DNA of 64,000 nt from Actinomycetota bacterium (GTDB lineage: Bacteria; Margulisbacteria; Marinamargulisbacteria; GCA-2716485; GCA-002719695), in the NCBI GenBank assembly GCA_002697535.1, contig NZWE01000024.1:40700-104699 (forward strand), read 5' to 3'. Shown here piece by piece: positions 1-64,000 of the stretch; within the stretch, counting starts at the first letter, position 1, and each line of letters begins with the position of its first letter. The position numbers and the translations under genes were made by a program. The notes under the pieces are model-generated. The model saw nothing but the letters and a program-made list of their open reading frames with translations, was not told the origin of the DNA and ran no database searches.

Positions 1-78
1 TCATAATACGTAGGGTATGTAAAAAAGTAAATATTTTTCTATTTTTTTATAGCGTTATCCGTTTTATTGGATATTTGT

Positions 79-106
79 TGTGTCATAAACCATCGTTTAT
101 GAGACA
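79..106. repeat. Inverted repeat downstream of ilvN
   Basis: An imperfect 12-bp inverted repeat (arms 79-90 and 95-106, 11 of 12 pairs, loop CATC) lies 18 bases beyond the ilvN stop. It could fold at the 3' end of the ilvBN transcript. Neither side carries a T-tract, so it is not a textbook intrinsic terminator; it may be a stabilising hairpin or an operator for an unseen gene to the left. Nothing else is recognisable in bases 1-123. Confidence 0.45.
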
Positions 107-123
107 GACAACATCACACCCTC

Positions 124-636
124 TTATGTTTCTTCTTTCCCTTTTGTTATTACCATTTTTCCACTACGTACCATTTCTAAAATTCCAAAGGGTTCTAGCA
201 TATTAATGCAGGTATCTATCTTTTTAGATTCACCTACTATTTTTAATATTAGTGTATTATCACTAAAATCTATCGATTCTCCCTGAACATGTTGTACTAA
301 CTGCAGGATTTCACTTCTATCTTTTGGGCTTAACTTCACTTTTATTAACGCAAACTCTTGCTCAATAGCATGGCTACTATCATGCTCTGATGCATGCACG
401 ACATCAACTAACTTGCCACATTGTTTTATAATTTGCTCTAAAACTTCCTTGTCTCCTTGGGCTGTTACCGTCATTCGAGAAAATCGACCATCAATAGCGG
501 GTGATACAACTAAAGACTCTATATTAAATCCTCGCCTGGAAAATACTAAACAAATTCGTAATAATACGCCGGGCTTATTAGCAACAAATAAACTAATGGT
601 ATGACTACCTTCTCGGCTAATGGATTGATTACTCAT
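124..636 (-). CDS. ilvN: Acetolactate synthase small (regulatory) subunit
   Basis: This is the regulatory subunit of acetohydroxyacid synthase, the first common step of valine, leucine and isoleucine synthesis. It activates the IlvB catalytic subunit and confers valine feedback inhibition. The 170 residues match the usual IlvN length. An N-terminal ACT domain (about 10-85) begins HTISLFVANKPGVLLRICLVFSRRGFNIESL, shown here as the typical pattern HTISLFVANKPGVL followed by RRGFNIESL. A C-terminal ACT-like domain follows (about 95-165). The start is ATG, three bases after the ilvB stop, with an AAGGAAG-like sequence upstream inside the end of ilvB, so the two are co-transcribed and probably coupled. 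Confidence 0.95.
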   Translation of the reverse strand: MSNQSISREGSHTISLFVANKPGVLLRICLVFSRRGFNIESLVVSPAIDGRFSRMTVTAQGDKEVLEQIIKQCGKLVDVVHASEHDSSHAIEQEFALIKVKLSPKDRSEILQLVQHVQGESIDFSDNTLILKIVGESKKIDTCINMLEPFGILEMVRSGKMVITKGKEET

Positions 637-639
637 ATG

Positions 640-2370
640 CTATGTACTTCCTTTTGGTTTTTCTAATTTTTTTGTTGGCCTAGAAATAATCATATCTTCA
701 GCAGCTGCCCCAGCTGGTACCATCGGAAAAACATTGTCTTGTTTAATCACTTCAGCATGAATAACACAGGGTCCCTCATTATAATCTAATGCTTTCTGCA
801 ATACCTTTTTAACATCGGCAGGACGCTTAATTCGAAATGCTTTGGCTCCATATGCTTTCGCCACTTTACTAAAATCTGGATTTCCTACCATATCAACCCC
901 TGACAAACGATCATCAAAAAATAGCTCTTGCCACTGCCTTACCATTCCTAAATATTTATTATCAATAATAACAATCTTAATGGGTAACTTATGAATGACT
1001 GCCGTAGATAATTCAAATAATGTCATCTGAAATCCACCATCCCCACAAATAGCAATAACTGTGTTTTTTGGTTGTCCAAACTGCGCCCCAATCGCTGCTG
1101 GAAACCCAAAACCCATTGTTCCAGCTCCCCCTGAGGTAATCCACTGATCAGGTCGTTTAAAATTATAAAACTGTGCCGTCCACATTTGATGTTGCCCAAC
1201 ATCTGTTGTTACGGTTGCTTCCCCTTTTGTTAGTTTATATAACTCATCAATAACATGCTGAGCCTTTAACCCTCCATGAATTTTGTAACTTAATGGGTAT
1301 TTCTTTTTGTTTTTCTGCACTGTTTTCAACCATGCTTTTGTATCTAATGGCTTTACTAAATCTATCAATTTTTCTAAAATAACCTTAGCATCCCCCACAC
1401 AACTCGCATCAGGCACTAAAATTTTATTGATTTCAGCTGGATCAATATCAATATGACATTTTTTAGCTGTTGGACAAAACTTTTCTATTTTAGCAGGGGT
1501 AATTCGATCATCCCAACGTGACCCAATCGAAAAGATTAAATCACATTCGGCTACTGCCTTATTAGCATAGGCAGTTCCATGCATACCTAAAAATCCTACT
1601 GACAACTCATGATCTTCTGGAAATCCTCCCATACCTAGTAACGTCGATGTGACAGCTGCTCCTAATTTTTCGGCTAAGGCTAGTACTTGTTTATGCGCTT
1701 GTGCAATAACAACACCATGACCAATTAACAATAAAGGCTTCTTACATCCCTTAATTGTATCTGCTAATTTTTTAATATCTTTTATCAACGGTTTGTCAGG
1801 CTTTGAAAACCCTGGCAAATCCATTTCAGCACTATCACTATCAGCATCACAGGGACTACTTGAAACATCTTTTGGTACATCAATTAAAACAGGCCCAGGC
1901 CTTCCCGTAACTGTAATAAAAAATGATTCTTTTACAATTCTAGGGATATCGTTAGGGTTTTTTACCAAATAACTATGTTTTACTACAGGGGCTGTAATTC
2001 CAAATACATCTGCCTCTTGGAACGCATCTTTTCCTAGAACAGGGGTTATCTGTTGTCCACAAATAACAATCATGGGCACTGAATCCATATTGGCTGTTAA
2101 TAGCCCTGTAACCGTATTTGTTGCCCCCGGCCCGCTTGTTACTAATACCACCCCTGGCTTTCCTGTTGCCCTTGCATACCCATCCGCCATATGGGTCGCG
2201 CCTTGTTCATGTCTAACTAAAATTAATTCAATAGATGAATCATAAATAGCATCAAAGATAGGAATTGCAGCTCCCCCAGGATAGCCAAAGATATACTTAA
2301 CACCTTGTTTTTCCAAACACCTTATTAACGTTTCTGCCCCATTTAGCTTTTTTTGTTTATTTTTATCCAA
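640..2370 (-). CDS. ilvB: Acetolactate synthase large (catalytic) subunit
   Basis: This is a thiamine-diphosphate enzyme that condenses two pyruvates to 2-acetolactate, or pyruvate and 2-oxobutyrate to acetohydroxybutyrate, in the cytoplasm. The order is N-terminal ThDP PYR domain with the catalytic Glu in VRHEQGATHMADGYAR, central FAD-binding domain, and C-terminal ThDP PP domain with the GDGGFQMTL...DNKYLGMVRQWQ metal/ThDP motif. There is no ATG near the N-terminus. The frame is open to a TTG at 2388, but a second in-frame TTG at 2370 has GGGAG eight bases before it, so I take 2370 (576 residues). It heads the ilvBN operon. Confidence 0.94.
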   Translation of the reverse strand: MDKNKQKKLNGAETLIRCLEKQGVKYIFGYPGGAAIPIFDAIYDSSIELILVRHEQGATHMADGYARATGKPGVVLVTSGPGATNTVTGLLTANMDSVPMIVICGQQITPVLGKDAFQEADVFGITAPVVKHSYLVKNPNDIPRIVKESFFITVTGRPGPVLIDVPKDVSSSPCDADSDSAEMDLPGFSKPDKPLIKDIKKLADTIKGCKKPLLLIGHGVVIAQAHKQVLALAEKLGAAVTSTLLGMGGFPEDHELSVGFLGMHGTAYANKAVAECDLIFSIGSRWDDRITPAKIEKFCPTAKKCHIDIDPAEINKILVPDASCVGDAKVILEKLIDLVKPLDTKAWLKTVQKNKKKYPLSYKIHGGLKAQHVIDELYKLTKGEATVTTDVGQHQMWTAQFYNFKRPDQWITSGGAGTMGFGFPAAIGAQFGQPKNTVIAICGDGGFQMTLFELSTAVIHKLPIKIVIIDNKYLGMVRQWQELFFDDRLSGVDMVGNPDFSKVAKAYGAKAFRIKRPADVKKVLQKALDYNEGPCVIHAEVIKQDNVFPMVPAGAAAEDMIISRPTKKLEKPKGST

Positions 2371-2541
2371 AATAAAAACTCCCTTCAATCAATCTTTTGG
2401 ATTAAATCATACTTTTTAAACATTTTCAAACTTAATTTAACTTAAAAATTAACATTTTTTTAAAAACATTAACAATTCTAGCCATAATTCAAAACCCTGC
2501 CATGGTCTGCCTCTGAATATTAGAGTGAAATTCATATTGCT

Positions 2542-2570
2542 TTGCTTTTTTCTTAACTTCTACATATAAT
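2542..2570 (+). promoter_or_regulatory. Sigma-70-type promoter for the 2592 gene
   Basis: TTGCTT at 2542-2547 and a consensus TATAAT at 2565-2570 are separated by exactly 17 bases. An AGGAGG Shine-Dalgarno sequence follows at 2580-2585. This is a conventional leadered promoter, in contrast to the leaderless arrangement seen at many other genes here. Confidence 0.7.
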
Positions 2571-2591
2571 CATTTTTTTAGGAGGTTTTTT

Positions 2592-3407
2592 ATGATTAAA
2601 TATATATTTTGTATTGCTACCTTTATTTTCTCTCTTTTTACATTTAATTATGCTGAAATTTTAAATGTTGTAACTGACTCAGATACAGCCCTCATTAAAC
2701 TTAATAAAGTTGACATTGGTATTTCTGTTGTTACTAATTATAAAATTAAGACAGGCACTTATCTTCTTACAGTTGAAGATAATGGCGCCGAAATCTATTC
2801 AGAACTTATTGAAATTACCAATGACCAAGAAGTAACCACCATCTCTATCAAACTTGATAATCAATTAGCAAAAGAAGTCATTGATAGTAAAAAACAAAAA
2901 CAATTTGCTTCTTATGCCCTAGGTAAGAAAGGGGATCTTGGCCTTGGGTTTTATATGGCCCCCACATCTCTAAGCGGTTTAAAACTTTCGTATGATATCG
3001 ATCCCCTCACGATTCAAACTATTTTCTGGTTGTCTCAATCTAATACTTCTAGGTATTTTGTAGGGGGTATACGATTTATTAACTACTTTAACAATCAATA
3101 TACTAAACACACCCTATTTCGCTTATATTCTGGTCTTGGCTATATCTACGGCGATCTTAATGGCACCATAGAAACTAATACTGAAATTCCTTTTGGTGCA
3201 GAATTCAAGTTAAGACAACAACTTCCGAAAGCCCCTATCTGGAGCTACTTAATCTTTAGCTACATGGCATTAGGTTATAATTTAATGGCCTCTATTGATG
3301 GTCTATTTTACTTTGTAGAAACAGGCTTAACTCTTACTGAGTCAACCAATAATGATAATGATTACACTGGCCTAAAATTTGCTTTGGGCTTAAAGTATTA
3401 TTTTTAA
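2592..3407 (+). CDS. Exported protein with PEGA-like N-terminus and probable beta-barrel C-terminus
   Basis: No firm family is recognised. Residues 1-20 form a signal peptide (MIKYIFCIATFIFSLFTF). Residues about 22-92 resemble a PEGA-type beta-sandwich: a short domain with 'alike-INKVDIG... TGTYLLTVE' character. The remaining 170 residues alternate polar and hydrophobic/aromatic positions and end in YYF, which suits an outer-membrane beta-barrel terminating in an aromatic residue. It has a strong AGGAGG ribosome binding site seven bases before the ATG and a consensus promoter, so it is probably well expressed. It stands alone, 30 bases before the lipid operon, which has its own -10 box. Confidence 0.6.
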   Translation: MIKYIFCIATFIFSLFTFNYAEILNVVTDSDTALIKLNKVDIGISVVTNYKIKTGTYLLTVEDNGAEIYSELIEITNDQEVTTISIKLDNQLAKEVIDSKKQKQFASYALGKKGDLGLGFYMAPTSLSGLKLSYDIDPLTIQTIFWLSQSNTSRYFVGGIRFINYFNNQYTKHTLFRLYSGLGYIYGDLNGTIETNTEIPFGAEFKLRQQLPKAPIWSYLIFSYMALGYNLMASIDGLFYFVETGLTLTESTNNDNDYTGLKFALGLKYYF

Positions 3408-3423
3408 TTTATCACTTTTTCGT

Positions 3424-3429
3424 TACACT
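3424..3429 (+). promoter_or_regulatory. -10 box of a probable leaderless promoter (lipid operon)
   Basis: TACACT at 3424-3429 ends eight bases before the ATG at 3438. With the usual -10 to start-site distance, transcription would begin at or within two bases of the start codon. No Shine-Dalgarno sequence is present. Confidence 0.55.
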
Positions 3430-3437
3430 ATCATGTA

Positions 3438-4709
3438 ATGGATATACACGATACTAATAAAAAAATTGCCGTTGTTGGAGCGGGCGTTGCTGGTTTAACA
3501 GCGGCTTATTTACTATCTAAAAAATTTAACGTCCATTTATTTGAAAAAAATCACTATTTTGGAGGACATGCTAACACCATTACCATCCCTAATGGAGCTG
3601 ATGCAGGAACCCCCGTCGATACAGGCTTTATTGTCTTTAACAAACAAAATTATCCCGTATTTTTATCACTACTTAAAGCGATTGATGTTCCTTATACATT
3701 ATCTGATATGTCTTTTAGTTATGTTAGCAAAAATCCTTACTTCATGTACTCCTCTGATGTTCCCTGGGGACTATTTGCTCAAAAACGTAACTGGTTTTCA
3801 CCTTCTTTTTATCGTCTTATCTCTGAAATTTTGCGCTTTAATCAACAAGCGTCTTTTGATATCACGTCCAATACTGAATTCCCTGATACTTTAGGTGACT
3901 ACCTTAATCGCCATAAGTTCAGCGACTCCCTTATTCGCTACTACGTGATTCCCATGGGGTCCGCAATTTGGTCTGCTTCGTTTGATGAAACAATGGCTAT
4001 GCCAACACATACCTTTCTTCATTTTTGGCGTAATCATGGCTTACTACAAGTTACTAACAGACCAAGCTGGTATACAATCAAAGGCGGTTCTCGAACCTAT
4101 GTTAATGCAATTATTAATAAACTTCCTAACGTTTCCCTCAACAATGCAGCAACTTCTATTGCACGTTTTGATAATGGCGTTCGCATCCAAACTGAAGATA
4201 ATCAAGAATGCTTCTGTGATTACGTTGTTATCGCCACCCACGCTAATGAAGCGCTAGCACTACTAGAAAATCCCACTGATGATGAAAAACGATTACTCGG
4301 CGCTTGGTCTTATTCAACTAACCACACTCTATTTCATACCGATCCATCTCAACTCCCCCCAAAAAAACAATGTTGGGCTTCTTGGAACTACTTGCAAACA
4401 TCTCAACAGAACGACTCTCCAGTTAGCGTAAGCTACTACATGAATCGCTTACAATCATTACAATCTAAAACACCCTACATTGTTACATTAAACCCTCAAT
4501 CACCTATTCCAGATCCCCATATTATCAAAGACCTTACCTATACTCATCCTTGCTTTAACAAGACTAGCATTGCTACTCAAAAAGAACTCCCTTCTCTTAA
4601 CAATAAACTTCATACATTTTTTTGCGGAAGTTATTTCAAATACGGATTTCATGAAGACGCAGCGTGCTCTGGAGCTGATATTGCCAAACAATTTGGAATA
4701 ACATTTTAA
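3438..4709 (+). CDS. FAD-dependent amine-oxidase-like oxidoreductase (lipid-modification operon)
   Basis: This is a flavoprotein of the NAD(P)/FAD-binding amine oxidase superfamily (COG2907 type). The N-terminal dinucleotide fold reads VVGAGVAGLTAAYLL, with the acidic ribose-binding residue in LFEKNHYFGGHANT. A C-terminal CGSYFKYGFHEDAACSG segment is typical of the group and closes the FAD site. Homologues travel with DUF1365 and cyclopropane-fatty-acid-synthase genes in proteobacteria, where they are thought to modify membrane fatty acids; the exact reaction (desaturation or oxidation of a methylated acyl chain) is inference. It is the first of four genes whose stop and start codons overlap, so all are translationally coupled. 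Confidence 0.85.
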   Translation: MDIHDTNKKIAVVGAGVAGLTAAYLLSKKFNVHLFEKNHYFGGHANTITIPNGADAGTPVDTGFIVFNKQNYPVFLSLLKAIDVPYTLSDMSFSYVSKNPYFMYSSDVPWGLFAQKRNWFSPSFYRLISEILRFNQQASFDITSNTEFPDTLGDYLNRHKFSDSLIRYYVIPMGSAIWSASFDETMAMPTHTFLHFWRNHGLLQVTNRPSWYTIKGGSRTYVNAIINKLPNVSLNNAATSIARFDNGVRIQTEDNQECFCDYVVIATHANEALALLENPTDDEKRLLGAWSYSTNHTLFHTDPSQLPPKKQCWASWNYLQTSQQNDSPVSVSYYMNRLQSLQSKTPYIVTLNPQSPIPDPHIIKDLTYTHPCFNKTSIATQKELPSLNNKLHTFFCGSYFKYGFHEDAACSGADIAKQFGITF

Positions 4710-6655
4710 TGAGCGATATTTTTATTGGCACCTTATTTCATAAACGCTTTCATCCCACAACGCATGCCTTTACCTACCCAGCCTTTTTTTTTGGACTCGA
4801 TTGCGATTCTATTGAATCTATAACTAAAAAAAATCTTTTTTTTAGTTATAATCGATTTAATCTGTTTAGTATTTATGATCGTGACTATTTAAAAGATACC
4901 AAACAAACTATCTCTGAAAAAATTCGCTCTTTATTACAAGAACACAACCATAACACTCCCATTACCTCGATACGCCTATTTACTTCGGCTCGCTGTCTAG
5001 GATACTGCTTTAACCCTGTTAGTTTTTATTACTGTTATACCAACGACACGCTTACGTATGTTATCGCAGAGGTTAATAATACCTTTGGAGAACGTCACCC
5101 CTATATTCTTACCTGTAATGATATTGGAAAGTTTATTAACACATCAACCAATAAAGAATTCTACGTCTCTCCCTTTTTTGATATCGAAGGCTCTTATGAC
5201 TTTAAACTTACTCCCTACCAACCCTCCATGGTCTTTATCATTGATTATAAAAAAGATGACCAGCTGTTGTTACACGCATCCCTTAAAGGCTCCCGCCTTC
5301 GTATGAGTTCTCTTACAACAATAAAGTTGTTGCTTACATTTCCATGGACGTGCTTTGCTACTTTTCTTCGTATACTTTTCCAAGCTTTTAATTTAAAATT
5401 TAAAAAATATTTACCAATAAAACAAAAAATGAAAATAAAACATCCTGATTCTTTTCTCTCTAAGAAACCTGGCTTTATGCAATACCTGCATATGAAACTT
5501 GTCTTATCTCAGTTAAAGCATATTCAAGATTATCATATTTCTGTTACATTACCGTCCGGTATTACTCAATCTTTTGGAGATCCCTCTCGTTCTGAGGATG
5601 CTACTGTCTGGATTAAAGATTATCGCTTTTTTTCTCGCGTAGCATTACGTCAAGATATCGGCCTTGGTGAATCTTTTATGTTAAATGAATGGGAATCTAA
5701 TGACGTTAAAACGTTACTACTTATTTTTCTTAAAAGCTTAAAAACATCTCAAAATATTAATTCATGGGTTTCTTTTCCAATAAAGTTATTGTTAATATTT
5801 CAACATTTTTTAAACCGTAATCATATTACCAATAGCAAAAAAAATATTGGAAAGCATTATGATTTAAGTAACGATTTTTTCAAATGTTTTCTAGACGATA
5901 CCATGATGTATTCATGTGCCTTTTATCCAGACAAAAAAACCTCCTTACTTGATGCACAAAAAGAAAAAATTCAGAAAATTATTGAAGCTAGTGATGTAAA
6001 ACCTGGTATGCATATTTTAGAAATTGGATCTGGCTGGGGTTCTTTAGCCATTGAACTTGCTACCAAACATAACTGCCGTGTTACTACCGTTACAATTTCA
6101 AAAGAACAATTTAATTATGTTAAAGAAAAAATTAAGAATTTAAATTTAACTGATAAAATTACGTTACTATTCCAAGATTACCGCCACCTTGATGGTACCT
6201 TTGATCGCGTTATTTCTATAGAAATGATTGAGGCCGTAGGTCATAAATATCTGCCTACTTATTTTAAAAAAATTAATGATTTACTAACAGAATCTGGCAA
6301 AGCATTTATACAAAGCATTACCATTCGTGATGAAATTTATCATACCTATAAATCTAAAACGGACTGGATTCAAAAATATATTTTTCCTGGAGGACATCTT
6401 CCTTCGGTAAGTCATATTAAAGAGATTATCAAAAATACCAACCTCTCTCTTACATTCTCAGAAAATATCGGACCTCATTATATTCAAACTTTAGAAGACT
6501 GGAAAATAACACTTCTTAAGAATATTGAAACTGTAAAATCTCTCGGTTTTGATGATACGTTTATCCGAAAATGGCTCTATTATTTTGAATATTGCCAAGC
6601 TGGATTTAAAGCCGATCAAGTCCGTGACTACCATTTAGTTTTTGATAAAAAATGA
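4709..6655 (+). CDS. DUF1365 - cyclopropane-fatty-acyl-phospholipid synthase fusion
   Basis: Two proteins usually encoded separately are joined here. Residues about 1-235 match DUF1365 (FIGTLFHKRFHPTTHAFTYP; CLGYCFNPVSFYYCY). Residues about 260-648 form an S-adenosylmethionine-dependent cyclopropane synthase/mycolic-methyltransferase-type domain, with the SAM loop ILEIGSGWGSLAIEL near residue 434, an SIEMIEAVGH motif, and YIFPGGHLPS. The second domain would add a methylene or methyl group to unsaturated acyl chains of membrane phospholipids. The start ATG overlaps the previous stop (TAATG), and the stop overlaps the next start (ATGA). The frame is continuous with no ribosome-binding site between the domains, so the fusion looks genuine. 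Confidence 0.88.
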   Translation: MSDIFIGTLFHKRFHPTTHAFTYPAFFFGLDCDSIESITKKNLFFSYNRFNLFSIYDRDYLKDTKQTISEKIRSLLQEHNHNTPITSIRLFTSARCLGYCFNPVSFYYCYTNDTLTYVIAEVNNTFGERHPYILTCNDIGKFINTSTNKEFYVSPFFDIEGSYDFKLTPYQPSMVFIIDYKKDDQLLLHASLKGSRLRMSSLTTIKLLLTFPWTCFATFLRILFQAFNLKFKKYLPIKQKMKIKHPDSFLSKKPGFMQYLHMKLVLSQLKHIQDYHISVTLPSGITQSFGDPSRSEDATVWIKDYRFFSRVALRQDIGLGESFMLNEWESNDVKTLLLIFLKSLKTSQNINSWVSFPIKLLLIFQHFLNRNHITNSKKNIGKHYDLSNDFFKCFLDDTMMYSCAFYPDKKTSLLDAQKEKIQKIIEASDVKPGMHILEIGSGWGSLAIELATKHNCRVTTVTISKEQFNYVKEKIKNLNLTDKITLLFQDYRHLDGTFDRVISIEMIEAVGHKYLPTYFKKINDLLTESGKAFIQSITIRDEIYHTYKSKTDWIQKYIFPGGHLPSVSHIKEIIKNTNLSLTFSENIGPHYIQTLEDWKITLLKNIETVKSLGFDDTFIRKWLYYFEYCQAGFKADQVRDYHLVFDKK

Positions 6656-7455
6656 CCATCCTGATCATTTTTCTACACCATCTCTTCATATCATTTTTAT
6701 TAACAACACTTACATGGTGTATTTATTTATATTATCGTAATATGAGCATCATTGATATGACATGGGCATTAGGTTTTCTTGCCCTTATTATTTATGATTA
6801 TGCTTATTTTCTTCCACAATTTACCCCTGCTCAAAACCAAGTAGATTATATCTATCCCACGCTTATTTTTCTTATCTGTTTATGGTCTTTACGTTTAAGT
6901 TCTTTTATTTTCTTTACTCGCCTTAAACATAACCACCTTGATCATCGCTATGAAGCGATTAAAGCCAACTGGAAAGAAAAATCATCTTTGAAAGTTTTAT
7001 TTAATTACTGGTTTCAAGGATTCTTACAAGCATGCTTATCTATTTCATTTATTCCATTATTATTTACGAATATTAATACATCTTTTCTTATCATCCCTAT
7101 TGTCATTTCATTAATTGGGATAGTTGGAGAAGCACTTTCTGATTACCAATTATTGATGTTTAAAAAAACCGCATCTACTGACACTATTTGCAAGATTGGT
7201 TTATGGCGCTTTTCTCGTCATCCTAATTATTTTTTTGATATTTTGTTTTGGTTTGGGGTTTCCTTATATACATTCTTATATTCAAAAATCATTTTGGTTT
7301 TTGCATCGCCTGTATTACTCTATAGTATTATGAGATTTATTACAGGTCGTATTTCTGAAAACATCAGTTTAACTAAAAAAGGTAATTCTTACAAAGCCTA
7401 CCAAGAGTCAACACCTATGATCTTTCCTATTCCCTTTTTGAGATCTAACTCATGA
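6652..7455 (+). CDS. DUF1295 (steroid 5-alpha-reductase-like) membrane protein
   Basis: This is an integral membrane protein of 267 residues with about six or seven hydrophobic segments. It matches DUF1295 of the steroid 5-alpha-reductase/isoprenylcysteine methyltransferase-like superfamily: IDMTWALGFL near the N-terminus and the signature GLWRFSRHPNYFFDILFWFGV near residues 181-201, which forms the nucleotide-binding region in relatives. It may reduce a double bond of a lipid intermediate. The ATGA overlap with both neighbours couples its translation to the two methyltransferases. Confidence 0.85.
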   Translation: MTILIIFLHHLFISFLLTTLTWCIYLYYRNMSIIDMTWALGFLALIIYDYAYFLPQFTPAQNQVDYIYPTLIFLICLWSLRLSSFIFFTRLKHNHLDHRYEAIKANWKEKSSLKVLFNYWFQGFLQACLSISFIPLLFTNINTSFLIIPIVISLIGIVGEALSDYQLLMFKKTASTDTICKIGLWRFSRHPNYFFDILFWFGVSLYTFLYSKIILVFASPVLLYSIMRFITGRISENISLTKKGNSYKAYQESTPMIFPIPFLRSNS

Positions 7456-8483
7456 CGTGGATTGATAGATTAATTACTTTTAATATTATCCCTATTTGGC
7501 TTTATCGACTCATCATTCGCTTTTTAGTTTTTAAAAAAGTTAGGCGTGAACTTGCATTGTATTACCATCGAGGCAAAGATAATCAATCTATGGTCTCTTT
7601 TTTATCTCAAGGGGCCCTCGCTACTCATACCCAAGATGCCAATGAACAACATTATTGCGTCCCTCCTAAATTCTTTCAATCTGTTTTAGGTGACCATTTA
7701 AAATACTCTTGTTGCTACTGGGATAAAGATTGCAAGTCTCTATCAGATGCTGAACAAGCCATGCTAGACCTTACTGTTTTCCGTTCTAAAATTGAAGATG
7801 GTCACCGTATCCTAGAGTTAGGGTGTGGCTGGGGATCGTTAACCTTATTTATGGCAAAACAATTTCCTAATAGCACGATTCTTGCCATGTCAAATTCTTC
7901 TGAACAAAAAGACTATATTGAATCACAACTTTCTCTTCATAATCTTAACAATGTAACCGTTATCACTGAAAATATTACAGAGTTTTCTACTGATGAAACA
8001 TTTGATCGAATTATCTCGATAGAAATGTTTGAACATTTATCTAACTATCAATTATTATTTGAAAAATTAAATACATGGCTTCATCGTGATGGCTATATTT
8101 TTATCCATATCTTTGGCCATAAATATGTATCTTATCCATTCGTAAACCAATCTGCTACAGATTGGATCGCTAGGCACTTTTTTTCAGGTGGTGTTATGCC
8201 CTCAGAATCCCTGTTTAGTTACTTTGAAAAAGATCTGTTAATTGCTCATAAATGGCGTGTTAATGGTACTCACTATCAAAAAACAGCTAACGCTTGGCTC
8301 AATAATTTGGTTCAGCAAAAAAAAGAACTTTTCACCCTTTTTAACGACACCTATGGCCATTCTGAACTAAAGAAAAAATGGTCCGGTTGGACTGTTTTTT
8401 TTATTGCTTGTGCTGAACTGTTTGGATTTAATAAAGGCAATGATTACATGGTCTTTCATTATCTTCTTCGAAAAAAGATTTAA
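7452..8483 (+). CDS. Cyclopropane-fatty-acid-synthase-like methyltransferase (second copy)
   Basis: This 343-residue class I SAM methyltransferase belongs to the cyclopropane synthase family. The SAM-binding loop is RILELGCGWGSLTLFM near residues 117-132. The substrate-side motifs are DHLKYSCCYWD, IISIEMFEHLSNYQ and FFSGGVMPSE. It is distinct from the fused copy upstream: it has no DUF1365 domain and has an N-terminal extension rich in basic and aromatic residues. A pair of divergent family members in one operon suggests sequential modification of the same lipid. It ends within a perfect A/T palindrome (8472-8491). Confidence 0.88.
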   Translation: MTWIDRLITFNIIPIWLYRLIIRFLVFKKVRRELALYYHRGKDNQSMVSFLSQGALATHTQDANEQHYCVPPKFFQSVLGDHLKYSCCYWDKDCKSLSDAEQAMLDLTVFRSKIEDGHRILELGCGWGSLTLFMAKQFPNSTILAMSNSSEQKDYIESQLSLHNLNNVTVITENITEFSTDETFDRIISIEMFEHLSNYQLLFEKLNTWLHRDGYIFIHIFGHKYVSYPFVNQSATDWIARHFFSGGVMPSESLFSYFEKDLLIAHKWRVNGTHYQKTANAWLNNLVQQKKELFTLFNDTYGHSELKKKWSGWTVFFIACAELFGFNKGNDYMVFHYLLRKKI

Positions 8484-8491
8484 ATCTTTTT
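8472..8491 (+). terminator. A/T-rich palindrome, possible terminator of the lipid operon
   Basis: A perfect 20-bp palindrome (8-bp arms AAAAAGAT/ATCTTTTT, loop TTAA) overlaps the stop codon at 8481-8483 and ends in a five-T run. The stem is A/T-only apart from one G-C pair, so it would be a weak intrinsic terminator. Confidence 0.4.
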
Positions 8492-8501
8492 AATCCTTCG
8501 C

Positions 8502-8507
8502 TATTCT
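8502..8507 (+). promoter_or_regulatory. -10 box of a probable leaderless promoter
   Basis: TATTCT at 8502-8507 ends eight bases before the ATG at 8516, and there is no Shine-Dalgarno sequence. Confidence 0.45.
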
Positions 8508-8515
8508 TATTCTCT

Positions 8516-9178
8516 ATGCTTGATACAACCTCCTTTCATACGGCTCAGGAAAATATGCATTATGATGAAACCCAGTTTTCCTTAATCCAACCTGATTCTA
8601 ACCATCTTTTTTTTCGGTTTTATCCTTGGAAATCGCCTGCTTTAACACAATCTGAAAAACGTCCTCTTCCAGAAAACCTGTTATCATTTGACCATTCTTA
8701 TCGTCTTACAGGTGGTGGCATTGTCTTTCATTGCCCTGGTGATATTGTCTTTTCACACGCAGCTCCTATCAAACACCCCTTACTTCCTCATAAGCTAAAA
8801 GATAGGTGCTTATGGATGGCAAAATCTATTCAAGCTGCTTTAATTAAAGCTGGCATTCCTACTGATTTAGCAGCTGACTTACCTGAGCCTCAATCTGAAT
8901 CTAATATTATGTTTTGCAATGCCTATCACAATCCCTATGAATGTTTACTCGATAATCAAAAAATATGTGGGCTTGCTCTTAAAAAAACACGCCACGCTAT
9001 TATCTTTCAAGGAAGTATCCATCTTCATAATACAGAAACATACTTTACTGATATTCAAGATACCTATGGCTCTTATTTTACCCGTGGTTGCTCACACCTA
9101 TCATTACCTTTGGTTGATTCTATCATTAGCTATATCGCTCAAGAATTTCAAAATCAGCAGCTTCTTAACCATTCTTAG
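8516..9178 (+). CDS. Lipoate-protein ligase / octanoyltransferase family protein (BPL/LplA/LipM fold)
   Basis: The 220-residue protein has the landmarks of the biotin/lipoate ligase fold. AQENMHYDE corresponds to the N-terminal A-x-x-N-M-x-x-D-E of LplA/LipM. YRLTGGGIVFHCPGDIVFS corresponds to R-R-x-T-G-G-G-A-V-x-H. NQKICGLALKKTRHAIIFQGSI corresponds to the G-R-K-I-x-G-S-A-Q region with the catalytic Lys. A Cys in NIMFCNAYHNPYE sits near where LipM enzymes carry the acyl-thioester Cys. It probably transfers octanoate or lipoate to an E2/GcvH-type domain. It is shorter than LplA (about 330) and lacks the C-terminal accessory domain. Substrate choice cannot be fixed from sequence. Confidence 0.8.
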   Translation: MLDTTSFHTAQENMHYDETQFSLIQPDSNHLFFRFYPWKSPALTQSEKRPLPENLLSFDHSYRLTGGGIVFHCPGDIVFSHAAPIKHPLLPHKLKDRCLWMAKSIQAALIKAGIPTDLAADLPEPQSESNIMFCNAYHNPYECLLDNQKICGLALKKTRHAIIFQGSIHLHNTETYFTDIQDTYGSYFTRGCSHLSLPLVDSIISYIAQEFQNQQLLNHS

Positions 9179-9199
9179 GTCTCTATAGCGATCTTAAAT

Positions 9200-10540
9200 T
9201 TACTTTTCGATCTTTAATAACGCTTTTTGAAGATCATCCGATATATGTTCTTTGATATAGTTTTTTACATCTTTTGTTACTATCTTTATCGTTTTTTTAG
9301 ATGATGTTGGCGCTTCAAACATATAATCTAACATAATTTCTTCCATTATCCCTCTTAATGCCCTTGCTCCCACTTTTCGTTTTTGTGCGACTGTTGCAAT
9401 TAAAGATAACGCCTTATCATCAAATTCAATAATGACATTATCCATTGATAATAGTTTTTGATATTGTTTTGTAATAGCATTTTTAGGCTCTTTTAAAATT
9501 TTAACTAATGCTTTTTGATCTAAATCATCTAAGGCTACATTAATTGGTAATCTTCCAATTAATTCGGGTATAATCCCATACTTTAATAAATCTTCTTGTA
9601 ATACATGCTTAAAAATACTTTCTTTTTGGATATTTCCTGATTCTGATCCTGATAAAAAGCCAATATTTCTTGTATTTAATCGCTGTTCAATAATAGGCTC
9701 TAACCCCTGAAAGGCACCTCCGCATATAAACAAAATATTGGATGTATTTACTTGAATAAACTCTTGTTGAGGATGTTTCCTTCCTCCTTTCATAGGAACA
9801 TTTACCGTTGTACCCTCTAACATTTTTAATAATGCCTGCTGAACCCCCTCTCCAGAGACATCCCTGGTAATGGATGGGTTTTCAGATTTTCTTGAAATCT
9901 TATCGATCTCGTCAATATAGATAATGCCCTTTTCTGCTAAACTTACATCGTAATCAGCTACTTGTAATAAGCGATATATAGCGGATTCAACATCTTCTCC
10001 AACATAACCTGCCTCGGTCAATGTTGTTGCATCTGCAATCGTAAAGGGTACTTTTAAAAAGTTAGCCAATGTTTGTGCAAATAATGTTTTTCCTGTTCCT
10101 GTTGCTCCAATTAACAAGACATTACTTTTCTGTAATTCAATATCTTTTAATGCATCATCACTCTTAAAAAATAATCGCTTATAATGATTGTAAACTGCCA
10201 CTGATAATACGCGCTTGGCTCTATCCTGACCAATAATATAATCATTTAAGACACTTAGAATTTGTTTCGGTTTTGGTAAATTCTTTTTTGTAAATTCGAT
10301 TTTCTCTTTTTCTGTTTTCTTTCCTGATTGTGCGACAACGGGTTGTTTAGTAGTTGATGACCCTGTCGCTTCCTTTTGATTGTTTACGGGGATAGGATCC
10401 TGAGATGATTCTAGAATTTGATAACACGATTCAATACATTCATTACAAATATTTAAGCTAGGACCTACAATAATTTTAGCCACTAAATGCTGTGGTTTCC
10501 CACAAAATGAACAAACTAATAAATCATTATGGTCTGCCAT
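9200..10540 (-). CDS. clpX: ATP-dependent Clp protease ATP-binding subunit ClpX
   Basis: This is the AAA+ unfoldase that feeds tagged proteins to ClpP. An N-terminal C4 zinc domain (CSFCGK...CNECIESC, residues 10-39) is followed by Walker A GATGTGKT, Walker [12 protein letters not shown], pore loop GYVGEDVE, sensor residues and a C-terminal small domain ending in [17 protein letters not shown]. The 446 residues are slightly longer than usual because of a linker of about 40 residues rich in Ser/Thr/Gln/Lys after the zinc domain. The gene begins six bases after clpP, in the conserved tig-clpP-clpX order. Confidence 0.97.
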
Positions 10541-10546
10541 TATTAT

Positions 10547-11134
10547 TTATTTAATTGGTTTTGTAATAACATCATCAATGATGCCATACTTCTTTGCTTC
10601 AGGGGCCGACATAAAAAAGTCTCTATCTGTATCTTTAACAATTTTTTTAATAGGTTGTCCCGTTCGCTCTGCTAATATATCGTTTAGTACTTCTTTAATT
10701 CTTAAAATTTCTTTCGCTTGGATTTCAATATCGGTAGCTTGTCCTTGCGCACCCCCTAATGGCTGATGCAACATAATACGTGAATTTGGTAAGGCATATC
10801 GACGACCTGGTTCACCTGCTGTCAATAAAAAGGCTCCCATAGAGGCAGCTTGTCCCATACAAATCGTGGATACCTTAGTTTTAATAAACTGCATGGTATC
10901 AAAAATTGCCATTCCTGCCGTTACAACACCACCAGGACTATTGATATATAAATAAGCATCTCTTTCAGAATCTTCTGCTTCTAAAAATAATAATTGAGAA
11001 ATTACCAAGTTTGCTACGGTATCATCAATGGCTTCATGTAAAAATATAATTCTCTCTTTTAATAATCTTGAATAGATATCGTAAGATCTTTCCCCTCTTC
11101 CTGTTTGCTCGATAACCATAGGTACTAATGGCAT
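10547..11134 (-). CDS. clpP: ATP-dependent Clp protease proteolytic subunit ClpP
   Basis: This is the serine peptidase of the Clp protease. The catalytic triad is visible at canonical positions: Ser98 in GQAASMGA, His123 in MLHQP, and Asp172 in DTDRDFF. The 195-residue length is standard, and the N-terminus [25 protein letters not shown] is the usual ClpP start (here only the first residues [16 protein letters not shown] are diagnostic). An AAGGAGG Shine-Dalgarno sequence stands six bases upstream of the ATG. It lies between tig and clpX and serves ClpX and probably the ClpC encoded at 53-55 kb. Confidence 0.97.
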
Positions 11135-11162
11135 AATGTCCTCCTTATTTTCTTACTAAAAA

Positions 11163-12461
11163 TTATGCTTTCTTTTCTACAATTTTGGCATGTTCAATCA
11201 AGAAATCAAAGACTTTTTTTTGTTTAATCATTTGTGTTAACCCATTTTCATTAATCTTTTGTCGTTCTTCTGCTATCTTCTCATCCGTAGTTGCCTCTGG
11301 TTTCATACGCTGAATTTCTTCTTTAATATCCTTATCATCAGCGGTAATACCTTCTTTCTTTTCAATAGCTTCTATTACCAATTGTTGCTTTACACGCTTT
11401 TCTGTATTGGTCATTAACTGTTTATTAAAATCTTCTTCACTTTGTTGTGTCATTTTCAAATAAGTTTCAATCGTACCCCCTGATTGTTTTATCGTTGCTG
11501 CAAAATAAGCTTTATCTTGTTCTAATTCATATTTCAACATTGATTCAGGAATATCAAAGGATGTCTTATCAATAATAGAATCTATTAAATCTGTCTTTAA
11601 CTTTTCATCTACTTCATTTTTTCGCTGATCTTCTAATGATTTCTGAATATTTTCTTTTAATTCTGCGGCTGTTTTATATTGTGTTAACTTGCTTACTAAT
11701 TCATCCGTTACCTCAGGTACAAATTTTTCTTTTACTTCTGTAACAACAACTTTAAAATCAACCTTCTTTCCTGCTACATCTTTTAAGTGATATTCTTTAT
11801 CGTAATCTACTGAAAAAGATAGTTCTTCATTTGCTTTTTTACCTACTAAATTATCGTCAAATTTTTCTGAAAAAATACTGGTACCTACACCAACCCCCAC
11901 ATTTTCCTTTGTCCATTTTGAAAATCCTTCCCCATCGATAGTCGCCTCAACATTTGCTTTTAATAAATCTTCTTTTTGCACGTCCCTTTCAACTACCTTA
12001 TATTCTACAGCTGAGTTTTGTAACTGTTGTAATTGTGCTTGAATCAGATCTTCTGAAATAGCTACAGCTTCTTTTTCAACTTTAATACCTTTATATTTAT
12101 CTACCTTTATTTCTGGTTTTACATCAACATCACACGTAAATGTTAATGGTTCATTTTCTTTATATTCATTAATTGATAGATTTTGTGGATAATCTACAAC
12201 ATCTAACTTCTCTTCCTGAATCGCTTTTAAATAGGTAATATTAACAGCTTCTGTAATCCCATCTTTTAATAAAATTTCTTTTCCATAATGCTTTTCAAAA
12301 ACGTTTCGTGGCACCTTTCCTGCACGAAAACCAGGGACTTTGGCTTGCTTTACCATACTATTAAAGGCTTTTGTAATACCTTCATCTAATATCTCTAATG
12401 AGACTTCTATCTCTAAAGATACGGTATTGTTTGTTCGTTTTGATTTTAATATTTTCATCAT
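11163..12461 (-). CDS. tig: Trigger factor
   Basis: This is the ribosome-associated chaperone and peptidyl-prolyl isomerase. The N-terminal ribosome-binding domain carries the signature GFRAGKVPRNVFEKHYG (residues about 44-60). A central FKBP-like domain (about 160-245) and a helical C-terminal arm follow. At 432 residues it is a normal length. Two ATGs are adjacent (12461 and 12458). A TAAAAT box at 12474-12469 ends seven bases before the first ATG, and the intervening AGGTGAA also resembles a weak Shine-Dalgarno, so either leaderless or very short-leader translation is possible. Confidence 0.95.
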   Translation of the reverse strand: MMKILKSKRTNNTVSLEIEVSLEILDEGITKAFNSMVKQAKVPGFRAGKVPRNVFEKHYGKEILLKDGITEAVNITYLKAIQEEKLDVVDYPQNLSINEYKENEPLTFTCDVDVKPEIKVDKYKGIKVEKEAVAISEDLIQAQLQQLQNSAVEYKVVERDVQKEDLLKANVEATIDGEGFSKWTKENVGVGVGTSIFSEKFDDNLVGKKANEELSFSVDYDKEYHLKDVAGKKVDFKVVVTEVKEKFVPEVTDELVSKLTQYKTAAELKENIQKSLEDQRKNEVDEKLKTDLIDSIIDKTSFDIPESMLKYELEQDKAYFAATIKQSGGTIETYLKMTQQSEEDFNKQLMTNTEKRVKQQLVIEAIEKKEGITADDKDIKEEIQRMKPEATTDEKIAEERQKINENGLTQMIKQKKVFDFLIEHAKIVEKKA

Positions 12462-12468
12462 TTCACCT

Positions 12469-12474
12469 ATTTTA
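12469..12474 (-). promoter_or_regulatory. -10 box of a probable leaderless promoter (tig-clpP-clpX)
   Basis: On the minus strand, TAAAAT at 12474-12469 ends seven bases before the tig ATG at 12461. The region 12462-12582 between folC and tig otherwise shows only A/T-rich sequence. Confidence 0.4.
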
Positions 12475-12582
12475 TTCTAAGTTAGTTTCGTTATATGTTT
12501 TCATAGATAATCTATGTCATACACACGTTCAGTTTGTTTAGTTTAATCCTAAGTAATCCTTACTGTAAAGTATATACCTGTT

Positions 12583-13764
12583 TTAGAATATATTAATTGC
12601 CCTTTTTGTCTTATAAAAATTGCCAATAAAATAAATACTTCCCGTTATTACAATTAGGGGACTTTCTGGAATATCTTCCCCTAAAGTATATAGTGGTAAC
12701 GATGCTTTAAAATAGTTACTTACAGACTCTTTTTTATGTGCCAATGTTTTATCGAACTCACAATAATAAAACGTATCTCCTAGTGTTTTTATGATAGGTA
12801 TCATTATATGTAATGGCTTGGAACAATGAATTCCAAATATAACAGATACTGACTTTGTATTATGATAGCGTTTTAGATTGTCTCTTAACGATTTTAACCC
12901 TTGGCCATTATGGGCTCCATCTATAATTACTGTTTGATTATTATGTTTTAAATTTGTAAAACGACCCCAACTAACGGCCTTTTTTACGCCCCTCTTTACA
13001 GCGTCTTCATCTATATTAGGAAATACTATTTTAATTGCACGTAATGCCAAACTAGCATTGACCCCTTGCTGCTTTCCCTGCAATAACCAATCACTTCCCA
13101 CTGCTACTGGCGCCTCCATCCAGATAGGAGCTTCTTTTTCTATTGCTTTTTTATCTATCACATTTAAGCTAACTACGTCTTGCTGATTTGTAGTTACTAT
13201 TGGAATATTTTTTTTAATAATACCCGCTTTTTCTTGTGCAATCTTATCTAGGGTATCCCCAAGTATGGCTTGATGATCATAATCAATTTGAGTGATAACA
13301 GAGCAATTCGGAATAATGATATTAGTTGCATCTAAACGCCCTCCCAACCCTACTTCTACCAAACAAATAGCTGGTTTTTTTTTATAAAAATATAATAATG
13401 CCATCATGGTTAACGTTTCAAATTCAGTTAACCCATTCTTCATACTATCTTTACATTGATTAAAAAGATCACAAAAATCCTGCTCAGAAATAGGAATCCC
13501 ATTTACTGCTATTCGTTCGGTATAACTTACCAGATGAGGTGAAGTAAACGTCCCTACTGAATAGCCAGCTTCTTGGCATATGGCTTGCATAAACGCAATT
13601 GTTGATCCTTTCCCATTGGTTCCTGCTACATGAATTATTTTATTTAGTTGTTGTTCAGGATTACCTAAAGCCTTTAACACAGGCTTTAATCGATCTAATC
13701 GGTAATCAATTCCTTTCTTGATTGCTAAGGTTTGCAACTGCTTTACGGCCTCTTCATATGTCAT
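12583..13764 (-). CDS. folC: Bifunctional folylpolyglutamate / dihydrofolate synthase
   Basis: This enzyme adds glutamate to folates and/or makes dihydrofolate. It shows the Mur-ligase-like ATP site HVAGTNGKGSTIAFM (residues about 45-59), TFTSPHLVSYTERI, the VEVGLGGRLDATNI motif, the DYDHQAILGDTLDKIAQEKAGI segment and a C-terminal IDGAHNGQG. The 393 residues are on the short side for FolC (about 420), with the shortfall in the C-terminal domain. The ATG at 13764 has no Shine-Dalgarno; TACACT stands seven bases upstream. Confidence 0.93.
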   Translation of the reverse strand: MTYEEAVKQLQTLAIKKGIDYRLDRLKPVLKALGNPEQQLNKIIHVAGTNGKGSTIAFMQAICQEAGYSVGTFTSPHLVSYTERIAVNGIPISEQDFCDLFNQCKDSMKNGLTEFETLTMMALLYFYKKKPAICLVEVGLGGRLDATNIIIPNCSVITQIDYDHQAILGDTLDKIAQEKAGIIKKNIPIVTTNQQDVVSLNVIDKKAIEKEAPIWMEAPVAVGSDWLLQGKQQGVNASLALRAIKIVFPNIDEDAVKRGVKKAVSWGRFTNLKHNNQTVIIDGAHNGQGLKSLRDNLKRYHNTKSVSVIFGIHCSKPLHIMIPIIKTLGDTFYYCEFDKTLAHKKESVSNYFKASLPLYTLGEDIPESPLIVITGSIYFIGNFYKTKRAINIF

Positions 13765-13771
13765 GGTAAAT

Positions 13772-13777
13772 AGTGTA
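13772..13777 (-). promoter_or_regulatory. -10 box of a probable leaderless promoter (folC)
   Basis: On the minus strand, TACACT at 13777-13772 ends seven bases before the folC ATG. Confidence 0.55.
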
Positions 13778-13851
13778 GCGTATTTTATTAAAAAATAGAG
13801 CTATTTCTTACTTAAGGATACTAGACTATCGTCATGACTATTATTTTTCGC

Positions 13852-13857
13852 TATAAT
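13852..13857 (+). promoter_or_regulatory. -10 box upstream of tRNA-Arg
   Basis: A consensus TATAAT ends 14 bases before the first base of the tRNA. No good -35 hexamer is seen. Confidence 0.55.
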
Positions 13858-13871
13858 CACTTTTACTATTA

Positions 13872-13945
<74 letters not shown>

Positions 13946-14077
13946 CCAGTTGAAGCAAAGCGGAAACTGGCAAGCCACCGAATGAGCGCCGACTGATTAA
14001 GGAGGATAAGCGAAAGCCGTGTAGGCTTGAGTTAAGTAATTGAGGCTGCCCGGCTCAAAATAACGAACTTTTTTTGA
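13946..14077 (+). ncRNA. Candidate structured RNA downstream of tRNA-Arg
   Basis: This non-coding stretch of about 130 bases is near 50% G+C in an AT-rich genome. It contains three local hairpins: a 7-bp stem GCCAGTT/AACTGGC (about 13945-13973), AAGCC/GGCTT around a GTGTA loop (near 14015-14030), and TTGAG/CTCAA around GCTGCCCGG (near 14040-14058). A seven-T run follows at about 14070. No reading frame accounts for it. It might be a small RNA co-transcribed with the tRNA and ended by the last hairpin, or a remnant of an element integrated at the tRNA. It matches no RNA family I can name. Confidence 0.4.
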
Positions 14078-14199
14078 TCACGCGTATCTCCCATTTCTTG
14101 ATATTTATTATTTTTTCTACTAGTTTTAGTAATACTTTTAAATATTCTAAAATCAGTATTTACCGTAAGATATATTTTACGCTATTCTTATTTATGTAT

Positions 14200-14376
14200 A
14201 TGAAACGTAACAGTAGCCCATGTATATCTGACTGCCATTTTGTTGGAAAGCATAAGTGGTGCCAAGGTTGTGGACGTACTCTGGATGAATGCAAACAATG
14301 GAAGCATATGAAACCCTATTCCAAAAAACGACTTCTCAAAAATTTAAACAAAAGAATGGCTATTATTAAACGTTAA
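14200..14376 (+). CDS. DUF1289 family small protein
   Basis: A small cysteine-rich protein with the DUF1289 pattern: P-C-I-S-x-C, then KWCQGCGRTLDECKQW and a basic C-terminus. The four cysteines (PCISDCH and CQGC) suggest a zinc or iron-sulphur knuckle; the function is unknown. The frame is open back to 14074, but residues before MKRNSSPC are hydrophobic and unlike the family, so I place the start at the ATG at 14200 (58 residues; 14194 is an alternative). No Shine-Dalgarno is visible; TATTCT lies at 14183-14188. Confidence 0.7.
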   Translation: MKRNSSPCISDCHFVGKHKWCQGCGRTLDECKQWKHMKPYSKKRLLKNLNKRMAIIKR

Positions 14377-14430
14377 AATTTCAAAAATTGTGATATAAAT
14401 TAAATTCAATAAAAAAGGAAGGAATAATCA

Positions 14431-15780
14431 ATGCAAAATACACAAAAAAAAGTTCCCGTAACAATTCTTACAGGATTTCTTGGATCAGGAAAAACCACTT
14501 TACTCAATCGCATCCTTAGTGAGAAACATGGCAAGCGTATTGCTGTTATTGAAAATGAATATGGTGAGGTAGGCATTGATCAAGGTCTGGTAATAGATGT
14601 GGAAGAAGAAATATTTGAAATGTCTAATGGGTGTATTTGTTGTACAGTGCGAGGTGATTTAATTCGGGTTCTTAGTAATCTGATGAAACGACGAGATAAG
14701 TTTGATTATGTACTGGTTGAAACAACAGGCCTTGCAGACCCAGGCCCAGTAGCACAAACCTTTTTTATGGATGATGAAATTAGCTTAGAGTTTAAGCTTG
14801 ATGGTATCGTGACTCTTGTGGATGCTTTTCACATTAATCAACAATTAGGGCGTAGTGATGAAAGTACCGAACAAATTGCATTCGCCGATGTGATTGTCTT
14901 AAATAAAATCGATCTTGTTAATAATGAGGAGCTAGATGTCCTGGAATCTCGTTTACGTAAAATGAATAAAATGGCCAAAATAGTACGTAGCGAGATGGCT
15001 GAAACTCCGATAAATACGGTTTTAAATTTAGGTGCATTTAATTTAGATGAAGCGCTAGTTCGTCGTCCAACTTTTTTAGAACCAGAGTATCCATTTGAAT
15101 GGACAGGAATCTACTCTATGGAACCCGGGCAATCTGAGATTACTCTTGCAGAAGGGCCTGACCCATCTATGTCTTTGGTTGTAGTAGCTGATCAGGGAAA
15201 AGAAGATCAAGCTTTACGTAACAGTGCAGAACGCTGTGTCCGTCTCTATTCTGAAGATGCAAAGCAAATTCAACCAGGCGAACTTATTCCACAAGATTCA
15301 CACGTCATGCTCGACTTGTCATCGTCTGGACGAAAATCGTTTTATTTGCAGACAGAAAATAAAATACAAGTGGGTCTTTTTGCTCAACATACCGCTGAAG
15401 AATTTGATATTCAAGTGTTAACAAAAGACAAAACAACTATACCAGTTGAGACTGAACGAACATGGGTGGCACAACATGAACATGATGATGAAGTGGGTTC
15501 TATCTCGATTGAAATAAATGGAGATGTAGAAGAAAAAAAATTAGAAAAATGGCTTTCTAAACTACTTGCTGAAAAAGGAATAGATATTTTTCGTATGAAA
15601 GGCTTTATCAGTATTTCTGGAGAACCTAACCGATTTATATTTCAAGGTGTTCACATGCTTTTTGATGGAAAACCAGATCGTCCATGGGGAAATTCACCAC
15701 GTCGAAACCAGCTAGTATTTATTGGTCGAAACTTGGATGAACAAGATATACGTCAAAGTTTTGAAGCTTGTTTAATATAA
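14431..15780 (+). CDS. CobW/COG0523 family GTP-binding metallochaperone
   Basis: This is a G3E-family GTPase of the kind that delivers zinc, cobalt or other metals to client enzymes. It has P-loop GFLGSGKTT (residues 15-23), the metal-binding CxCC motif in SNGCICCTVRGD (about 70-81), LVETTGLADPGPV, and NKID for guanine recognition. The CobW C-terminal domain occupies the last 95 residues (GSISIEINGDVE to the end). At 449 residues it is longer than the usual 320-400, because of about 120 residues between GTPase and C-terminal domains ending in a His/Asp-rich stretch QHEHDDE. An AAGGAAGG Shine-Dalgarno precedes the start. It is ten bases from the WD40 gene. Both genes look richer in G+C than their surroundings. 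Confidence 0.9.
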   Translation: MQNTQKKVPVTILTGFLGSGKTTLLNRILSEKHGKRIAVIENEYGEVGIDQGLVIDVEEEIFEMSNGCICCTVRGDLIRVLSNLMKRRDKFDYVLVETTGLADPGPVAQTFFMDDEISLEFKLDGIVTLVDAFHINQQLGRSDESTEQIAFADVIVLNKIDLVNNEELDVLESRLRKMNKMAKIVRSEMAETPINTVLNLGAFNLDEALVRRPTFLEPEYPFEWTGIYSMEPGQSEITLAEGPDPSMSLVVVADQGKEDQALRNSAERCVRLYSEDAKQIQPGELIPQDSHVMLDLSSSGRKSFYLQTENKIQVGLFAQHTAEEFDIQVLTKDKTTIPVETERTWVAQHEHDDEVGSISIEINGDVEEKKLEKWLSKLLAEKGIDIFRMKGFISISGEPNRFIFQGVHMLFDGKPDRPWGNSPRRNQLVFIGRNLDEQDIRQSFEACLI

Positions 15781-15790
15781 AAACTAAGAT

Positions 15791-16801
15791 ATGGCTTTAC
15801 AAAATAACTGGAATGCATCGGTAAATGATTATGCAATTTCTGGCGGTTGGAATTGTGATGGTAACTCACTTGTTGTAAGTGATGCATCTGGCGGTATCTA
15901 TGTTTTCAATGGGAAATCGGGCGAAGTTATTTGGTCACAAAAACAAGTTCATGCCGTTGGTGGACTATCAACAGCAATGCATCCATTTAAAAACAAGTTT
16001 GTTACCACAGGTCAAGATTCTCGTATTCTTATTTGGGATACCTATGAAAATAATATAATAAAAGAAATAAATTTAGGTCATGGTTGGGTAGAAAATGTCG
16101 AGTGGTCACAAGATGGAAAATGGCTTGCTGCTTCGTGTTCTCGCACTGTGTATATTTATAATGAAACTGGTGACGAAGTATGGCGATCAGATGATCACAA
16201 TAGTACAGTGAGCCAAATTGCCTGGGCAGCTAACAATGAATTAGCCACGGCATGCTATGGTAAAGTCACTTTTTTTGATGCTTTATCCGGAAAACAAACA
16301 CAAACGTTGGAATGGAAAGGATCCTTAATATCAATGGTATTAAGTCCAAATGGTGATATCGTTGCATGTGGGAGTCAGGATAATTCAGTTCATTTTTGGC
16401 GTCGCTCTACAGGTAAAGATTCGATGATGTCTGGCTATCCATTCAAACCTGATTCTCTCAGCTTTGACGAAACTGGAACATTTTTAGCAACCGGAGGGAA
16501 TGTAGATGTAACAGTTTGGAGTTTCCAGGGAAAAGGTCCGGAAGGAACCACGCCTCTCTCTTTAGAACAACACGCTGAACCCCTTACCTCGCTAGCTTTT
16601 TCTAATCGTGGGTTAAATTTAGCTTCTGGATCTCGTGATGGTACAGTCGTGTTATGGGGACTTAGAATGGATAATAAAGAAAGTGATTTAAGTGAAACCC
16701 GTCTAACGGATTCGGTTTCAAATTTGTATTGGCATCCAGATGACAAGGCGTTGGCTGCGTTAGATGGACAAGGTGTTATTACAGTTTGGCATGTTACATA
16801 A
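15791..16801 (+). CDS. WD40-repeat beta-propeller protein
   Basis: 336 residues consist of about seven WD40 blades, with clear GxDxxxxxWD-type ends such as GQDSRILIWD, GSQDNSVHFWR, GGNVDVTVWS, GSRDGTVVLWG and LDGQGVITVWH. It has no signal peptide or other domain, so it is a cytoplasmic propeller, presumably a protein-interaction partner of the CobW GTPase encoded just upstream. The partnership is inferred from the ten-base spacing. Its last 57 bases are duplicated at 18795-18859. Confidence 0.88.
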   Translation: MALQNNWNASVNDYAISGGWNCDGNSLVVSDASGGIYVFNGKSGEVIWSQKQVHAVGGLSTAMHPFKNKFVTTGQDSRILIWDTYENNIIKEINLGHGWVENVEWSQDGKWLAASCSRTVYIYNETGDEVWRSDDHNSTVSQIAWAANNELATACYGKVTFFDALSGKQTQTLEWKGSLISMVLSPNGDIVACGSQDNSVHFWRRSTGKDSMMSGYPFKPDSLSFDETGTFLATGGNVDVTVWSFQGKGPEGTTPLSLEQHAEPLTSLAFSNRGLNLASGSRDGTVVLWGLRMDNKESDLSETRLTDSVSNLYWHPDDKALAALDGQGVITVWHVT

Positions 16802-16809
16802 CCCAAACA
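16745..16809 (+). repeat. 65-bp direct repeat, copy 1 (3' end of WD40 gene)
   Basis: This stretch covers the last 19 codons of the WD40 gene, including its stop, and eight bases beyond. It is identical over 65 bases to 18795-18859. Both bounds are exact: 16744 is C against A, and 16810 is G against A. Confidence 0.95.
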
Positions 16810-17009
16810 GCTGACATTATTTGAAGTTTTGATGTTGTTAAATCTTTAGTTAAAGATCAAGATATTTATCCTAAACGGACCATCAAGTATGGTTTTCGCC
16901 AATTTTTGTTTGAAAAAACGCAAGAAAAATGTGGCTATGAAGGATGCTTTACCTTATTGCATAGTGATGAACTTTTGGTCGATGATCTTCGAAAATTGTG
17001 GCAAAAGCA
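16810..17009 (+). pseudogene. Decayed internal fragment of a glycosyltransferase gene
   Basis: About 200 bases align without gaps of consequence to 20445-20645 of the intact glycosyltransferase at 20316-21152, at roughly 85% identity by eye. The same frame reads SFDVVKSLVKDQDIYPKRT and later LLHSDELLVDD, against SFDVVKSLIKDQDLYPKRT and LLHGDELLVDD. The fragment begins abruptly at the end of the 65-bp repeat, contains an in-frame TGA near its start, and lacks both ends of the gene, so it cannot be functional. Confidence 0.85.
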
Positions 17010-17074
17010 ATCTTATTAAATGAACATATAACTACATATCAGCTTAAAACTAATATTAAAGCCCCTGTTTCAAA

Positions 17075-18703
17075 TTATGGAGTACGGGGAGGGCTTTGTG
17101 CACCCTTTATTCGATTTAAAAGCTCGTCTGTGGACATTATTGTATCTGTGGCTGGTGATATGCTATTAATATATTCATCCCTTTTTAATAGACCTGCTAA
17201 ATATAACGCTTCTTTTTTTTGGAATGTTGTAAATTGGTCATTGGAATCAGACTTTACTGTTTCAAAAAACTCTAACCAAGCAACCATCGTATCATTTGTT
17301 TTGGACTTTCCATCTATTTGAGTGTTTTTACCGATTAACCCTAACTCTGTCTCTTTAGCATTTCTTAGATCATTAGATTTATCTGATATATTTTCTGGAA
17401 TATCCTTTGGATCAAATAATGCATATGCAAGAGTGATAGCTGCAGCAAATGACTCAAAATAATTAGGATGTTGAAAATTTGTAAGGATCGGCGCTATAAA
17501 CCCTTTTGAACCGATATTCTGTATTTTGCTCTGTAAGTCAGTGGAGTTGTTTGTATAACTATTTCCAAAATCAATTAGTGTTAACTTCCGATCTTCGTCT
17601 GACCATATAAGATTGTCAGGCTTAATATCAAAATGGGATTTGTCATATCGGCTTAACGCAGTTGTTAACACCTCAATTAATTGGTTTTTATATTTACTGT
17701 AGCTAGCTTCATCTAATTTTGTTTTTACAGGGCTGCCTTTTGCAACATCCATAATGATGGCATGACAGTTCGATTTGGGGTCTTCAAAGATTTTGTGAAC
17801 TTTGGAGGCACTTGCATTGCTACTACTTAAATGTTCAAAAATTGTATTTTGCGCATTACACTCACGCATAATATCCTCACCCTTTATATTTGAAGGAATA
17901 ATTTTGATTATAACCTGATTTTTGGCATCTGATGTTAATTGAGCTAAATAAACATGCCCATTAGTACCATTTAGATTATCCTTTCCTTCTCCAAAGATCT
18001 CACTCCCACTTATGATGGTATAATCAGCAAAATTTTTTCCTATTAAACTAGGCGTTATGTTTGGAATTGAGATCTTTTCAAATCCTGTAAAATTGGAAAT
18101 CTCCTTTGTCGATATTCGCCGAACCATAGCCGCCTGCTGACCTCTTAGGATTCTCTCTGAGGGTGCCCGAAATGAGGGTCTCTGATCAGGCTCCAAAAAT
18201 CTTGTATCTTCACGTATTTTTTTTAACATAGCTTTGGTTACAGGGTGGGTTGCCTTAACCTTATCAACATTCTCAATAAAACTCTCTACTAATCCTAACG
18301 TTTCTTTATCTAGGTAACCCAATATTTGAAAAACATTGAAGTGAGTTAGATCATTTTTTGTTTGTTTAAAACTTTTTCCGGCGGTTGTGTTAACGATTTG
18401 TGAAAATAATTTATATAAATCTTCTATTTGATGTAATTCCCCATCCTCAAAAGTTATCGGAACATCTTTCTCTTCAACCTTTTGCTTAAGGTTTTCAATG
18501 CACTGCCTTATTTCGGAATCAAGAGTATAAGTGTGTTTTTCTTTTATTTTTTGGGAGTTAGGAAAAAGGCTTGTAAATACTTTATGAAATCGTTGAGAAT
18601 TCATTTCCGTCTCACTAAGCTTTTTACCTGAGGGCGGTTGCTTTTTTTTTGTGAGGGCCTCTCCCGGTTTGAAAGGACTCCCCAACCTATTTAAATTAAG
18701 CAC
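17075..18703 (-). CDS. Eukaryotic-like Ser/Thr protein kinase family protein
   Basis: The C-terminal part has protein-kinase landmarks: a Gly-rich loop region (about 238-254), VIIK with Lys267, a helix-C Glu near 281, the catalytic loop HFDIKPDNLIW (Asp359, Lys361, Asn364), and DFG at 378-380 followed by GSKGFIAPI resembling the APE region. All key catalytic residues are present. The N-terminal 220 residues are helical, charged and unrecognised; no membrane segment or PASTA domain follows, so it is soluble. The start is GTG at 18703, directly abutting a G9 tract behind AAGGA, so Shine-Dalgarno and start codon run into each other. An internal ATG at codon 34 is an alternative. It lies alone inside the repeat-bounded insertion. 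Confidence 0.8.
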   Translation of the reverse strand: MLNLNRLGSPFKPGEALTKKKQPPSGKKLSETEMNSQRFHKVFTSLFPNSQKIKEKHTYTLDSEIRQCIENLKQKVEEKDVPITFEDGELHQIEDLYKLFSQIVNTTAGKSFKQTKNDLTHFNVFQILGYLDKETLGLVESFIENVDKVKATHPVTKAMLKKIREDTRFLEPDQRPSFRAPSERILRGQQAAMVRRISTKEISNFTGFEKISIPNITPSLIGKNFADYTIISGSEIFGEGKDNLNGTNGHVYLAQLTSDAKNQVIIKIIPSNIKGEDIMRECNAQNTIFEHLSSSNASASKVHKIFEDPKSNCHAIIMDVAKGSPVKTKLDEASYSKYKNQLIEVLTTALSRYDKSHFDIKPDNLIWSDEDRKLTLIDFGNSYTNNSTDLQSKIQNIGSKGFIAPILTNFQHPNYFESFAAAITLAYALFDPKDIPENISDKSNDLRNAKETELGLIGKNTQIDGKSKTNDTMVAWLEFFETVKSDSNDQFTTFQKKEALYLAGLLKRDEYINSISPATDTIMSTDELLNRIKGAQSPPRTP

Positions 18704-18716
18704 CCCCCCCCTCCTT
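18703..18716 (-). promoter_or_regulatory. G9 homopolymer fused to the ribosome binding site of the kinase gene
   Basis: On the minus strand the sequence reads AAGGA followed by nine G and then TG of the GTG start codon. Slipped-strand changes in tract length would alter the Shine-Dalgarno spacing, a known route to phase-variable expression. A nine-base G run is striking in an AT-rich genome. Confidence 0.6.
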
Positions 18717-18794
18717 CTGTGATTATTAGAAATTACTTACTATGCTTTATTGAATAGTTCCCAGGTTTAAGTAAATATTAAACATTTATTGAAA

Positions 18795-18859
18795 AAGGCG
18801 TTGGCTGCGTTAGATGGACAAGGTGTTATTACAGTTTGGCATGTTACATAACCCAAACA
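18795..18859 (+). repeat. 65-bp direct repeat, copy 2
   Basis: This is a perfect copy of 16745-16809, lying outside any gene. It closes the 1985-base segment holding the glycosyltransferase fragment and the kinase gene. The sequence after it (from 18860) is presumably the original downstream flank of the WD40 gene. Confidence 0.95.
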
Positions 18860-19092
18860 ATAGTATCAATAGATAAATATCCCCATCCATTACATCTAAA
18901 CCATTTTAAAAAATTTAGTTAGCTTATTGTGAAATTTTTTAGACTTTGTTTAACTTCATTCTTGCAATCAAGTTTTATAGCGTTAAAAAAGAGACTACCT
19001 TGCTCCCTTTTTTCTTTAAATTGCTAATTTTTAATTGATTGTTATACTTAGAATAAGCTATTTCTTATTTATAGCTTAAACTAAGTTACACC
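18860..19092. other. Intergenic region before the glycosyltransferase genes
   Basis: No gene is seen. At about 18985-19014 an A-run and GAG face CTCCC and a T-run (AAAAAAGAG ... CTCCCTTTTTT), an imperfect hairpin that may have been the original terminator of the cobW-WD40 operon. Upstream of the 19093 gene, TAAACT (19077-19082) lies ten bases before the ATG, another leaderless-type arrangement. Confidence 0.4.
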
Positions 19093-20169
19093 ATGTCAAA
19101 AAAATCATTATCTATCTTTTATATCTATTATGGACCTCCTTTCCCTTTTTCTGTTAATGGGGCTGCCATTTTTGATTTAGATTTACTTTCTTATCTTAGT
19201 ACTCAGAATCATACTCTCCATTGCATTACCTGTATTTTTGATAATTCAAAAGAAAAAGCATTTAATGAATTAAAAAAAATGCAAAACAAATTTAATTTTA
19301 CGCTTGATTTTAACGAGAATCAGTTAACAATTACGTTTAACTCTATCACCCTTCATGTTTATGATAATAAGGAATTTTTTCAGGCATGTGATACCTATGT
19401 TCACACCCATAGCCCCTCCATCATCTGGCACCGCTATTCTGATGCCTGGATCAAAAAAGCAGACTGGTCTTTATTTGGCTCCCAAACTAATATCATGTTT
19501 TTTACAGAACATATCGCCTCACTCAACCATGCTCACTTAAAACTCTTTAATAAACTTATTCTTAATAGTCAGTATCTTAAACAAACAATGTTCCCCAAAA
19601 AACGTAATTCAACAGCCATTATTCATCCGGTTCCTAATACATCGTGTATTAACACTCGCTTTCAGCCTAACCCCCAATTTTTATTATTTGTTAATCCCAA
19701 TAGAAATAAAGGAAGTCACATTGTTTTTCAACTTGCGCAACAAAACCCTCACCTTCAATTCATGGTTGTTAAGGGTTGGTGGGGCTATATTGATCAACCC
19801 TTTGATACCTTAAAAAATGTACTTCTTGTCCCCTCTCAAGAAGATGTTTCCGAAATTTACTCCTATACAAAACTGCTTCTCTTTCCTAGTCAAGCGACAG
19901 AGTCGTTTGGCCGGCTACAAATTGAAGCTGCTTATAACAATATCCCTATTCTTGGTAGCCGAAACGGTGGTATTGAAGAAATCTTTAACGGGAACGGTTT
20001 GTTAGTTGACAACATAACATCTATTGATGAATGGCAACTCAAGTTAGACACACTTTTAGAACCAGCTTGCTATGAACACTGTGTTAGCCAATGCAAAATG
20101 ATTCAACAACAATATTCTCTTAAAGTCGAAGCTAATAAATTTGAAACCATTTTACAAAACGTTGTCTAG
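19093..20169 (+). CDS. Glycosyltransferase, family 4 (GT-B fold)
   Basis: This 358-residue cytoplasmic or membrane-peripheral glycosyltransferase shows the family 4/group 1 C-terminal signature FPSQATESFGRLQIEAAYNNIPILGS (about 266-291) and a following RNGGIEEIFNGNGLLVD, which bind the nucleotide-sugar donor. The LFVNPNRNKGSHIVFQLA segment is the start of the C-terminal Rossmann domain. The N-terminal domain, which sets acceptor choice, is divergent. With the family 2-like enzyme 150 bases downstream it probably takes part in synthesis of a surface glycan. The donor and acceptor are unknown. Confidence 0.85.
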   Translation: MSKKSLSIFYIYYGPPFPFSVNGAAIFDLDLLSYLSTQNHTLHCITCIFDNSKEKAFNELKKMQNKFNFTLDFNENQLTITFNSITLHVYDNKEFFQACDTYVHTHSPSIIWHRYSDAWIKKADWSLFGSQTNIMFFTEHIASLNHAHLKLFNKLILNSQYLKQTMFPKKRNSTAIIHPVPNTSCINTRFQPNPQFLLFVNPNRNKGSHIVFQLAQQNPHLQFMVVKGWWGYIDQPFDTLKNVLLVPSQEDVSEIYSYTKLLLFPSQATESFGRLQIEAAYNNIPILGSRNGGIEEIFNGNGLLVDNITSIDEWQLKLDTLLEPACYEHCVSQCKMIQQQYSLKVEANKFETILQNVV

Positions 20170-20315
20170 TAAATGGTTTTATTTAAATAATGTTACGCGG
20201 CTACTCAAAATCGTACTGACTTTTTTAAGTTTTAATTACTGATTTTTTTAGCCTTGCTAGTATCTTTTCTAATTATTTGTTACCATCTTACACATCATTA
20301 ATAAAGTATTATGAT

Positions 20316-21152
20316 ATGACATCAACACAACATATTGGTCTTTTGATGACCTATAATGAAGAAGATATTATCCAAGAAACCCTATCTCACAATAGTCAAT
20401 TTTTTGATGCAATTTATGCTCTTGATGGATCTACCGATAAAACGGCTGATATTATTCGCAGTTTTGATGTTGTTAAATCTTTAATTAAAGATCAAGATCT
20501 TTATCCTAAACGGACCATAAAAGATGGTGTTCGCCAATTTTTGCTCGAAAAAGCACAAGCAGAATATGGTTATGAAGGATGGTTTACCTTATTGCATGGT
20601 GATGAACTTTTGGTCGATGATCCTCGAAAAATTGCGGCAAAAGCAGATCGCCAGAAAGCCGAACGTATTAATTGGCGTCCGCTTAACTTTTTTCTTCATA
20701 CATCTCAAAAAGACTCTTACACGGCGGAAACGCCTATTACAAAAGAAGTTCTTTTTTATGAACCAGGTGTTAATTTGGAAATTCGCCAATTTAAAAATAA
20801 AAAAGGAATTTTTTATGATTTAAATCAACATAATAATTTAGTTCCTCATGGTATTAGTTGGAAACCGTTGTTTGATTTTCCTATTTTTCGTCATTATGTT
20901 GTTCGTTCTGTTAAACAATTTGAATCCCGTCTTTATAATGCATCACAATCCTATAATGGATTTAATAACTCTTCTGACAAACAAGATATCCAACATCCCG
21001 AAGTGTTTGATTACAATCACATATTTCGAGACCATTTATTTACATCGAGTAAACAAGTTCGTAAATTTGATGGAGATTATCAGGAATTTTGTCCATTTAA
21101 ACGTCCTCACTTTTTTAAACAATATTTAGATTTTCATAAATATCGTGCTTAA
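20316..21152 (+). CDS. Glycosyltransferase family 2-like protein
   Basis: The N-terminus HIGLLMTYNEEDIIQETL and the following FDAIYALDGSTDKTADIIRSF resemble the nucleotide-binding part of GT-A (family 2) transferases, with DGSTDKT where DDGSTD is usual. A second acidic motif, LLHGDELLVDD, may be the DxD metal site. The frame is open from a TTG at 20277, but the family-like start is the ATG at 20316, giving 279 residues. A diverged, broken copy of its middle third lies at 16810-17009, so a relative of this gene has been involved in rearrangement. The phosphopantetheinyl transferase begins six bases after its stop. Confidence 0.75.
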   Translation: MTSTQHIGLLMTYNEEDIIQETLSHNSQFFDAIYALDGSTDKTADIIRSFDVVKSLIKDQDLYPKRTIKDGVRQFLLEKAQAEYGYEGWFTLLHGDELLVDDPRKIAAKADRQKAERINWRPLNFFLHTSQKDSYTAETPITKEVLFYEPGVNLEIRQFKNKKGIFYDLNQHNNLVPHGISWKPLFDFPIFRHYVVRSVKQFESRLYNASQSYNGFNNSSDKQDIQHPEVFDYNHIFRDHLFTSSKQVRKFDGDYQEFCPFKRPHFFKQYLDFHKYRA

Positions 21153-21158
21153 TTTTTT

Positions 21159-21899
21159 ATGTCTCCGTTAACTAAACTTAAATCCTTACTGACCCACTAT
21201 ACCCACGACTCTTTAATTCACCAGAATCTTGTTTTTATCTTCTCATTTTCAGACCATATCTTTAATCAAATCCCTTATGAAGCTATCTTATCTGAGAGCG
21301 AACAAACCCGTTTGCATCGTTACCGTATTGATTTGGCACGGTATCAATTTTGTATTACACGTGTTTATCTAAGATTTATTTTAGCCCATTTTTTACAAAC
21401 TTCTCCCCAGGCTATTTCGTTTGAAAAAACGATCAAAGGAAAACTATTTATACCTAGTTCGGATCTATCATTTTCGGTATCTCATAGTCATTCGATGGGA
21501 GTGCTTACTCTATCTACAGATTCTTTTCTTGGCATTGATATCGAATACATAAAACCTAATTTCGCTTATCATCGTATCGCTAATCGTTATTTTACACCAT
21601 TAGAATCTCAATGGCTTAATGCTCAACCGTTACCTGATCACGTAACCTCATTTTTTAATATTTGGACAGGAAAAGAATCTGTTGCCAAAGCTACCGGTTT
21701 TGGCCTATCTATTAATTTTTCTTCATTTTCTGTAATTCCGATTCATTCAAGTCTATCTACCACACTTTCCAATCGAGCCTCCTTTTCAGAGTCTGATTGC
21801 TTTTACTTACATTACATTTCTACTAGCCCTGATTACTCATGTTGTCTCGCAAGTGAATCTCCTATTAAAGAACTCCAAACGATCATACTTTCTTTATAA
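21159..21899 (+). CDS. 4'-phosphopantetheinyl transferase (Sfp type)
   Basis: This enzyme moves the phosphopantetheine arm from CoA to a Ser of a carrier protein. The signatures are FSVSHSHSMGVL, LGIDIEYIKPN (the magnesium-binding GxDxE region, residues about 126-136) and FFNIWTGKESVAKATGFGL (W-x-x-K-E-A-x-x-K type, about 168-186). At 246 residues it is of the Sfp/AcpT class rather than the short AcpS. No polyketide or peptide synthetase is nearby, so it may activate the fatty-acid carrier protein. Its end overlaps the convergent 21894 gene by six bases. Confidence 0.88.
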   Translation: MSPLTKLKSLLTHYTHDSLIHQNLVFIFSFSDHIFNQIPYEAILSESEQTRLHRYRIDLARYQFCITRVYLRFILAHFLQTSPQAISFEKTIKGKLFIPSSDLSFSVSHSHSMGVLTLSTDSFLGIDIEYIKPNFAYHRIANRYFTPLESQWLNAQPLPDHVTSFFNIWTGKESVAKATGFGLSINFSSFSVIPIHSSLSTTLSNRASFSESDCFYLHYISTSPDYSCCLASESPIKELQTIILSL

Positions 21900-22823
21900 C
21901 GATGTATTTAACCTTGTCATTACTTTTTGTAATTGCGGTTCTAATTTTCCAAAGGTAATAGTTATAATATCTTGTTTTATATAATCAATATCATCTTGAA
22001 TAGCTATCATGCTATCCATATCTTCTTTTTGTTCTGTATTTTGTAATTCATTAGCTAAAAAATCTAAATGTTTAATCACCCCTTTTTTAGCACTTTGAGA
22101 TCGACTATGATCACCTTTTGCACATTTTATTAAGGTATCAATTACATATCTTGCTTGATTTTTATTATATTGTTTGGCATGTAACCCTATTTCTCCATAG
22201 ACAAATTGATTAAAAAATCGCTGTTCTAAGGTATCTATTGCTAAACCTTTTTCATCATCTGGCAACAACGGTAATATTGTAGAATCACTCATTGATATTT
22301 CAGCATAACAATCACATAAATTTTGAAAACATTGATCCGATAATTCTCTAATTTTTAAGATGTTGTAATAAGGATTATGTTTATCATCAAAATAAAAGAC
22401 AATTAAATACCACCGAATGTGTTCTTTCTTTGATTCATAAAACTCATTTAGTTCTTCTAAACACATACTTTTTTGCTCGTCTGTTAAAAATCGAGCATAT
22501 ATTAACCGAAAAAAAGTTAAAAAACATTGCTGCTGAATGGCTTGCTTATCTTGTCTTATCGAAAAACTTTTTATCATAAACAAACAGGTTAATGCATCTT
22601 GCTTTATCTCATCTTCAGCTCCAAATTGAACAAAATGTAAATATAATTTTACGATTAAAAAAATGGTTTTATCATCTTGATCCCTATCTACTTTTTCCAT
22701 TAGGGTCTCTAATAATTCCGCTTGTTTTTTTTCAGGAAATATCATCGACAACTTGATAGCATCTTTTAACGTCGTAATTTGTTTATATAAATCATGAATT
22801 GATTCGTCCATAGTGTCTATCAT
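21894..22823 (-). CDS. Uncharacterised alpha-helical protein
   Basis: I do not recognise this family. The 309 residues are almost wholly predicted helical, charged and free of membrane segments or signal peptide, with leucine-spaced helix pairs that would suit a HEAT/TPR-like solenoid (for example residues 45-160). The ATG at 22823 has AAGAAGGAT just upstream. It is divergent from the EamA transporter, 45 bases apart, and shares promoter space with it. Confidence 0.6.
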   Translation of the reverse strand: MIDTMDESIHDLYKQITTLKDAIKLSMIFPEKKQAELLETLMEKVDRDQDDKTIFLIVKLYLHFVQFGAEDEIKQDALTCLFMIKSFSIRQDKQAIQQQCFLTFFRLIYARFLTDEQKSMCLEELNEFYESKKEHIRWYLIVFYFDDKHNPYYNILKIRELSDQCFQNLCDCYAEISMSDSTILPLLPDDEKGLAIDTLEQRFFNQFVYGEIGLHAKQYNKNQARYVIDTLIKCAKGDHSRSQSAKKGVIKHLDFLANELQNTEQKEDMDSMIAIQDDIDYIKQDIITITFGKLEPQLQKVMTRLNTSL

Positions 22824-22856
22824 ATCCTTCTTTTGCTTCTTTTTTAATATATAACG

Positions 22857-22862
22857 TATACT
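22857..22862 (+). promoter_or_regulatory. -10 box of a probable leaderless promoter
   Basis: TATACT at 22857-22862 ends six bases before the ATG at 22869; a TTGCTT at 22833-22838 is a candidate -35 at 18-base spacing. Confidence 0.55.
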
Positions 22863-22868
22863 ATATAG

Positions 22869-23711
22869 ATGCCTTTATCTATTTTTTTTCTTATTATTAT
22901 ATCAGGTCTACTTCATGCAATATGGAATATTATTGCAAAACATGTGGGGAAAAATAAAACTATTTTATGGCTTAGCATGTCTATAGGGGGATGGATTGGT
23001 ATTCCTTATCTTATTTGGATTCAGAGTCAGATTACCTGGTCTTTGCTCATTGGTTGGGGTCTTATTTGTGCTACGGCTCATGCTTGCTACTATATTGCTT
23101 TAACTCGTGCTTATGCTCAGTTTCCCATATCGGTTATTTATCCTATCTCTCGTGGCCTTGGTATTGTTATAACGTCATTGTTTTCTCTTTTTTATTTTCA
23201 TGACTCTATTACGAGTATAGGTGTTTTTGGTGTTTTTTTGGTCTTTACTGGAATTATTTTATTTCATAGCCCACATCAACCTACATCATTTAAATCTTTA
23301 GGTATTTATTGGGGGATTCTAGTTGGAATTACTACCGCTACTTATCTTATAACGGATTACCTAGCTCTACAAAACTTACCAGCGAATCAGCTTATTTGGG
23401 TTATTTTTATTTTTATGAGCGTTATCTTGCTTCCTTACTTATTTCATTTTCATCGTTCTGAGCTATATGAAACTTTAACTCAAAAAAAAGGCATCGCTAT
23501 TTTAATTGGTAGTTTATCCTTTTCATCTTGCTTTTTAATTTTATGGGTTCTTGGTATTAGCCCTCTAGGTTATGTGGTGGCTTTACGGGAAACTTCTATT
23601 ATTTTTGCTGGTTTACTCGCTTGGTTTTATCTTAAAGAACCATTTTCAAAAACTAAATGGTTTGCTGTTAGCATTATTAGTATCGGCGCTATTATTATTA
23701 AATTAAGTTAG
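22869..23711 (+). CDS. EamA/DMT-family transporter
   Basis: This 280-residue inner-membrane protein has ten hydrophobic segments arranged as two EamA repeats (about 1-135 and 145-280), typical of drug/metabolite transporters. The first repeat has LLHAIWNIIAKH near its start, and the second ends ALRETSIIFAGLLAWFYLKEPFSKTKWFAVSIISIGAIII, shown in part as ETSIIFAGLLAWFYLKEPF, the most conserved part of the family. The substrate cannot be inferred. It is monocistronic as far as can be seen. Confidence 0.88.
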   Translation: MPLSIFFLIIISGLLHAIWNIIAKHVGKNKTILWLSMSIGGWIGIPYLIWIQSQITWSLLIGWGLICATAHACYYIALTRAYAQFPISVIYPISRGLGIVITSLFSLFYFHDSITSIGVFGVFLVFTGIILFHSPHQPTSFKSLGIYWGILVGITTATYLITDYLALQNLPANQLIWVIFIFMSVILLPYLFHFHRSELYETLTQKKGIAILIGSLSFSSCFLILWVLGISPLGYVVALRETSIIFAGLLAWFYLKEPFSKTKWFAVSIISIGAIIIKLS

Positions 23712-23770
23712 GTAAGAAAATTTTATCAAGTTCTTATACTCATACTATTCCACTATCTCTAAAATAATCT

Positions 23771-23776
23771 TATAAT
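23771..23776 (+). promoter_or_regulatory. -10 box of a probable leaderless promoter (fbp)
   Basis: A consensus TATAAT at 23771-23776 ends six bases before the fbp ATG at 23783; no Shine-Dalgarno is present. Confidence 0.6.
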
Positions 23777-23782
23777 AATTAA

Positions 23783-24754
23783 ATGAGTAAAACTGCTATA
23801 CAGTCATCACGTAAAACGATTGAAAAACATTTACTTGAAATGCAAGCTAAGCATGACGATTTACCTCAAGATATTGCCAATATCCTCTATGATATTAGCT
23901 TAGCCACCAAAATGATACGCAACAATGTCATTGTTGCAGGCTTTCAAGGAGATAGCACTTCTGATCAAGTGAATGTTCATGGAGAATCTGTTAAGAAATT
24001 AGATATCTTTGCTAACAACTGCTTAATCGATATTTTAAGTGCACATGGCCGATTTTCTTATATCGGTTCCGAAGAAGAAGATGACATCATCACTATTAAG
24101 TCGTCTAATGATCCCTCCTATGCTATTTTCTTTGACCCTTTAGATGGTTCTTCTAATATTGATGTTAATGTTAGTGTTGGTACTATCTTTTCTATTTATC
24201 AGTCTGATTCTTCTTTAGGTGATATTAATTTACAACCTGGCTCTAAACAGGTAGCTGCGGGGTATGTTATTTACGGATCGTCTGTCATGCTAGTTTATAC
24301 AACGGGGCACGGTGTTTTTGGGTTTACTTACGATCCTAATATTGGTGAATTTTTATTGTCTCATGATCATATTCGTATCCCAGATTCACCTAAATATTAC
24401 TCTGTTAATGAAAGTTTATATCCTCACTTTAGTCCTAACGTACAAGCCGCTATTGATTCTTTTAAACTATCCCAAACAGAATCATTATCCTCTCGTTATG
24501 TAGGATCTTTGGTTGCTGATTTTCATCGTAACTTATTAAAAGGTGGCGTTTTTGCTTACCCAGCGCTACCTACTCATCCTCAAGGAAAACTTCGCCTTAT
24601 GTATGAAGCAAATCCATTAGCTTTTATTTGTGAACAAGCTGGAGGATCTGCTAGCAATGGCTCAGAACCTATCTTATCTATTCTTCCAGCTAACGTTCAT
24701 GATAAGACGCCTTTATTTATTGGTAACACGCCTCTTGTTAATCGCTTTAAATAA
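23783..24754 (+). CDS. fbp: Fructose-1,6-bisphosphatase class 1
   Basis: This enzyme hydrolyses fructose 1,6-bisphosphate to fructose 6-phosphate in gluconeogenesis, in the cytoplasm. It has the metal-binding FDPLDGSSNIDVNVSVGTIFSIY (residues about 116-138), preceded by the GSEEEDD acidic cluster, and the active-site region LLKGGVFAYPA with later KLRLMYEANPLAFICEQAGG. The length of 323 residues is normal. The start is leaderless-type. Remains of a galE gene follow directly. Confidence 0.95.
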   Translation: MSKTAIQSSRKTIEKHLLEMQAKHDDLPQDIANILYDISLATKMIRNNVIVAGFQGDSTSDQVNVHGESVKKLDIFANNCLIDILSAHGRFSYIGSEEEDDIITIKSSNDPSYAIFFDPLDGSSNIDVNVSVGTIFSIYQSDSSLGDINLQPGSKQVAAGYVIYGSSVMLVYTTGHGVFGFTYDPNIGEFLLSHDHIRIPDSPKYYSVNESLYPHFSPNVQAAIDSFKLSQTESLSSRYVGSLVADFHRNLLKGGVFAYPALPTHPQGKLRLMYEANPLAFICEQAGGSASNGSEPILSILPANVHDKTPLFIGNTPLVNRFK

Positions 24755-24765
24755 TAAGACATTCT

Positions 24766-25081
24766 CATAAACTAGCTGTTTCTTTTATTGCTGGTGTTGA
24801 TTATATTGAATCTCATACTGCAAACGCATTGTCTGAGAATGATTTCGTCTTGTTATTTAGGAACATCCGGCGGTATTAGTATTTTTGATTTATTAACATA
24901 GACTGAATCCATCTGCCAATCTACCATTCCTTATACCATTGCTCCCCGTCGAGACGGAGATCCCTCACTGTTAGCAGCAGATGCATCTTTTGCTCAATCA
25001 ACACTAAAGTGACCCCCTAAATACTCTTCTGTTCATACTATTTTAAATACCGCCTGGACATGGCTAAATAAGAGGTTTTAA
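24766..25081 (+). pseudogene. galE: Deleted and stop-interrupted galE (UDP-glucose 4-epimerase) relic
   Basis: Translation of 24780-24850 gives GVDYIESHTANALSENDFV, clearly the Rossmann N-terminus of GalE (usual form GAGYIGSHT). It is followed at once by the C-terminus: GTSGGISIFDLL, then TIPYTIAPRRDGDPSLLAAD, and finally YSSVHTILNTAWTWLNKRF before TAA. The roughly 250 middle residues, including the catalytic YxxxK, are missing. In-frame TAG (about 24898) and TGA (about 25009, in place of the W of LGWxPKYS) interrupt what remains. This explains the 384-base gap between fbp and the next gene. Confidence 0.85.
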
Positions 25082-25138
25082 GTTTAAATCTTGAAAAAAA
25101 TGGGTATAAAAAGCATATAATAAGATTTAGGGGGGTTT

Positions 25139-25711
25139 ATGAAACCATCTGATTTATTATCTGATGAGCTTGATCAGATATTGTGTATGCTTGATATCTT
25201 AGAGATTATGCATGAACGGCTATCTCAAGGAAAACCTGTTAATTTAGATGATTTAAAGCGCATTATTCAATATTTTAAGATATTTGCTAACCGTACTCAT
25301 AACAAAAAAGAAGAAAAGATTCTTTTTCCTGCGCTCAGACGCCATAGTGGTGTTCAAAGTAACGATATCATTAATCAACTTAAATCTGAAAATAGCTTAG
25401 CTGAACTCTATTTAACTTCCCTTAAGCATATTATTAAAGATGTTAAAAAGGGCAGCTTTCAGGCAAAAGAAAAAATGCTTACTTTATTAAAAAAGTATCT
25501 TATTCTTGAAAAAACACATCTTCATAATGAACAAATCTTTGTTATCCCTTTATGTAATCAAGAAATACCTGAAGATAAACAAGAAAAAATTCTGAAAGAA
25601 TTTCAAGCCTATGATGAAAAACTATTTGGTCATGGTATGCAACGTAAATTTCATAAGGCTTTTGGTAAAGTTATTAAAAACTTACAAAAACACTATTATA
25701 CTGATAATTAA
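25139..25711 (+). CDS. Hemerythrin-like (HHE) domain protein lacking some metal ligands
   Basis: The 190-residue protein is predicted to form a four-helix bundle. Two segments match hemerythrin HHE helices: RTHNKKEEKILFPAL (about 53-67) and LEKTHLHNEQIFVIPL (about 125-140). The histidines expected in the first helix (here ELDQILCML) and the third helix (here ENSLAELYLTSL) are absent, so a normal di-iron centre is doubtful. It starts at an ATG after a GGGGGG-type Shine-Dalgarno (TTAGGGGGGTTTATG). It may be an iron or oxygen/NO sensor that lost binding, or a structural relative. Confidence 0.7.
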   Translation: MKPSDLLSDELDQILCMLDILEIMHERLSQGKPVNLDDLKRIIQYFKIFANRTHNKKEEKILFPALRRHSGVQSNDIINQLKSENSLAELYLTSLKHIIKDVKKGSFQAKEKMLTLLKKYLILEKTHLHNEQIFVIPLCNQEIPEDKQEKILKEFQAYDEKLFGHGMQRKFHKAFGKVIKNLQKHYYTDN

Positions 25712-25764
25712 TCTCATCTTCAGATTACTAAGATAAACTCATTCTATTTCGCCCACTGGGGTCG

Positions 25765-25792
25765 TTGTTACTTATGTTTTTTATGATACACT
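25765..25792 (+). promoter_or_regulatory. Probable leaderless promoter
   Basis: TTGTTA (25765-25770) and TACACT (25787-25792) are 16 bases apart. Only six bases (all T) separate the -10 box from the ATG at 25799. Confidence 0.6.
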
Positions 25793-25798
25793 TTTTTT

Positions 25799-26638
25799 AT
25801 GAGCTTATCCTATAAATCTCCTCTTATCTTAACAACGACTAATTTATTTTTTGTATGTAGTTTTAGTATTGTTAAGTTTTTAAGCTCGACTGTAGCTATT
25901 GAAACCATTATGTTATTTCGCTTTTTAGCAGGTCCGGTTTTTTTAATTCCTTTTTTTATTCTGACAAAAAAACCTATTATTATTAAATCATACTCTCTTT
26001 TTATCTTTCGTATTTTCTTTGGCATTAGTGCTATGTCTTGTTTGTTTTTATCCTTTAAATACGGTCAAATTGGAAAAAGTATGTTAATTTTTGAATGCTC
26101 TACTATTTGGACATTAATTCTTAGTTATATCTTTTATAAGAATAAACCGCATTATATATCCCTGCTAACCATCCCATTTGTCTTTATTGGCCTTTATCTT
26201 GTTCTTCAGCCTCAGTCTATGACAACTTTCAATCAAGGGGACTTATTTGCTTTACTAGGTTCTTTTTTTAATACAGGTGTTTACATTACACTGAAACAAC
26301 TACGCTATTCACATGACACCACTACAATTGTCCTTATTTGTTACTTTTTTTCAGCGTTAATCGTTAGTATTCCTGCCATTATTTCTCCGCCCATGATATC
26401 TCTGGAAACTATAGGTTATCTAATTTTAATGTGTAGCGTTGGGTTTTTAGGGCAGCTGGGCATGACTTTAGGTTTTAAATTTGCTAGCGCTGGTATCTGT
26501 TCTTTATTAATGTTAAGTATCGTGCCACTAACAACGTTAAGCGGTATTTTATTTTTTGGGGAATCTTATCAAGCCTTAGTCTGGTTAGGGATTATTCTTA
26601 TTTTTAGTTGTTTAATACTGATTTCAAGATGGCAATAA
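25799..26638 (+). CDS. EamA/DMT-family transporter
   Basis: A second 10-segment EamA transporter of 279 residues, not closely similar to that at 22.9 kb. Repeat 1 begins LTTTNLFFVCSFSIVKFLSS; repeat 2 contains FALLGSFFNTGVYITLKQL and ends with SLLMLSIVPLTTLSGILFFGES. Substrate unknown. It converges on aroC, seven bases away, across a hairpin. Confidence 0.87.
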   Translation: MSLSYKSPLILTTTNLFFVCSFSIVKFLSSTVAIETIMLFRFLAGPVFLIPFFILTKKPIIIKSYSLFIFRIFFGISAMSCLFLSFKYGQIGKSMLIFECSTIWTLILSYIFYKNKPHYISLLTIPFVFIGLYLVLQPQSMTTFNQGDLFALLGSFFNTGVYITLKQLRYSHDTTTIVLICYFFSALIVSIPAIISPPMISLETIGYLILMCSVGFLGQLGMTLGFKFASAGICSLLMLSIVPLTTLSGILFFGESYQALVWLGIILIFSCLILISRWQ

Positions 26639-26652
26639 TCGTATCTTATTGC
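26632..26652. terminator. Possible bidirectional terminator between the transporter and aroC
   Basis: GCAATAA at 26632-26638 and TTATTGC at 26646-26652 form a 7-bp stem with a 7-base loop. It spans the stop codons of both convergent genes. Flanking T-richness is weak. Confidence 0.4.
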
Positions 26653-27722
26653 TGATTAATTTTATTAATTAATAGATGATCAAGTATCACTAAATTAGCC
26701 ATGGCTTCTACAATAGGAACGGCTCTCGGAATTACACACGGATCATGTCGTCCCTTTGCTTGTAATTCGGTTTCTTTATGATCACTTGTTACAGAACTTT
26801 GTTTTTTAAATATGGTTGCGGTAGGCTTAAATGCTACCCGAAAATAAATATCTTCTCCATTTGATATCCCTCCCTGCATTCCTCCTGAATGATTCGTCTT
26901 GGTTCTGACTCGATCGACTTCCATGTAAAATGCATCATTATGCTCTGATCCGGTTAAAAAAGTCCCTTCAAATCCCGATCCAAATTCTACTCCCATCGTG
27001 GCCGGCAACGACATCATTGCTTTTGCTAGATCTGCTTTTAATTTATCAAACACAGGTTCGCCTAAACCTACCGGAACATTACGTATAACACACTCTATAA
27101 CCCCACCTAAGGAATCTCCTTCGTCACGTGCTTTTTCAACTCGTTCAACCATCAAATCACTACTTTCTTTATGGGGACATCTGACCAAACTTTTCTCAAC
27201 CTCTTCTTGCTTGATTACATCTCTGTTTATCTCAGCTGTTATTGTATGAATTTGACGTACATAAGCTATCGTCTCTATAGAATCTGTCATTAAAATCTTT
27301 TTGGCAATTGCACCCGCAGCCACTCTTCCTATCGTTTCCCTAGCAGAAGATCGTCCTCCTCCCTGCCAATTTCTAGTCCCATATTTTGCTTCATATGTAT
27401 AATCTGCATGAGACGGCCGAAAGGTATCTTTCATATTTTTATAGGCTTCAGGTTTTGCATCCTTATTATAAACCATTAAACTAATAGGGGTTCCTAACGT
27501 TTCACCCTCAAAAATACCTGACAAAATATGTACTTTATCCGCTTCGTCTCTTGGTGTTACTAATTTATTTTGACCCGGTCTACGTCTATCTAACTCTAAT
27601 TGAATCTCTTCTTCATTAATCGCTAATTGTGATGGACACCCATCAATCACAACCCCTACGCCCCCTCCATGCGATTCGCCCCACGTTGTTATTCTAAAAA
27701 GTCGTCCAAATGTATTACCCAT
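26646..27722 (-). CDS. aroC: Chorismate synthase
   Basis: This FMN-dependent enzyme converts 5-enolpyruvylshikimate-3-phosphate to chorismate, the last step of the shikimate pathway. The signatures are [27 protein letters not shown] at the N-terminus (first part [19 protein letters not shown]), [34 protein letters not shown] and the C-terminal [18 protein letters not shown]. The length of 358 residues is normal. The start overlaps the bolA stop by eight bases, so the two are coupled. Confidence 0.97.
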
Positions 27723-27990
27723 TAGTCTTCCATTCTGAGTGTGTCAGTGTTTGTAAACTTAAAGCATGCAGCCCTCTTTCAAAAAATGGTTTACATATAT
27801 CATAAATGTATTGGTGTCGCTTTACTTTTGTTTTATTGAGAAATGTATCAGATACTATTGTTACATTAAAATGAGTGTTTTCATGTCTACTAACACCTCG
27901 GTGACCTTTATGTGAATCACTATCATCGGTTATATGTAAATAACACCCATTACACTTTTCTAATACTTCTTTTGCAATCTCTTCTTTCAT
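27715..27990 (-). CDS. bolA: BolA-family protein
   Basis: This 91-residue protein has the BolA fold with the characteristic [33 protein letters not shown] segment (the key parts are [11 protein letters not shown] and [11 protein letters not shown]), and a final [13 protein letters not shown] where the family has HALSLxxxTPxEW. The conserved His of the RHQ motif is a candidate [2Fe-2S] ligand in BolA-glutaredoxin complexes. No monothiol glutaredoxin gene lies in the window. It sits upstream of and overlapping aroC. Confidence 0.9.
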
Positions 27991-28044
27991 GCTGTTTATA
28001 GCCTACCCCACAATTCTACTTATACCAAGACTTAATTGTCTATT

Positions 28045-29226
28045 TTATATAGGTAAATTAGGCAATAATCTATCTATTTTAAAGACAACGCTAAAGCCTA
28101 CTGATTCTGTAAACTCATTCGAACTTACATAAACGCGTTTCACTCGAATAATTAAATCATAAAATTTTGCTGTTCTGTAATAGAAATCTCCTACTAAAAT
28201 TGCATTATTATTTTCTGAATTAAATGGCTTTGAATAATTTAATACTCCTGTGACTGGGCCTATCTGCTTCCATCCTAATGCAGCCGTTAACACATTCACG
28301 TCATCATAAAGCTCGTACTGCAATCCCGCTTTTGCATATTCTCCCATAATATCTGATGTTGCATTTACTAATACACCTGATACCTTTTCTTTTAATGCAC
28401 CTGAACTAAAATTAAATGCGGTAGATTGATAAGCGTTATTAAAATATCCTGGCACAAAATCTGTTCCCAATACACGATATTCCGCTTTGTAATCAACAAT
28501 ATCAAAAAAGCTTCCTCTCGCCCCAGAAGATATGCCCTGTCCATGATCTACCAACTTGGCATACTCGGTATATAGTGTAAAAAATTGCCCTCCAATCGGA
28601 TAGGATATATCCGCCGCATACCCATCTTGTTCTGGTCTTGTGACCAACGTTCCGGAGGTATCATCATTAACGCCATCTTCATCTCTCATATAGGTAGCTC
28701 CAACGATTACTGGTGTAGATGCTAACTCTAATAGGGGTCTTTCTACTCGTAGCCCTTGTACATTTTGAGCTGTTTGTAACGCTGTTACTTTGGTTTTTAA
28801 TACAGTTAAATATCCTAAGAAACCTGTTTTTTGATTATTAAACTCACTTGTTCCCCCACTCCCTGTATCAAATCCATCCACTAGTAACCCTTGTCCTAAT
28901 GTAATATTACTTAGTCGGCCATATTTGAACCCATGTTTTTTCTGGTAGTCATACCCTAAATAACGTAAGGTTAGCCAATCAGCTGATTTAGGATAGCCAT
29001 AATCCCCCATTGGAATATACAAATCTATTCCTAAGCCTACCTGCAATCCTTTTAAGTTAAAATTTGGATTTATATTTGCTTTAAAATAAGAATTATTATC
29101 GATATTTACATATCCAAATCCAGCTGCCGTATCTTCTTTCATAAAATCTGATAATTGATATTGAATCCCACCTTGAACTGCGGTTGTTAAGAAAATAAAT
29201 AATATCCCAAAGATAAACTGCTTCAT
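28045..29226 (-). CDS. Exported protein, probable outer-membrane beta-barrel
   Basis: A signal peptide (MKQFIFGILFIFLTTAVQG) leads into a Gly/Tyr-rich protein of alternating pattern over the whole 393 residues, e.g. GFGYVNIDNNSYFKANINP and NAILVGDFYYRTAKFYDLIIRV. It ends with a strand of alternating residues (SVGFSVVFKIDRLLPNLPI). No domain is recognised. An AAGGAGC Shine-Dalgarno precedes the ATG. Outer-membrane location is inferred. It lies beside another exported protein, but they are probably separate transcripts. Confidence 0.65.
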   Translation of the reverse strand: MKQFIFGILFIFLTTAVQGGIQYQLSDFMKEDTAAGFGYVNIDNNSYFKANINPNFNLKGLQVGLGIDLYIPMGDYGYPKSADWLTLRYLGYDYQKKHGFKYGRLSNITLGQGLLVDGFDTGSGGTSEFNNQKTGFLGYLTVLKTKVTALQTAQNVQGLRVERPLLELASTPVIVGATYMRDEDGVNDDTSGTLVTRPEQDGYAADISYPIGGQFFTLYTEYAKLVDHGQGISSGARGSFFDIVDYKAEYRVLGTDFVPGYFNNAYQSTAFNFSSGALKEKVSGVLVNATSDIMGEYAKAGLQYELYDDVNVLTAALGWKQIGPVTGVLNYSKPFNSENNNAILVGDFYYRTAKFYDLIIRVKRVYVSSNEFTESVGFSVVFKIDRLLPNLPI

Positions 29227-29298
29227 AATTTGCTCCTTAAAATAGAAAACTTGTTTGTATTATATCATTTTTGATTTTATTCTGCCAAACACTCAATT

Positions 29299-30060
29299 TT
29301 AATCTTTAAAAAGAAAATCTTTTACCTTTTTGAACCTATATATAGAGTAATGATGAATGGTGGGCACTATAAAATAATTTACATAATCTACCCAAGTTGA
29401 TTTTATTTTTAGCGGCTTTGAGCCTATCCCCAAAACAACGTGTAACGCAATATGTGGAATATCTGCAAACTCATTACTATTGTTTGAGATAGGAATTCTT
29501 GCATACCCTGAACTAAGCTTTATTTCTGATGTAATTATATGCCGATTGGTTTCGTATACCCAGCGCTCAAAACTTGCCTGAATGGCCAGTCCTGAAATAT
29601 ACGCGCCTGATATCCCTCCTTTATTCCAAAAACGTTCTCTCCCAGTAAGGGTGACATCTGGATGTGCGACAATAATTCCAGCGCCTACTCTCTGAATAAT
29701 ATTACGTTTATTACGTTTTCCAATATTAAAAAACAAAATATTATACCCATCAGAAATACTCAAATTATCAATTCCACTAGGTGGGTTTTTTAAATACATT
29801 TTATAATGCACCCACTCTATCCCTACCGTACTTTTATCATTCCAATTATCCAATCGAACTGTGTAATAAGGACTATCTATAAATGACCGGCCTTCCCAAG
29901 ACGCCTTATGCACAATATCTCCATCATTATTTTTGATAGATAAAACTGAATTCATAGCATAATTAAAGCCCCAATTAGAATGGAAATATATTCCATCTGT
30001 TGCGCCTATTAGCTTTGAAGAAAATAAGCATAGACATAAAAAAATCTTCAAGCTTTTCAT
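29299..30060 (-). CDS. Exported hypothetical protein
   Basis: The family is not recognised. The frame is open to 30144, but the ATG at 30060 starts a clean signal peptide (MKSLKIFLCLCLFSSKLIGA), so I use it (254 residues). The mature part is rich in aromatic residues and short alternating strands (GVEWVHYKMYL-like; IASFERWVYE-like), consistent with a small beta-barrel, and its last 30 residues are basic (HHYSIYRFKKVKDFLFKD). Function unknown. The 160 bases upstream, to 30303, hold nothing I can identify. Confidence 0.55.
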   Translation of the reverse strand: MKSLKIFLCLCLFSSKLIGATDGIYFHSNWGFNYAMNSVLSIKNNDGDIVHKASWEGRSFIDSPYYTVRLDNWNDKSTVGIEWVHYKMYLKNPPSGIDNLSISDGYNILFFNIGKRNKRNIIQRVGAGIIVAHPDVTLTGRERFWNKGGISGAYISGLAIQASFERWVYETNRHIITSEIKLSSGYARIPISNNSNEFADIPHIALHVVLGIGSKPLKIKSTWVDYVNYFIVPTIHHYSIYRFKKVKDFLFKD

Positions 30061-30303
30061 TGTGTTTAAACTATCATGAATAAATGTATTATTCAAACCA
30101 AAATTTACAACATAAATTTTAATTATTTGGTATGAAATTTTCAATTAATTTTAGACCCCGTTTAGTATTTCATAAACAATTCTTTATGAGCCCCCCTCCT
30201 AATAATAATAACTAGATTAATCTCATCATAAAACCGCTTATTATAACCAGACAATATTATCTAAAAAGGTGACACCAGATTCTGATTTTTCAACATAATT
30301 TTA

Positions 30304-30804
30304 TTACATTTTTTTTTCATTTTCAGCTTCATCCTCTATCATTTTTGATGCAAACTTAATACTGGCTAATTCATCTAAAAACTCTGAATCTAATTTATCC
30401 ATCATCTTTTTCCATTTAACACGTGTTTTCTCTTTATCCTTTTCAATAATTTTTTTTTCTTTTACTTTTTGGATAAGTTCTTGTTGTTCCTCATCTCGCT
30501 TTTCTTCACTTTTTTTTACAACATCCTGCTGTTGCTGTACTTTTTCTTCCATTCGTTTTACATGCTCTTGATGCATCTTTATTGTTGTCATTGATGGCAA
30601 TTCAGAGCTTGATAATAGTTCATTAACATAACTTAAATGTTCAGCTTGCTCTTTTTTCATTTTGATTTCTTCTAACCGTTCTTCATGTAGTTTTTTTTCA
30701 GCTGCATTAAACTTTTCTTGTTGCTGTTTTTCTCGAATATTTCTAACATTTAATAAGGTTTTTAACGAGTATAGAAACCGCTTACCTTTTTTGGGTTTTG
30801 ACAT
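30304..30804 (-). CDS. fliJ: FliJ-like export-apparatus coiled-coil protein
   Basis: The 166-residue protein is highly charged and almost wholly coiled coil, with an N-terminal FLYSLKTLLNVRNIREKQQQEKF that matches the FliJ family start (F-x-L-x-x-L-L-x-x-R). FliJ is the general chaperone and central stalk of the FliI hexamer, analogous to the gamma subunit of F1. It starts three bases after the fliI stop, in the conserved fliH-fliI-fliJ order. Coiled coils are weakly diagnostic, so context carries much of the call. Confidence 0.8.
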   Translation of the reverse strand: MSKPKKGKRFLYSLKTLLNVRNIREKQQQEKFNAAEKKLHEERLEEIKMKKEQAEHLSYVNELLSSSELPSMTTIKMHQEHVKRMEEKVQQQQDVVKKSEEKRDEEQQELIQKVKEKKIIEKDKEKTRVKWKKMMDKLDSEFLDELASIKFASKMIEDEAENEKKM

Positions 30805-30807
30805 GCT

Positions 30808-32118
30808 CTACATTAAACTTAATAATTTTTTTACATTATCATCAAACTGACAGGTATCATGTGTCCCTTGCTTTAAAAAGTCATTTACAGCATCAATATT
30901 ACTAATCGCATCATCAATCTTCGGATTACTTCCTTTTACATACGCTCCAATATTAATCAAATCTTCAGCTTCTGTGTATCGAGCTAAAATTTCTCTCATT
31001 CTTCCCGCTGCTTTCTTATGATCATCTGATGACACAACCGGAAATAATCTACTCACAGAATGTCCTACATCAATACATGGATAATGATTCTTTGATGCTA
31101 AATCTCGAGATAACGCAATATGCCCATCTAAAATACCTCTTGCGGCATCCGCTATCGGCTCATCCATATCCCCACCTTCAACCAATACGGTATAAATGGC
31201 TGTAATACTTCCCTTGTCAGATGTCCCAGCCCTTTCCATTAAACGAGGTAACATGGCAAAAACAGAGGGGGTATAGCCTTTTGTAGTAGGAGGTTCTCCT
31301 GTTGCTAATCCAATCTCTCGCTGAGCCATCGCAAATCGTGTTACAGAATCCATCATAAATAAAACATTCTTTCCTTGATCTCTAAAATATTCTGCGATAG
31401 CGGTTCCAACTAAAGCTCCTTTTAAACGAATAACAGGAGGTTGATCTGAGGTAGCACAAATTACTACCGAACGTTTTAACCCTTCTTCTCCCAAAGATTC
31501 TTCGATAAAATCTTTCACTTCTCGCCCTCTTTCTCCAATCAAACTGATAACATTAACATCGGATGAACAATTTCGAGCTAACATTCCCATTAAGGTGCTT
31601 TTTCCTACCCCTGATCCTGCAAAAATTCCAATTCGCTGCCCCGTCCCAAGTGTTAAAACACCATCAATAGCCTTCACGCCTGTTGCAAATACGTCTGATA
31701 TACGAGGCCTCATAACTGGATCTGGAGGATCATTATCAATACCATAAATAGCATCAAAATCTAGCTCTCCTTTACGATCCATCGGCTCACCCAATCCATT
31801 CAATACCCTTCCTAATAAAGCATCCCCTACCTTTACTGAAATAGGTCTGCCTGTTGCAAAAATTAATCCTCCGGGTCTAATCCCAGCGGTACTGCCTAAC
31901 GGCATTAATAATACGCGCCCTTCTTTAAATCCAACAACCTCAGCTAAGATATGCGTTTCTTTGGTAACCGTAATTTTACATAATTCTCCAATAGACACTC
32001 CTTGCACTTCAGCCTCAACAACCAATCCAACCACCTGGATTACTTTACCAATAACTTTTAATACATTGGTTTTCTTAATGACATTTTTATAACTTTCTAA
32101 GTCGGCAAGTTTACTCAT
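30808..32118 (-). CDS. fliI: Flagellar/type III export ATPase FliI
   Basis: This ATPase powers export of flagellar (or type III) substrates. The Walker A is GIFAGSGVGKSTLMGM (about residues 163-178), and Walker B lies in NVLFMMDSVTRFAMAQREIG, the export-ATPase signature with the family-specific TGEPPTTKGYTPSVFAMLPRL. The VIDPFPLLEAKGI-type catalytic Glu region reads SLIGERGREVKDF. The 436 residues match FliI/YscN. Its start overlaps the end of fliH by four bases. The other flagellar genes are outside the window, so flagellum versus injectisome cannot be fully separated, though the FliHIJ order favours a flagellum. Confidence 0.95.
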   Translation of the reverse strand: MSKLADLESYKNVIKKTNVLKVIGKVIQVVGLVVEAEVQGVSIGELCKITVTKETHILAEVVGFKEGRVLLMPLGSTAGIRPGGLIFATGRPISVKVGDALLGRVLNGLGEPMDRKGELDFDAIYGIDNDPPDPVMRPRISDVFATGVKAIDGVLTLGTGQRIGIFAGSGVGKSTLMGMLARNCSSDVNVISLIGERGREVKDFIEESLGEEGLKRSVVICATSDQPPVIRLKGALVGTAIAEYFRDQGKNVLFMMDSVTRFAMAQREIGLATGEPPTTKGYTPSVFAMLPRLMERAGTSDKGSITAIYTVLVEGGDMDEPIADAARGILDGHIALSRDLASKNHYPCIDVGHSVSRLFPVVSSDDHKKAAGRMREILARYTEAEDLINIGAYVKGSNPKIDDAISNIDAVNDFLKQGTHDTCQFDDNVKKLLSLM

Positions 32119-33320
32119 TTGAATTCATCAAAGGTGTCATCAAAATCACTTAAATCTAATCCGGCAAATAAATCATCATCATCTTCATCATCTTCATCAT
32201 CTTCATCATCATCTTCTTCTTCGTCGTCGTCATCGTCATCGTCGTCTATAGAGGCTCCTTCATAGCTATCTTCATTTTGGTATACATCCTCTTGATCCAG
32301 CTCTATCTCTTCCATATCGTCATTTTCTGCATTATCCAACTCCCTTATCTCATCCATTTCTATCTCTTGAGCTAGGTCACCATCTGCACTCTGAGCACTA
32401 TTCTCTGCGACTGCTGATTGTATAGGTTCTTCTTTTTCAACTATGTTTGTTATCTGCTCATTTTCTTTTTCATGAAATTCATCGATAGCTTGTTTTAAAA
32501 TTGCTAATTTGGATGTTACGGTCGCATCAATAAATCCTAAATTGGTCTCTATTGTACATCCACCACTAACCATGCTTGTATCCGTATGAACATCTAAGCG
32601 CTGCATATCTTTAAATTTATCTTCAAATTTTTCTCGCAATGAATCTAACAATGATTTATCTTCTGGATTAATCGTTATCGCTACATAATCTTTTTCTGTG
32701 ATTTTATCGATAGCATTCATAAATAATGTTTCAAATACAGCTTCATCTTTTTGTATTTGATGGCCAATAATATGTTCTGCGATGGCTAATGATAAATCGA
32801 TAGTAAAATCTCTTTTTTTATCTAAATCTTCCTTTTTACTTTTCCCTAATTCATTAATAGAATTAAAAAGATTTTTAGAATAATCTTGAAATACAACCTT
32901 CCCTTCTTCATACCCAGCATCATAACCTTCTTGCTTTGCTGTTTCACGTAACTGTCTTAACTCTTCTTGAATTGCCTTGATCTGCATTTCACGATACTGA
33001 TTCATTTCTTCATTTATATTTCTCTTCATAACAGTATAGGTATCTACATTCGTTTCTTGATTTTTTGTTACTTGCGTATGCTCTAATTCTTCTCTAGAAG
33101 CATCCAATCCCACTGGATTACTGTTATCATTTCCTGATAATTCACCAGCTGCTAAAGGCTCTTGTATTGTAGTTGCCTGATTAAATGTTTTTATTGGCTT
33201 TAGTTTTATTGTTTTTTTTGAGGCATCTTTTCTTAGCTTAATAACGCCTTTTCTTTTTAAAGGTACATTATGCTGATTTGCTGACTTTTTTTGATCTAAT
33301 TCCTCTAAATTACTACTCAT
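32115..33320 (-). CDS. fliH: FliH-like stator protein with a long acidic C-terminal tail
   Basis: Residues about 100-290 match FliH/YscL: a charged coiled coil with EEGYDAGYEEGK (about 139-150) and a C-terminal domain resembling the V-ATPase E subunit (LSLAIAEHIIGHQI; VSGGCTIETNLGFIDATVTSKLAIL). FliH dimers hold FliI at the export gate. About 110 further residues follow, ending in a stretch of almost unbroken Asp/Glu and FAGLDLSDFDDTFDEF. Family members normally stop after the E-subunit-like domain. The N-terminal 90 residues are low-complexity. The start is leaderless-type. Confidence 0.85.
   Translation of the reverse strand: MSSNLEELDQKKSANQHNVPLKRKGVIKLRKDASKKTIKLKPIKTFNQATTIQEPLAAGELSGNDNSNPVGLDASREELEHTQVTKNQETNVDTYTVMKRNINEEMNQYREMQIKAIQEELRQLRETAKQEGYDAGYEEGKVVFQDYSKNLFNSINELGKSKKEDLDKKRDFTIDLSLAIAEHIIGHQIQKDEAVFETLFMNAIDKITEKDYVAITINPEDKSLLDSLREKFEDKFKDMQRLDVHTDTSMVSGGCTIETNLGFIDATVTSKLAILKQAIDEFHEKENEQITNIVEKEEPIQSAVAENSAQSADGDLAQEIEMDEIRELDNAENDDMEEIELDQEDVYQNEDSYEGASIDDDDDDDDEEEDDDEDDEDDEDDDDLFAGLDLSDFDDTFDEFK
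32165..32250 (-). repeat. Trinucleotide repeat encoding the FliH acidic tail
   Basis: Tandem GAT/GAA/GAC-type triplets (seen as TCATCA, TTC and GTCGTC on the plus strand) encode an unbroken Asp/Glu run. Triplet expansion or contraction would lengthen or shorten the tail without breaking the frame. Confidence 0.8.
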
Positions 33321-33327
33321 ACCTTAT

Positions 33328-33333
33328 ATTATA
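33328..33333 (-). promoter_or_regulatory. -10 box of a probable leaderless promoter (fliH-fliI-fliJ)
   Basis: On the minus strand a consensus TATAAT at 33333-33328 ends seven bases before the fliH ATG. Confidence 0.6.
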
Positions 33334-33369
33334 TCATTGGGAGTTTATAATGGTCTTGCCATAATTTTT

Positions 33370-33399
33370 TTGCTTGTTTGGCATAGTCTCGATTATAAT
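33370..33399 (+). promoter_or_regulatory. Probable leaderless or near-leaderless promoter (lgt)
   Basis: TTGCTT at 33370-33375 and TATAAT at 33394-33399 are 18 bases apart. The chosen lgt ATG at 33410 is ten bases past the -10 box, so a 5' leader would be at most a few bases. Confidence 0.6.
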
Positions 33400-33409
33400 A
33401 GATTCGACT

Positions 33410-34195
33410 ATGTTAGTTTATCCAAATATTGATCCTATTCTTCTATCTCTTGGCCCTCTTCATATTCGCTGGTATGGCCTTGCTTATTTAGCTGGGGTTC
33501 TACTCCCTTTTCTCGTTTTTAAACGTGACTATAGACAGCGATTAAATATGAGTCTGGATGATATTTTTAATTATATTTCTTACCTTATTATCGGCATTAT
33601 TATTGGGGGACGTATTGGCTATGTTTTGTTTTATGATTTTATAGAATTTCTTCGTGCTCCTTATCTTATTATTGCCATCTGGAAGGGAGGGATGTCTTAT
33701 CATGGTGGTGCTATCGGATCTATTGTTAGTACAATTCTATTTGCTAAACGATATCATCTTAACAAACTTATGTTATTAGATTTACTGGCTATCGGCAGTA
33801 CCATTGGTATCTTTTTAGGTAGAATTGCTAATTTTATTAACGGTGAATTATTTGGACGTGTCACGACATCTCCACTAGGTATGGTTTTTCCTATGGGTGG
33901 CCCTCTTCCTCGTCATCCATCTCAACTTTATGAATCCTTTGCGGAGGGTTTGCTATTATTCTTGATTTTATGGGTCGTTCGTAAGTATTGGGCCCCCAGA
34001 CCTGGTATCTTAGGATCTCTTTATTTAATTTTATACGGTTCTTTTCGATTTATTCTAGAGTTTTTTCGCGAACCCGATGCCCACCTAGGTTTTATTATTC
34101 ATGTTTTTTCTTTAGGTCAACTGCTTTGTATTGTTGAGATTTTTATTGGGCTTTATCTATGTTGGTTGTTACAAAAACAACCAACACAACATTAA
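33410..34195 (+). CDS. lgt: Prolipoprotein diacylglyceryl transferase
   Basis: This inner-membrane enzyme moves diacylglycerol from phosphatidylglycerol to the lipobox Cys of prolipoproteins. It has the family motifs IRWYGLAYLAG near the N-terminus, a central KGGMSYHGGAIG (H-G-G-L type), the signature GRIANFINGELFGR (about residues 140-153) and RHPSQLYESFAEG. The frame is open to a TTG at 33374, but the promoter sits inside that extension, so the ATG at 33410 is the start (261 residues). The gene at 34.2-35.5 kb encodes an obvious substrate. Confidence 0.94.
   Translation: MLVYPNIDPILLSLGPLHIRWYGLAYLAGVLLPFLVFKRDYRQRLNMSLDDIFNYISYLIIGIIIGGRIGYVLFYDFIEFLRAPYLIIAIWKGGMSYHGGAIGSIVSTILFAKRYHLNKLMLLDLLAIGSTIGIFLGRIANFINGELFGRVTTSPLGMVFPMGGPLPRHPSQLYESFAEGLLLFLILWVVRKYWAPRPGILGSLYLILYGSFRFILEFFREPDAHLGFIIHVFSLGQLLCIVEIFIGLYLCWLLQKQPTQH
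34160..34186. repeat. 11-bp inverted repeat at the 3' end of lgt
   Basis: GTTGGTTGTT (34161-34170) and AACAACCAAC (34176-34185), plus one more pair outside, form a perfect stem with a 5-base loop inside the last codons of lgt, between convergent genes. No T-tract follows on either strand, so it is only a possible terminator. Confidence 0.45.
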
Positions 34196-34208
34196 TTAAA
34201 ACGATTTA

Positions 34209-35468
34209 TTATGGTTGATTAGGAGCCTCTGAAAACATTTCTGCAACTGTATCAAAATTTAAATTGTCATTTGCTTCAGATACTGTTGGTTCTGTTATCC
34301 ATCCTGCTTCATTTTTAGATCCAATAAAACTGTCAACCAATGTACTTACATCAGAAGCTTGCTGTGATGCACTATCTAAAGACGTTCCACAACTTAAGCT
34401 ATCATCTGTATCAATATCCCCCGTTGTTCTATCAATACAGGCATTTAAATTTCCGAATGCACTCCCTCCATCAACGCCATTTTGTTCTGCACTAACCGTA
34501 AATGATATCGCTGATGTTGTTGACGAGTCTTCAATAGTTCCTGCGCCTGCATACATAAGATTATCAGATCCTGATTCAGCACCTTTAAATGCAATTACAT
34601 AAGCTTCATCTGATGTCATATACACCCTGTAAAAGTAGACGTAAGTATTTGATGACGCAGCAGGTACTGATATATATTCAGCGCGTAATAAATCCCCATC
34701 TAAATCATGCTGAATAATAGTTCGATATTCATGATCTTCATTATCTCCAGATCCATTTCTTTCTGCACTAACTATATTAATTTCACTCTCATTATAACGC
34801 ATATAAAATATCATATCTCCACCAGTTCCCATATCTACTGTTAATTTTTTATCATATACAGTTGTATCGGTTGTATTGGTTACATTTAAGGTAATGGTTT
34901 GATCTTGCATTGTATAATCGCCTGCTTCATTTTTTTCAAATGAAATATCACATCCATCATCATCTTCTAGATCTACCAGTACAGCATGTGTAAATGTAAT
35001 GGGATGATCTCCATTACTGGGGTATCCGTCCGCATCCGTTTCTAATAAAGATCCAACCGCACAAAAAATACCTAAAGCACTTTTAATTCGTCCAAATGCA
35101 TTAATAGCAGACCCATTTGGTCTGGTTAATTCACTATTAAATTGCTTTCCTAAATATTCTTTTATACTAATTATAGGAGTGGGATCATCATCACTTTGTG
35201 GATCACGTAAACCAACATTACTTGTTAACGTCCAGTTATCTCCAAAAGCAGTTGCATATAGTTTTGAAAAAATACTAAAATCCCAATTAAAACTTGTTGA
35301 TGACGTTCCTGCTGTTGGTGATAGCTCATCTAACTTGCTAATATCATTAGTAATTTTTTTATAGGATGACACCATAGTATAATCTGCAGAATCATCTTCC
35401 TTAAGACTACAGCCTAACATACTTAATATAAGGCTTACTATCAGCCCTACCATTATATATTTTTTCAC
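34209..35468 (-). CDS. Lipoprotein, function unknown
   Basis: A lipoprotein signal peptide ends in the lipobox LSMLGC (Cys20), so the protein is lipidated by Lgt. The mature 400 residues are acidic, Ser/Thr/Asp-rich and beta-prone, with three or four Cys (for example FCAVGS, DGCDIS, NACIDR, LSCGTS) that could form disulphides. I recognise no domain. The start is GTG with GGAGG seven bases upstream; there is no nearby ATG. It is probably monocistronic. Confidence 0.75.
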   Translation of the reverse strand: MKKYIMVGLIVSLILSMLGCSLKEDDSADYTMVSSYKKITNDISKLDELSPTAGTSSTSFNWDFSIFSKLYATAFGDNWTLTSNVGLRDPQSDDDPTPIISIKEYLGKQFNSELTRPNGSAINAFGRIKSALGIFCAVGSLLETDADGYPSNGDHPITFTHAVLVDLEDDDGCDISFEKNEAGDYTMQDQTITLNVTNTTDTTVYDKKLTVDMGTGGDMIFYMRYNESEINIVSAERNGSGDNEDHEYRTIIQHDLDGDLLRAEYISVPAASSNTYVYFYRVYMTSDEAYVIAFKGAESGSDNLMYAGAGTIEDSSTTSAISFTVSAEQNGVDGGSAFGNLNACIDRTTGDIDTDDSLSCGTSLDSASQQASDVSTLVDSFIGSKNEAGWITEPTVSEANDNLNFDTVAEMFSEAPNQP

Positions 35469-35538
35469 AATCTTGCCTCCATAAAATCTGAGATTATATA
35501 GATATTTTACTGCTAAATATTATTTTTACAAAATTATT

Positions 35539-36483
35539 TTAATGGCCAGCTAAAAACTTCTCAGCATCTAAGGCTGCCATACATCCTGATCCAGCAGCTG
35601 TAATGGCTTGTCGATAGGTTTTATCTTGTACATCCCCACAGGCAAATACCCCTTTTTTATTTGTCTTACTTGATCCTGGCTCAGTTATGATATACCCAGA
35701 TTCATCTAAGGCTAGTTGCCCATTTAAAAACTCTGTATTTGGTTTGTGTCCTATCGCATAAAACAATCCATTCACTTGTAACTCGCTTTCTTCTTGAGTC
35801 TGATTATTTTTAATACTTAACGTAGTTAACACATCTTCTCCCTTCGCTTCTATAGCTTCGGTATTCCATAAAACTTCTATTTTTTCATTTTCCATCACAC
35901 GCTCTTGCATAACTTTTGAAGCACGTAATTCATCTCGTCTTACTAATAAATATACTTTTGATGCAAATTTAGTTAGATACGTTGACTCTTCAGCAGCACT
36001 GTCGCCACCCCCAATCACAGCCAGTGGTTTATCTCTAAAAATAGGTAAGCCTCCATCACAAACGGCGCACGCAGACATTCCTTTTTGCCAATAGGTTTCT
36101 TCCCCCTTAATATTCAGCCTTTTTGCCGTCGCACCTGTCGCAATAATTAATGTTTTAGCCTCAATAATCTGATCTTGATCATATACTACGACTCCATTAC
36201 TAGTAATCTCTACTTTATCTATGGTCCTTGTTAAAATTTCGGTTCCACATCCTATGGATTGCTCTCTCATTTTCATCATTAACTCAGGTCCTGATATATG
36301 ACTAAATCCAGGATAATTTTCTACCTCTGTTGTCGTTGTTAATTGCCCTCCTGCTGCTACACCGCCAGCCATAGCCCCCTCAAACATCATGGGCTTTAAT
36401 CGAGCTCTAGCGGTATAAATAGCAGCGGCATGCCCTGCGGGTCCTGATCCAACAATAATCACATCTTTTTCTTCATTAGACAT
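35539..36483 (-). CDS. trxB: Thioredoxin reductase
   Basis: This FAD- and NADPH-dependent flavoenzyme reduces thioredoxin in the cytoplasm. The FAD site is IIVGSGPAGHAAAIYTARA (residues about 10-28), the redox-active pair is CAVCDG (about 138-143; CATCDG is commonest), the NADPH site is AVIGGGDSAAEES, and the C-terminal FAD motif is GVFACGDVQD. The length of 314 residues is standard. An AAGGAG Shine-Dalgarno precedes the ATG. It is 43 bases from the PBP gene. Confidence 0.96.
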   Translation of the reverse strand: MSNEEKDVIIVGSGPAGHAAAIYTARARLKPMMFEGAMAGGVAAGGQLTTTTEVENYPGFSHISGPELMMKMREQSIGCGTEILTRTIDKVEITSNGVVVYDQDQIIEAKTLIIATGATAKRLNIKGEETYWQKGMSACAVCDGGLPIFRDKPLAVIGGGDSAAEESTYLTKFASKVYLLVRRDELRASKVMQERVMENEKIEVLWNTEAIEAKGEDVLTTLSIKNNQTQEESELQVNGLFYAIGHKPNTEFLNGQLALDESGYIITEPGSSKTNKKGVFACGDVQDKTYRQAITAAGSGCMAALDAEKFLAGH

Positions 36484-36526
36484 TTGTCACTCCTTTTACA
36501 CTTCTTATCTTACAATATTTCAGGAT

Positions 36527-38674
36527 CTATCCATTATCAAAAAACTGCAATAATGCATCGTCATTAGTCTCTTTTTGATTTCCTGAATCCCAAAATCCTT
36601 CATCAGCTGTATCATACTCTTTTGGTTCTTTTCCTGACCAAAACTTTTCTAAATAGACATATTCTTTTGGACTAAACTGTGTTGCTAACTTACCCGTTAA
36701 CCAATCTATTTTTACTGATACTAACCCTTTTGGCCTGGGAAAATCTTGTGCCGGCATTTTTTGTGTTGCCATCGTCATAAACTCTTTCCACATTAAAGCA
36801 GGTACCCAGCCACCCGTTACTTTTACGGTTTCTGAATTATCATCATTACCGATCCATGTAGCACATACCAATTGAGGAACAAAACCCACAAACCAAGCAT
36901 CTCTATAGTCAGATGTGGTTCCTGTTTTTCCTGCCACGGGCCGTGGTAAATTGGCTAATTTTCCGGTTCCATACTTTACAATCCCTTTCATCATTTCTAC
37001 TAAGGTCGCTAATAAATTAGAATCATAGACTTCGACAATTTCTGGATTATGTTCATATAACGGCGTTCCATCACGATCTTCAATACGAATAACCCCTGTG
37101 GGCTCTGTATGATTACCTAAGGTTGCAATGGTTCCATACGCTGACACCAACTCTATCATCGTTACTTCATTTGCACCTAAAGGTAACGATAAAACGGGTT
37201 TTAATGGTGACTTGATTCCTAAAGCTTGTGCCACTCGAACAGAGTTTTTAGGACCAATTAAATAGTTTAACTTTATGGACACGATATTTACAGAACGCTC
37301 CAATGCTTTTCTAATTGACATAGGCCCCTTATATTTCTGGCTATAATTATGAGGCGCATACGGCCCTTCAATTGTATTAAAGGTAACAGGGGCATCTTCG
37401 ATAATGGATCCTGGTGAAAATCCTTTTTCTAAAGCTGTTAAATAAATAAATGGCTTAAAGGCTGAGCCAGGCTGTCTTTTAGCCTGAGTCGTACGATTAA
37501 ACTGATTATCTAAAAAATCTTTTCCTCCTACCATGGTTTTTATATAACCATATCGAGGATCTATCGCTAATAATGACGCTTGAGAATAATTTAACGAAGG
37601 TACCTTTTCATTCATAGATCGTATCCAATGTGACGATTCTCCGTACTCTATATATTTTTGTACAACCTCTTCTGCTTTTTGCTGTAGCGAATAATCTAAG
37701 GTCGTATATATTTTCATCCCTGATGTATACGTTACTTCTTCGCCATACATCTCAATTAGCTGCTTAAGAATATAAGCTGTAAAATAAGGAGCTTTATACC
37801 TTAGTTTTTTTCGTTTAATAATTACTAATTCTTCTGTGTAAGCTTCATTAGCCTCTTCTGAGTTTATAAATTCTTCTTTGACCATACGCTTTAATACTAG
37901 TAGTTGTCTTTTTTTAGCCCCTTCAAAATTTCTGATTGGGCTATATAATTCGGGGCCCGTTAAAATACTCACCAATAATGCTGATTCTGCTAAATCGATC
38001 TCTTCTGCTGATTTCCCAAAATATAACCGGCTTGCAGATTCAATTCCATATGCATTATGCCCCCAATACACTTGGTTTAAATACATTTGTAAAATTTCGG
38101 TTTTTGTATACCGTCGTTCTATTTGAATTGCTAAAATTGCCTCTGCTAATTTTCGTGATAAATTTCGTTGCCTTGTTAAAAATAAATTTCTTGCTAATTG
38201 CTGCGTTAGAGTGGATCCTCCTTCAACAAACCGCCTTGCTTTAAAGTTACGAACAAAGGCTCTTGCAATACCAAAAAAATCTAACCCATTATGTCTATAA
38301 AATCGACTATCTTCTACTATTACAATCGTTTTTGTTAAAATTGGCGAAATACGTTCTATCGGAATTAAAACTCTATTTTCTTCTTTATGTAACTCGGCTA
38401 AAACCACCCCATCTTCTGAATATATTTTTGTTGTTTCTGCTGGTATGTAGGTGCTAATGGCCTCTACATCAGGTAGCGTTTTGGTAATATTAAAAACAAC
38501 TAAACATAAAGCACATACTAAGACAAACCCAACTGCTGCAGAAAAAACAATGACTTTTTTAAAGATGTTTTTTGTTTTATCTAATTTTCGTTTTCTAGAT
38601 TGAAATCGTGCCCCCACTGATTTTTTTGATACCTTTGAAACTTTTCCAATTGAATATCTTGATCTAAAAATCAC
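36527..38674 (-). CDS. Class A penicillin-binding protein (PBP1A-like)
   Basis: This bifunctional peptidoglycan synthase has an N-terminal transmembrane helix (about 43-70), a GT51 glycosyltransferase domain with the catalytic Glu in VEDSRFYRHNG and GGSTLTQQLARNLFL, and a transpeptidase domain with SxxK in PGSAFKPF, SxN in RSVNIVS and KTG in AGKTGTTSDYRDAWFVG. The 715 residues match the shorter PBP1A forms with no large insert. The start is GTG with AGGAG six bases upstream. The first 40 residues are strongly basic and would face the cytoplasm. Confidence 0.95.
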   Translation of the reverse strand: MIFRSRYSIGKVSKVSKKSVGARFQSRKRKLDKTKNIFKKVIVFSAAVGFVLVCALCLVVFNITKTLPDVEAISTYIPAETTKIYSEDGVVLAELHKEENRVLIPIERISPILTKTIVIVEDSRFYRHNGLDFFGIARAFVRNFKARRFVEGGSTLTQQLARNLFLTRQRNLSRKLAEAILAIQIERRYTKTEILQMYLNQVYWGHNAYGIESASRLYFGKSAEEIDLAESALLVSILTGPELYSPIRNFEGAKKRQLLVLKRMVKEEFINSEEANEAYTEELVIIKRKKLRYKAPYFTAYILKQLIEMYGEEVTYTSGMKIYTTLDYSLQQKAEEVVQKYIEYGESSHWIRSMNEKVPSLNYSQASLLAIDPRYGYIKTMVGGKDFLDNQFNRTTQAKRQPGSAFKPFIYLTALEKGFSPGSIIEDAPVTFNTIEGPYAPHNYSQKYKGPMSIRKALERSVNIVSIKLNYLIGPKNSVRVAQALGIKSPLKPVLSLPLGANEVTMIELVSAYGTIATLGNHTEPTGVIRIEDRDGTPLYEHNPEIVEVYDSNLLATLVEMMKGIVKYGTGKLANLPRPVAGKTGTTSDYRDAWFVGFVPQLVCATWIGNDDNSETVKVTGGWVPALMWKEFMTMATQKMPAQDFPRPKGLVSVKIDWLTGKLATQFSPKEYVYLEKFWSGKEPKEYDTADEGFWDSGNQKETNDDALLQFFDNG

Positions 38675-38744
38675 TTTTTTCTCCTGCCGGTTTTCTTACT
38701 TGGTAAATTTTAGCATATTTATAACTATTTTCTAATGGATGAAT

Positions 38745-40376
38745 CTAGGCTTCTTGTCCTATTATTTTTTCGACATCCTCTAGCCTTATTCGGCTCGCTA
38801 AATGCTGATATTTATTAATAGGCGTATCTTCAATCACCGTTTCCAAATCTTTCCACTCTAACGAATCACTATCTAATAACTCTTCGGCTCCCTTAACAAT
38901 CTGGGGTAAAACTGGTTTTAAATAAATCATAATATACCGCCATGCATTCATTCCTGCTGTACATAACTGAATCGCATAAGGGGCATCTTCTTTTGCTACT
39001 GACCAGGGTGCTACAGAATCAATAAATTGATTTGCAATATCGGCACAACTCATAATCTCTTTCATAGCCTTACTAAATTCTAATGCTTCATAATATTCTG
39101 ATATTTTATCCGATCGTGCCCGTATTGCATCTATCATGTCACTAGCATTATCTGAAATGCTTGATAGTTTTCCATCCCCATACTTATGGATAATTGCGCC
39201 TAACCGAGAAGCAATATTTACAACCTTGCCTAATACATCTGAATTGATTTTATTAGTAAAATCATCTGTACTAAAATCTAAATCATCAACTCCCGATGTT
39301 AACTTAGCGGCATAATAATAACGCAAAAATTCTGGGTTTAAATGCTTTAAATAATCACTTGCTAAAATGAAGGTTCCTCTTGATTTTGACATCTTTTCAT
39401 TATTAACGGTTAAAAATCCATGAACATTTACCTTCTTTGGCAATTGATACCCCCCAACGTGTAACATTGCAGGCCAAAATAATGTATGAAAATATAAAAT
39501 GTCCTTGCCAATAAAATGATGAATCTCATATTCTTTTGATTTCCAAATTGTGTCAAATTTTTCTTTCTTTGTAGTATCACACCAATGTCTTGTTGTTGCC
39601 ATATAGCCAATAGGGGCATCCAGCCAGACATAAAAATACTTATCCCTTGTATTTGGTATTAAAAAACCAAAATAGGGTGCATCTCTACTTATATCCCAAT
39701 CTTTTAGTCCTACCTTAAACCATTCTTCTAGTTTATTTTTTACTGGCTCTGTTACATGATCTTCTTGTATCCAGTCATAAATGATAGTTTTAAATTTTGA
39801 TAAATCAAAAAAATAATGAATAGAGTTTTTTAGAATAGGCTTCTCCCCTGAGTATACCGAATATGGATTACTTAATTCTGTTGCATCATATGTATGAAAA
39901 CAGGCTTCACACGCATCTCCGTACTGATCTGGTTCTCCACATTTTGGGCACTCCCCCTTGATAAATCGATCCGATAAAAATAATTTTGTTTGCTCACAAA
40001 AATATTGCTTAATGTCTTTTGTTTTAATCGCCCCCGCCTCAGATGCTTTCAGATAAATATCTTCTGACAACTGTTTATTTTCTTCCGAATGAGTCGAGTA
40101 ATAATGATCATGTGATATATAAAAGCCTTCAAAGTCAGCTATATGCTCTTTTCGAATGGCATCGATATACTCTTCTGGCGGTTGCTTTTTCTTTTCCGCA
40201 CTTAACATAATGGCTGTTCCATGAGAATCATCTGCACACATGTAATAACAGGTGTTTCCAATTAGCTTTTGAAACCTTACAAAAATATCTGTTTGGATAT
40301 GCTCTACTAAGTGCCCTAAATGAATGCTTCCATTGGCATAAGGTAATGCGCTTGTAACTAATAATTTTCGTGTCAT
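38745..40376 (-). CDS. metG: Methionyl-tRNA synthetase
   Basis: This class I aminoacyl-tRNA synthetase has a HIGH-type motif in ANGSIHLGHLVE (residues about 14-25), a four-Cys zinc knuckle CPKCGEPDQYGDACEAC (about 144-160) and KMSKSRGTF (about 334-342). The anticodon-binding helical domain follows. It ends at 543 residues, without the C-terminal EMAP/tRNA-binding domain found in many longer MetRS proteins. Its ATG overlaps the tyrS stop (ATGA), so the two synthetases are coupled. Confidence 0.96.
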   Translation of the reverse strand: MTRKLLVTSALPYANGSIHLGHLVEHIQTDIFVRFQKLIGNTCYYMCADDSHGTAIMLSAEKKKQPPEEYIDAIRKEHIADFEGFYISHDHYYSTHSEENKQLSEDIYLKASEAGAIKTKDIKQYFCEQTKLFLSDRFIKGECPKCGEPDQYGDACEACFHTYDATELSNPYSVYSGEKPILKNSIHYFFDLSKFKTIIYDWIQEDHVTEPVKNKLEEWFKVGLKDWDISRDAPYFGFLIPNTRDKYFYVWLDAPIGYMATTRHWCDTTKKEKFDTIWKSKEYEIHHFIGKDILYFHTLFWPAMLHVGGYQLPKKVNVHGFLTVNNEKMSKSRGTFILASDYLKHLNPEFLRYYYAAKLTSGVDDLDFSTDDFTNKINSDVLGKVVNIASRLGAIIHKYGDGKLSSISDNASDMIDAIRARSDKISEYYEALEFSKAMKEIMSCADIANQFIDSVAPWSVAKEDAPYAIQLCTAGMNAWRYIMIYLKPVLPQIVKGAEELLDSDSLEWKDLETVIEDTPINKYQHLASRIRLEDVEKIIGQEA

Positions 40377-41548
40377 GTTGCTAATATTATTTTATAAAGT
40401 TTGCGTTTACCAATTTTTAAAATTGAACTACTTTCTTTTAAGGTTTCATGCATATCTGTAATCTTATTATTATTAACACTAACGGCACCTTGGTTTACCA
40501 ACCGATATAATTCTTTTTTTGATGAAAGTAATTGATGCTCTACGACAAGATTGGCAATGCTTATGGCTGATCCTATCTGTATTTCTGGAATATCATCTGG
40601 AACTTCTTTTTTCTTAAATAACGTTTGAAAATGATTATAGGCATCTCTTGCTCTATCTTCAGAGTAAAATCGTTTTACAATATACTGACCTAACTCTACT
40701 TTTACATCTCTTGGGTTCAAGGAACCTTCTTGCATGGCCTGCGTTTTTTGCTTGATACTGGCCGTTGACTCTTCTGTTAATAAGCTTATATATTGCTGTA
40801 AAATAGTATCAGGAATAGACATAATTTTTCCAAACATATCTTCTGGATCATCATCAATCGCAATATGATTCTGTAATGATTTTGACATTTTTTTTACACC
40901 GTCCGTCCCTTCTAATATTGGCATTGTCATAATAGCCTGCTCAACACCTACCTGATACTCTCTTTGTAAATGTCTCCCTACCAACAAATTAAACTTTTGA
41001 TCCGTTCCGCCTATTTCTAAATCGCTTTTTAAAATTACGGAATCATAGCCTTGTAATAAAGGATATAAGAATTCATGGATACCAATAGAGTGGCCCTGTT
41101 TATATCGCTTCTCAAAATCATCTCGTTCCATCATGCGCGCTACATTATATCTAGCGGCTAATTGAATTAAATCATTACTAGTTAGCTTTTCTAACCATTC
41201 TCTATTGTAATATACCGTTGTTTTATTGGGGTCTAATATTTTAAATACTTGCTCTTGGTATGTCTTTGCGTTTATAGCAATTTCCTCGTCGGTTAATGGT
41301 TTTCTGGTTTCACTTTTACCTGTGGGGTCTCCAATTTTTGCCGTAAAGTCACCAATAATAAATTGAACATGGTGCCCCATTTCTTGAAGCTTTCGTAATT
41401 GAAATAAAACGACACAATGACCAAGATGCAAGTCTTTAGCCGATGGATCTGCACCAAACTTGATCAACATTTTTTTTCCAGCTTCTATCGTTTTGATGGT
41501 GCTTTCTGGTATTAACTCCACATGCTGTAATGAACTGATTTGTTTCAT
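40373..41548 (-). CDS. tyrS: Tyrosyl-tRNA synthetase
   Basis: This class I synthetase charges tRNA-Tyr. It has the HIGH-type DLHLGHCVVLFQL (about 38-50), the Tyr-binding GGTDQKFN, KKMSKSLQNHIA as the KMSKS loop (about 220-231), and an RNA-binding S4 domain in the last 60 residues. The 391 residues and the KMSKS form fit the TyrZ-type/short class. The ATG has no Shine-Dalgarno; TAAAAT ends seven bases upstream. Confidence 0.95.
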   Translation of the reverse strand: MKQISSLQHVELIPESTIKTIEAGKKMLIKFGADPSAKDLHLGHCVVLFQLRKLQEMGHHVQFIIGDFTAKIGDPTGKSETRKPLTDEEIAINAKTYQEQVFKILDPNKTTVYYNREWLEKLTSNDLIQLAARYNVARMMERDDFEKRYKQGHSIGIHEFLYPLLQGYDSVILKSDLEIGGTDQKFNLLVGRHLQREYQVGVEQAIMTMPILEGTDGVKKMSKSLQNHIAIDDDPEDMFGKIMSIPDTILQQYISLLTEESTASIKQKTQAMQEGSLNPRDVKVELGQYIVKRFYSEDRARDAYNHFQTLFKKKEVPDDIPEIQIGSAISIANLVVEHQLLSSKKELYRLVNQGAVSVNNNKITDMHETLKESSSILKIGKRKLYKIILAT

Positions 41549-41555
41549 GATCTTT

Positions 41556-41561
41556 ATTTTA
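41556..41561 (-). promoter_or_regulatory. -10 box of a probable leaderless promoter (tyrS-metG)
   Basis: On the minus strand TAAAAT at 41561-41556 ends seven bases before the tyrS ATG. Confidence 0.45.
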
Positions 41562-41592
41562 CCGTAAATAAAACAGCTCGTCTAAACCAAGC

Positions 41593-42936
41593 CTATGTAA
41601 CAGACTCCCTATTGCTGTGCTGCGTCTCTTTAATGAGTGGCGCTGCATAGTAAATAGCCATTAATGACAGCAAAACGTTATTCACAAACTGACCTAAAGA
41701 TTCTATCCCCATATATCTCAAAAATACAAAGGTAATGGCTATTAGTACTGGTATTTTTAAATGCCGAAAAAGCTTTTTTTTATGTGCTGTTTCGTTATGT
41801 GGATACTTCAGCCATGATACCATTAAGATAATATTCAGGACATTAACACCAATAAACATCCATGGAGACTCACTTATCCAAGAAAATATACTAGCGCAGA
41901 CAAATAAAGCACCAATAGGAGAAGGCAATCCTGAAAAGTCTTCTTGGTGCCCTTCTTTATTAAATCGCCATAATCGAAAATAGACACTTGCTAAGTATAA
42001 GATAGCCAATCCAATACTAATGTAATACGGCATTAATAGTCTGTTTTGACAATATAATCCTATTAAAAATGCTGGAGCAAATCCAAATGTAATATAATCT
42101 GCCTTGGAATCTATTTTTGCGCCAAATTTTGAATAGGTATTAAGTCGTCTTGCAATTTTTCCATCAAGGCCATCTAAAATCATCCCTGCAATAATCAACC
42201 CTGCAGCTATTTTTAAATTATTATTAAGCGATAAAATAATTGATACTATCCCACATCCCATATTTAACATTGAAATTGTGTTTGGAATATACGATAACAG
42301 CGCTCTTTTCGCATTTTCTTTATTATTTCTATTTATCAATAACTGCCTTTTCCACATAAAATTTACAACATAATCAATAAATGACAAGAGGGTTACAGCT
42401 ACCATAAGCCAAATGAGCCCTTCATAAATAAAAGCTGGCCAATCAGATACCCATCGTTTTAACCAAATTAAAGGAGATAAATAAAAAGGGTAGCTTGATA
42501 ACTCTATGACTGTTGGCCTTGCAAATAAAATGCCGCAAATTGGCAATGTTACTGCTGTTTTAATTTTTCCACTTAATGATGCTTCGACGCTAAATTTTCT
42601 TCTTGCAGCTAATACTCTAACGCCCATAATAGCAAATTCTCTTGCAAAAATAAGAAACACTGGAAAAGGCTTAATCACCCCCATTGATAACAATGGTAAT
42701 AAAATTAACAATAAAATTTTGTCCGCTAGTGGATCTAGCAACTTCCCTAGTTCAGATACAATTTTAAATCGCCTAGCTACCCACCCATCTAATGCATCCG
42801 TGCTTGCTACTAAGGTGAATAAAATAATACAAAATAACTGGGTTTTTTCGGTAGAAAATGGGATGATCCAAAACAAATAGACTACACCAAAAATACGGCT
42901 TAATGTAATTAAATTTGCTAATGATTTTGATACCAT
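41593..42936 (-). CDS. Two-domain CDP-alcohol phosphatidyltransferase: PgsA-PssA fusion
   Basis: Two complete CDP-alcohol phosphatidyltransferase domains lie in one 447-residue polytopic membrane protein. Domain 1 (about 1-195) resembles PgsA (phosphatidylglycerophosphate synthase), with the full D-G-x2-A-R-x8-G-x3-D-x3-D motif at Asp50, Gly51, Ala54, Arg55, Gly64, Asp68 and Asp72. Domain 2 (about 205-440) resembles PssA (phosphatidylserine synthase), with the same motif at Asp258, Gly259, Ala262, Arg263, Gly272, Asp276 and Asp280, followed by FGFAPAFLI as in PssA. Both motifs are intact, so one polypeptide may make the precursors of both phosphatidylglycerol and phosphatidylethanolamine. Substrate assignment to each half is inference. 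Confidence 0.88.
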   Translation of the reverse strand: MVSKSLANLITLSRIFGVVYLFWIIPFSTEKTQLFCIILFTLVASTDALDGWVARRFKIVSELGKLLDPLADKILLLILLPLLSMGVIKPFPVFLIFAREFAIMGVRVLAARRKFSVEASLSGKIKTAVTLPICGILFARPTVIELSSYPFYLSPLIWLKRWVSDWPAFIYEGLIWLMVAVTLLSFIDYVVNFMWKRQLLINRNNKENAKRALLSYIPNTISMLNMGCGIVSIILSLNNNLKIAAGLIIAGMILDGLDGKIARRLNTYSKFGAKIDSKADYITFGFAPAFLIGLYCQNRLLMPYYISIGLAILYLASVYFRLWRFNKEGHQEDFSGLPSPIGALFVCASIFSWISESPWMFIGVNVLNIILMVSWLKYPHNETAHKKKLFRHLKIPVLIAITFVFLRYMGIESLGQFVNNVLLSLMAIYYAAPLIKETQHSNRESVT

Positions 42937-42943
42937 ACCTTAA

Positions 42944-42949
42944 ACTATA
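42944..42949 (-). promoter_or_regulatory. -10 box of a probable leaderless promoter (PgsA-PssA fusion)
   Basis: On the minus strand TATAGT at 42949-42944 ends seven bases before the ATG at 42936. Confidence 0.5.
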
Positions 42950-42961
42950 TCACTTTCTTGA

Positions 42962-43501
42962 TTATTCGGAACTTCTTTTCCAAAATTTTTTGATAAAGCT
43001 ATCTCTTCCCGATCCCACTTTATAACGATTGTAATACTCTGGATTCTTTTTATAAAACTGCTGATGATACGTTTCTGCGACATAAAAAGGTTCTGCTTTT
43101 TTAATCTCTGTTACAATTGGTTTCTCAAATCGTCCTGATAATTCTAACTCTTTTTTAGATTGCTCGGCTATCTGTCTCTGTACCTCTGAATGATAAAAAA
43201 TTATGGTTTTATAGTGATCTCCTTTATCCGCAAACTGCCCCTCATTATCGGTAGGATCAATTTGACTCCAAAAAATTCTTAGTAAGACATCATAACTGAC
43301 TATGCCTGAATTAAATTGCACCTGAATCGCTTCTACATGTCCGGTTTTCCCAGTGATTACTTGTTCATAGATAGGGTCCTGAATGTGCCCCCCTGTATAC
43401 CCTGGTAGAACAGAAATAACCCCTTCTACATCACTAAAAGGGGGCTCCATACACCAAAAACATCCGCCGGAAAATGTCGCTTTTTCTGTATTTGTTGGCA
43501 T
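42962..43501 (-). CDS. msrA: Peptide methionine sulfoxide reductase MsrA
   Basis: This enzyme reduces methionine-S-sulfoxide in proteins. The catalytic Cys lies in FSGGCFWCMEPPF, followed by VEGVISVLPGYTGG and TGHVEAIQVQF, the MsrA signatures; no MsrB domain is present. The first ATG (43501) gives 179 residues. However, the frame stays open upstream to an ATT codon at 43555, and those 18 codons read as a textbook signal peptide (ILKYLLLSSLILSSLAIG), so the true product may be exported and longer. It follows the barrel gene by a few bases and may be co-transcribed with it. Confidence 0.9.
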   Translation of the reverse strand: MPTNTEKATFSGGCFWCMEPPFSDVEGVISVLPGYTGGHIQDPIYEQVITGKTGHVEAIQVQFNSGIVSYDVLLRIFWSQIDPTDNEGQFADKGDHYKTIIFYHSEVQRQIAEQSKKELELSGRFEKPIVTEIKKAEPFYVAETYHQQFYKKNPEYYNRYKVGSGRDSFIKKFWKRSSE

Positions 43502-43559
43502 ACCAATTGCTAAACTACTTAATATTAAGCTACTTAGAAGGAGATACTTTAAAATTTAT

Positions 43560-44177
43560 TTATCGCCGTCCTCTTGGTCGGGGTTTATTTCGTTTATTTC
43601 CTGGCCTTCTTCTATTTTGAAATCCCTGCCTTTTTCTCTTGCCTGGTTTTAGCTGATTGGAATTTCCCCCAAAAGCAATCCCTAAACCAAACCCGAACGT
43701 TAGTGGCTCTAGCTTAACGTTATCTACACTGGAATCAATGATCAACTGACTTGCCTCTAAAAAGAGCTTTGTATCTTTTGAAATACTCATCATAAAACCT
43801 GCTTTAGCCCCATATGTCACAGCAGGTGACTCATAAGAACTATTTAAAAATGATAATCCTCCAGATGCCCCTATGTAAGGTCTTACTGTAGATTTGATTG
43901 GAATCATATATGAAAATGTCGCTAAGCCTGTGGCTGCTTTTACGGATGGCACACCGGCCGTTTTACTCTCCGCAGCTAAATAGCCAGCAGATCCTTCTAA
44001 AATAAATCCTTCTTTAGCTGCAAATGTAGCTTTTCCGCCAAATGAAATTGAATTATCAAAATCATCTGAAATCATTGTTTGGCCCACATTAGCACCAACC
44101 ATAAATACAGAACCAAGTAACGAGCTTGTTAAGCTTAATAAACATATCATCATTAAATATACGATACTTTTTTTCAT
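43560..44177 (-). CDS. Outer-membrane beta-barrel protein with a basic C-terminal tail
   Basis: After a signal peptide (MKKSIVYLMMICLLSLTSS) comes a barrel-like protein of alternating strands with Gly/Phe turns (FSYMIPIKSTVRPYIGASGG; LEPLTFGFGLGIAFGG), like the small OmpA/OmpW-type porins. The natural barrel end GFGLGIAFGG is followed by an unusual tail of about 35 residues very rich in Arg, Lys, Asn and Pro. An AAGGAG Shine-Dalgarno stands upstream of the ATG. The last codons abut the possible ATT start of msrA. Confidence 0.65.
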   Translation of the reverse strand: MKKSIVYLMMICLLSLTSSLLGSVFMVGANVGQTMISDDFDNSISFGGKATFAAKEGFILEGSAGYLAAESKTAGVPSVKAATGLATFSYMIPIKSTVRPYIGASGGLSFLNSSYESPAVTYGAKAGFMMSISKDTKLFLEASQLIIDSSVDNVKLEPLTFGFGLGIAFGGNSNQLKPGKRKRQGFQNRRRPGNKRNKPRPRGRR

Positions 44178-44510
44178 AGGTTTCTACTCCTTAAATTTTA
44201 TGTTTTGTTATTTTTTTGAAACTAATTTTCTATTTATAATAATATGTCGTTTTTTGTAAATTTGTAAGCAAATTTTTTATATTATATTCTTTCTTCTGTG
44301 ATTCTATCTCCTGCTTACTACTCATACATTCATTAAAAGGTATTTTAATATGGGGTTAAGTTAACTAATTATTAAATATCAGATCAATTCTATTTAAGGC
44401 AATTGTTTAATCTTCCATAATTTTAATAGCTTTTACATATCAAAATTATTTTTTTCTTGCTTACTTAGCTCTAGACAATTTATGCTAAAACCTCTTACCA
44501 TACGCTACCT
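44178..44510. other. 333-base intergenic region between divergent genes
   Basis: No gene is visible. The right end holds possible -10 boxes for mnmG: TATGCT (44481-44486) and TACCAT (44496-44501, nine bases before the ATG). The left end holds the leader of the barrel gene with its Shine-Dalgarno. The remainder is plain A/T-rich sequence with no repeat or hairpin I can support. Confidence 0.4.
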
Positions 44511-46376
44511 ATGAGTATAAATAGTCATGATGTTATTGTTATAGGGGGCGGCCATGCTGGAATTGAAGCGGCTTTAGCTGCGGCACGTTTAGGCTGCTCT
44601 GTTTTACTTTGCACGCTTGAAAAAAACAAAATTGGCTTAATGCCTTGCAACCCTTCTATCGGGGGCCCTGCCAAAGGTCAAATTGTCGGTGAAATTGATG
44701 CTCTAGGGGGAGAAATGGGTCGTGCAGCTGATAAAACACATCTTCAACTTAAAGTTTTAAATAGGTCTCGCGGGCCTGCCGTTCAATGCTTACGTGCTCA
44801 AAGTGACAAAGTTAATTATAACGCATACATGTCTTCTTTTGTTTCCCAGCAAGCTAATATTACTATCTTAGAAACCGAAATTTATGATCTTATTATTGAA
44901 GATTCAACTATTATTGGGATCAAAACCTCAGATAATACAAATTATCTAGCTACGGCTGTTGTTGTTACGGCTGGTACCTTTTTAAAATCTATTATGCATT
45001 CCGGTATGGCCAAAACTATTGGTGGCCGTGTTGATGAACAAAGTTGTGACTCATTATCTCAATCCTTAAGTCCTTATTTTACGTTAGGTCGTCTTAAAAC
45101 AGGGACACCTCCTCGACTTGATAAACATTCTATTGATTATTCTAAAATGCTGGCTCAACCAGGAGATAATGAATTTTTACGATTTTCATTTCGAACAACG
45201 CCTAATGAAACCTATTTAAATCAACTGGATTGCTATCGCTGTGAAACGAATGAAAAAACCCATCAATTAATTTGTAATAATTTAGATCGATCTCCCTTAT
45301 TTACAAAAGTCATTCAAGGTGTTGGTCCTCGTTACTGCCCTTCGATTGAAGACAAAATTGTCCGCTTTCGTGATAAGCCTAGCCATCATATTTTTATTGA
45401 ACCAGAAAGTAGGCACCTTGATTCGGTATACCCTCAAGGTCTCAATACATCTCTTCCTCATGACATTCAAGATGCCATGTTACGAACGATGTCTGGGTTA
45501 GAAGATGTTACTATTTTAAAATGGGGTTATGCTGTTGAATATGACTTTATTTTACCATCACAGCTTAAACCTAGCTTAGAAGCTAAAGCGGTAAAAGGCT
45601 TGTTTTTTGCTGGCCAAATTAATGGAACATCCGGTTATGAAGAAGCTGCTGGGCAAGGCCTTGTTGCGGGTATGAATGCCGCTCTACTTGCTCAAAAAAG
45701 ACCTTCTTTTATTTTGACACGTGAGGATTCTTTTATTGGGACCCTAATTGATGATCTTATTACTAAAGATATTCATGAGCCGTATCGCATGCTTACTTCT
45801 CGTTCTGAATACCGTCTTTTACTTCGTCAAGATAACCCAACACAGAGACTTAGTGAACGCGCTTATGACTGTGGTCTGTTATCAGCCGCTGAAATTTCTA
45901 TCATACGAGAACAACATCAACTTAAACAGTCAACACTTGCTTCTTGGAAAAAAGGACGAACGTCTATTCAACAAGTAAAACAGTTTCAGTTAAAACATAA
46001 AATTCCTCTTGTTGATTTTGCTAAACGTGATGATGTTTCACTTACTGACTTAATAGAAGAGTCTTGTAGCTACGAAACCAAACAAGCAGCATCACAAGCT
46101 TTAATTGATATTCGATATGAAGGCTATATCAAAAAACAACATGCCAGTATCTTAAAACTTAAACAGTGGTATGAACGCGCCATTCCAGAGTCTTTAGATT
46201 TTGATGCTATTCCCAGTTTAAAAGAAGAAAGTAGGCTACAGCTTAAAAAATATAAACCAAAAACATTTTTTGAAGCATCACGTATTGCAGGTATTAACCC
46301 TGCTGATATTTCTGTTTTAATGGTTTATATTGAAAAAAATAAGCCTGCTGTTTTTGTATCTCACGTTACATCATAA
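44511..46376 (+). CDS. mnmG: tRNA uridine 5-carboxymethylaminomethyl modification enzyme MnmG
   Basis: With MnmE, this FAD enzyme makes the cmnm5U34 modification in the wobble position of certain tRNAs, including tRNA-Arg(TCT) of the type encoded at 13.9 kb. The FAD motif is [19 protein letters not shown] (residues about 11-29), followed by the family signature [27 protein letters not shown] (key part [13 protein letters not shown]) and [20 protein letters not shown]. The C-terminal helical domain is intact. The 621 residues are normal. No Shine-Dalgarno precedes the ATG. Confidence 0.96.
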
Positions 46377-46433
46377 CCACTTTTTTTGAACGTTTACTTT
46401 TATTATTTATCCGTCGCTTTCTCTTTAGGAATC

Positions 46434-47072
46434 TTAAACGATTAACTCATTATCTAAACAATATCGTGTAATTTCTGCATTGTTTTCTATGTCTAGTTTT
46501 CTTAACAGTCGTGCGCGATATGTACTTACCGTTTTAATACTGATATCTAAATCATAACCAATTTCTGTTGGGCTTTTTCCAGAAGCTAATAACAACATTA
46601 TACTAAACTCTCTTTTTGATAAGCGAGTATGTAATGGCCCTCTATGTTTTTCAAAATTTGTTGAAATTAATATATCAGAAAAATTGCTGCTAATATATTT
46701 TTTCCCATCTACTACTTTAGTAATAGCATAAATTAACTCTGAGGCGGCATTATCTTTTGTTAAATACCCTTTCGCTCCTGCTTGCATCGCACGTACGCCA
46801 AATTGGGATTCATTATGCATCGTTAATATTAATATAGGTATCGTTTTGTGTTTCTTTTTTATTGCTTGAATAGATGCTATCCCTTGCGAATCAGGTAATG
46901 TTAAATCTAATAATAGAATGTCAGCATTACACTTTGATTCGTTAAGAAAACTCTTTAGATTTTCATATTCATTTATAATGGTCATATTGCTAGTTTGATT
47001 AATAATCAATCTAATCCCATCCCTCACTAATTGATGATCATCAATTAAACAAATGTTAATTTTTTTTGTCAT
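46434..47072 (-). CDS. Response regulator, NarL/LuxR family
   Basis: A receiver domain (1-120) has the acidic pocket IDDHQ, the phosphorylation Asp in ILLLDLTLPD, the Thr in ILTMHNES and the Lys in YLTKDN. A LuxR-type DNA-binding domain follows (about 150-212; LSKREFSIMLLLASGKSPTEIGY, with recognition helix SIKTVSTYRARLL). It starts four bases inside the end of the histidine kinase gene, so it is that kinase's cognate partner. Target genes are not identifiable from the window. Confidence 0.94.
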   Translation of the reverse strand: MTKKINICLIDDHQLVRDGIRLIINQTSNMTIINEYENLKSFLNESKCNADILLLDLTLPDSQGIASIQAIKKKHKTIPILILTMHNESQFGVRAMQAGAKGYLTKDNAASELIYAITKVVDGKKYISSNFSDILISTNFEKHRGPLHTRLSKREFSIMLLLASGKSPTEIGYDLDISIKTVSTYRARLLRKLDIENNAEITRYCLDNELIV

Positions 47073-49858
47073 ATAGGGATCCTTGTTTCTAAAATTGTTT
47101 TGTGGTTTTGGCGTCGAATTGTAAAAGCTCCATTAAGTGGGACTAATTGCTCTTCTATTCCAATTAACCCAAAACTTCCTGGCTTTATTATATCATCGGG
47201 CTTAAAGCCACGTCCATCATCGATGACTTTTAAGTAGATTTCTTTTTTTCTTGATTTTACATCTACCTTAATAGCTTTAGGATTAGCATGTTTTATAGAG
47301 TTTTCAAGGCCTTCTTTTAAAATCCTATAAATTGTTTCTTTTATAGTTGTTGATATTTCGTTTTCATTTATCTTGATACTGCTCATTATCTTTATATTAG
47401 GATAATTTAGTTGATTAATATGGCTTTCTATTAAATCTTTTAACTCTAGTAAATCAAGCTGCGGTGGTCTTAATTCTTTTGCAATTTCTCTTGTGGTTTG
47501 AATGGTTTTTTGTAATTGATGGATAGATTCATCTAATTCTTGTAAACTATTTGAACAACTTGAACTACCACATATTTTTATATTTTTATTGTCTATTTCC
47601 GATAATCCTTTCATGGTCTCTTTTTTAGCTAGTTCTAATTTGATTTTTAAATATGCCAATTGCTGCCCCAAATCATCATGCACGTCTCTTGCTAATCGTT
47701 TTCGTTCATCCTCTTGTGTCACAATTATTTTTTTAAATAATGCCTGGCGTCTCTCTTGCGATTCTTTTAATTGTGTTTCTAATTTATGTTCTACTGAAAT
47801 ATCCTTAATAATCCCTATTAGCTTCTGATTATTTCCTTGTTTATCTTTAATCAAATACCCTTTTCCTTCTAAATATTTCTCTTTATGATCTCTTAATTGA
47901 ATTATATGGATATAGGGTTGTCCGTCTTCTAAAATACTTTTTACTTGTCTGTTTACTTTTTCTTGTGATTCTTTATTTAATAAATCTAAATAATTTTCAT
48001 AGGTATTGTGAAATGATTCTTTTTTTACTTCAAAAATTTTATAAGTTTCATCTGACCACCATATTATGTTTTTTTGGATATCCCATTCCCATGATCCTGC
48101 TAAAGATGCCTCTTGTGATTGGATAAAGTGTCTGTTTATGTTACTTAATTCCTGTCTAGCCTCATTGATTTCTGTAATATCTTGCCCTACCCCCACTACA
48201 CCTATAATTTTCCCTGCCATATTTCTTCTTGTTGTTGCATTTAGTAATACCATAATTCGTTGTCCTCTTTTTGTAAAAATAGGCACTTCGTAATTAGCGG
48301 ACTCCTCTCCATTCAATGCTCTTGTTAAAACATTTTTTACTGATTCTTTATATTCTTCTGTTATATAGGTTTCTACAAAGCTTTTTCCTCTTACTTCTTC
48401 TTTACTATACCCCGTTATTTCTTCTGCTTTTTGGTTCCATTCATTAACGTTTCCTTTTTTATCAATTCCAAAAATAGGCGCATTTGCTGTATCTATTAAT
48501 TGGGTTAATTCTATTCCTAAAGCATCTTTTTCTTGCTCTAGTTTTTCCGCCTCTATTTCAGCTATTTTCTTTTCTTCTTTTATTCTGTTTTTTTCTGTTG
48601 TATCTAATATAATGCCTGTCCATATAACACTTCCGTCATTTTTCTTTTTTGGCCAAGCTTGACAGGTCGTCCATTTTTCTTTTCCTGATGGGGTTATAAT
48701 CTCACCTTCAAATTCAAATAAAGTTAGTGATTTTCTTGAATTTTCTACTGCTTCAAATAATGCTTGCTGATACTGTGGTTTTGTTTGATTAAATAACAAA
48801 TTTACATCCTTTAATGCCTTATTTTTTGTTATTTCATAAATATTATAGACATAGTCATTACAATCTAATAATGATGCCTGATTATTTTGATCTATTTTAA
48901 AACTATAGACCATTCCTGGCAGATTATTAGTTAATATTTGTAATCTTTCATCTAGTTTTTTTCTTTCTTTTTCTAATGCTCTTTCTTCTGTTATGTCTTT
49001 GATAATTCCTATTAATTTTATAGGGTCTCCTTGTTTATTACATATTATATTTTTCTCTTCATAAAAAATCTGATCTGGTAAATGTGTAAATGTGAGTTCT
49101 AACCTTTTCTTTTGTTTTGTTTTTAGCATACTCTCTATGGTAGCTGCCATCTGTTTTTTTGATTGCTCCGTTAATAAATTATAAAATGTCTCATATGAGG
49201 GTGAGTGTTCTTTCGAATCTAACTTTAATAGATTATAACTATTTTTTGACCACCATACTTCTTTTGTTTCTAAGTTATATTGCCATATATATGATTTGCT
49301 AAATTTTTCTATCTCATTAAAAAGAGTATTGTGCTCTTTTGTGTCTTCTTCTTTTTTGTGGTGATCTATAATAATCGCTATAAAAGGTAGTAGGCTCTCT
49401 AGTTCTTTAATCCGCTTATTATTTTCTTCTTGCTTACTTGTAAAATATAAACTTAGTGTTCCTACTAAATTTTTTTCATGGTTCAAAATTGGAAACGCCC
49501 AACATCCTAGTAAATTTATTCTTTGTAATATTTTTTTTATACCCTTGTAGGCATCGTGATGAATGGGATCGTCTAATATAACTCGCTTTTTATAAAATGC
49601 GGCACTCCCACACGCGCTCCCGTTTTTGTCTATAGGCACCTCTTGTAACAATTTCTTATACTCTGTATCGATTATCTTGGAACTTACTAAATGTGTTAAT
49701 AGAGCCTCTTTTTTGGAGACCGTTAGAATATAAGGGACACTATTTGAACATATATGTGTTATTAATGATAATATCTGGTTTAAAGCCTTGTCTTTATCGT
49801 ATGTTTCTAAGTATTTTTGTAGAATTTCTGAGATCTTTTTATGTGTATTTATAGACAT
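47069..49858 (-). CDS. Cytoplasmic GAF/multi-PAS sensor histidine kinase (NarX/DesK-type core)
   Basis: The 929-residue sensor has no membrane segment. The order is an N-terminal GAF-like domain (about 1-170; NKNGSACGSAAFYKKRVILDD-like), about four PAS domains (190-310, 310-430, 455-575, 585-700), then a HisKA_3 dimerisation domain with the phospho-acceptor His in LARDVHDDLGQQLAY, and a HATPase domain (EGLENSIKHANPKAIKV; DDGRGF; GSFGLIGIEEQ). An insertion in the HisKA_3 hairpin contains CGSSSCSN, two closely spaced cysteines. The GAF/PAS set suggests sensing of a soluble ligand, redox state or light in the cytosol. It is coupled to the downstream regulator. Confidence 0.92.
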   Translation of the reverse strand: MSINTHKKISEILQKYLETYDKDKALNQILSLITHICSNSVPYILTVSKKEALLTHLVSSKIIDTEYKKLLQEVPIDKNGSACGSAAFYKKRVILDDPIHHDAYKGIKKILQRINLLGCWAFPILNHEKNLVGTLSLYFTSKQEENNKRIKELESLLPFIAIIIDHHKKEEDTKEHNTLFNEIEKFSKSYIWQYNLETKEVWWSKNSYNLLKLDSKEHSPSYETFYNLLTEQSKKQMAATIESMLKTKQKKRLELTFTHLPDQIFYEEKNIICNKQGDPIKLIGIIKDITEERALEKERKKLDERLQILTNNLPGMVYSFKIDQNNQASLLDCNDYVYNIYEITKNKALKDVNLLFNQTKPQYQQALFEAVENSRKSLTLFEFEGEIITPSGKEKWTTCQAWPKKKNDGSVIWTGIILDTTEKNRIKEEKKIAEIEAEKLEQEKDALGIELTQLIDTANAPIFGIDKKGNVNEWNQKAEEITGYSKEEVRGKSFVETYITEEYKESVKNVLTRALNGEESANYEVPIFTKRGQRIMVLLNATTRRNMAGKIIGVVGVGQDITEINEARQELSNINRHFIQSQEASLAGSWEWDIQKNIIWWSDETYKIFEVKKESFHNTYENYLDLLNKESQEKVNRQVKSILEDGQPYIHIIQLRDHKEKYLEGKGYLIKDKQGNNQKLIGIIKDISVEHKLETQLKESQERRQALFKKIIVTQEDERKRLARDVHDDLGQQLAYLKIKLELAKKETMKGLSEIDNKNIKICGSSSCSNSLQELDESIHQLQKTIQTTREIAKELRPPQLDLLELKDLIESHINQLNYPNIKIMSSIKINENEISTTIKETIYRILKEGLENSIKHANPKAIKVDVKSRKKEIYLKVIDDGRGFKPDDIIKPGSFGLIGIEEQLVPLNGAFTIRRQNHKTILETRIPI

Positions 49859-49948
49859 TTCTTATTTTTCACTTTGTTATTTATATACTCTTATTATCTA
49901 TAAACTATACTAACTATATCTTACCTCGTCATCTTTGTAAAAACTGAT

Positions 49949-50779
49949 TTAAATCGTTGAGTTAAATAGTTTTACGGATTCTGCTAATCTATGGTTTAAA
50001 AATGATACGGTTTCGTTAATATGGGTCTTTTTTTCTTCATGTAATGTATCTAATGCGCCATGGATAGTTTCAAAGGGTGCATAAAATTCTTCTACAGAAT
50101 AAGACCGAATGGTTTCAAAAATATCTAATGAATAGCGGGGCCAATCAACAACTATCATCGATTGCTTTACGAGGCCACCTTCTAATAAACTACCAAAAAT
50201 AGGAACATCCCATCTTGTCATTAAGGATTGGCCTAATGTTGTAAATAACTCATCATTTTTTGTAAATAATCTTGCTTCCTCTAAATTTTGTTCTATAACT
50301 TTGTCACATACTAACGCATTAAACTGAATTTTCCCGGCTAACTGATCTGCCATCACATATGGCTTGCCACACATAATATTGCGTGTTTCATTCAAATAAA
50401 AATGACCATAAGTAAGATAGCCGGTCGTAAAAATTGCTTTGCCTGTACATTCAGTTAAAAATTCTGTTGATGCTGTTAATATTGCTACACAATCTGCATT
50501 CGTATTACCTATACTGGTTATAACAACTTTATCGACTAAAAAATTAACGATTAATCGACTTTTTAAGTCTACCTTCTCAAATTTAATGGTAATTGTTTTT
50601 TTTAGTATCTGCTCCAGTGAGGCTTCACATTCACAAACGGTAGTAAATGCTTCTTTTGTTTGCGTCATGATAATCTCTGAAAAATATTTTAAATGAAATA
50701 CGGCTGTATAGCGTAATGTATTGGTTATATTCTGTAATTCTTCTGAGATCTCTTGCCTTTCATGTTTTGTTAATTTCAT
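49949..50779 (-). CDS. Uncharacterised cytoplasmic protein
   Basis: I do not recognise a family. The 276 residues lack a signal peptide or membrane helix. Residues about 1-65 and 235-276 look helical, and the middle is mixed alpha/beta with FLVDKVVITSIGNTNADCVAILTAST and FGSLLEGGLVKQSMIVVDWPRYSLD (the clearest strands are VVITSIGN and SMIVVDW). Three Cys (CECEA, NADC, TECTG) have no obvious pairing. It lies with HEAT-repeat, radA and clpC genes on the same strand but has its own -10 box. Confidence 0.6.
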   Translation of the reverse strand: MKLTKHERQEISEELQNITNTLRYTAVFHLKYFSEIIMTQTKEAFTTVCECEASLEQILKKTITIKFEKVDLKSRLIVNFLVDKVVITSIGNTNADCVAILTASTEFLTECTGKAIFTTGYLTYGHFYLNETRNIMCGKPYVMADQLAGKIQFNALVCDKVIEQNLEEARLFTKNDELFTTLGQSLMTRWDVPIFGSLLEGGLVKQSMIVVDWPRYSLDIFETIRSYSVEEFYAPFETIHGALDTLHEEKKTHINETVSFLNHRLAESVKLFNSTI

Positions 50780-50788
50780 TATATTTAT

Positions 50789-50794
50789 ATTATA
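50789..50794 (-). promoter_or_regulatory. -10 box of a probable leaderless promoter
   Basis: On the minus strand TATAAT at 50794-50789 ends nine bases before the ATG at 50779. Confidence 0.45.
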
Positions 50795-50810
50795 CGTAAT
50801 CTTCTCATTT

Positions 50811-51710
50811 TTATTTAGGCTTTAAGTTAATTAAATTAATTTTTTTTGCTAGTATTGGATATTTTGAAACTTTTTTTTCTAATAATGTGTATACAGGAAC
50901 TGTAATTGTTGTTTTGTTTAAGCAATAGATTAATTCTTCTGTAAATGGTTTTTTATGTAAACTCTGAATTATATAGGGAACAATTGGCTTTCCACATTTT
51001 ATGATTATCTCTTGTATCGTTTTTTTTATCTTAGGTTGGTTAATATAGTCAATTAATATAGGATAAACAAGGCTTGGATCCATAGTTAATATGGCTTGAA
51101 TAATATGTCTTTTTAAGGCAGGCTTTGTCCTAAATAAACTAATAAAATGTGATATTCCTTTTTTTGACTGTATTAAAGCCAACATCATAATAGCATGCTT
51201 TTCCGTGTTTTTTATTTTTGTTGCTTTTATTAATATATTCTCTGCTTTTTCTTTCTTTTCTAAAAAGATAATATGCAATAATTGATTAGAAATAATCCAT
51301 GAATTTAAAAATAATGACTCTTGTATCGTGTCTTGATACTTGTCTAAATGTTTTGCTAAAAATGTTCTGCAAAATAGCGTGATATACTGATTGCTTGATT
51401 CAAGATTATTAATAATCGGCTTGATATTATCTTTTGTACATTTAATAATCGCTTTTTGTGTATTTTTTCTTACATGGTTATCATTATCGGCCAATTTTTC
51501 AAATAATGTGTCGAGACATCCTGTTAACTTTAAGTCGCCAATTTTTTCTATTACGGCCCATCGAATTAACCAAAATGAATCCTCACAATAATGGATAAAT
51601 CGCTCTATGTCATCTGATGTTTCCAATTCTTTTAATTGTACTAGTCCCTCCCACCGAGTGTTTTTGTCACGAATCGTTTCAACAATCGTATCAAGCATGT
51701 TGTTTTTCAT
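50811..51710 (-). CDS. HEAT-repeat protein
   Basis: The 299 residues form repeated helix pairs of about 30-35 residues, as in HEAT/Armadillo-like solenoids (e.g. FWLIRWAVIEKIGDLKLTG, then LFEKLADNDNHVRKNTQKAI, the latter a clear HEAT unit). It is cytoplasmic, presumably a protein-binding scaffold; the function is unknown. Its start lies 20 bases inside radA (or eight, if the second ATG at 51698 is used), so it is translated from the clpC-radA transcript. Confidence 0.75.
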   Translation of the reverse strand: MKNNMLDTIVETIRDKNTRWEGLVQLKELETSDDIERFIHYCEDSFWLIRWAVIEKIGDLKLTGCLDTLFEKLADNDNHVRKNTQKAIIKCTKDNIKPIINNLESSNQYITLFCRTFLAKHLDKYQDTIQESLFLNSWIISNQLLHIIFLEKKEKAENILIKATKIKNTEKHAIMMLALIQSKKGISHFISLFRTKPALKRHIIQAILTMDPSLVYPILIDYINQPKIKKTIQEIIIKCGKPIVPYIIQSLHKKPFTEELIYCLNKTTITVPVYTLLEKKVSKYPILAKKINLINLKPK

Positions 51711-53076
51711 AATCTTTCATAAAAATATAATGTAATACATCTTTTATATAGGATACTTGATGGTACCTAAATTGATCTAAATTTTTCGGCGATAATGCAT
51801 TTTTTTTTGGTATAATCCCTCCCGAGAATCCACATTTTTTTAATTCTATTAGTCTTTTGTCTATATGCGATACAGGCCTTATTTCTCCTGTTAATCCAAC
51901 TTCACCACAAATGCCAACGCGATCTATTACGGATTGCTGTTTTAACGATGATATTAATGCAACCGCAATCGCTAAATCTGCCGATGGATCTGTAATTGAA
52001 AACCCTCCAATAACGGTTAAAAAAATATCATGTGCTGATAACTTCAAATAACATAACTTATCTAGCGCCGCTATTAATAAATTAGCTCGATTTGGATTAA
52101 TCCCAACAAAGTTTCGTTTTGCCATACCATAACCACTCTCAATAACCAGTGCTTGAATCTCTAATAAAATAACTCTATTGCCTTGTGTATAAGGAACAAT
52201 TACAGATCCCGGTGATGCATCTTGTGATGTTTCTATAAATGCTTGTGATGGATCTTTTATCGGAATCAATCCGTTCTCTTTCATTTCAAATAAGCCTATA
52301 TGATCTGTACTTCCATACCTGTTTTTATGGCACCTTAAAATTCGATTTTGAAAATGCCTGTCTCCTTCTAAATATAAAATAGCGTCAACTAAATGTTCTA
52401 ATACTTTTGGCCCCGCTATTTGACCATCCTTGGTTATATGTCCAATAACAATGGCGCTTTTATTATGTGCTTTTACCCAATTAATTAATGTTGTGGCACA
52501 ATGTCTTACTTGTGATACGGTTCCTTCTAAGGAAGAAAGCTCTGGATGCTGTACCACTTGAATAGAATCTAGCAAAACTATATCGGGATCTAATCGCTCA
52601 CATTCTTTAATAATGGCCATCATATTAGTTTGAGAAAATACCCATAACGTTTCTGCAATTTTTCCATTATCTAACCGCATTGCTCTTGATTTTATTTGCG
52701 CCTCTGATTCTTCAGCTGAAATATATAATACTTTCATCGATTGCTTAGCGCATTCCTGACACGCTTGTAATGATAATGTCGATTTGCCTATTCCTGGTTC
52801 TCCTCCTAATAGAACTATAGATCCTTTTACGAGCCCTTCTCCTAATACTCTATCTAACTCTGTAATATTTGTTTTATAGTAAAAAACAGGCTCTTGTACA
52901 ACCTCTGCTAGCGCTTGTGCTGTGGATTCCTGATTATAATTATATTTTAATTTATTTTCTTTTATGGGTTTTGTTTCTACTAACGTGTTCCATTCATGAC
53001 ACGCCTCACACTGCCCCTTCCACTTTGGATACTTACTTCCACAACTCTGACATTCAAATAAAGCGGTATTTGGCAT
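51691..53076 (-). CDS. radA: DNA repair protein RadA
   Basis: This RecA-like, Lon-like branch-migration helicase processes recombination intermediates. An N-terminal C4 zinc finger (CQSCGSKYPKWKGQCEAC, residues 9-26) precedes Walker A GGEPGIGKST (about 91-100), the RadA-specific KNRYGS motif (in HKNRYGSTDHIG) and a C-terminal Lon-protease-like domain (about 285-455). The length of 461 is standard. It begins three bases after clpC; the clpC-radA pairing is a conserved neighbourhood in many bacteria. Confidence 0.96.
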   Translation of the reverse strand: MPNTALFECQSCGSKYPKWKGQCEACHEWNTLVETKPIKENKLKYNYNQESTAQALAEVVQEPVFYYKTNITELDRVLGEGLVKGSIVLLGGEPGIGKSTLSLQACQECAKQSMKVLYISAEESEAQIKSRAMRLDNGKIAETLWVFSQTNMMAIIKECERLDPDIVLLDSIQVVQHPELSSLEGTVSQVRHCATTLINWVKAHNKSAIVIGHITKDGQIAGPKVLEHLVDAILYLEGDRHFQNRILRCHKNRYGSTDHIGLFEMKENGLIPIKDPSQAFIETSQDASPGSVIVPYTQGNRVILLEIQALVIESGYGMAKRNFVGINPNRANLLIAALDKLCYLKLSAHDIFLTVIGGFSITDPSADLAIAVALISSLKQQSVIDRVGICGEVGLTGEIRPVSHIDKRLIELKKCGFSGGIIPKKNALSPKNLDQFRYHQVSYIKDVLHYIFMKDYEKQHA

Positions 53077-53079
53077 CGG

Positions 53080-55563
53080 TTACTTAACTGATACTAATTC
53101 TTTTGGTTTTCCCTTTGATTGTTTCTTTGTTTTTTTTGCTGGTTTTTCTGGTGAAATATTAAATTGTATCGCGTTATTTTTTACAGTTGCTTTTGCAATA
53201 ATATTTGTTTTTATACCTTCTAATAATAAGGCATCCGCTAAAGCATCTTCAAAATGTGTTTGAATCGATCGTCTTAATGGCCTTGCCCCTAGCTTCTGGT
53301 CATATCCTTGTGAAACGACTAATTCTTTTACTTTTTTGTCATACTGTAATGTTATACCTTGCTCTTCTAATCGCTCTTTTATATCTAATAACATAACATC
53401 TGCTATGTCATACATATTCTCTTTGTTTAAAGCCTTAAAGATAATAATATCATCAATTCTATTTAAAAATTCTGGCTTAAAACTTTCTTTGAGTTCTTGC
53501 TGTAATTTTGCTTTTATTGCATCATATTTTTTTTCTTCAACTCGTGTTGGATCTACAAAACCAAATGATGTTTCTTGATGAATATGCTTACTACCTATGT
53601 TAGATGTCATGATAACAATCGTGTTTTTAAAATTGACTACTCTTCCACTGGAATCTGTTAATCGGCCATCTTCTAAAATTTGTAATAAAATATTTAAGAT
53701 GTCTGGAGATGCCTTTTCTAACTCATCAAATAAGATCACTGAATAAGGCTTTCTTCGCACTGGCTCTGATAATTGCCCGCCTTCATTAAATCCAACATAC
53801 CCAGGTGGTGATCCAATTAATCTAGAAACTGTATGTTTTTCCATATATTCAGACATATCAATTCGTATCATATTATCAATGCTTCCAAATAGATTTTCAG
53901 CTAATCGTTTGGCTAATTCCGATTTCCCTACCCCTGTTGGTCCTAAAAACAAAAAGGATCCTGTCGGTCTTTTTGGATCTTTTAAGCCTACTTTTGCTCT
54001 TTTTACCGCTCTTACAAGTGCTTTTACCGCATCTCTTTGTCCTACAATGTGCTTTTCAATTTCTTTATCCATTGTAATTAATCGCTGAGTTTCTTCACTA
54101 TTAATTTTTGTAATAGGTACTTTTGTCCATGCTGATACAATTTCTGCAATTACATTTTCATCAACCGTTGGCGCTGCCAAAACACGCTGTTCTTCTGGCA
54201 GTTTATTTACTTTCCTTTTTATAGTAGTTAGCTGACTTTTTAACATTTTTTGCATTTCTGCATCTTCTTTTTGTTTTGCTATAGCAACTTCAGCTTCTAA
54301 TTTTTCTTGCTCTTGCATTAATTGCTTTATTTCTATTGGCAAACTAGATGCTTTCAGCATAATTTTTGCAGCCGCCTCATCAATTACATCAACCGCTTTA
54401 TCTGGCAAAAATCGCTCTGTTATATATCTGCTTGATAAATTGACCGCCTCAATCAAAGATTCATCGGTAATCGTTACATTATGAAATTCCTCGTATCGCT
54501 CTCTAATTCCTCTTAATATTTGGATTGTTTCGTCCATAGATGGCTCTTCAACTAATACCGATTGAAATCGTCGCTCTAATGCCCCATCTCCCTCTATATG
54601 TTTTCGATACTCTTCTAAGGTTGTTGCTCCAATGCATTGCAACTCCCCCCTTGCTAATGCAGGCTTAAATAAATTTGCGGCATCTAAACTTCCCTCAGAA
54701 CCGCCTGTTCCAATAATGGTATGTAATTCATCTACAAAAATTATTACATTTCCTGCTTTTCTTGCCTCTTCCATTACTTTCTTTACTCGATCCTCAAACT
54801 CTCCACGATATTTAGTTCCAGCTACTAATAGTCCTAAATCTAATGTTATTACTCGCTTATCTTTTAACTTATCTGGTATTGTGTCAGAACATATTTTTTG
54901 CGCTAACCCTTCTATTATAGCCGTTTTTCCTACCCCTGGTTCCCCCGTTAGTACAGGGTTGTTTTTGGTTCGTCTACATAAAATTTGAATAATTCTTTCT
55001 ATTTCATCTTTTCTTCCTACAACAGGATCTAGCTTATTTTCTCTTGCTAACCACGTTAAATCTCTTCCAAATAAATCTAATGTTGGCGTTGGTACACTTG
55101 TTTTTGATTTTTGCTGAACATTAACCTTATCTCCTAAATGCTTAAATAATGTATTTTTAAAGGTTGAAACCTCAATGCCTAACTCTGCTAATACTCTAGC
55201 TGCTATTGATGTAGGATCTCTAAATACAGATAAAAACAAATGTTCTACGTTAACATAATTATGACCTAATTTTCTCGCTTCATCCCAAGCATACGTTAAT
55301 ACTTGTTTTGCTTGTTGGGTAAAAGGTATATTTCCATAATCAGATGTAATGCCGCCATACTCTAATCGTTCTTCTGTTGCATTTGTAATTTGATCTGATG
55401 TATATCCCATCTCATATAAGGACTTAACTACAACATTATCAGCTTCGCCTATTATTCCTAATAAAATATGCTCTGTTCCAACGTAACTATGATGAAAACG
55501 TTTAGCTTCCTCTTGTGCTAACATGATAGATTGAATGGCTTTTTCTGTAAATCTTGAGAACAT
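53080..55563 (-). CDS. clpC: ATP-dependent Clp protease ATP-binding subunit ClpC
   Basis: This two-ring AAA+ unfoldase partners ClpP. It has two N-terminal Clp repeats (about 1-145), D1 with Walker A GEPGVGKTA (about 205-213), a short middle domain with LPIEIKQLMQEQEKLEAEV, D2 with GPTGVGKSELAKRLAE (about 545-560) and the ClpC-like order. A short middle domain and the adjacent radA favour ClpC over ClpB. The last 25 residues are a Lys-rich tail. There is no McsA/CtsR in the window. TACACT ends ten bases before the ATG. Confidence 0.95.
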   Translation of the reverse strand: MFSRFTEKAIQSIMLAQEEAKRFHHSYVGTEHILLGIIGEADNVVVKSLYEMGYTSDQITNATEERLEYGGITSDYGNIPFTQQAKQVLTYAWDEARKLGHNYVNVEHLFLSVFRDPTSIAARVLAELGIEVSTFKNTLFKHLGDKVNVQQKSKTSVPTPTLDLFGRDLTWLARENKLDPVVGRKDEIERIIQILCRRTKNNPVLTGEPGVGKTAIIEGLAQKICSDTIPDKLKDKRVITLDLGLLVAGTKYRGEFEDRVKKVMEEARKAGNVIIFVDELHTIIGTGGSEGSLDAANLFKPALARGELQCIGATTLEEYRKHIEGDGALERRFQSVLVEEPSMDETIQILRGIRERYEEFHNVTITDESLIEAVNLSSRYITERFLPDKAVDVIDEAAAKIMLKASSLPIEIKQLMQEQEKLEAEVAIAKQKEDAEMQKMLKSQLTTIKRKVNKLPEEQRVLAAPTVDENVIAEIVSAWTKVPITKINSEETQRLITMDKEIEKHIVGQRDAVKALVRAVKRAKVGLKDPKRPTGSFLFLGPTGVGKSELAKRLAENLFGSIDNMIRIDMSEYMEKHTVSRLIGSPPGYVGFNEGGQLSEPVRRKPYSVILFDELEKASPDILNILLQILEDGRLTDSSGRVVNFKNTIVIMTSNIGSKHIHQETSFGFVDPTRVEEKKYDAIKAKLQQELKESFKPEFLNRIDDIIIFKALNKENMYDIADVMLLDIKERLEEQGITLQYDKKVKELVVSQGYDQKLGARPLRRSIQTHFEDALADALLLEGIKTNIIAKATVKNNAIQFNISPEKPAKKTKKQSKGKPKELVSVK

Positions 55564-55573
55564 AAGTATTTAT

Positions 55574-55579
55574 AGTGTA
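55574..55579 (-). promoter_or_regulatory. -10 box of a probable leaderless or near-leaderless promoter (clpC-radA)
   Basis: On the minus strand TACACT at 55579-55574 ends ten bases before the clpC ATG; an overlapping TATAAA is five bases closer. Confidence 0.45.
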
Positions 55580-55658
55580 ATTCATTACAAGTTATAATTG
55601 CAAGTAACCATACTGTTTTCTTTTCAAACTTTTTTGTTGCTGTTTAATTGATATCTCG

Positions 55659-55664
55659 TACAAT
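55659..55664 (+). promoter_or_regulatory. -10 box of a probable leaderless promoter (queA)
   Basis: TACAAT at 55659-55664 ends nine bases before the queA ATG; TTGCTG at 55637-55642 could be the -35 with a 16-base spacer. Confidence 0.5.
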
Positions 55665-55673
55665 ATCATTATT

Positions 55674-56693
55674 ATGAAACTTAATGACTTTAACTATCAT
55701 TTACCTCCCCATCTAATTGCGCAGTCACCTTCTGCTCATCGTGATCAAAGTCGACTGATGGTTGTTCATAAATCTACAGGTATCATTGAGCATAAATCCT
55801 TTCATCATATTATTGACTATTTAGATACAAACTCTGTTTTAGTTTTAAATAACACAAAAGTGTTTAATGCACGCTTATTTGGGTATAAAAAGACAGGTGC
55901 TCATATAGAAATGTTTTTACTTAAACAAATTGATAAGACTAAATGGTCCTGCTTACTACGTCCTGCTAAGCGTGTTTCTGTTGGTGATCGCATAATAATT
56001 TCACCTGATTTTTTTGCTACTGTCGTTGAAAAAAATGACTCTATTATTCTTGATTTCTCTTTTTCTGGTGATTTTTTCTCACTATTAGATCTCTATGGAG
56101 AACCTCCTCTTCCACCTTACATTAAACCCTCTAATGCTCAAGATTTTAAAGAACGCTATCAAACCGTTTTTGCTCAAGAACAAGGGTCTGTTGCTGCACC
56201 TACAGCAGGTCTTCACTTTTCTGATGATTTGTTAGCTGATATCCGTTCTAAAGGTATTGCTATTGACTATATTACCTTGCATGTTGGCTATGGCACTTTT
56301 AATTCTGTTACTGCTGAAAATATTGCTGATCACTATATGCATTCTGAATCTTATACCATTACTTCTGAAACTGCTTTGCGTCTTCAATCGTATCTAAAAA
56401 ATGGGAAAAAAATAGTTTCTGTTGGTACCACATCAACTCGTACATTAGAAACCGCTATCAATCACTCTACTCCTTTTTCTCCCGGAACGTTTGACTCTAA
56501 TCTTTTTATCTATCCTGGTTATTCATTTAAATGTGTTGATTCTATTATTACGAATTTTCATTTGCCAAAATCTACCTTGCTGATGCTTGTTAGTGCGTTT
56601 TCAGGCTTCCCTCTAATTAAGAAAGCCTATGAAGAAGCTATTTCTGAAGAGTATTCATTTTATAGCTTTGGTGATGCGATGTTATTATTATGA
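55674..56693 (+). CDS. queA: S-adenosylmethionine:tRNA ribosyltransferase-isomerase
   Basis: This enzyme transfers and isomerises the ribosyl part of SAM to form epoxyqueuosine in tRNA wobble positions. It has the typical start FNYHLPPHLIAQSP, VLNNTKVFNARLFGYKKTGAHIE (part VLNNTKVFNARLFG), the highly conserved EQGSVAAPTAGLHF (residues about 168-181) and TNFHLPKSTLLMLVSAF at the C-terminus. Length 339 is standard. The gene for the giant exported protein begins at its stop codon (ATGA overlap). Confidence 0.96.
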   Translation: MKLNDFNYHLPPHLIAQSPSAHRDQSRLMVVHKSTGIIEHKSFHHIIDYLDTNSVLVLNNTKVFNARLFGYKKTGAHIEMFLLKQIDKTKWSCLLRPAKRVSVGDRIIISPDFFATVVEKNDSIILDFSFSGDFFSLLDLYGEPPLPPYIKPSNAQDFKERYQTVFAQEQGSVAAPTAGLHFSDDLLADIRSKGIAIDYITLHVGYGTFNSVTAENIADHYMHSESYTITSETALRLQSYLKNGKKIVSVGTTSTRTLETAINHSTPFSPGTFDSNLFIYPGYSFKCVDSIITNFHLPKSTLLMLVSAFSGFPLIKKAYEEAISEEYSFYSFGDAMLLL

Positions 56694-59600
56694 AATCATA
56701 TTATACGTTTCTTGTTTTAATCTATTTTTTTGCTTTTGATGTCAGTACTGTTCTGTGCCAGCCCTTTCCCTTTGTTGAAGTTACTGCTACTGAATCTCTC
56801 GTTCTTCTCAATCCATACAAAGATTCCACTGCTATTTATAAAATTAAACAAGGTGATTTATTCACGTTTATCAAAAAAAAAAATGACTATATTAATATCT
56901 ACATTGAGGGCTCTAATAAAGGGTGGGTTGCTGCATCTAATGTTAATATCCAGGAATTTGATACGGTAACTACCCCATCTGTTGCAGAAAAACTAGCCGT
57001 TACTTCAGCTCCCTATTATAATTTTTCTGGACAAGAAAATTATCGATTTCCCAATCGATCTTCAAATCAAAACTTTGATATTAATAGTGATGGTTTTGTT
57101 GAAATTAAAGCAAGTGGACGAAGTTATTCTCCCTCTGATATTAACTCACCTCTATGGCAAACTATTATTAATGATCCTGTCTATAAAAAAATTCCTCGTG
57201 ACGTTTTACTTGGGCCTATTGATGTTGATACACGCTCTCGCATTAGCTTAGAAGGCAAGCTATCAGAAGATTTATTTGTTTATTATGATATTGAGCAAGA
57301 ACCTGAAATGCCGGGAAAATATGATGTTGAAATTAAATATAAAGATCATCATCTTCAGTTTTTTCACTTAAATGCTAATTATAAACAAGGAAACTATATT
57401 AATCTCAGAAAATCTCTTCGTGGCGCTCAATACCGTTTTGATGATTCTTATAATTTGTTTCAATTATCGATGGGAAAAGAGAGATCTGAATCACATAAAC
57501 TTGAAAACTTTGGTTCCGGTTCAAAAATCATAAAACTATCTCATAAATATGTCTTTCCTGGCTCTGTTAGCGTTTACGTCAATAATACAAAAAAAACAGA
57601 AGGCTCTGCTTATGAAGTTGATTACTATAATGGCACCGTTACCTTTTCTTCTCCTATTCAAAAAACTGATTATTTTAAAATTATCTATGAAGTTTCTAAT
57701 CCTATTGCCGATTATCTTCCTGTTTTAGCTCGACGTAATTTTCAAGCGATACAATACTCAGGTTCTTCTCGTTCTCTTGAATCCTTTTCCTTAATCACGT
57801 TATCTAATACGGATACATTTGTTTATAACCCAGAAAGCCCCCCTGAAATGTATCCAACATTTAATGTTTTTGTAGAGTTATCTAACACAATAAATATCAC
57901 TCAAAATATTACTACGGTTGTTCAAACATTAATTGATGTTAACGTCTTAAATTCTGATTATACCTTGTTAAATTACTTAGCGTCTTCTAATCTTAAATCT
58001 ATTTTTAATTTAACATTACCCTCTGCTGATATTTTACTCATTATTGATGAATTAGATACACTCTTTGCGAATACGGCTCTCTATCAAGAAGAACTTCTTA
58101 GTCGGTTTTCTGATGTTCAGCTTTTTCCTGATTCTTTTATAACTATTGAAGGCGTTACATTGAAAGATTCTATTGATATTTTTTATGCTTTGCTTGCTGA
58201 AAATATTTTAGACTCTCAAGGTTTTATTATCTCTAACATATTATTTCGCTCATCTCTTTTTGCTGATACATCTCCTTTTTATTATTATGATGATTCTATT
58301 CTTTTATGGATTAAATCTTTTTTTCTTGAAAAAAAACAATCCGTTCGTCCTCGCTTTCTTACATCAAAAAATCCTATTTCTCTGGGCTCTGCATCGGTTC
58401 ACTTAAATGATATTACTTTAGTCCTGAACCAAGATTTTGCTATTGATTATTCTTTAGGTATTATTTCTTTTTTAATCCCCCTTAACCAAAATGATGTTAT
58501 CGAAATTTATTATGATTATCATATACGTCAATCTTTTGTTGATGAATTTGTTGGTAAAGACTCCACGGGGCCTTATCAACTATCTCACTTTCCTGTTTTA
58601 GATGGAACGACTAAAATTTTACTTAATAATAACCTTTTAACAGAGTTAAATGACTTTATTATTGATTATGATAATGGAGAAATTTTCTTTAATTTTGATG
58701 TTGCTTATCCTTCTATTTTTACAGTCTACTATGATTATATACAACAACAAAAAGTCACTAAATCTAGTAAGGAACGTCCTTTTGATATCAGCGCTACTTA
58801 TATTAATGAGTTTGTTCCCGCGGATGATCAAGTACAAGTATTAGAAATTGTTTCAGAAAATTCTGATGTTTCTTTAGGGATCATAACCTTACTTAATAAT
58901 CCCCTTACTAATACCGATAACATCCGTATTTCTATTGATGGTGCTATACTCCCTACTGAAAATTATACGATTTCTAGTAACTATCGTTCCCAAATTCAAC
59001 TTATTAATTCCGATAGTCATCCTAATATTGAAAATGCTGTTAATGCGATTGTCTCATATGATTATCTTAAAAGTTTTCGTACTAAAGATAGTATCTCACC
59101 TCAATCTTCTTCTGGCCAAACAACTCCCTATAACATCAATGGTATTGACTATATAATTGACTATCTTCCTGTTAAATATCAAGGGATTCATTATATTACC
59201 TATCAAGGTATTAAGCTTCAAAATGAAAGTTTTGATGTGTCCTATCTAGATGATGGTATGTCATTACTTCTTACATTTTATACGTCTGATACTAAACCGG
59301 GTTCTAAGTTAGATTCCTACCCAAGCGCTCCTTTTACGATTCACTATGATTATGTTCCTCAAGAACTTGATTCTTTAGATGCCATTAAACATCATATGTT
59401 TGGAACAACAATTAAAGGTAATATTACGGATTCTTTTTCTGTTGCTGGTGAATTTGTTTATGCTGAAAATAATTTTGGTGGTCAAGTCCTTGATGGAGAA
59501 ATGTCTGATACCCAAGGCGCAGGCGCGGATAATTACTTTTATAACTTGCGACAAAAAAATATTATTGAAAATAGTGAACAAATCTTTGTTAATGATCACT

Positions 59601-62191
59601 CACAAACCCGTGATGTTGATTATATTATTATTTATAAAACGGGTTTATTTCGCTTTATCAATAAAACACCTAACTCTTCTGATACAATCTCTGCTGATTT
59701 TCAATATTCAGCAAGTTCTGGTATTCTTAATACTAACAGTAGTCAAAGCGGTTATGCTACAAACCTTAATGTAGATTACTCTATTCCTTCTTTTAATATT
59801 TCTTCTTCTTATAAATACATTGATCGTGATTTTATTCCGATTGGCACTATTAATGAAACAAAAGGAAATACTATTGTATCGTCTAAAATGAATTGGTCTA
59901 TTTCTCCTGCTGTTGATTTTTCAACTCAATATTCTCGGGAAAAACAATATCAAAATTCTACACAAGAAAATAAAGATATCTATAAGCATCTTGATATTTT
60001 CTCTGCCAATTTATCGAGTCTTCTTTTCAATACGATTGATTCATCTCAATCGTTTGATTATCGCTTTTCACTTCAAGATAAAGAGCTTTCTTTAAGTGAT
60101 AATAAATATTATCATTCTGTTGATGATTTAACTGTTTCCTATCAAAGCACCTACTCGTTTGGCCCTTCATTTTTGAAATCAAGAGTCCATCATTCCCGTT
60201 CTCGTCAACTATCAGATTATCGTGATCAAAAATTGCCAAAAACCACCAATACCAAATCATCTTCTTTTTCTTCTAATCTTAATTTATCCGATGCTTTTTT
60301 ATTACGTGTTGTTTCTATTAAGCCTTCTTATTATCACTCTTACTCTAATACACTTTTATCAGTTGCTCCTTTTTCATCTTTTAAAAACCATCATAATTTT
60401 GACTTAAAATCCTCATTTTCTCCTTTTAAATCATGGGTTTTTTCTCCTGTTTACCAACACTCCAATACCAAGCAACAAACATCTAGTAGTTCTCCTATTG
60501 CTGAAAATAACGCCATGTCTTATGGTACAACTTCTAAATATGAGCCTTTTGATTGGTTTTCAACTTATTTCTCATTTCATCATAAAGAAGATGAATCTAT
60601 TTTACTAAATCAAAAAAGTAATCTTAGTGATACTAAACAAGTATCGTTAAAACGCTTTTCCCCCCAAGCTGCCTTACTGGCCTTGGGCGTGTCACCTAAA
60701 AATTATTTTTCTTTTCTATTAAAAAATAGCAACCTTTCTTATACATACTCTGCATCTTCTCATAAAAAAAATGATCATCGTAATTTATCTTCTTCCTCAT
60801 CTAATCGTGCTAATTGGAATCAACTTACTTTTTTAAAATCGTTACGTTTACATAATTTATCTTATTCTCAATCTAATAATGCAAATGATAATTATGTTGA
60901 ATCCTCTACAGTTAGTAAAAACCACTCTTTGTCTCAAACTCAAAACCTTGGTGCTCAGTTAAGTTTTAAACCCACCTTTTTTATCTTTAAATTTTTTAAC
61001 TATAGCGGGTCTATCAAGCAATCTACCATGTCTTCTTCAGCCACAACTATTGCTCGCTCTGTTACTGGTAATCAAACTGAAGAGTCTTCTATCGAAGATT
61101 CATTATCTCACACTCTCTCTTTTTCTCCTCCACAGCTTACGATTCCTAACATCTTTAATCTCCGCAAACGTTTTCGGCTTGGAAAAGTGTCTTTATCTTT
61201 AAATTTAAAAGAGAGTACAAAAAATTTTCAACAATTTTCATACCCTTATCTTTTTTCTGAGGAAACCTTTTCTCGTCTTTCGCCTTTACTCGATATTATT
61301 GATAAATCAAACTTAAACTCTATGCTTATTTCATCGACGGCTTCTCCCTTTAACTTAATTAATATTAATGCCTCTTTAGCGATTAATGATAATTACTATA
61401 ACCGTAATAAAACATCTCAATCCCAATCTTTTTATCAAGATATTAAGAACTATACATCGTCATATTCTATATCTCCTTTTTCCTTTCTATCTTTTTCTAT
61501 CAATGCTAATCAAAGTCGTTCAACTCAATGGCTACTTCCCTCTTCTAATATTATACAAACCGAACTTATTACAACTCAAAATGAATCGTTATCATATACA
61601 AATAAATGGAGTCGCTTGTATTCCGCTTCATCAACGCTTAAACCTTTTCGCTTTTTTTCTTTAACAGGCTCTTCTTCTTATAATATTCTTAAGCAACGAG
61701 CTGGTTATCTCAATCAGCTTTCTTCATCTCAATTTAAAACAGAAACATATACAGCTAGTCTTGGTTTATACCCATTAAAATCACTCTCTATATCTGCCAG
61801 TTATTCCTTAAATAAAACAAATAATCAAGAAGGCTACTCCAACTCTCAAACTCTTTCTTATACCCCTGTTAAAACAACCTATGCTAATGTCTCTATTTCT
61901 TATACTCGTAATCATTACTTGGGATTTGGTATTAATCAAGTTTCATTAAACAACCAAGAACAAGGAGATAATACCATTGGTGAAACAAAAACTGTAAAGC
62001 GAAATTATGTTGTTCAGAATGGATCCTTAAATATCTCACTCTCATTTCCTATTAATAACGCGTATGTTCAAAAGTTTACCCTAACAGGCGAAGGTTATCT
62101 TAAAGATATCAAAGATCACCTGGAAACGGATGATAACCCTCTTAGTTATGCGATTTCCGGCCTTGTTTTAAAAGGATCTCTTTCTTTATAA
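56690..62191 (+). CDS. Giant exported protein: SH3b domain, six plug-like repeats, Ser-rich putative beta-barrel
   Basis: The 1833-residue protein starts with a signal peptide (residues 1-23) and an SH3b-like domain (about 28-88; ends KGWVAASNVNI). An unrecognised region follows (90-290), then six degenerate copies of a beta-unit with the pattern V-x-x-N-x-x-x-L-x-x-x-x-D-[YF]-x-[IV]-D-Y-x-x-G-x-[IV]-x-F...I-x-Y-x-Y. The final 800 residues alternate polar and hydrophobic residues over dozens of short strands, very rich in Ser, Asn and Tyr, with no further signal, as a very large outer-membrane barrel would. The combination recalls SprA, the giant barrel of the type IX secretion system, but relationship is not shown. 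It is coupled to queA. Confidence 0.7.
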   Translation: MKSYYTFLVLIYFFAFDVSTVLCQPFPFVEVTATESLVLLNPYKDSTAIYKIKQGDLFTFIKKKNDYINIYIEGSNKGWVAASNVNIQEFDTVTTPSVAEKLAVTSAPYYNFSGQENYRFPNRSSNQNFDINSDGFVEIKASGRSYSPSDINSPLWQTIINDPVYKKIPRDVLLGPIDVDTRSRISLEGKLSEDLFVYYDIEQEPEMPGKYDVEIKYKDHHLQFFHLNANYKQGNYINLRKSLRGAQYRFDDSYNLFQLSMGKERSESHKLENFGSGSKIIKLSHKYVFPGSVSVYVNNTKKTEGSAYEVDYYNGTVTFSSPIQKTDYFKIIYEVSNPIADYLPVLARRNFQAIQYSGSSRSLESFSLITLSNTDTFVYNPESPPEMYPTFNVFVELSNTINITQNITTVVQTLIDVNVLNSDYTLLNYLASSNLKSIFNLTLPSADILLIIDELDTLFANTALYQEELLSRFSDVQLFPDSFITIEGVTLKDSIDIFYALLAENILDSQGFIISNILFRSSLFADTSPFYYYDDSILLWIKSFFLEKKQSVRPRFLTSKNPISLGSASVHLNDITLVLNQDFAIDYSLGIISFLIPLNQNDVIEIYYDYHIRQSFVDEFVGKDSTGPYQLSHFPVLDGTTKILLNNNLLTELNDFIIDYDNGEIFFNFDVAYPSIFTVYYDYIQQQKVTKSSKERPFDISATYINEFVPADDQVQVLEIVSENSDVSLGIITLLNNPLTNTDNIRISIDGAILPTENYTISSNYRSQIQLINSDSHPNIENAVNAIVSYDYLKSFRTKDSISPQSSSGQTTPYNINGIDYIIDYLPVKYQGIHYITYQGIKLQNESFDVSYLDDGMSLLLTFYTSDTKPGSKLDSYPSAPFTIHYDYVPQELDSLDAIKHHMFGTTIKGNITDSFSVAGEFVYAENNFGGQVLDGEMSDTQGAGADNYFYNLRQKNIIENSEQIFVNDHSQTRDVDYIIIYKTGLFRFINKTPNSSDTISADFQYSASSGILNTNSSQSGYATNLNVDYSIPSFNISSSYKYIDRDFIPIGTINETKGNTIVSSKMNWSISPAVDFSTQYSREKQYQNSTQENKDIYKHLDIFSANLSSLLFNTIDSSQSFDYRFSLQDKELSLSDNKYYHSVDDLTVSYQSTYSFGPSFLKSRVHHSRSRQLSDYRDQKLPKTTNTKSSSFSSNLNLSDAFLLRVVSIKPSYYHSYSNTLLSVAPFSSFKNHHNFDLKSSFSPFKSWVFSPVYQHSNTKQQTSSSSPIAENNAMSYGTTSKYEPFDWFSTYFSFHHKEDESILLNQKSNLSDTKQVSLKRFSPQAALLALGVSPKNYFSFLLKNSNLSYTYSASSHKKNDHRNLSSSSSNRANWNQLTFLKSLRLHNLSYSQSNNANDNYVESSTVSKNHSLSQTQNLGAQLSFKPTFFIFKFFNYSGSIKQSTMSSSATTIARSVTGNQTEESSIEDSLSHTLSFSPPQLTIPNIFNLRKRFRLGKVSLSLNLKESTKNFQQFSYPYLFSEETFSRLSPLLDIIDKSNLNSMLISSTASPFNLININASLAINDNYYNRNKTSQSQSFYQDIKNYTSSYSISPFSFLSFSINANQSRSTQWLLPSSNIIQTELITTQNESLSYTNKWSRLYSASSTLKPFRFFSLTGSSSYNILKQRAGYLNQLSSSQFKTETYTASLGLYPLKSLSISASYSLNKTNNQEGYSNSQTLSYTPVKTTYANVSISYTRNHYLGFGINQVSLNNQEQGDNTIGETKTVKRNYVVQNGSLNISLSFPINNAYVQKFTLTGEGYLKDIKDHLETDDNPLSYAISGLVLKGSLSL
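57561..57700 (+). repeat. Plug-like repeat unit 1 in the giant protein
   Basis: Encodes SVSVYVNNTKKTEGSAYEV, then DYYNGTVTFSSP and IIYEV. It is the first of six units with spacing N-x-x-x-L/K...D-Y-x-x-G-x-[VI]-x-F. Units 2 and 3 are the closest to consensus; units 4 to 6 are looser. Confidence 0.7.
58381..58525 (+). repeat. Plug-like repeat unit 2
   Basis: Encodes SVHLNDITLVLNQDFAIDYS, then LGIISFLIPLNQNDVIEIYY, ending YDY. Confidence 0.75.
58600..58740 (+). repeat. Plug-like repeat unit 3
   Basis: Encodes KILLNNNLLTELNDFIIDYD, then NGEIFFNF and FTVYYDY. With unit 2 it defines the consensus. Confidence 0.75.
58910..59070 (+). repeat. Plug-like repeat unit 4 (degenerate)
   Basis: Encodes IRISIDGAILPTENYTISSN, then a longer loop and AIVSYDYLKSF. 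The central D-Y-x-x-G is lost. Confidence 0.5.
59180..59355 (+). repeat. Plug-like repeat unit 5 (degenerate, longer loop)
   Basis: Encodes HYITYQGIKLQNESFDVSYL, then DDGMSLLLTF and, after an insertion, FTIHYDYVPQ. Confidence 0.55.
59565..59712 (+). repeat. Plug-like repeat unit 6
   Basis: Encodes EQIFVNDHSQTRDVDYIIIY, then KTGLFRFINKTP and ISADFQYSAS. It directly precedes the Ser-rich barrel-like half. Confidence 0.55.
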
Positions 62192-62239
62192 CTTTATCCT
62201 TTCTTTTGATTTATTATTCTCTTTTTTTTTGCTATATCA

Positions 62240-62245
62240 TACACT
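62240..62245 (+). promoter_or_regulatory. -10 box of a probable leaderless promoter (amidase)
   Basis: TACACT at 62240-62245 ends seven bases before the ATG at 62253 and only one base before an upstream in-frame ATG at 62247. The geometry favours 62253 as the start. Confidence 0.5.
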
Positions 62246-62252
62246 AATGATT

Positions 62253-64000
62253 ATGTTTTCTTGTTTTATTCGTTACCTTGTTTTTTTCTTTTTCTTGTTT
62301 TCCTTTTCGAATTTTTCTTTTTCTCAACCTTCTGAATGGTTTCCTACTCTCAATACGACGACTTCTGCTTATAAATTAACAAAACCGATTATAACCAAAA
62401 ATCAGGCTTCGTTTGTTCCTTTAGTTGAACTTAAGTCACTATTTGGTTTTCGTGTTTCGTTTAACCACAAACTATCTGGTTACCTCTTCAAAAAAGGTGA
62501 TCTCTCTCTCTTCTTTCCTACTAATTCCTCTGAAGTATGGTTAAACCATTCAAAACACTTTCTATCTCAGCCTTCTTTTTTTGATAATTCATGTTTATAT
62601 ATTCCTTTAGCTGACTTTGCTTTATTACTTGGTTACTCCATTACAAAAACAGAGCATTCTATTTTTTTTACTCCTTCTAAATCCTATTCGTTTTCCTCTT
62701 CTTCTCCTCTCGTATCGTTTCAAAAACGGCATGTTGATTCTACTCTGTTAAAATTTAAAGATCTGTCCTCTATTTCTCATGTTTTGTATAAACACAAGCA
62801 TATTAAACTTTCTCAATCGCTTCATGATATTAACTCTATAACTTATATTGATCCTACTTTATTTTTTTCAACATTAGGCTATAAAAAAACCATATCTAAA
62901 AAGGGTATACGATTATCTTATAATGATATCTCGTATTTTATTCCCTTTTCTTCTCGTATTTGGTCTATTACCATCAATAATCAAACATCTCATTTTCTTT
63001 CTGAAGCACCTCTTATTCAAAAACAATCATTATTATTTCCGCTCTCTTCTCTTCTTTCATTTTTAGACTATTCGCTTCATCATAATTTTGTTACATCTTC
63101 TTTGGAACTTCTTGATAATATTCATGGCATTTCACTCCAAGGCGTGGCCGATCCTTTTTCTATTAAAATTCTATCTCGTCATACCTTATTAACTGATTTT
63201 GATGTAAATTCTTCACTTGGTTTTATTCAGGTTTTTAATATTCCATTTTCAGTTATATATGCACCTTCATCCATAACCCCCCACGCAAACCCTTATGTTT
63301 CTAAACTGTCCACCCGCCCTCTCAATTATACCTTTGAACAAATGCATGCTAACCCTAAATTAATGGGGAAAAAACAAACAGAAATTACGCTTCATTTAAC
63401 AAATAAAGCTTCCTTTTATCCTCATTCTCACCCTAATGGCTTATTTTTATCTCAAAATAAAATTCTTGAAAAATTCTCCATTAAAGAAAATTCTAGAATG
63501 TATCGAATTACCATCTCTGGCTTCGATATAGATTCTCCTGCTATCATCAAAGAGTCTGGTAAACTTATTTTTGATTTTCCTAATACGATTACCCTTCTTA
63601 ACCCACTCAAGCGTATTAATGATTCTAATTTTCGTTCTATTCGCACATCGCAACTTTCTTTTGCTCCCCTAGTTTCTCGTTTTGTTTTAGATTTTAATAC
63701 AAAAATTCCTACTTATTCTATTGAAAAAAAGAAACATAATTACATTATTACCTTTAAAAAAAGTAAAGCGCCTATTGTTGCTAAATCATCAAAACAAAAA
63801 TCTAAATCTACCACTCGTTCTATTCGTAATAAAGTTATTATTCTTGATGCAGGGCATGGTGGTCGTGATCCAGGGGCTATTTCTGGCAAATCTTTTTATG
63901 AAAAAAAATATACTCTTGATGTGGTTAATCGGGTGAAAAACATGTTAGAAAAAGAAGGAGCTTACGTTATTTTAACGCGTAATGGTGATTATACTCGTAG
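62253..64000 (+). CDS. N-acetylmuramoyl-L-alanine amidase, 3' end beyond the window
   Basis: A reading frame of 582 codons runs off the right edge. Residues 1-24 form a signal peptide (MFSCFIRYLVFFFFLFSFSN). Two copies of a copper-amine-oxidase-N-like/SLH-type small beta domain follow (about 40-150 and 165-280), then an AMIN-like beta domain (about 365-470). The Amidase_3 zinc domain begins at about 527 with VIILDAGHGGRDPGAISG, where His and the later Glu (FYEKKYTLDV) are zinc ligands. The enzyme would cut the peptide from glycan in periplasmic peptidoglycan during cell separation. The last zinc ligand and the catalytic Glu lie outside the window. Confidence 0.9.
   Translation, partial: MFSCFIRYLVFFFFLFSFSNFSFSQPSEWFPTLNTTTSAYKLTKPIITKNQASFVPLVELKSLFGFRVSFNHKLSGYLFKKGDLSLFFPTNSSEVWLNHSKHFLSQPSFFDNSCLYIPLADFALLLGYSITKTEHSIFFTPSKSYSFSSSSPLVSFQKRHVDSTLLKFKDLSSISHVLYKHKHIKLSQSLHDINSITYIDPTLFFSTLGYKKTISKKGIRLSYNDISYFIPFSSRIWSITINNQTSHFLSEAPLIQKQSLLFPLSSLLSFLDYSLHHNFVTSSLELLDNIHGISLQGVADPFSIKILSRHTLLTDFDVNSSLGFIQVFNIPFSVIYAPSSITPHANPYVSKLSTRPLNYTFEQMHANPKLMGKKQTEITLHLTNKASFYPHSHPNGLFLSQNKILEKFSIKENSRMYRITISGFDIDSPAIIKESGKLIFDFPNTITLLNPLKRINDSNFRSIRTSQLSFAPLVSRFVLDFNTKIPTYSIEKKKHNYIITFKKSKAPIVAKSSKQKSKSTTRSIRNKVIILDAGHGGRDPGAISGKSFYEKKYTLDVVNRVKNMLEKEGAYVILTRNGDYTR

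Follow-up and report, generated by a model that had tools for sequence, protein, structure and literature searches.

A giant protein of 1833 aa encoded in a genome of Ca. Marinamargulisbacterium (phylum Margulisiibacteriota) is best explained, with fairly good confidence, as a SprA-like outer-membrane translocon of a motor-less export pathway resembling type IX secretion (T9SS) outside the FCB superphylum. The protein occurs in 71 of 74 genomes of the phylum and in 34 of 34 that are at least 90% complete. About 35 long antiparallel strands are predicted in its C-terminal part, and for its N-terminal half the four best fold matches in the PDB are all SprA, although with low TM-scores. Additionally, the same genomes carry T9SS-type C-terminal sorting domains (CTDs) and PorV-family proteins, which are often encoded side by side. 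The pathway is read as working like the T9SS core; however, it fails membership tests for canonical T9SS, as curated SprA profiles are not matched at their cut-offs and the motor and sortase families tested were not found.

The gene, its repeats and its conservation

The gene was identified in a 64,000-nucleotide stretch of DNA (the window), which lies in a genome of 1.57 Mb in 33 contigs, 76% complete. A scan of genome contigs with the single protein found nothing, whereas an alignment of the class showed that near relatives with public names are Candidatus Marinamargulisbacteria and Margulisiibacteriota, the phylum described as sister to Cyanobacteria (PMC6784892). The open reading frame begins with ATG, and homologues of 61-65% identity have the same length. 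The features of the locus are as follows.

55674..56693 (+), upstream gene, overlapping the start of the giant gene by 4 bases, which appears QueA-like; conserved neighbour in the class
56690..62191 (+), SprA-like giant outer-membrane protein gene, 1833 aa
56690..56761 (+), signal-peptide-like N-terminus (residues ~1-24), with similar hydrophobic N-termini in homologues
56819..56944 (+), weak bacterial SH3-like stretch (residues 44-85), lineage-specific
57077..57775 (+), most conserved domain (residues ~130-362; G-L-x-E-x-L..YDIEQEPD.P.KYDV..K.LNG..RS, then repeat 1)
57545..57694 (+), repeat 1 (residues 286-335), with a weak DUF2460 match at 285-327
57776..58351 (+), variable insert (residues 363-554), short or missing in most homologues, helical, with low pLDDT (<50 at 273-346 of the modelled fragment)
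58385..58525 (+), repeat 2 (residues 566-612)
58589..58744 (+), repeat 3 (residues 634-685)
58892..59074 (+), repeat 4 (residues 735-795)
59168..59359 (+), repeat 5 (residues 827-890)
59558..59719 (+), repeat 6 (residues 957-1010)
59741..62188 (+), predicted barrel domain of ~35 long antiparallel strands (residues 1018-1833), ending in the C-terminal strand KGSLSL (KGTLNF in most homologues)
62229..64000 (+), N-acetylmuramoyl-L-alanine amidase gene (709 aa, running off the window), with Cu_amine_oxidN1-like, weak AMIN and Amidase_3 domains; conserved neighbour in Marinamargulisbacteria, its link to the channel being inferred only

There is no internal anchor, and the protein is free of cysteine after residue 29. 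The last ~815 residues are 19% Ser. The six repeats named in the original prediction are real. Profile-profile comparison of repeat 1 with repeats 2/3 gives E 8e-18 and with repeat 6 gives 5e-16. A loose motif occurs 6 times against 0.71 on average in shuffled protein (0 of 5000 shuffles reach 6), though one of the six hits (274-297) is not a repeat start. In contrast, the SH3b domain claimed in the same prediction is weak, since PF08239 matches with E 0.005, below cut-off, and is seen in only 2 of 26 family members. Laminin_G_2 and DUF2460 matches were rejected as domain assignments because they are isolated and below cut-off, the latter reflecting a short beta module shared with phage tail proteins.

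A protein search of 56 relatives found homologues in 52, and in all 29 that are at least 90% complete; the larger counts given above were obtained with a family profile. Full-length members are mostly 1330-1860 aa, and the most conserved part is residues ~130-362, not the repeats alone. A second, shorter paralogue family of ~890-1030 aa, preceded by an NHL-repeat-like gene, was noticed in other Margulisiibacteriota (loci L068 4038-6698, L069 5283-8378, L070 6644-9748 and L071 5527-8517) and is homologous to the window protein along its length (hhalign probability 100).

Predicted structure and relation to SprA

AlphaFold2 modelling of residues 640-1833 gives a mean pLDDT of 83, mostly >85 in the barrel domain, with about 35 long antiparallel strands from residue 1019 to 1832. 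Residues 111-1250 give pLDDT 74, with further strands between the repeat modules. As the protein was modelled in two fragments with pTM 0.51 and 0.49, closure of the barrel is only inferred. Of 37 homologues, 32 end in Phe and four in Leu, as outer-membrane barrels do. In a Foldseek search against 350,542 PDB chains, the N-terminal fragment has 8gl8, 8gl6, 6h3i and 6h3j (all SprA) as ranks 1-4 (E 7e-10 to 5e-6), followed by an unrelated phage protein at 2.8e-5. The C-terminal fragment matches many barrels, with SprA at ranks 2, 4, 6 and 15; the SprA alignments span ~1560-2080 columns while most other barrels span 550-1300. TM-scores to SprA are 0.08-0.24, so this is evidence of a shared local build, not a superposition.

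The sequence relation to SprA is weaker. The SprA profile TIGR04189 matches the family in 42 of 56 genomes and in 0 of 14 controls, but none of the hits is over 200 bits and the curated cut-off is never reached; 10 of 26 members match, with a best E of 1.8e-15. The matched stretch (profile ~584-717) is the repeat module, the D-Y..G-x-I-x-F module, which also matches phage distal tail proteins (DUF2460/TIGR02217) in 21 of 26 members. It is not SprA-specific, so this match alone would not prove common descent. SprA_N (PF14349) was not seen in scans of the members, nor in the window's own genome, where controls were also silent. PDB sequence searches with the protein, the family profile, the N-terminal domain profile and the paralogue profile found no SprA, and hits such as mCherry and phosphatase are chance.

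Carrier and cargo genes in the same genomes

The original prediction noted that the region lacks other T9SS genes, which is true of the window but not of the genome, as PorV-family and CTD genes are scattered on other contigs. Por_Secre_tail (PF18962) is found in 43 of 56 genomes, 21 over cut-off, and a CTD profile built from the phylum finds 2-22 copies in each of the 56, although CTD-like tails also match FlgD_ig. PorV_fam (NF033709) is found in 55 of 56 genomes, 34 over cut-off and the own genome included, with up to 20 copies. Some PorV-family proteins carry C-terminal TPR-like extensions (L121 3006-4265 and others) and many are ~600 aa long, so carriers may be fused to further domains.

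Interestingly, these genes are paired far more often than expected. Of 81 listed PF18962 hits, 14 lie within 1.5 kb of a listed PorV hit, with 0.5 expected. Leaving out rows chosen for adjacency, 40 of 139 listed CTD hits have PorV directly downstream on the same strand and one upstream, with about 1.3 expected. In 13 genomes of other classes, a subtilase with such a tail lies within 0.5 kb of the SprA-like gene, convergent to it, and one of these passes the TIGR04183 cut-off. In the window's own class the gene does not sit beside CTD or PorV genes. However, the own genome (G000) has two subtilase-CTD/PorV pairs: on contig C19 a subtilase with a CTD-like tail overlaps a PorV_fam gene (91.9 bits, cut-off 90), and on contig C1 a PorQ/PorV-like gene overlaps a subtilase with TIGR04183.

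Apart from these partners, the T9SS motor and sortase families tested were not found. GldL was found in 0 of 56 genomes and GldM in 3 of 56, weakly only; no control genome gave a signal, so remote forms remain possible. The PorU-type C25 sortase (PF01364) was found in only 2 of 56, as isolated C25 (gingipain/PorU-type) peptidase domains (G031:C19:23121-24188 and G046:C211:343-1416, in two genomes of the phylum). LptD (PF04453) is absent from all 56 genomes, while E. coli and Caulobacter controls give a signal.

Interpretation of the predicted channel

The central idea of the original prediction, a giant SprA-like outer-membrane channel, is supported. In the favoured explanation, the protein is exported by Sec and inserted as a very large beta-barrel whose strands are interrupted by repeated beta modules. 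It would pass Sec-exported proteins with a T9SS-type CTD, such as subtilases and large surface proteins, from periplasm to surface, and PorV-family barrels, encoded downstream of many CTD genes, would act as dedicated carriers that dock at the channel and take cargo away. Structural work describes SprA as a 36-strand barrel with a lateral opening across which PorV binds, and cargo bound to PorV in the pore (PMC10994853). For the present protein, the lateral gate, interaction with PorV, transport itself and the energy source are inferred. As the GldLM motor and C25 sortase families were not detected, energisation and cargo processing would differ from Bacteroidota.

Compared to SprA/Sov (TIGR04189; PDB 6H3I, 6H3J, 8GL6, 8GL8), a giant single-chain barrel of about 36 strands with inserted beta modules, the family is shorter (1330-1860 aa against a 2319-position profile) and lies outside the FCB superphylum. 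With the Bacteroidota T9SS it shares a translocon-like barrel, PorV/PorQ-family barrels and type A-like CTDs on secreted proteases, but carriers are multiplied and encoded beside cargo. PorP/SprF carriers paired with type B CTD substrates in Bacteroidota are likewise dedicated carriers associated with a CTD substrate; here, in searches that did not include PorP_SprF, the carriers belong to PorV_fam and the CTDs look type A-like. Deinococcus SlpA/SDBC is also a very large outer-membrane barrel in a non-proteobacterial diderm, but its SLH and coiled-coil tether are absent here.

Several other explanations were considered less likely. A giant barrel of SprA-like build could do another job, for example as a porin or surface scaffold, while the CTD/PorV pairs use a different channel or are surface proteins without type IX export. 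The SprA relation below curated cut-offs, the QueA-like and amidase neighbours in the window's class in place of cargo, and a second paralogous barrel of ~900-1030 aa in related genomes would be in keeping with this. Nevertheless it is considered unlikely, given the CTD subtilases next to the channel gene in 13 genomes and the co-occurrence of CTD and PorV genes with it in nearly every genome. An S-layer or envelope-tethering barrel like SlpA/SDBC, which holds the outer membrane and binds peptidoglycan, is suggested by SlpA/SDBC chains among the Foldseek hits, the cell-wall amidase neighbour and the weak SH3b. It appears very unlikely, since SlpA E-values are weaker than those of SprA for the N-terminal half (1.5e-4 against 7e-10), no SLH domain was found, and SH3b is missing in most members.

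A lipopolysaccharide-inserting barrel standing in for LptD is even more doubtful. The absence of LptD from the 56 genomes, LptD structures among the barrel hits and the phylum-wide conservation speak in its favour, but no OstA/LptD domain match was found in the protein, LptD ranks below SprA for both fragments, and the CTD neighbour is left unexplained. The least likely is an Ig-like adhesin fibre without a barrel. Repeated beta modules and the Ser-rich C-terminus would fit such a fibre; however, long amphipathic hairpins at high pLDDT, the C-terminal Phe signature and barrel folds as top matches indicate otherwise, and no adhesin homologue appeared.

T9SS has been stated to be restricted to Bacteroidetes (PMC4793230), or possibly present in other FCB phyla but absent elsewhere (PMC11285876), and SprA is called FCB-specific (PMC12611786). 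No report of type IX components in Margulisiibacteriota was found in a literature search that did not cover most subscription papers or bioRxiv preprints; the placozoan-symbiont paper has no mention of type IX, and the hydrogen-metabolism paper on Margulisbacteria has no mention of secretion. A SprA-like translocon with CTD cargo and PorV carriers in a phylum near Cyanobacteria would widen the known range of this pathway, raise the question of a deep origin or ancient transfer, and offer a natural test of whether the translocon-carrier-CTD core can work without the GldLM motor. It also gives a functional reading to a protein present in every well-assembled genome of an uncultured phylum. It seems slightly more likely than not that Margulisiibacteriota run a phylum-wide export pathway built from a SprA-like translocon and many PorV-type carriers often encoded beside their own CTD cargo, with no GldLM motor or PorU sortase, which would be a simpler relative of T9SS outside the FCB superphylum with a different energy source. 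Additionally, CTD-type tails were observed on open frames of 16989, 10112 and 6967 residues (G028:C3 ~61361-61663, G011:C40 ~100020-100271 and G031:C26 ~15642-15929, in genomes of the phylum), possibly giant surface proteins exported by this route.
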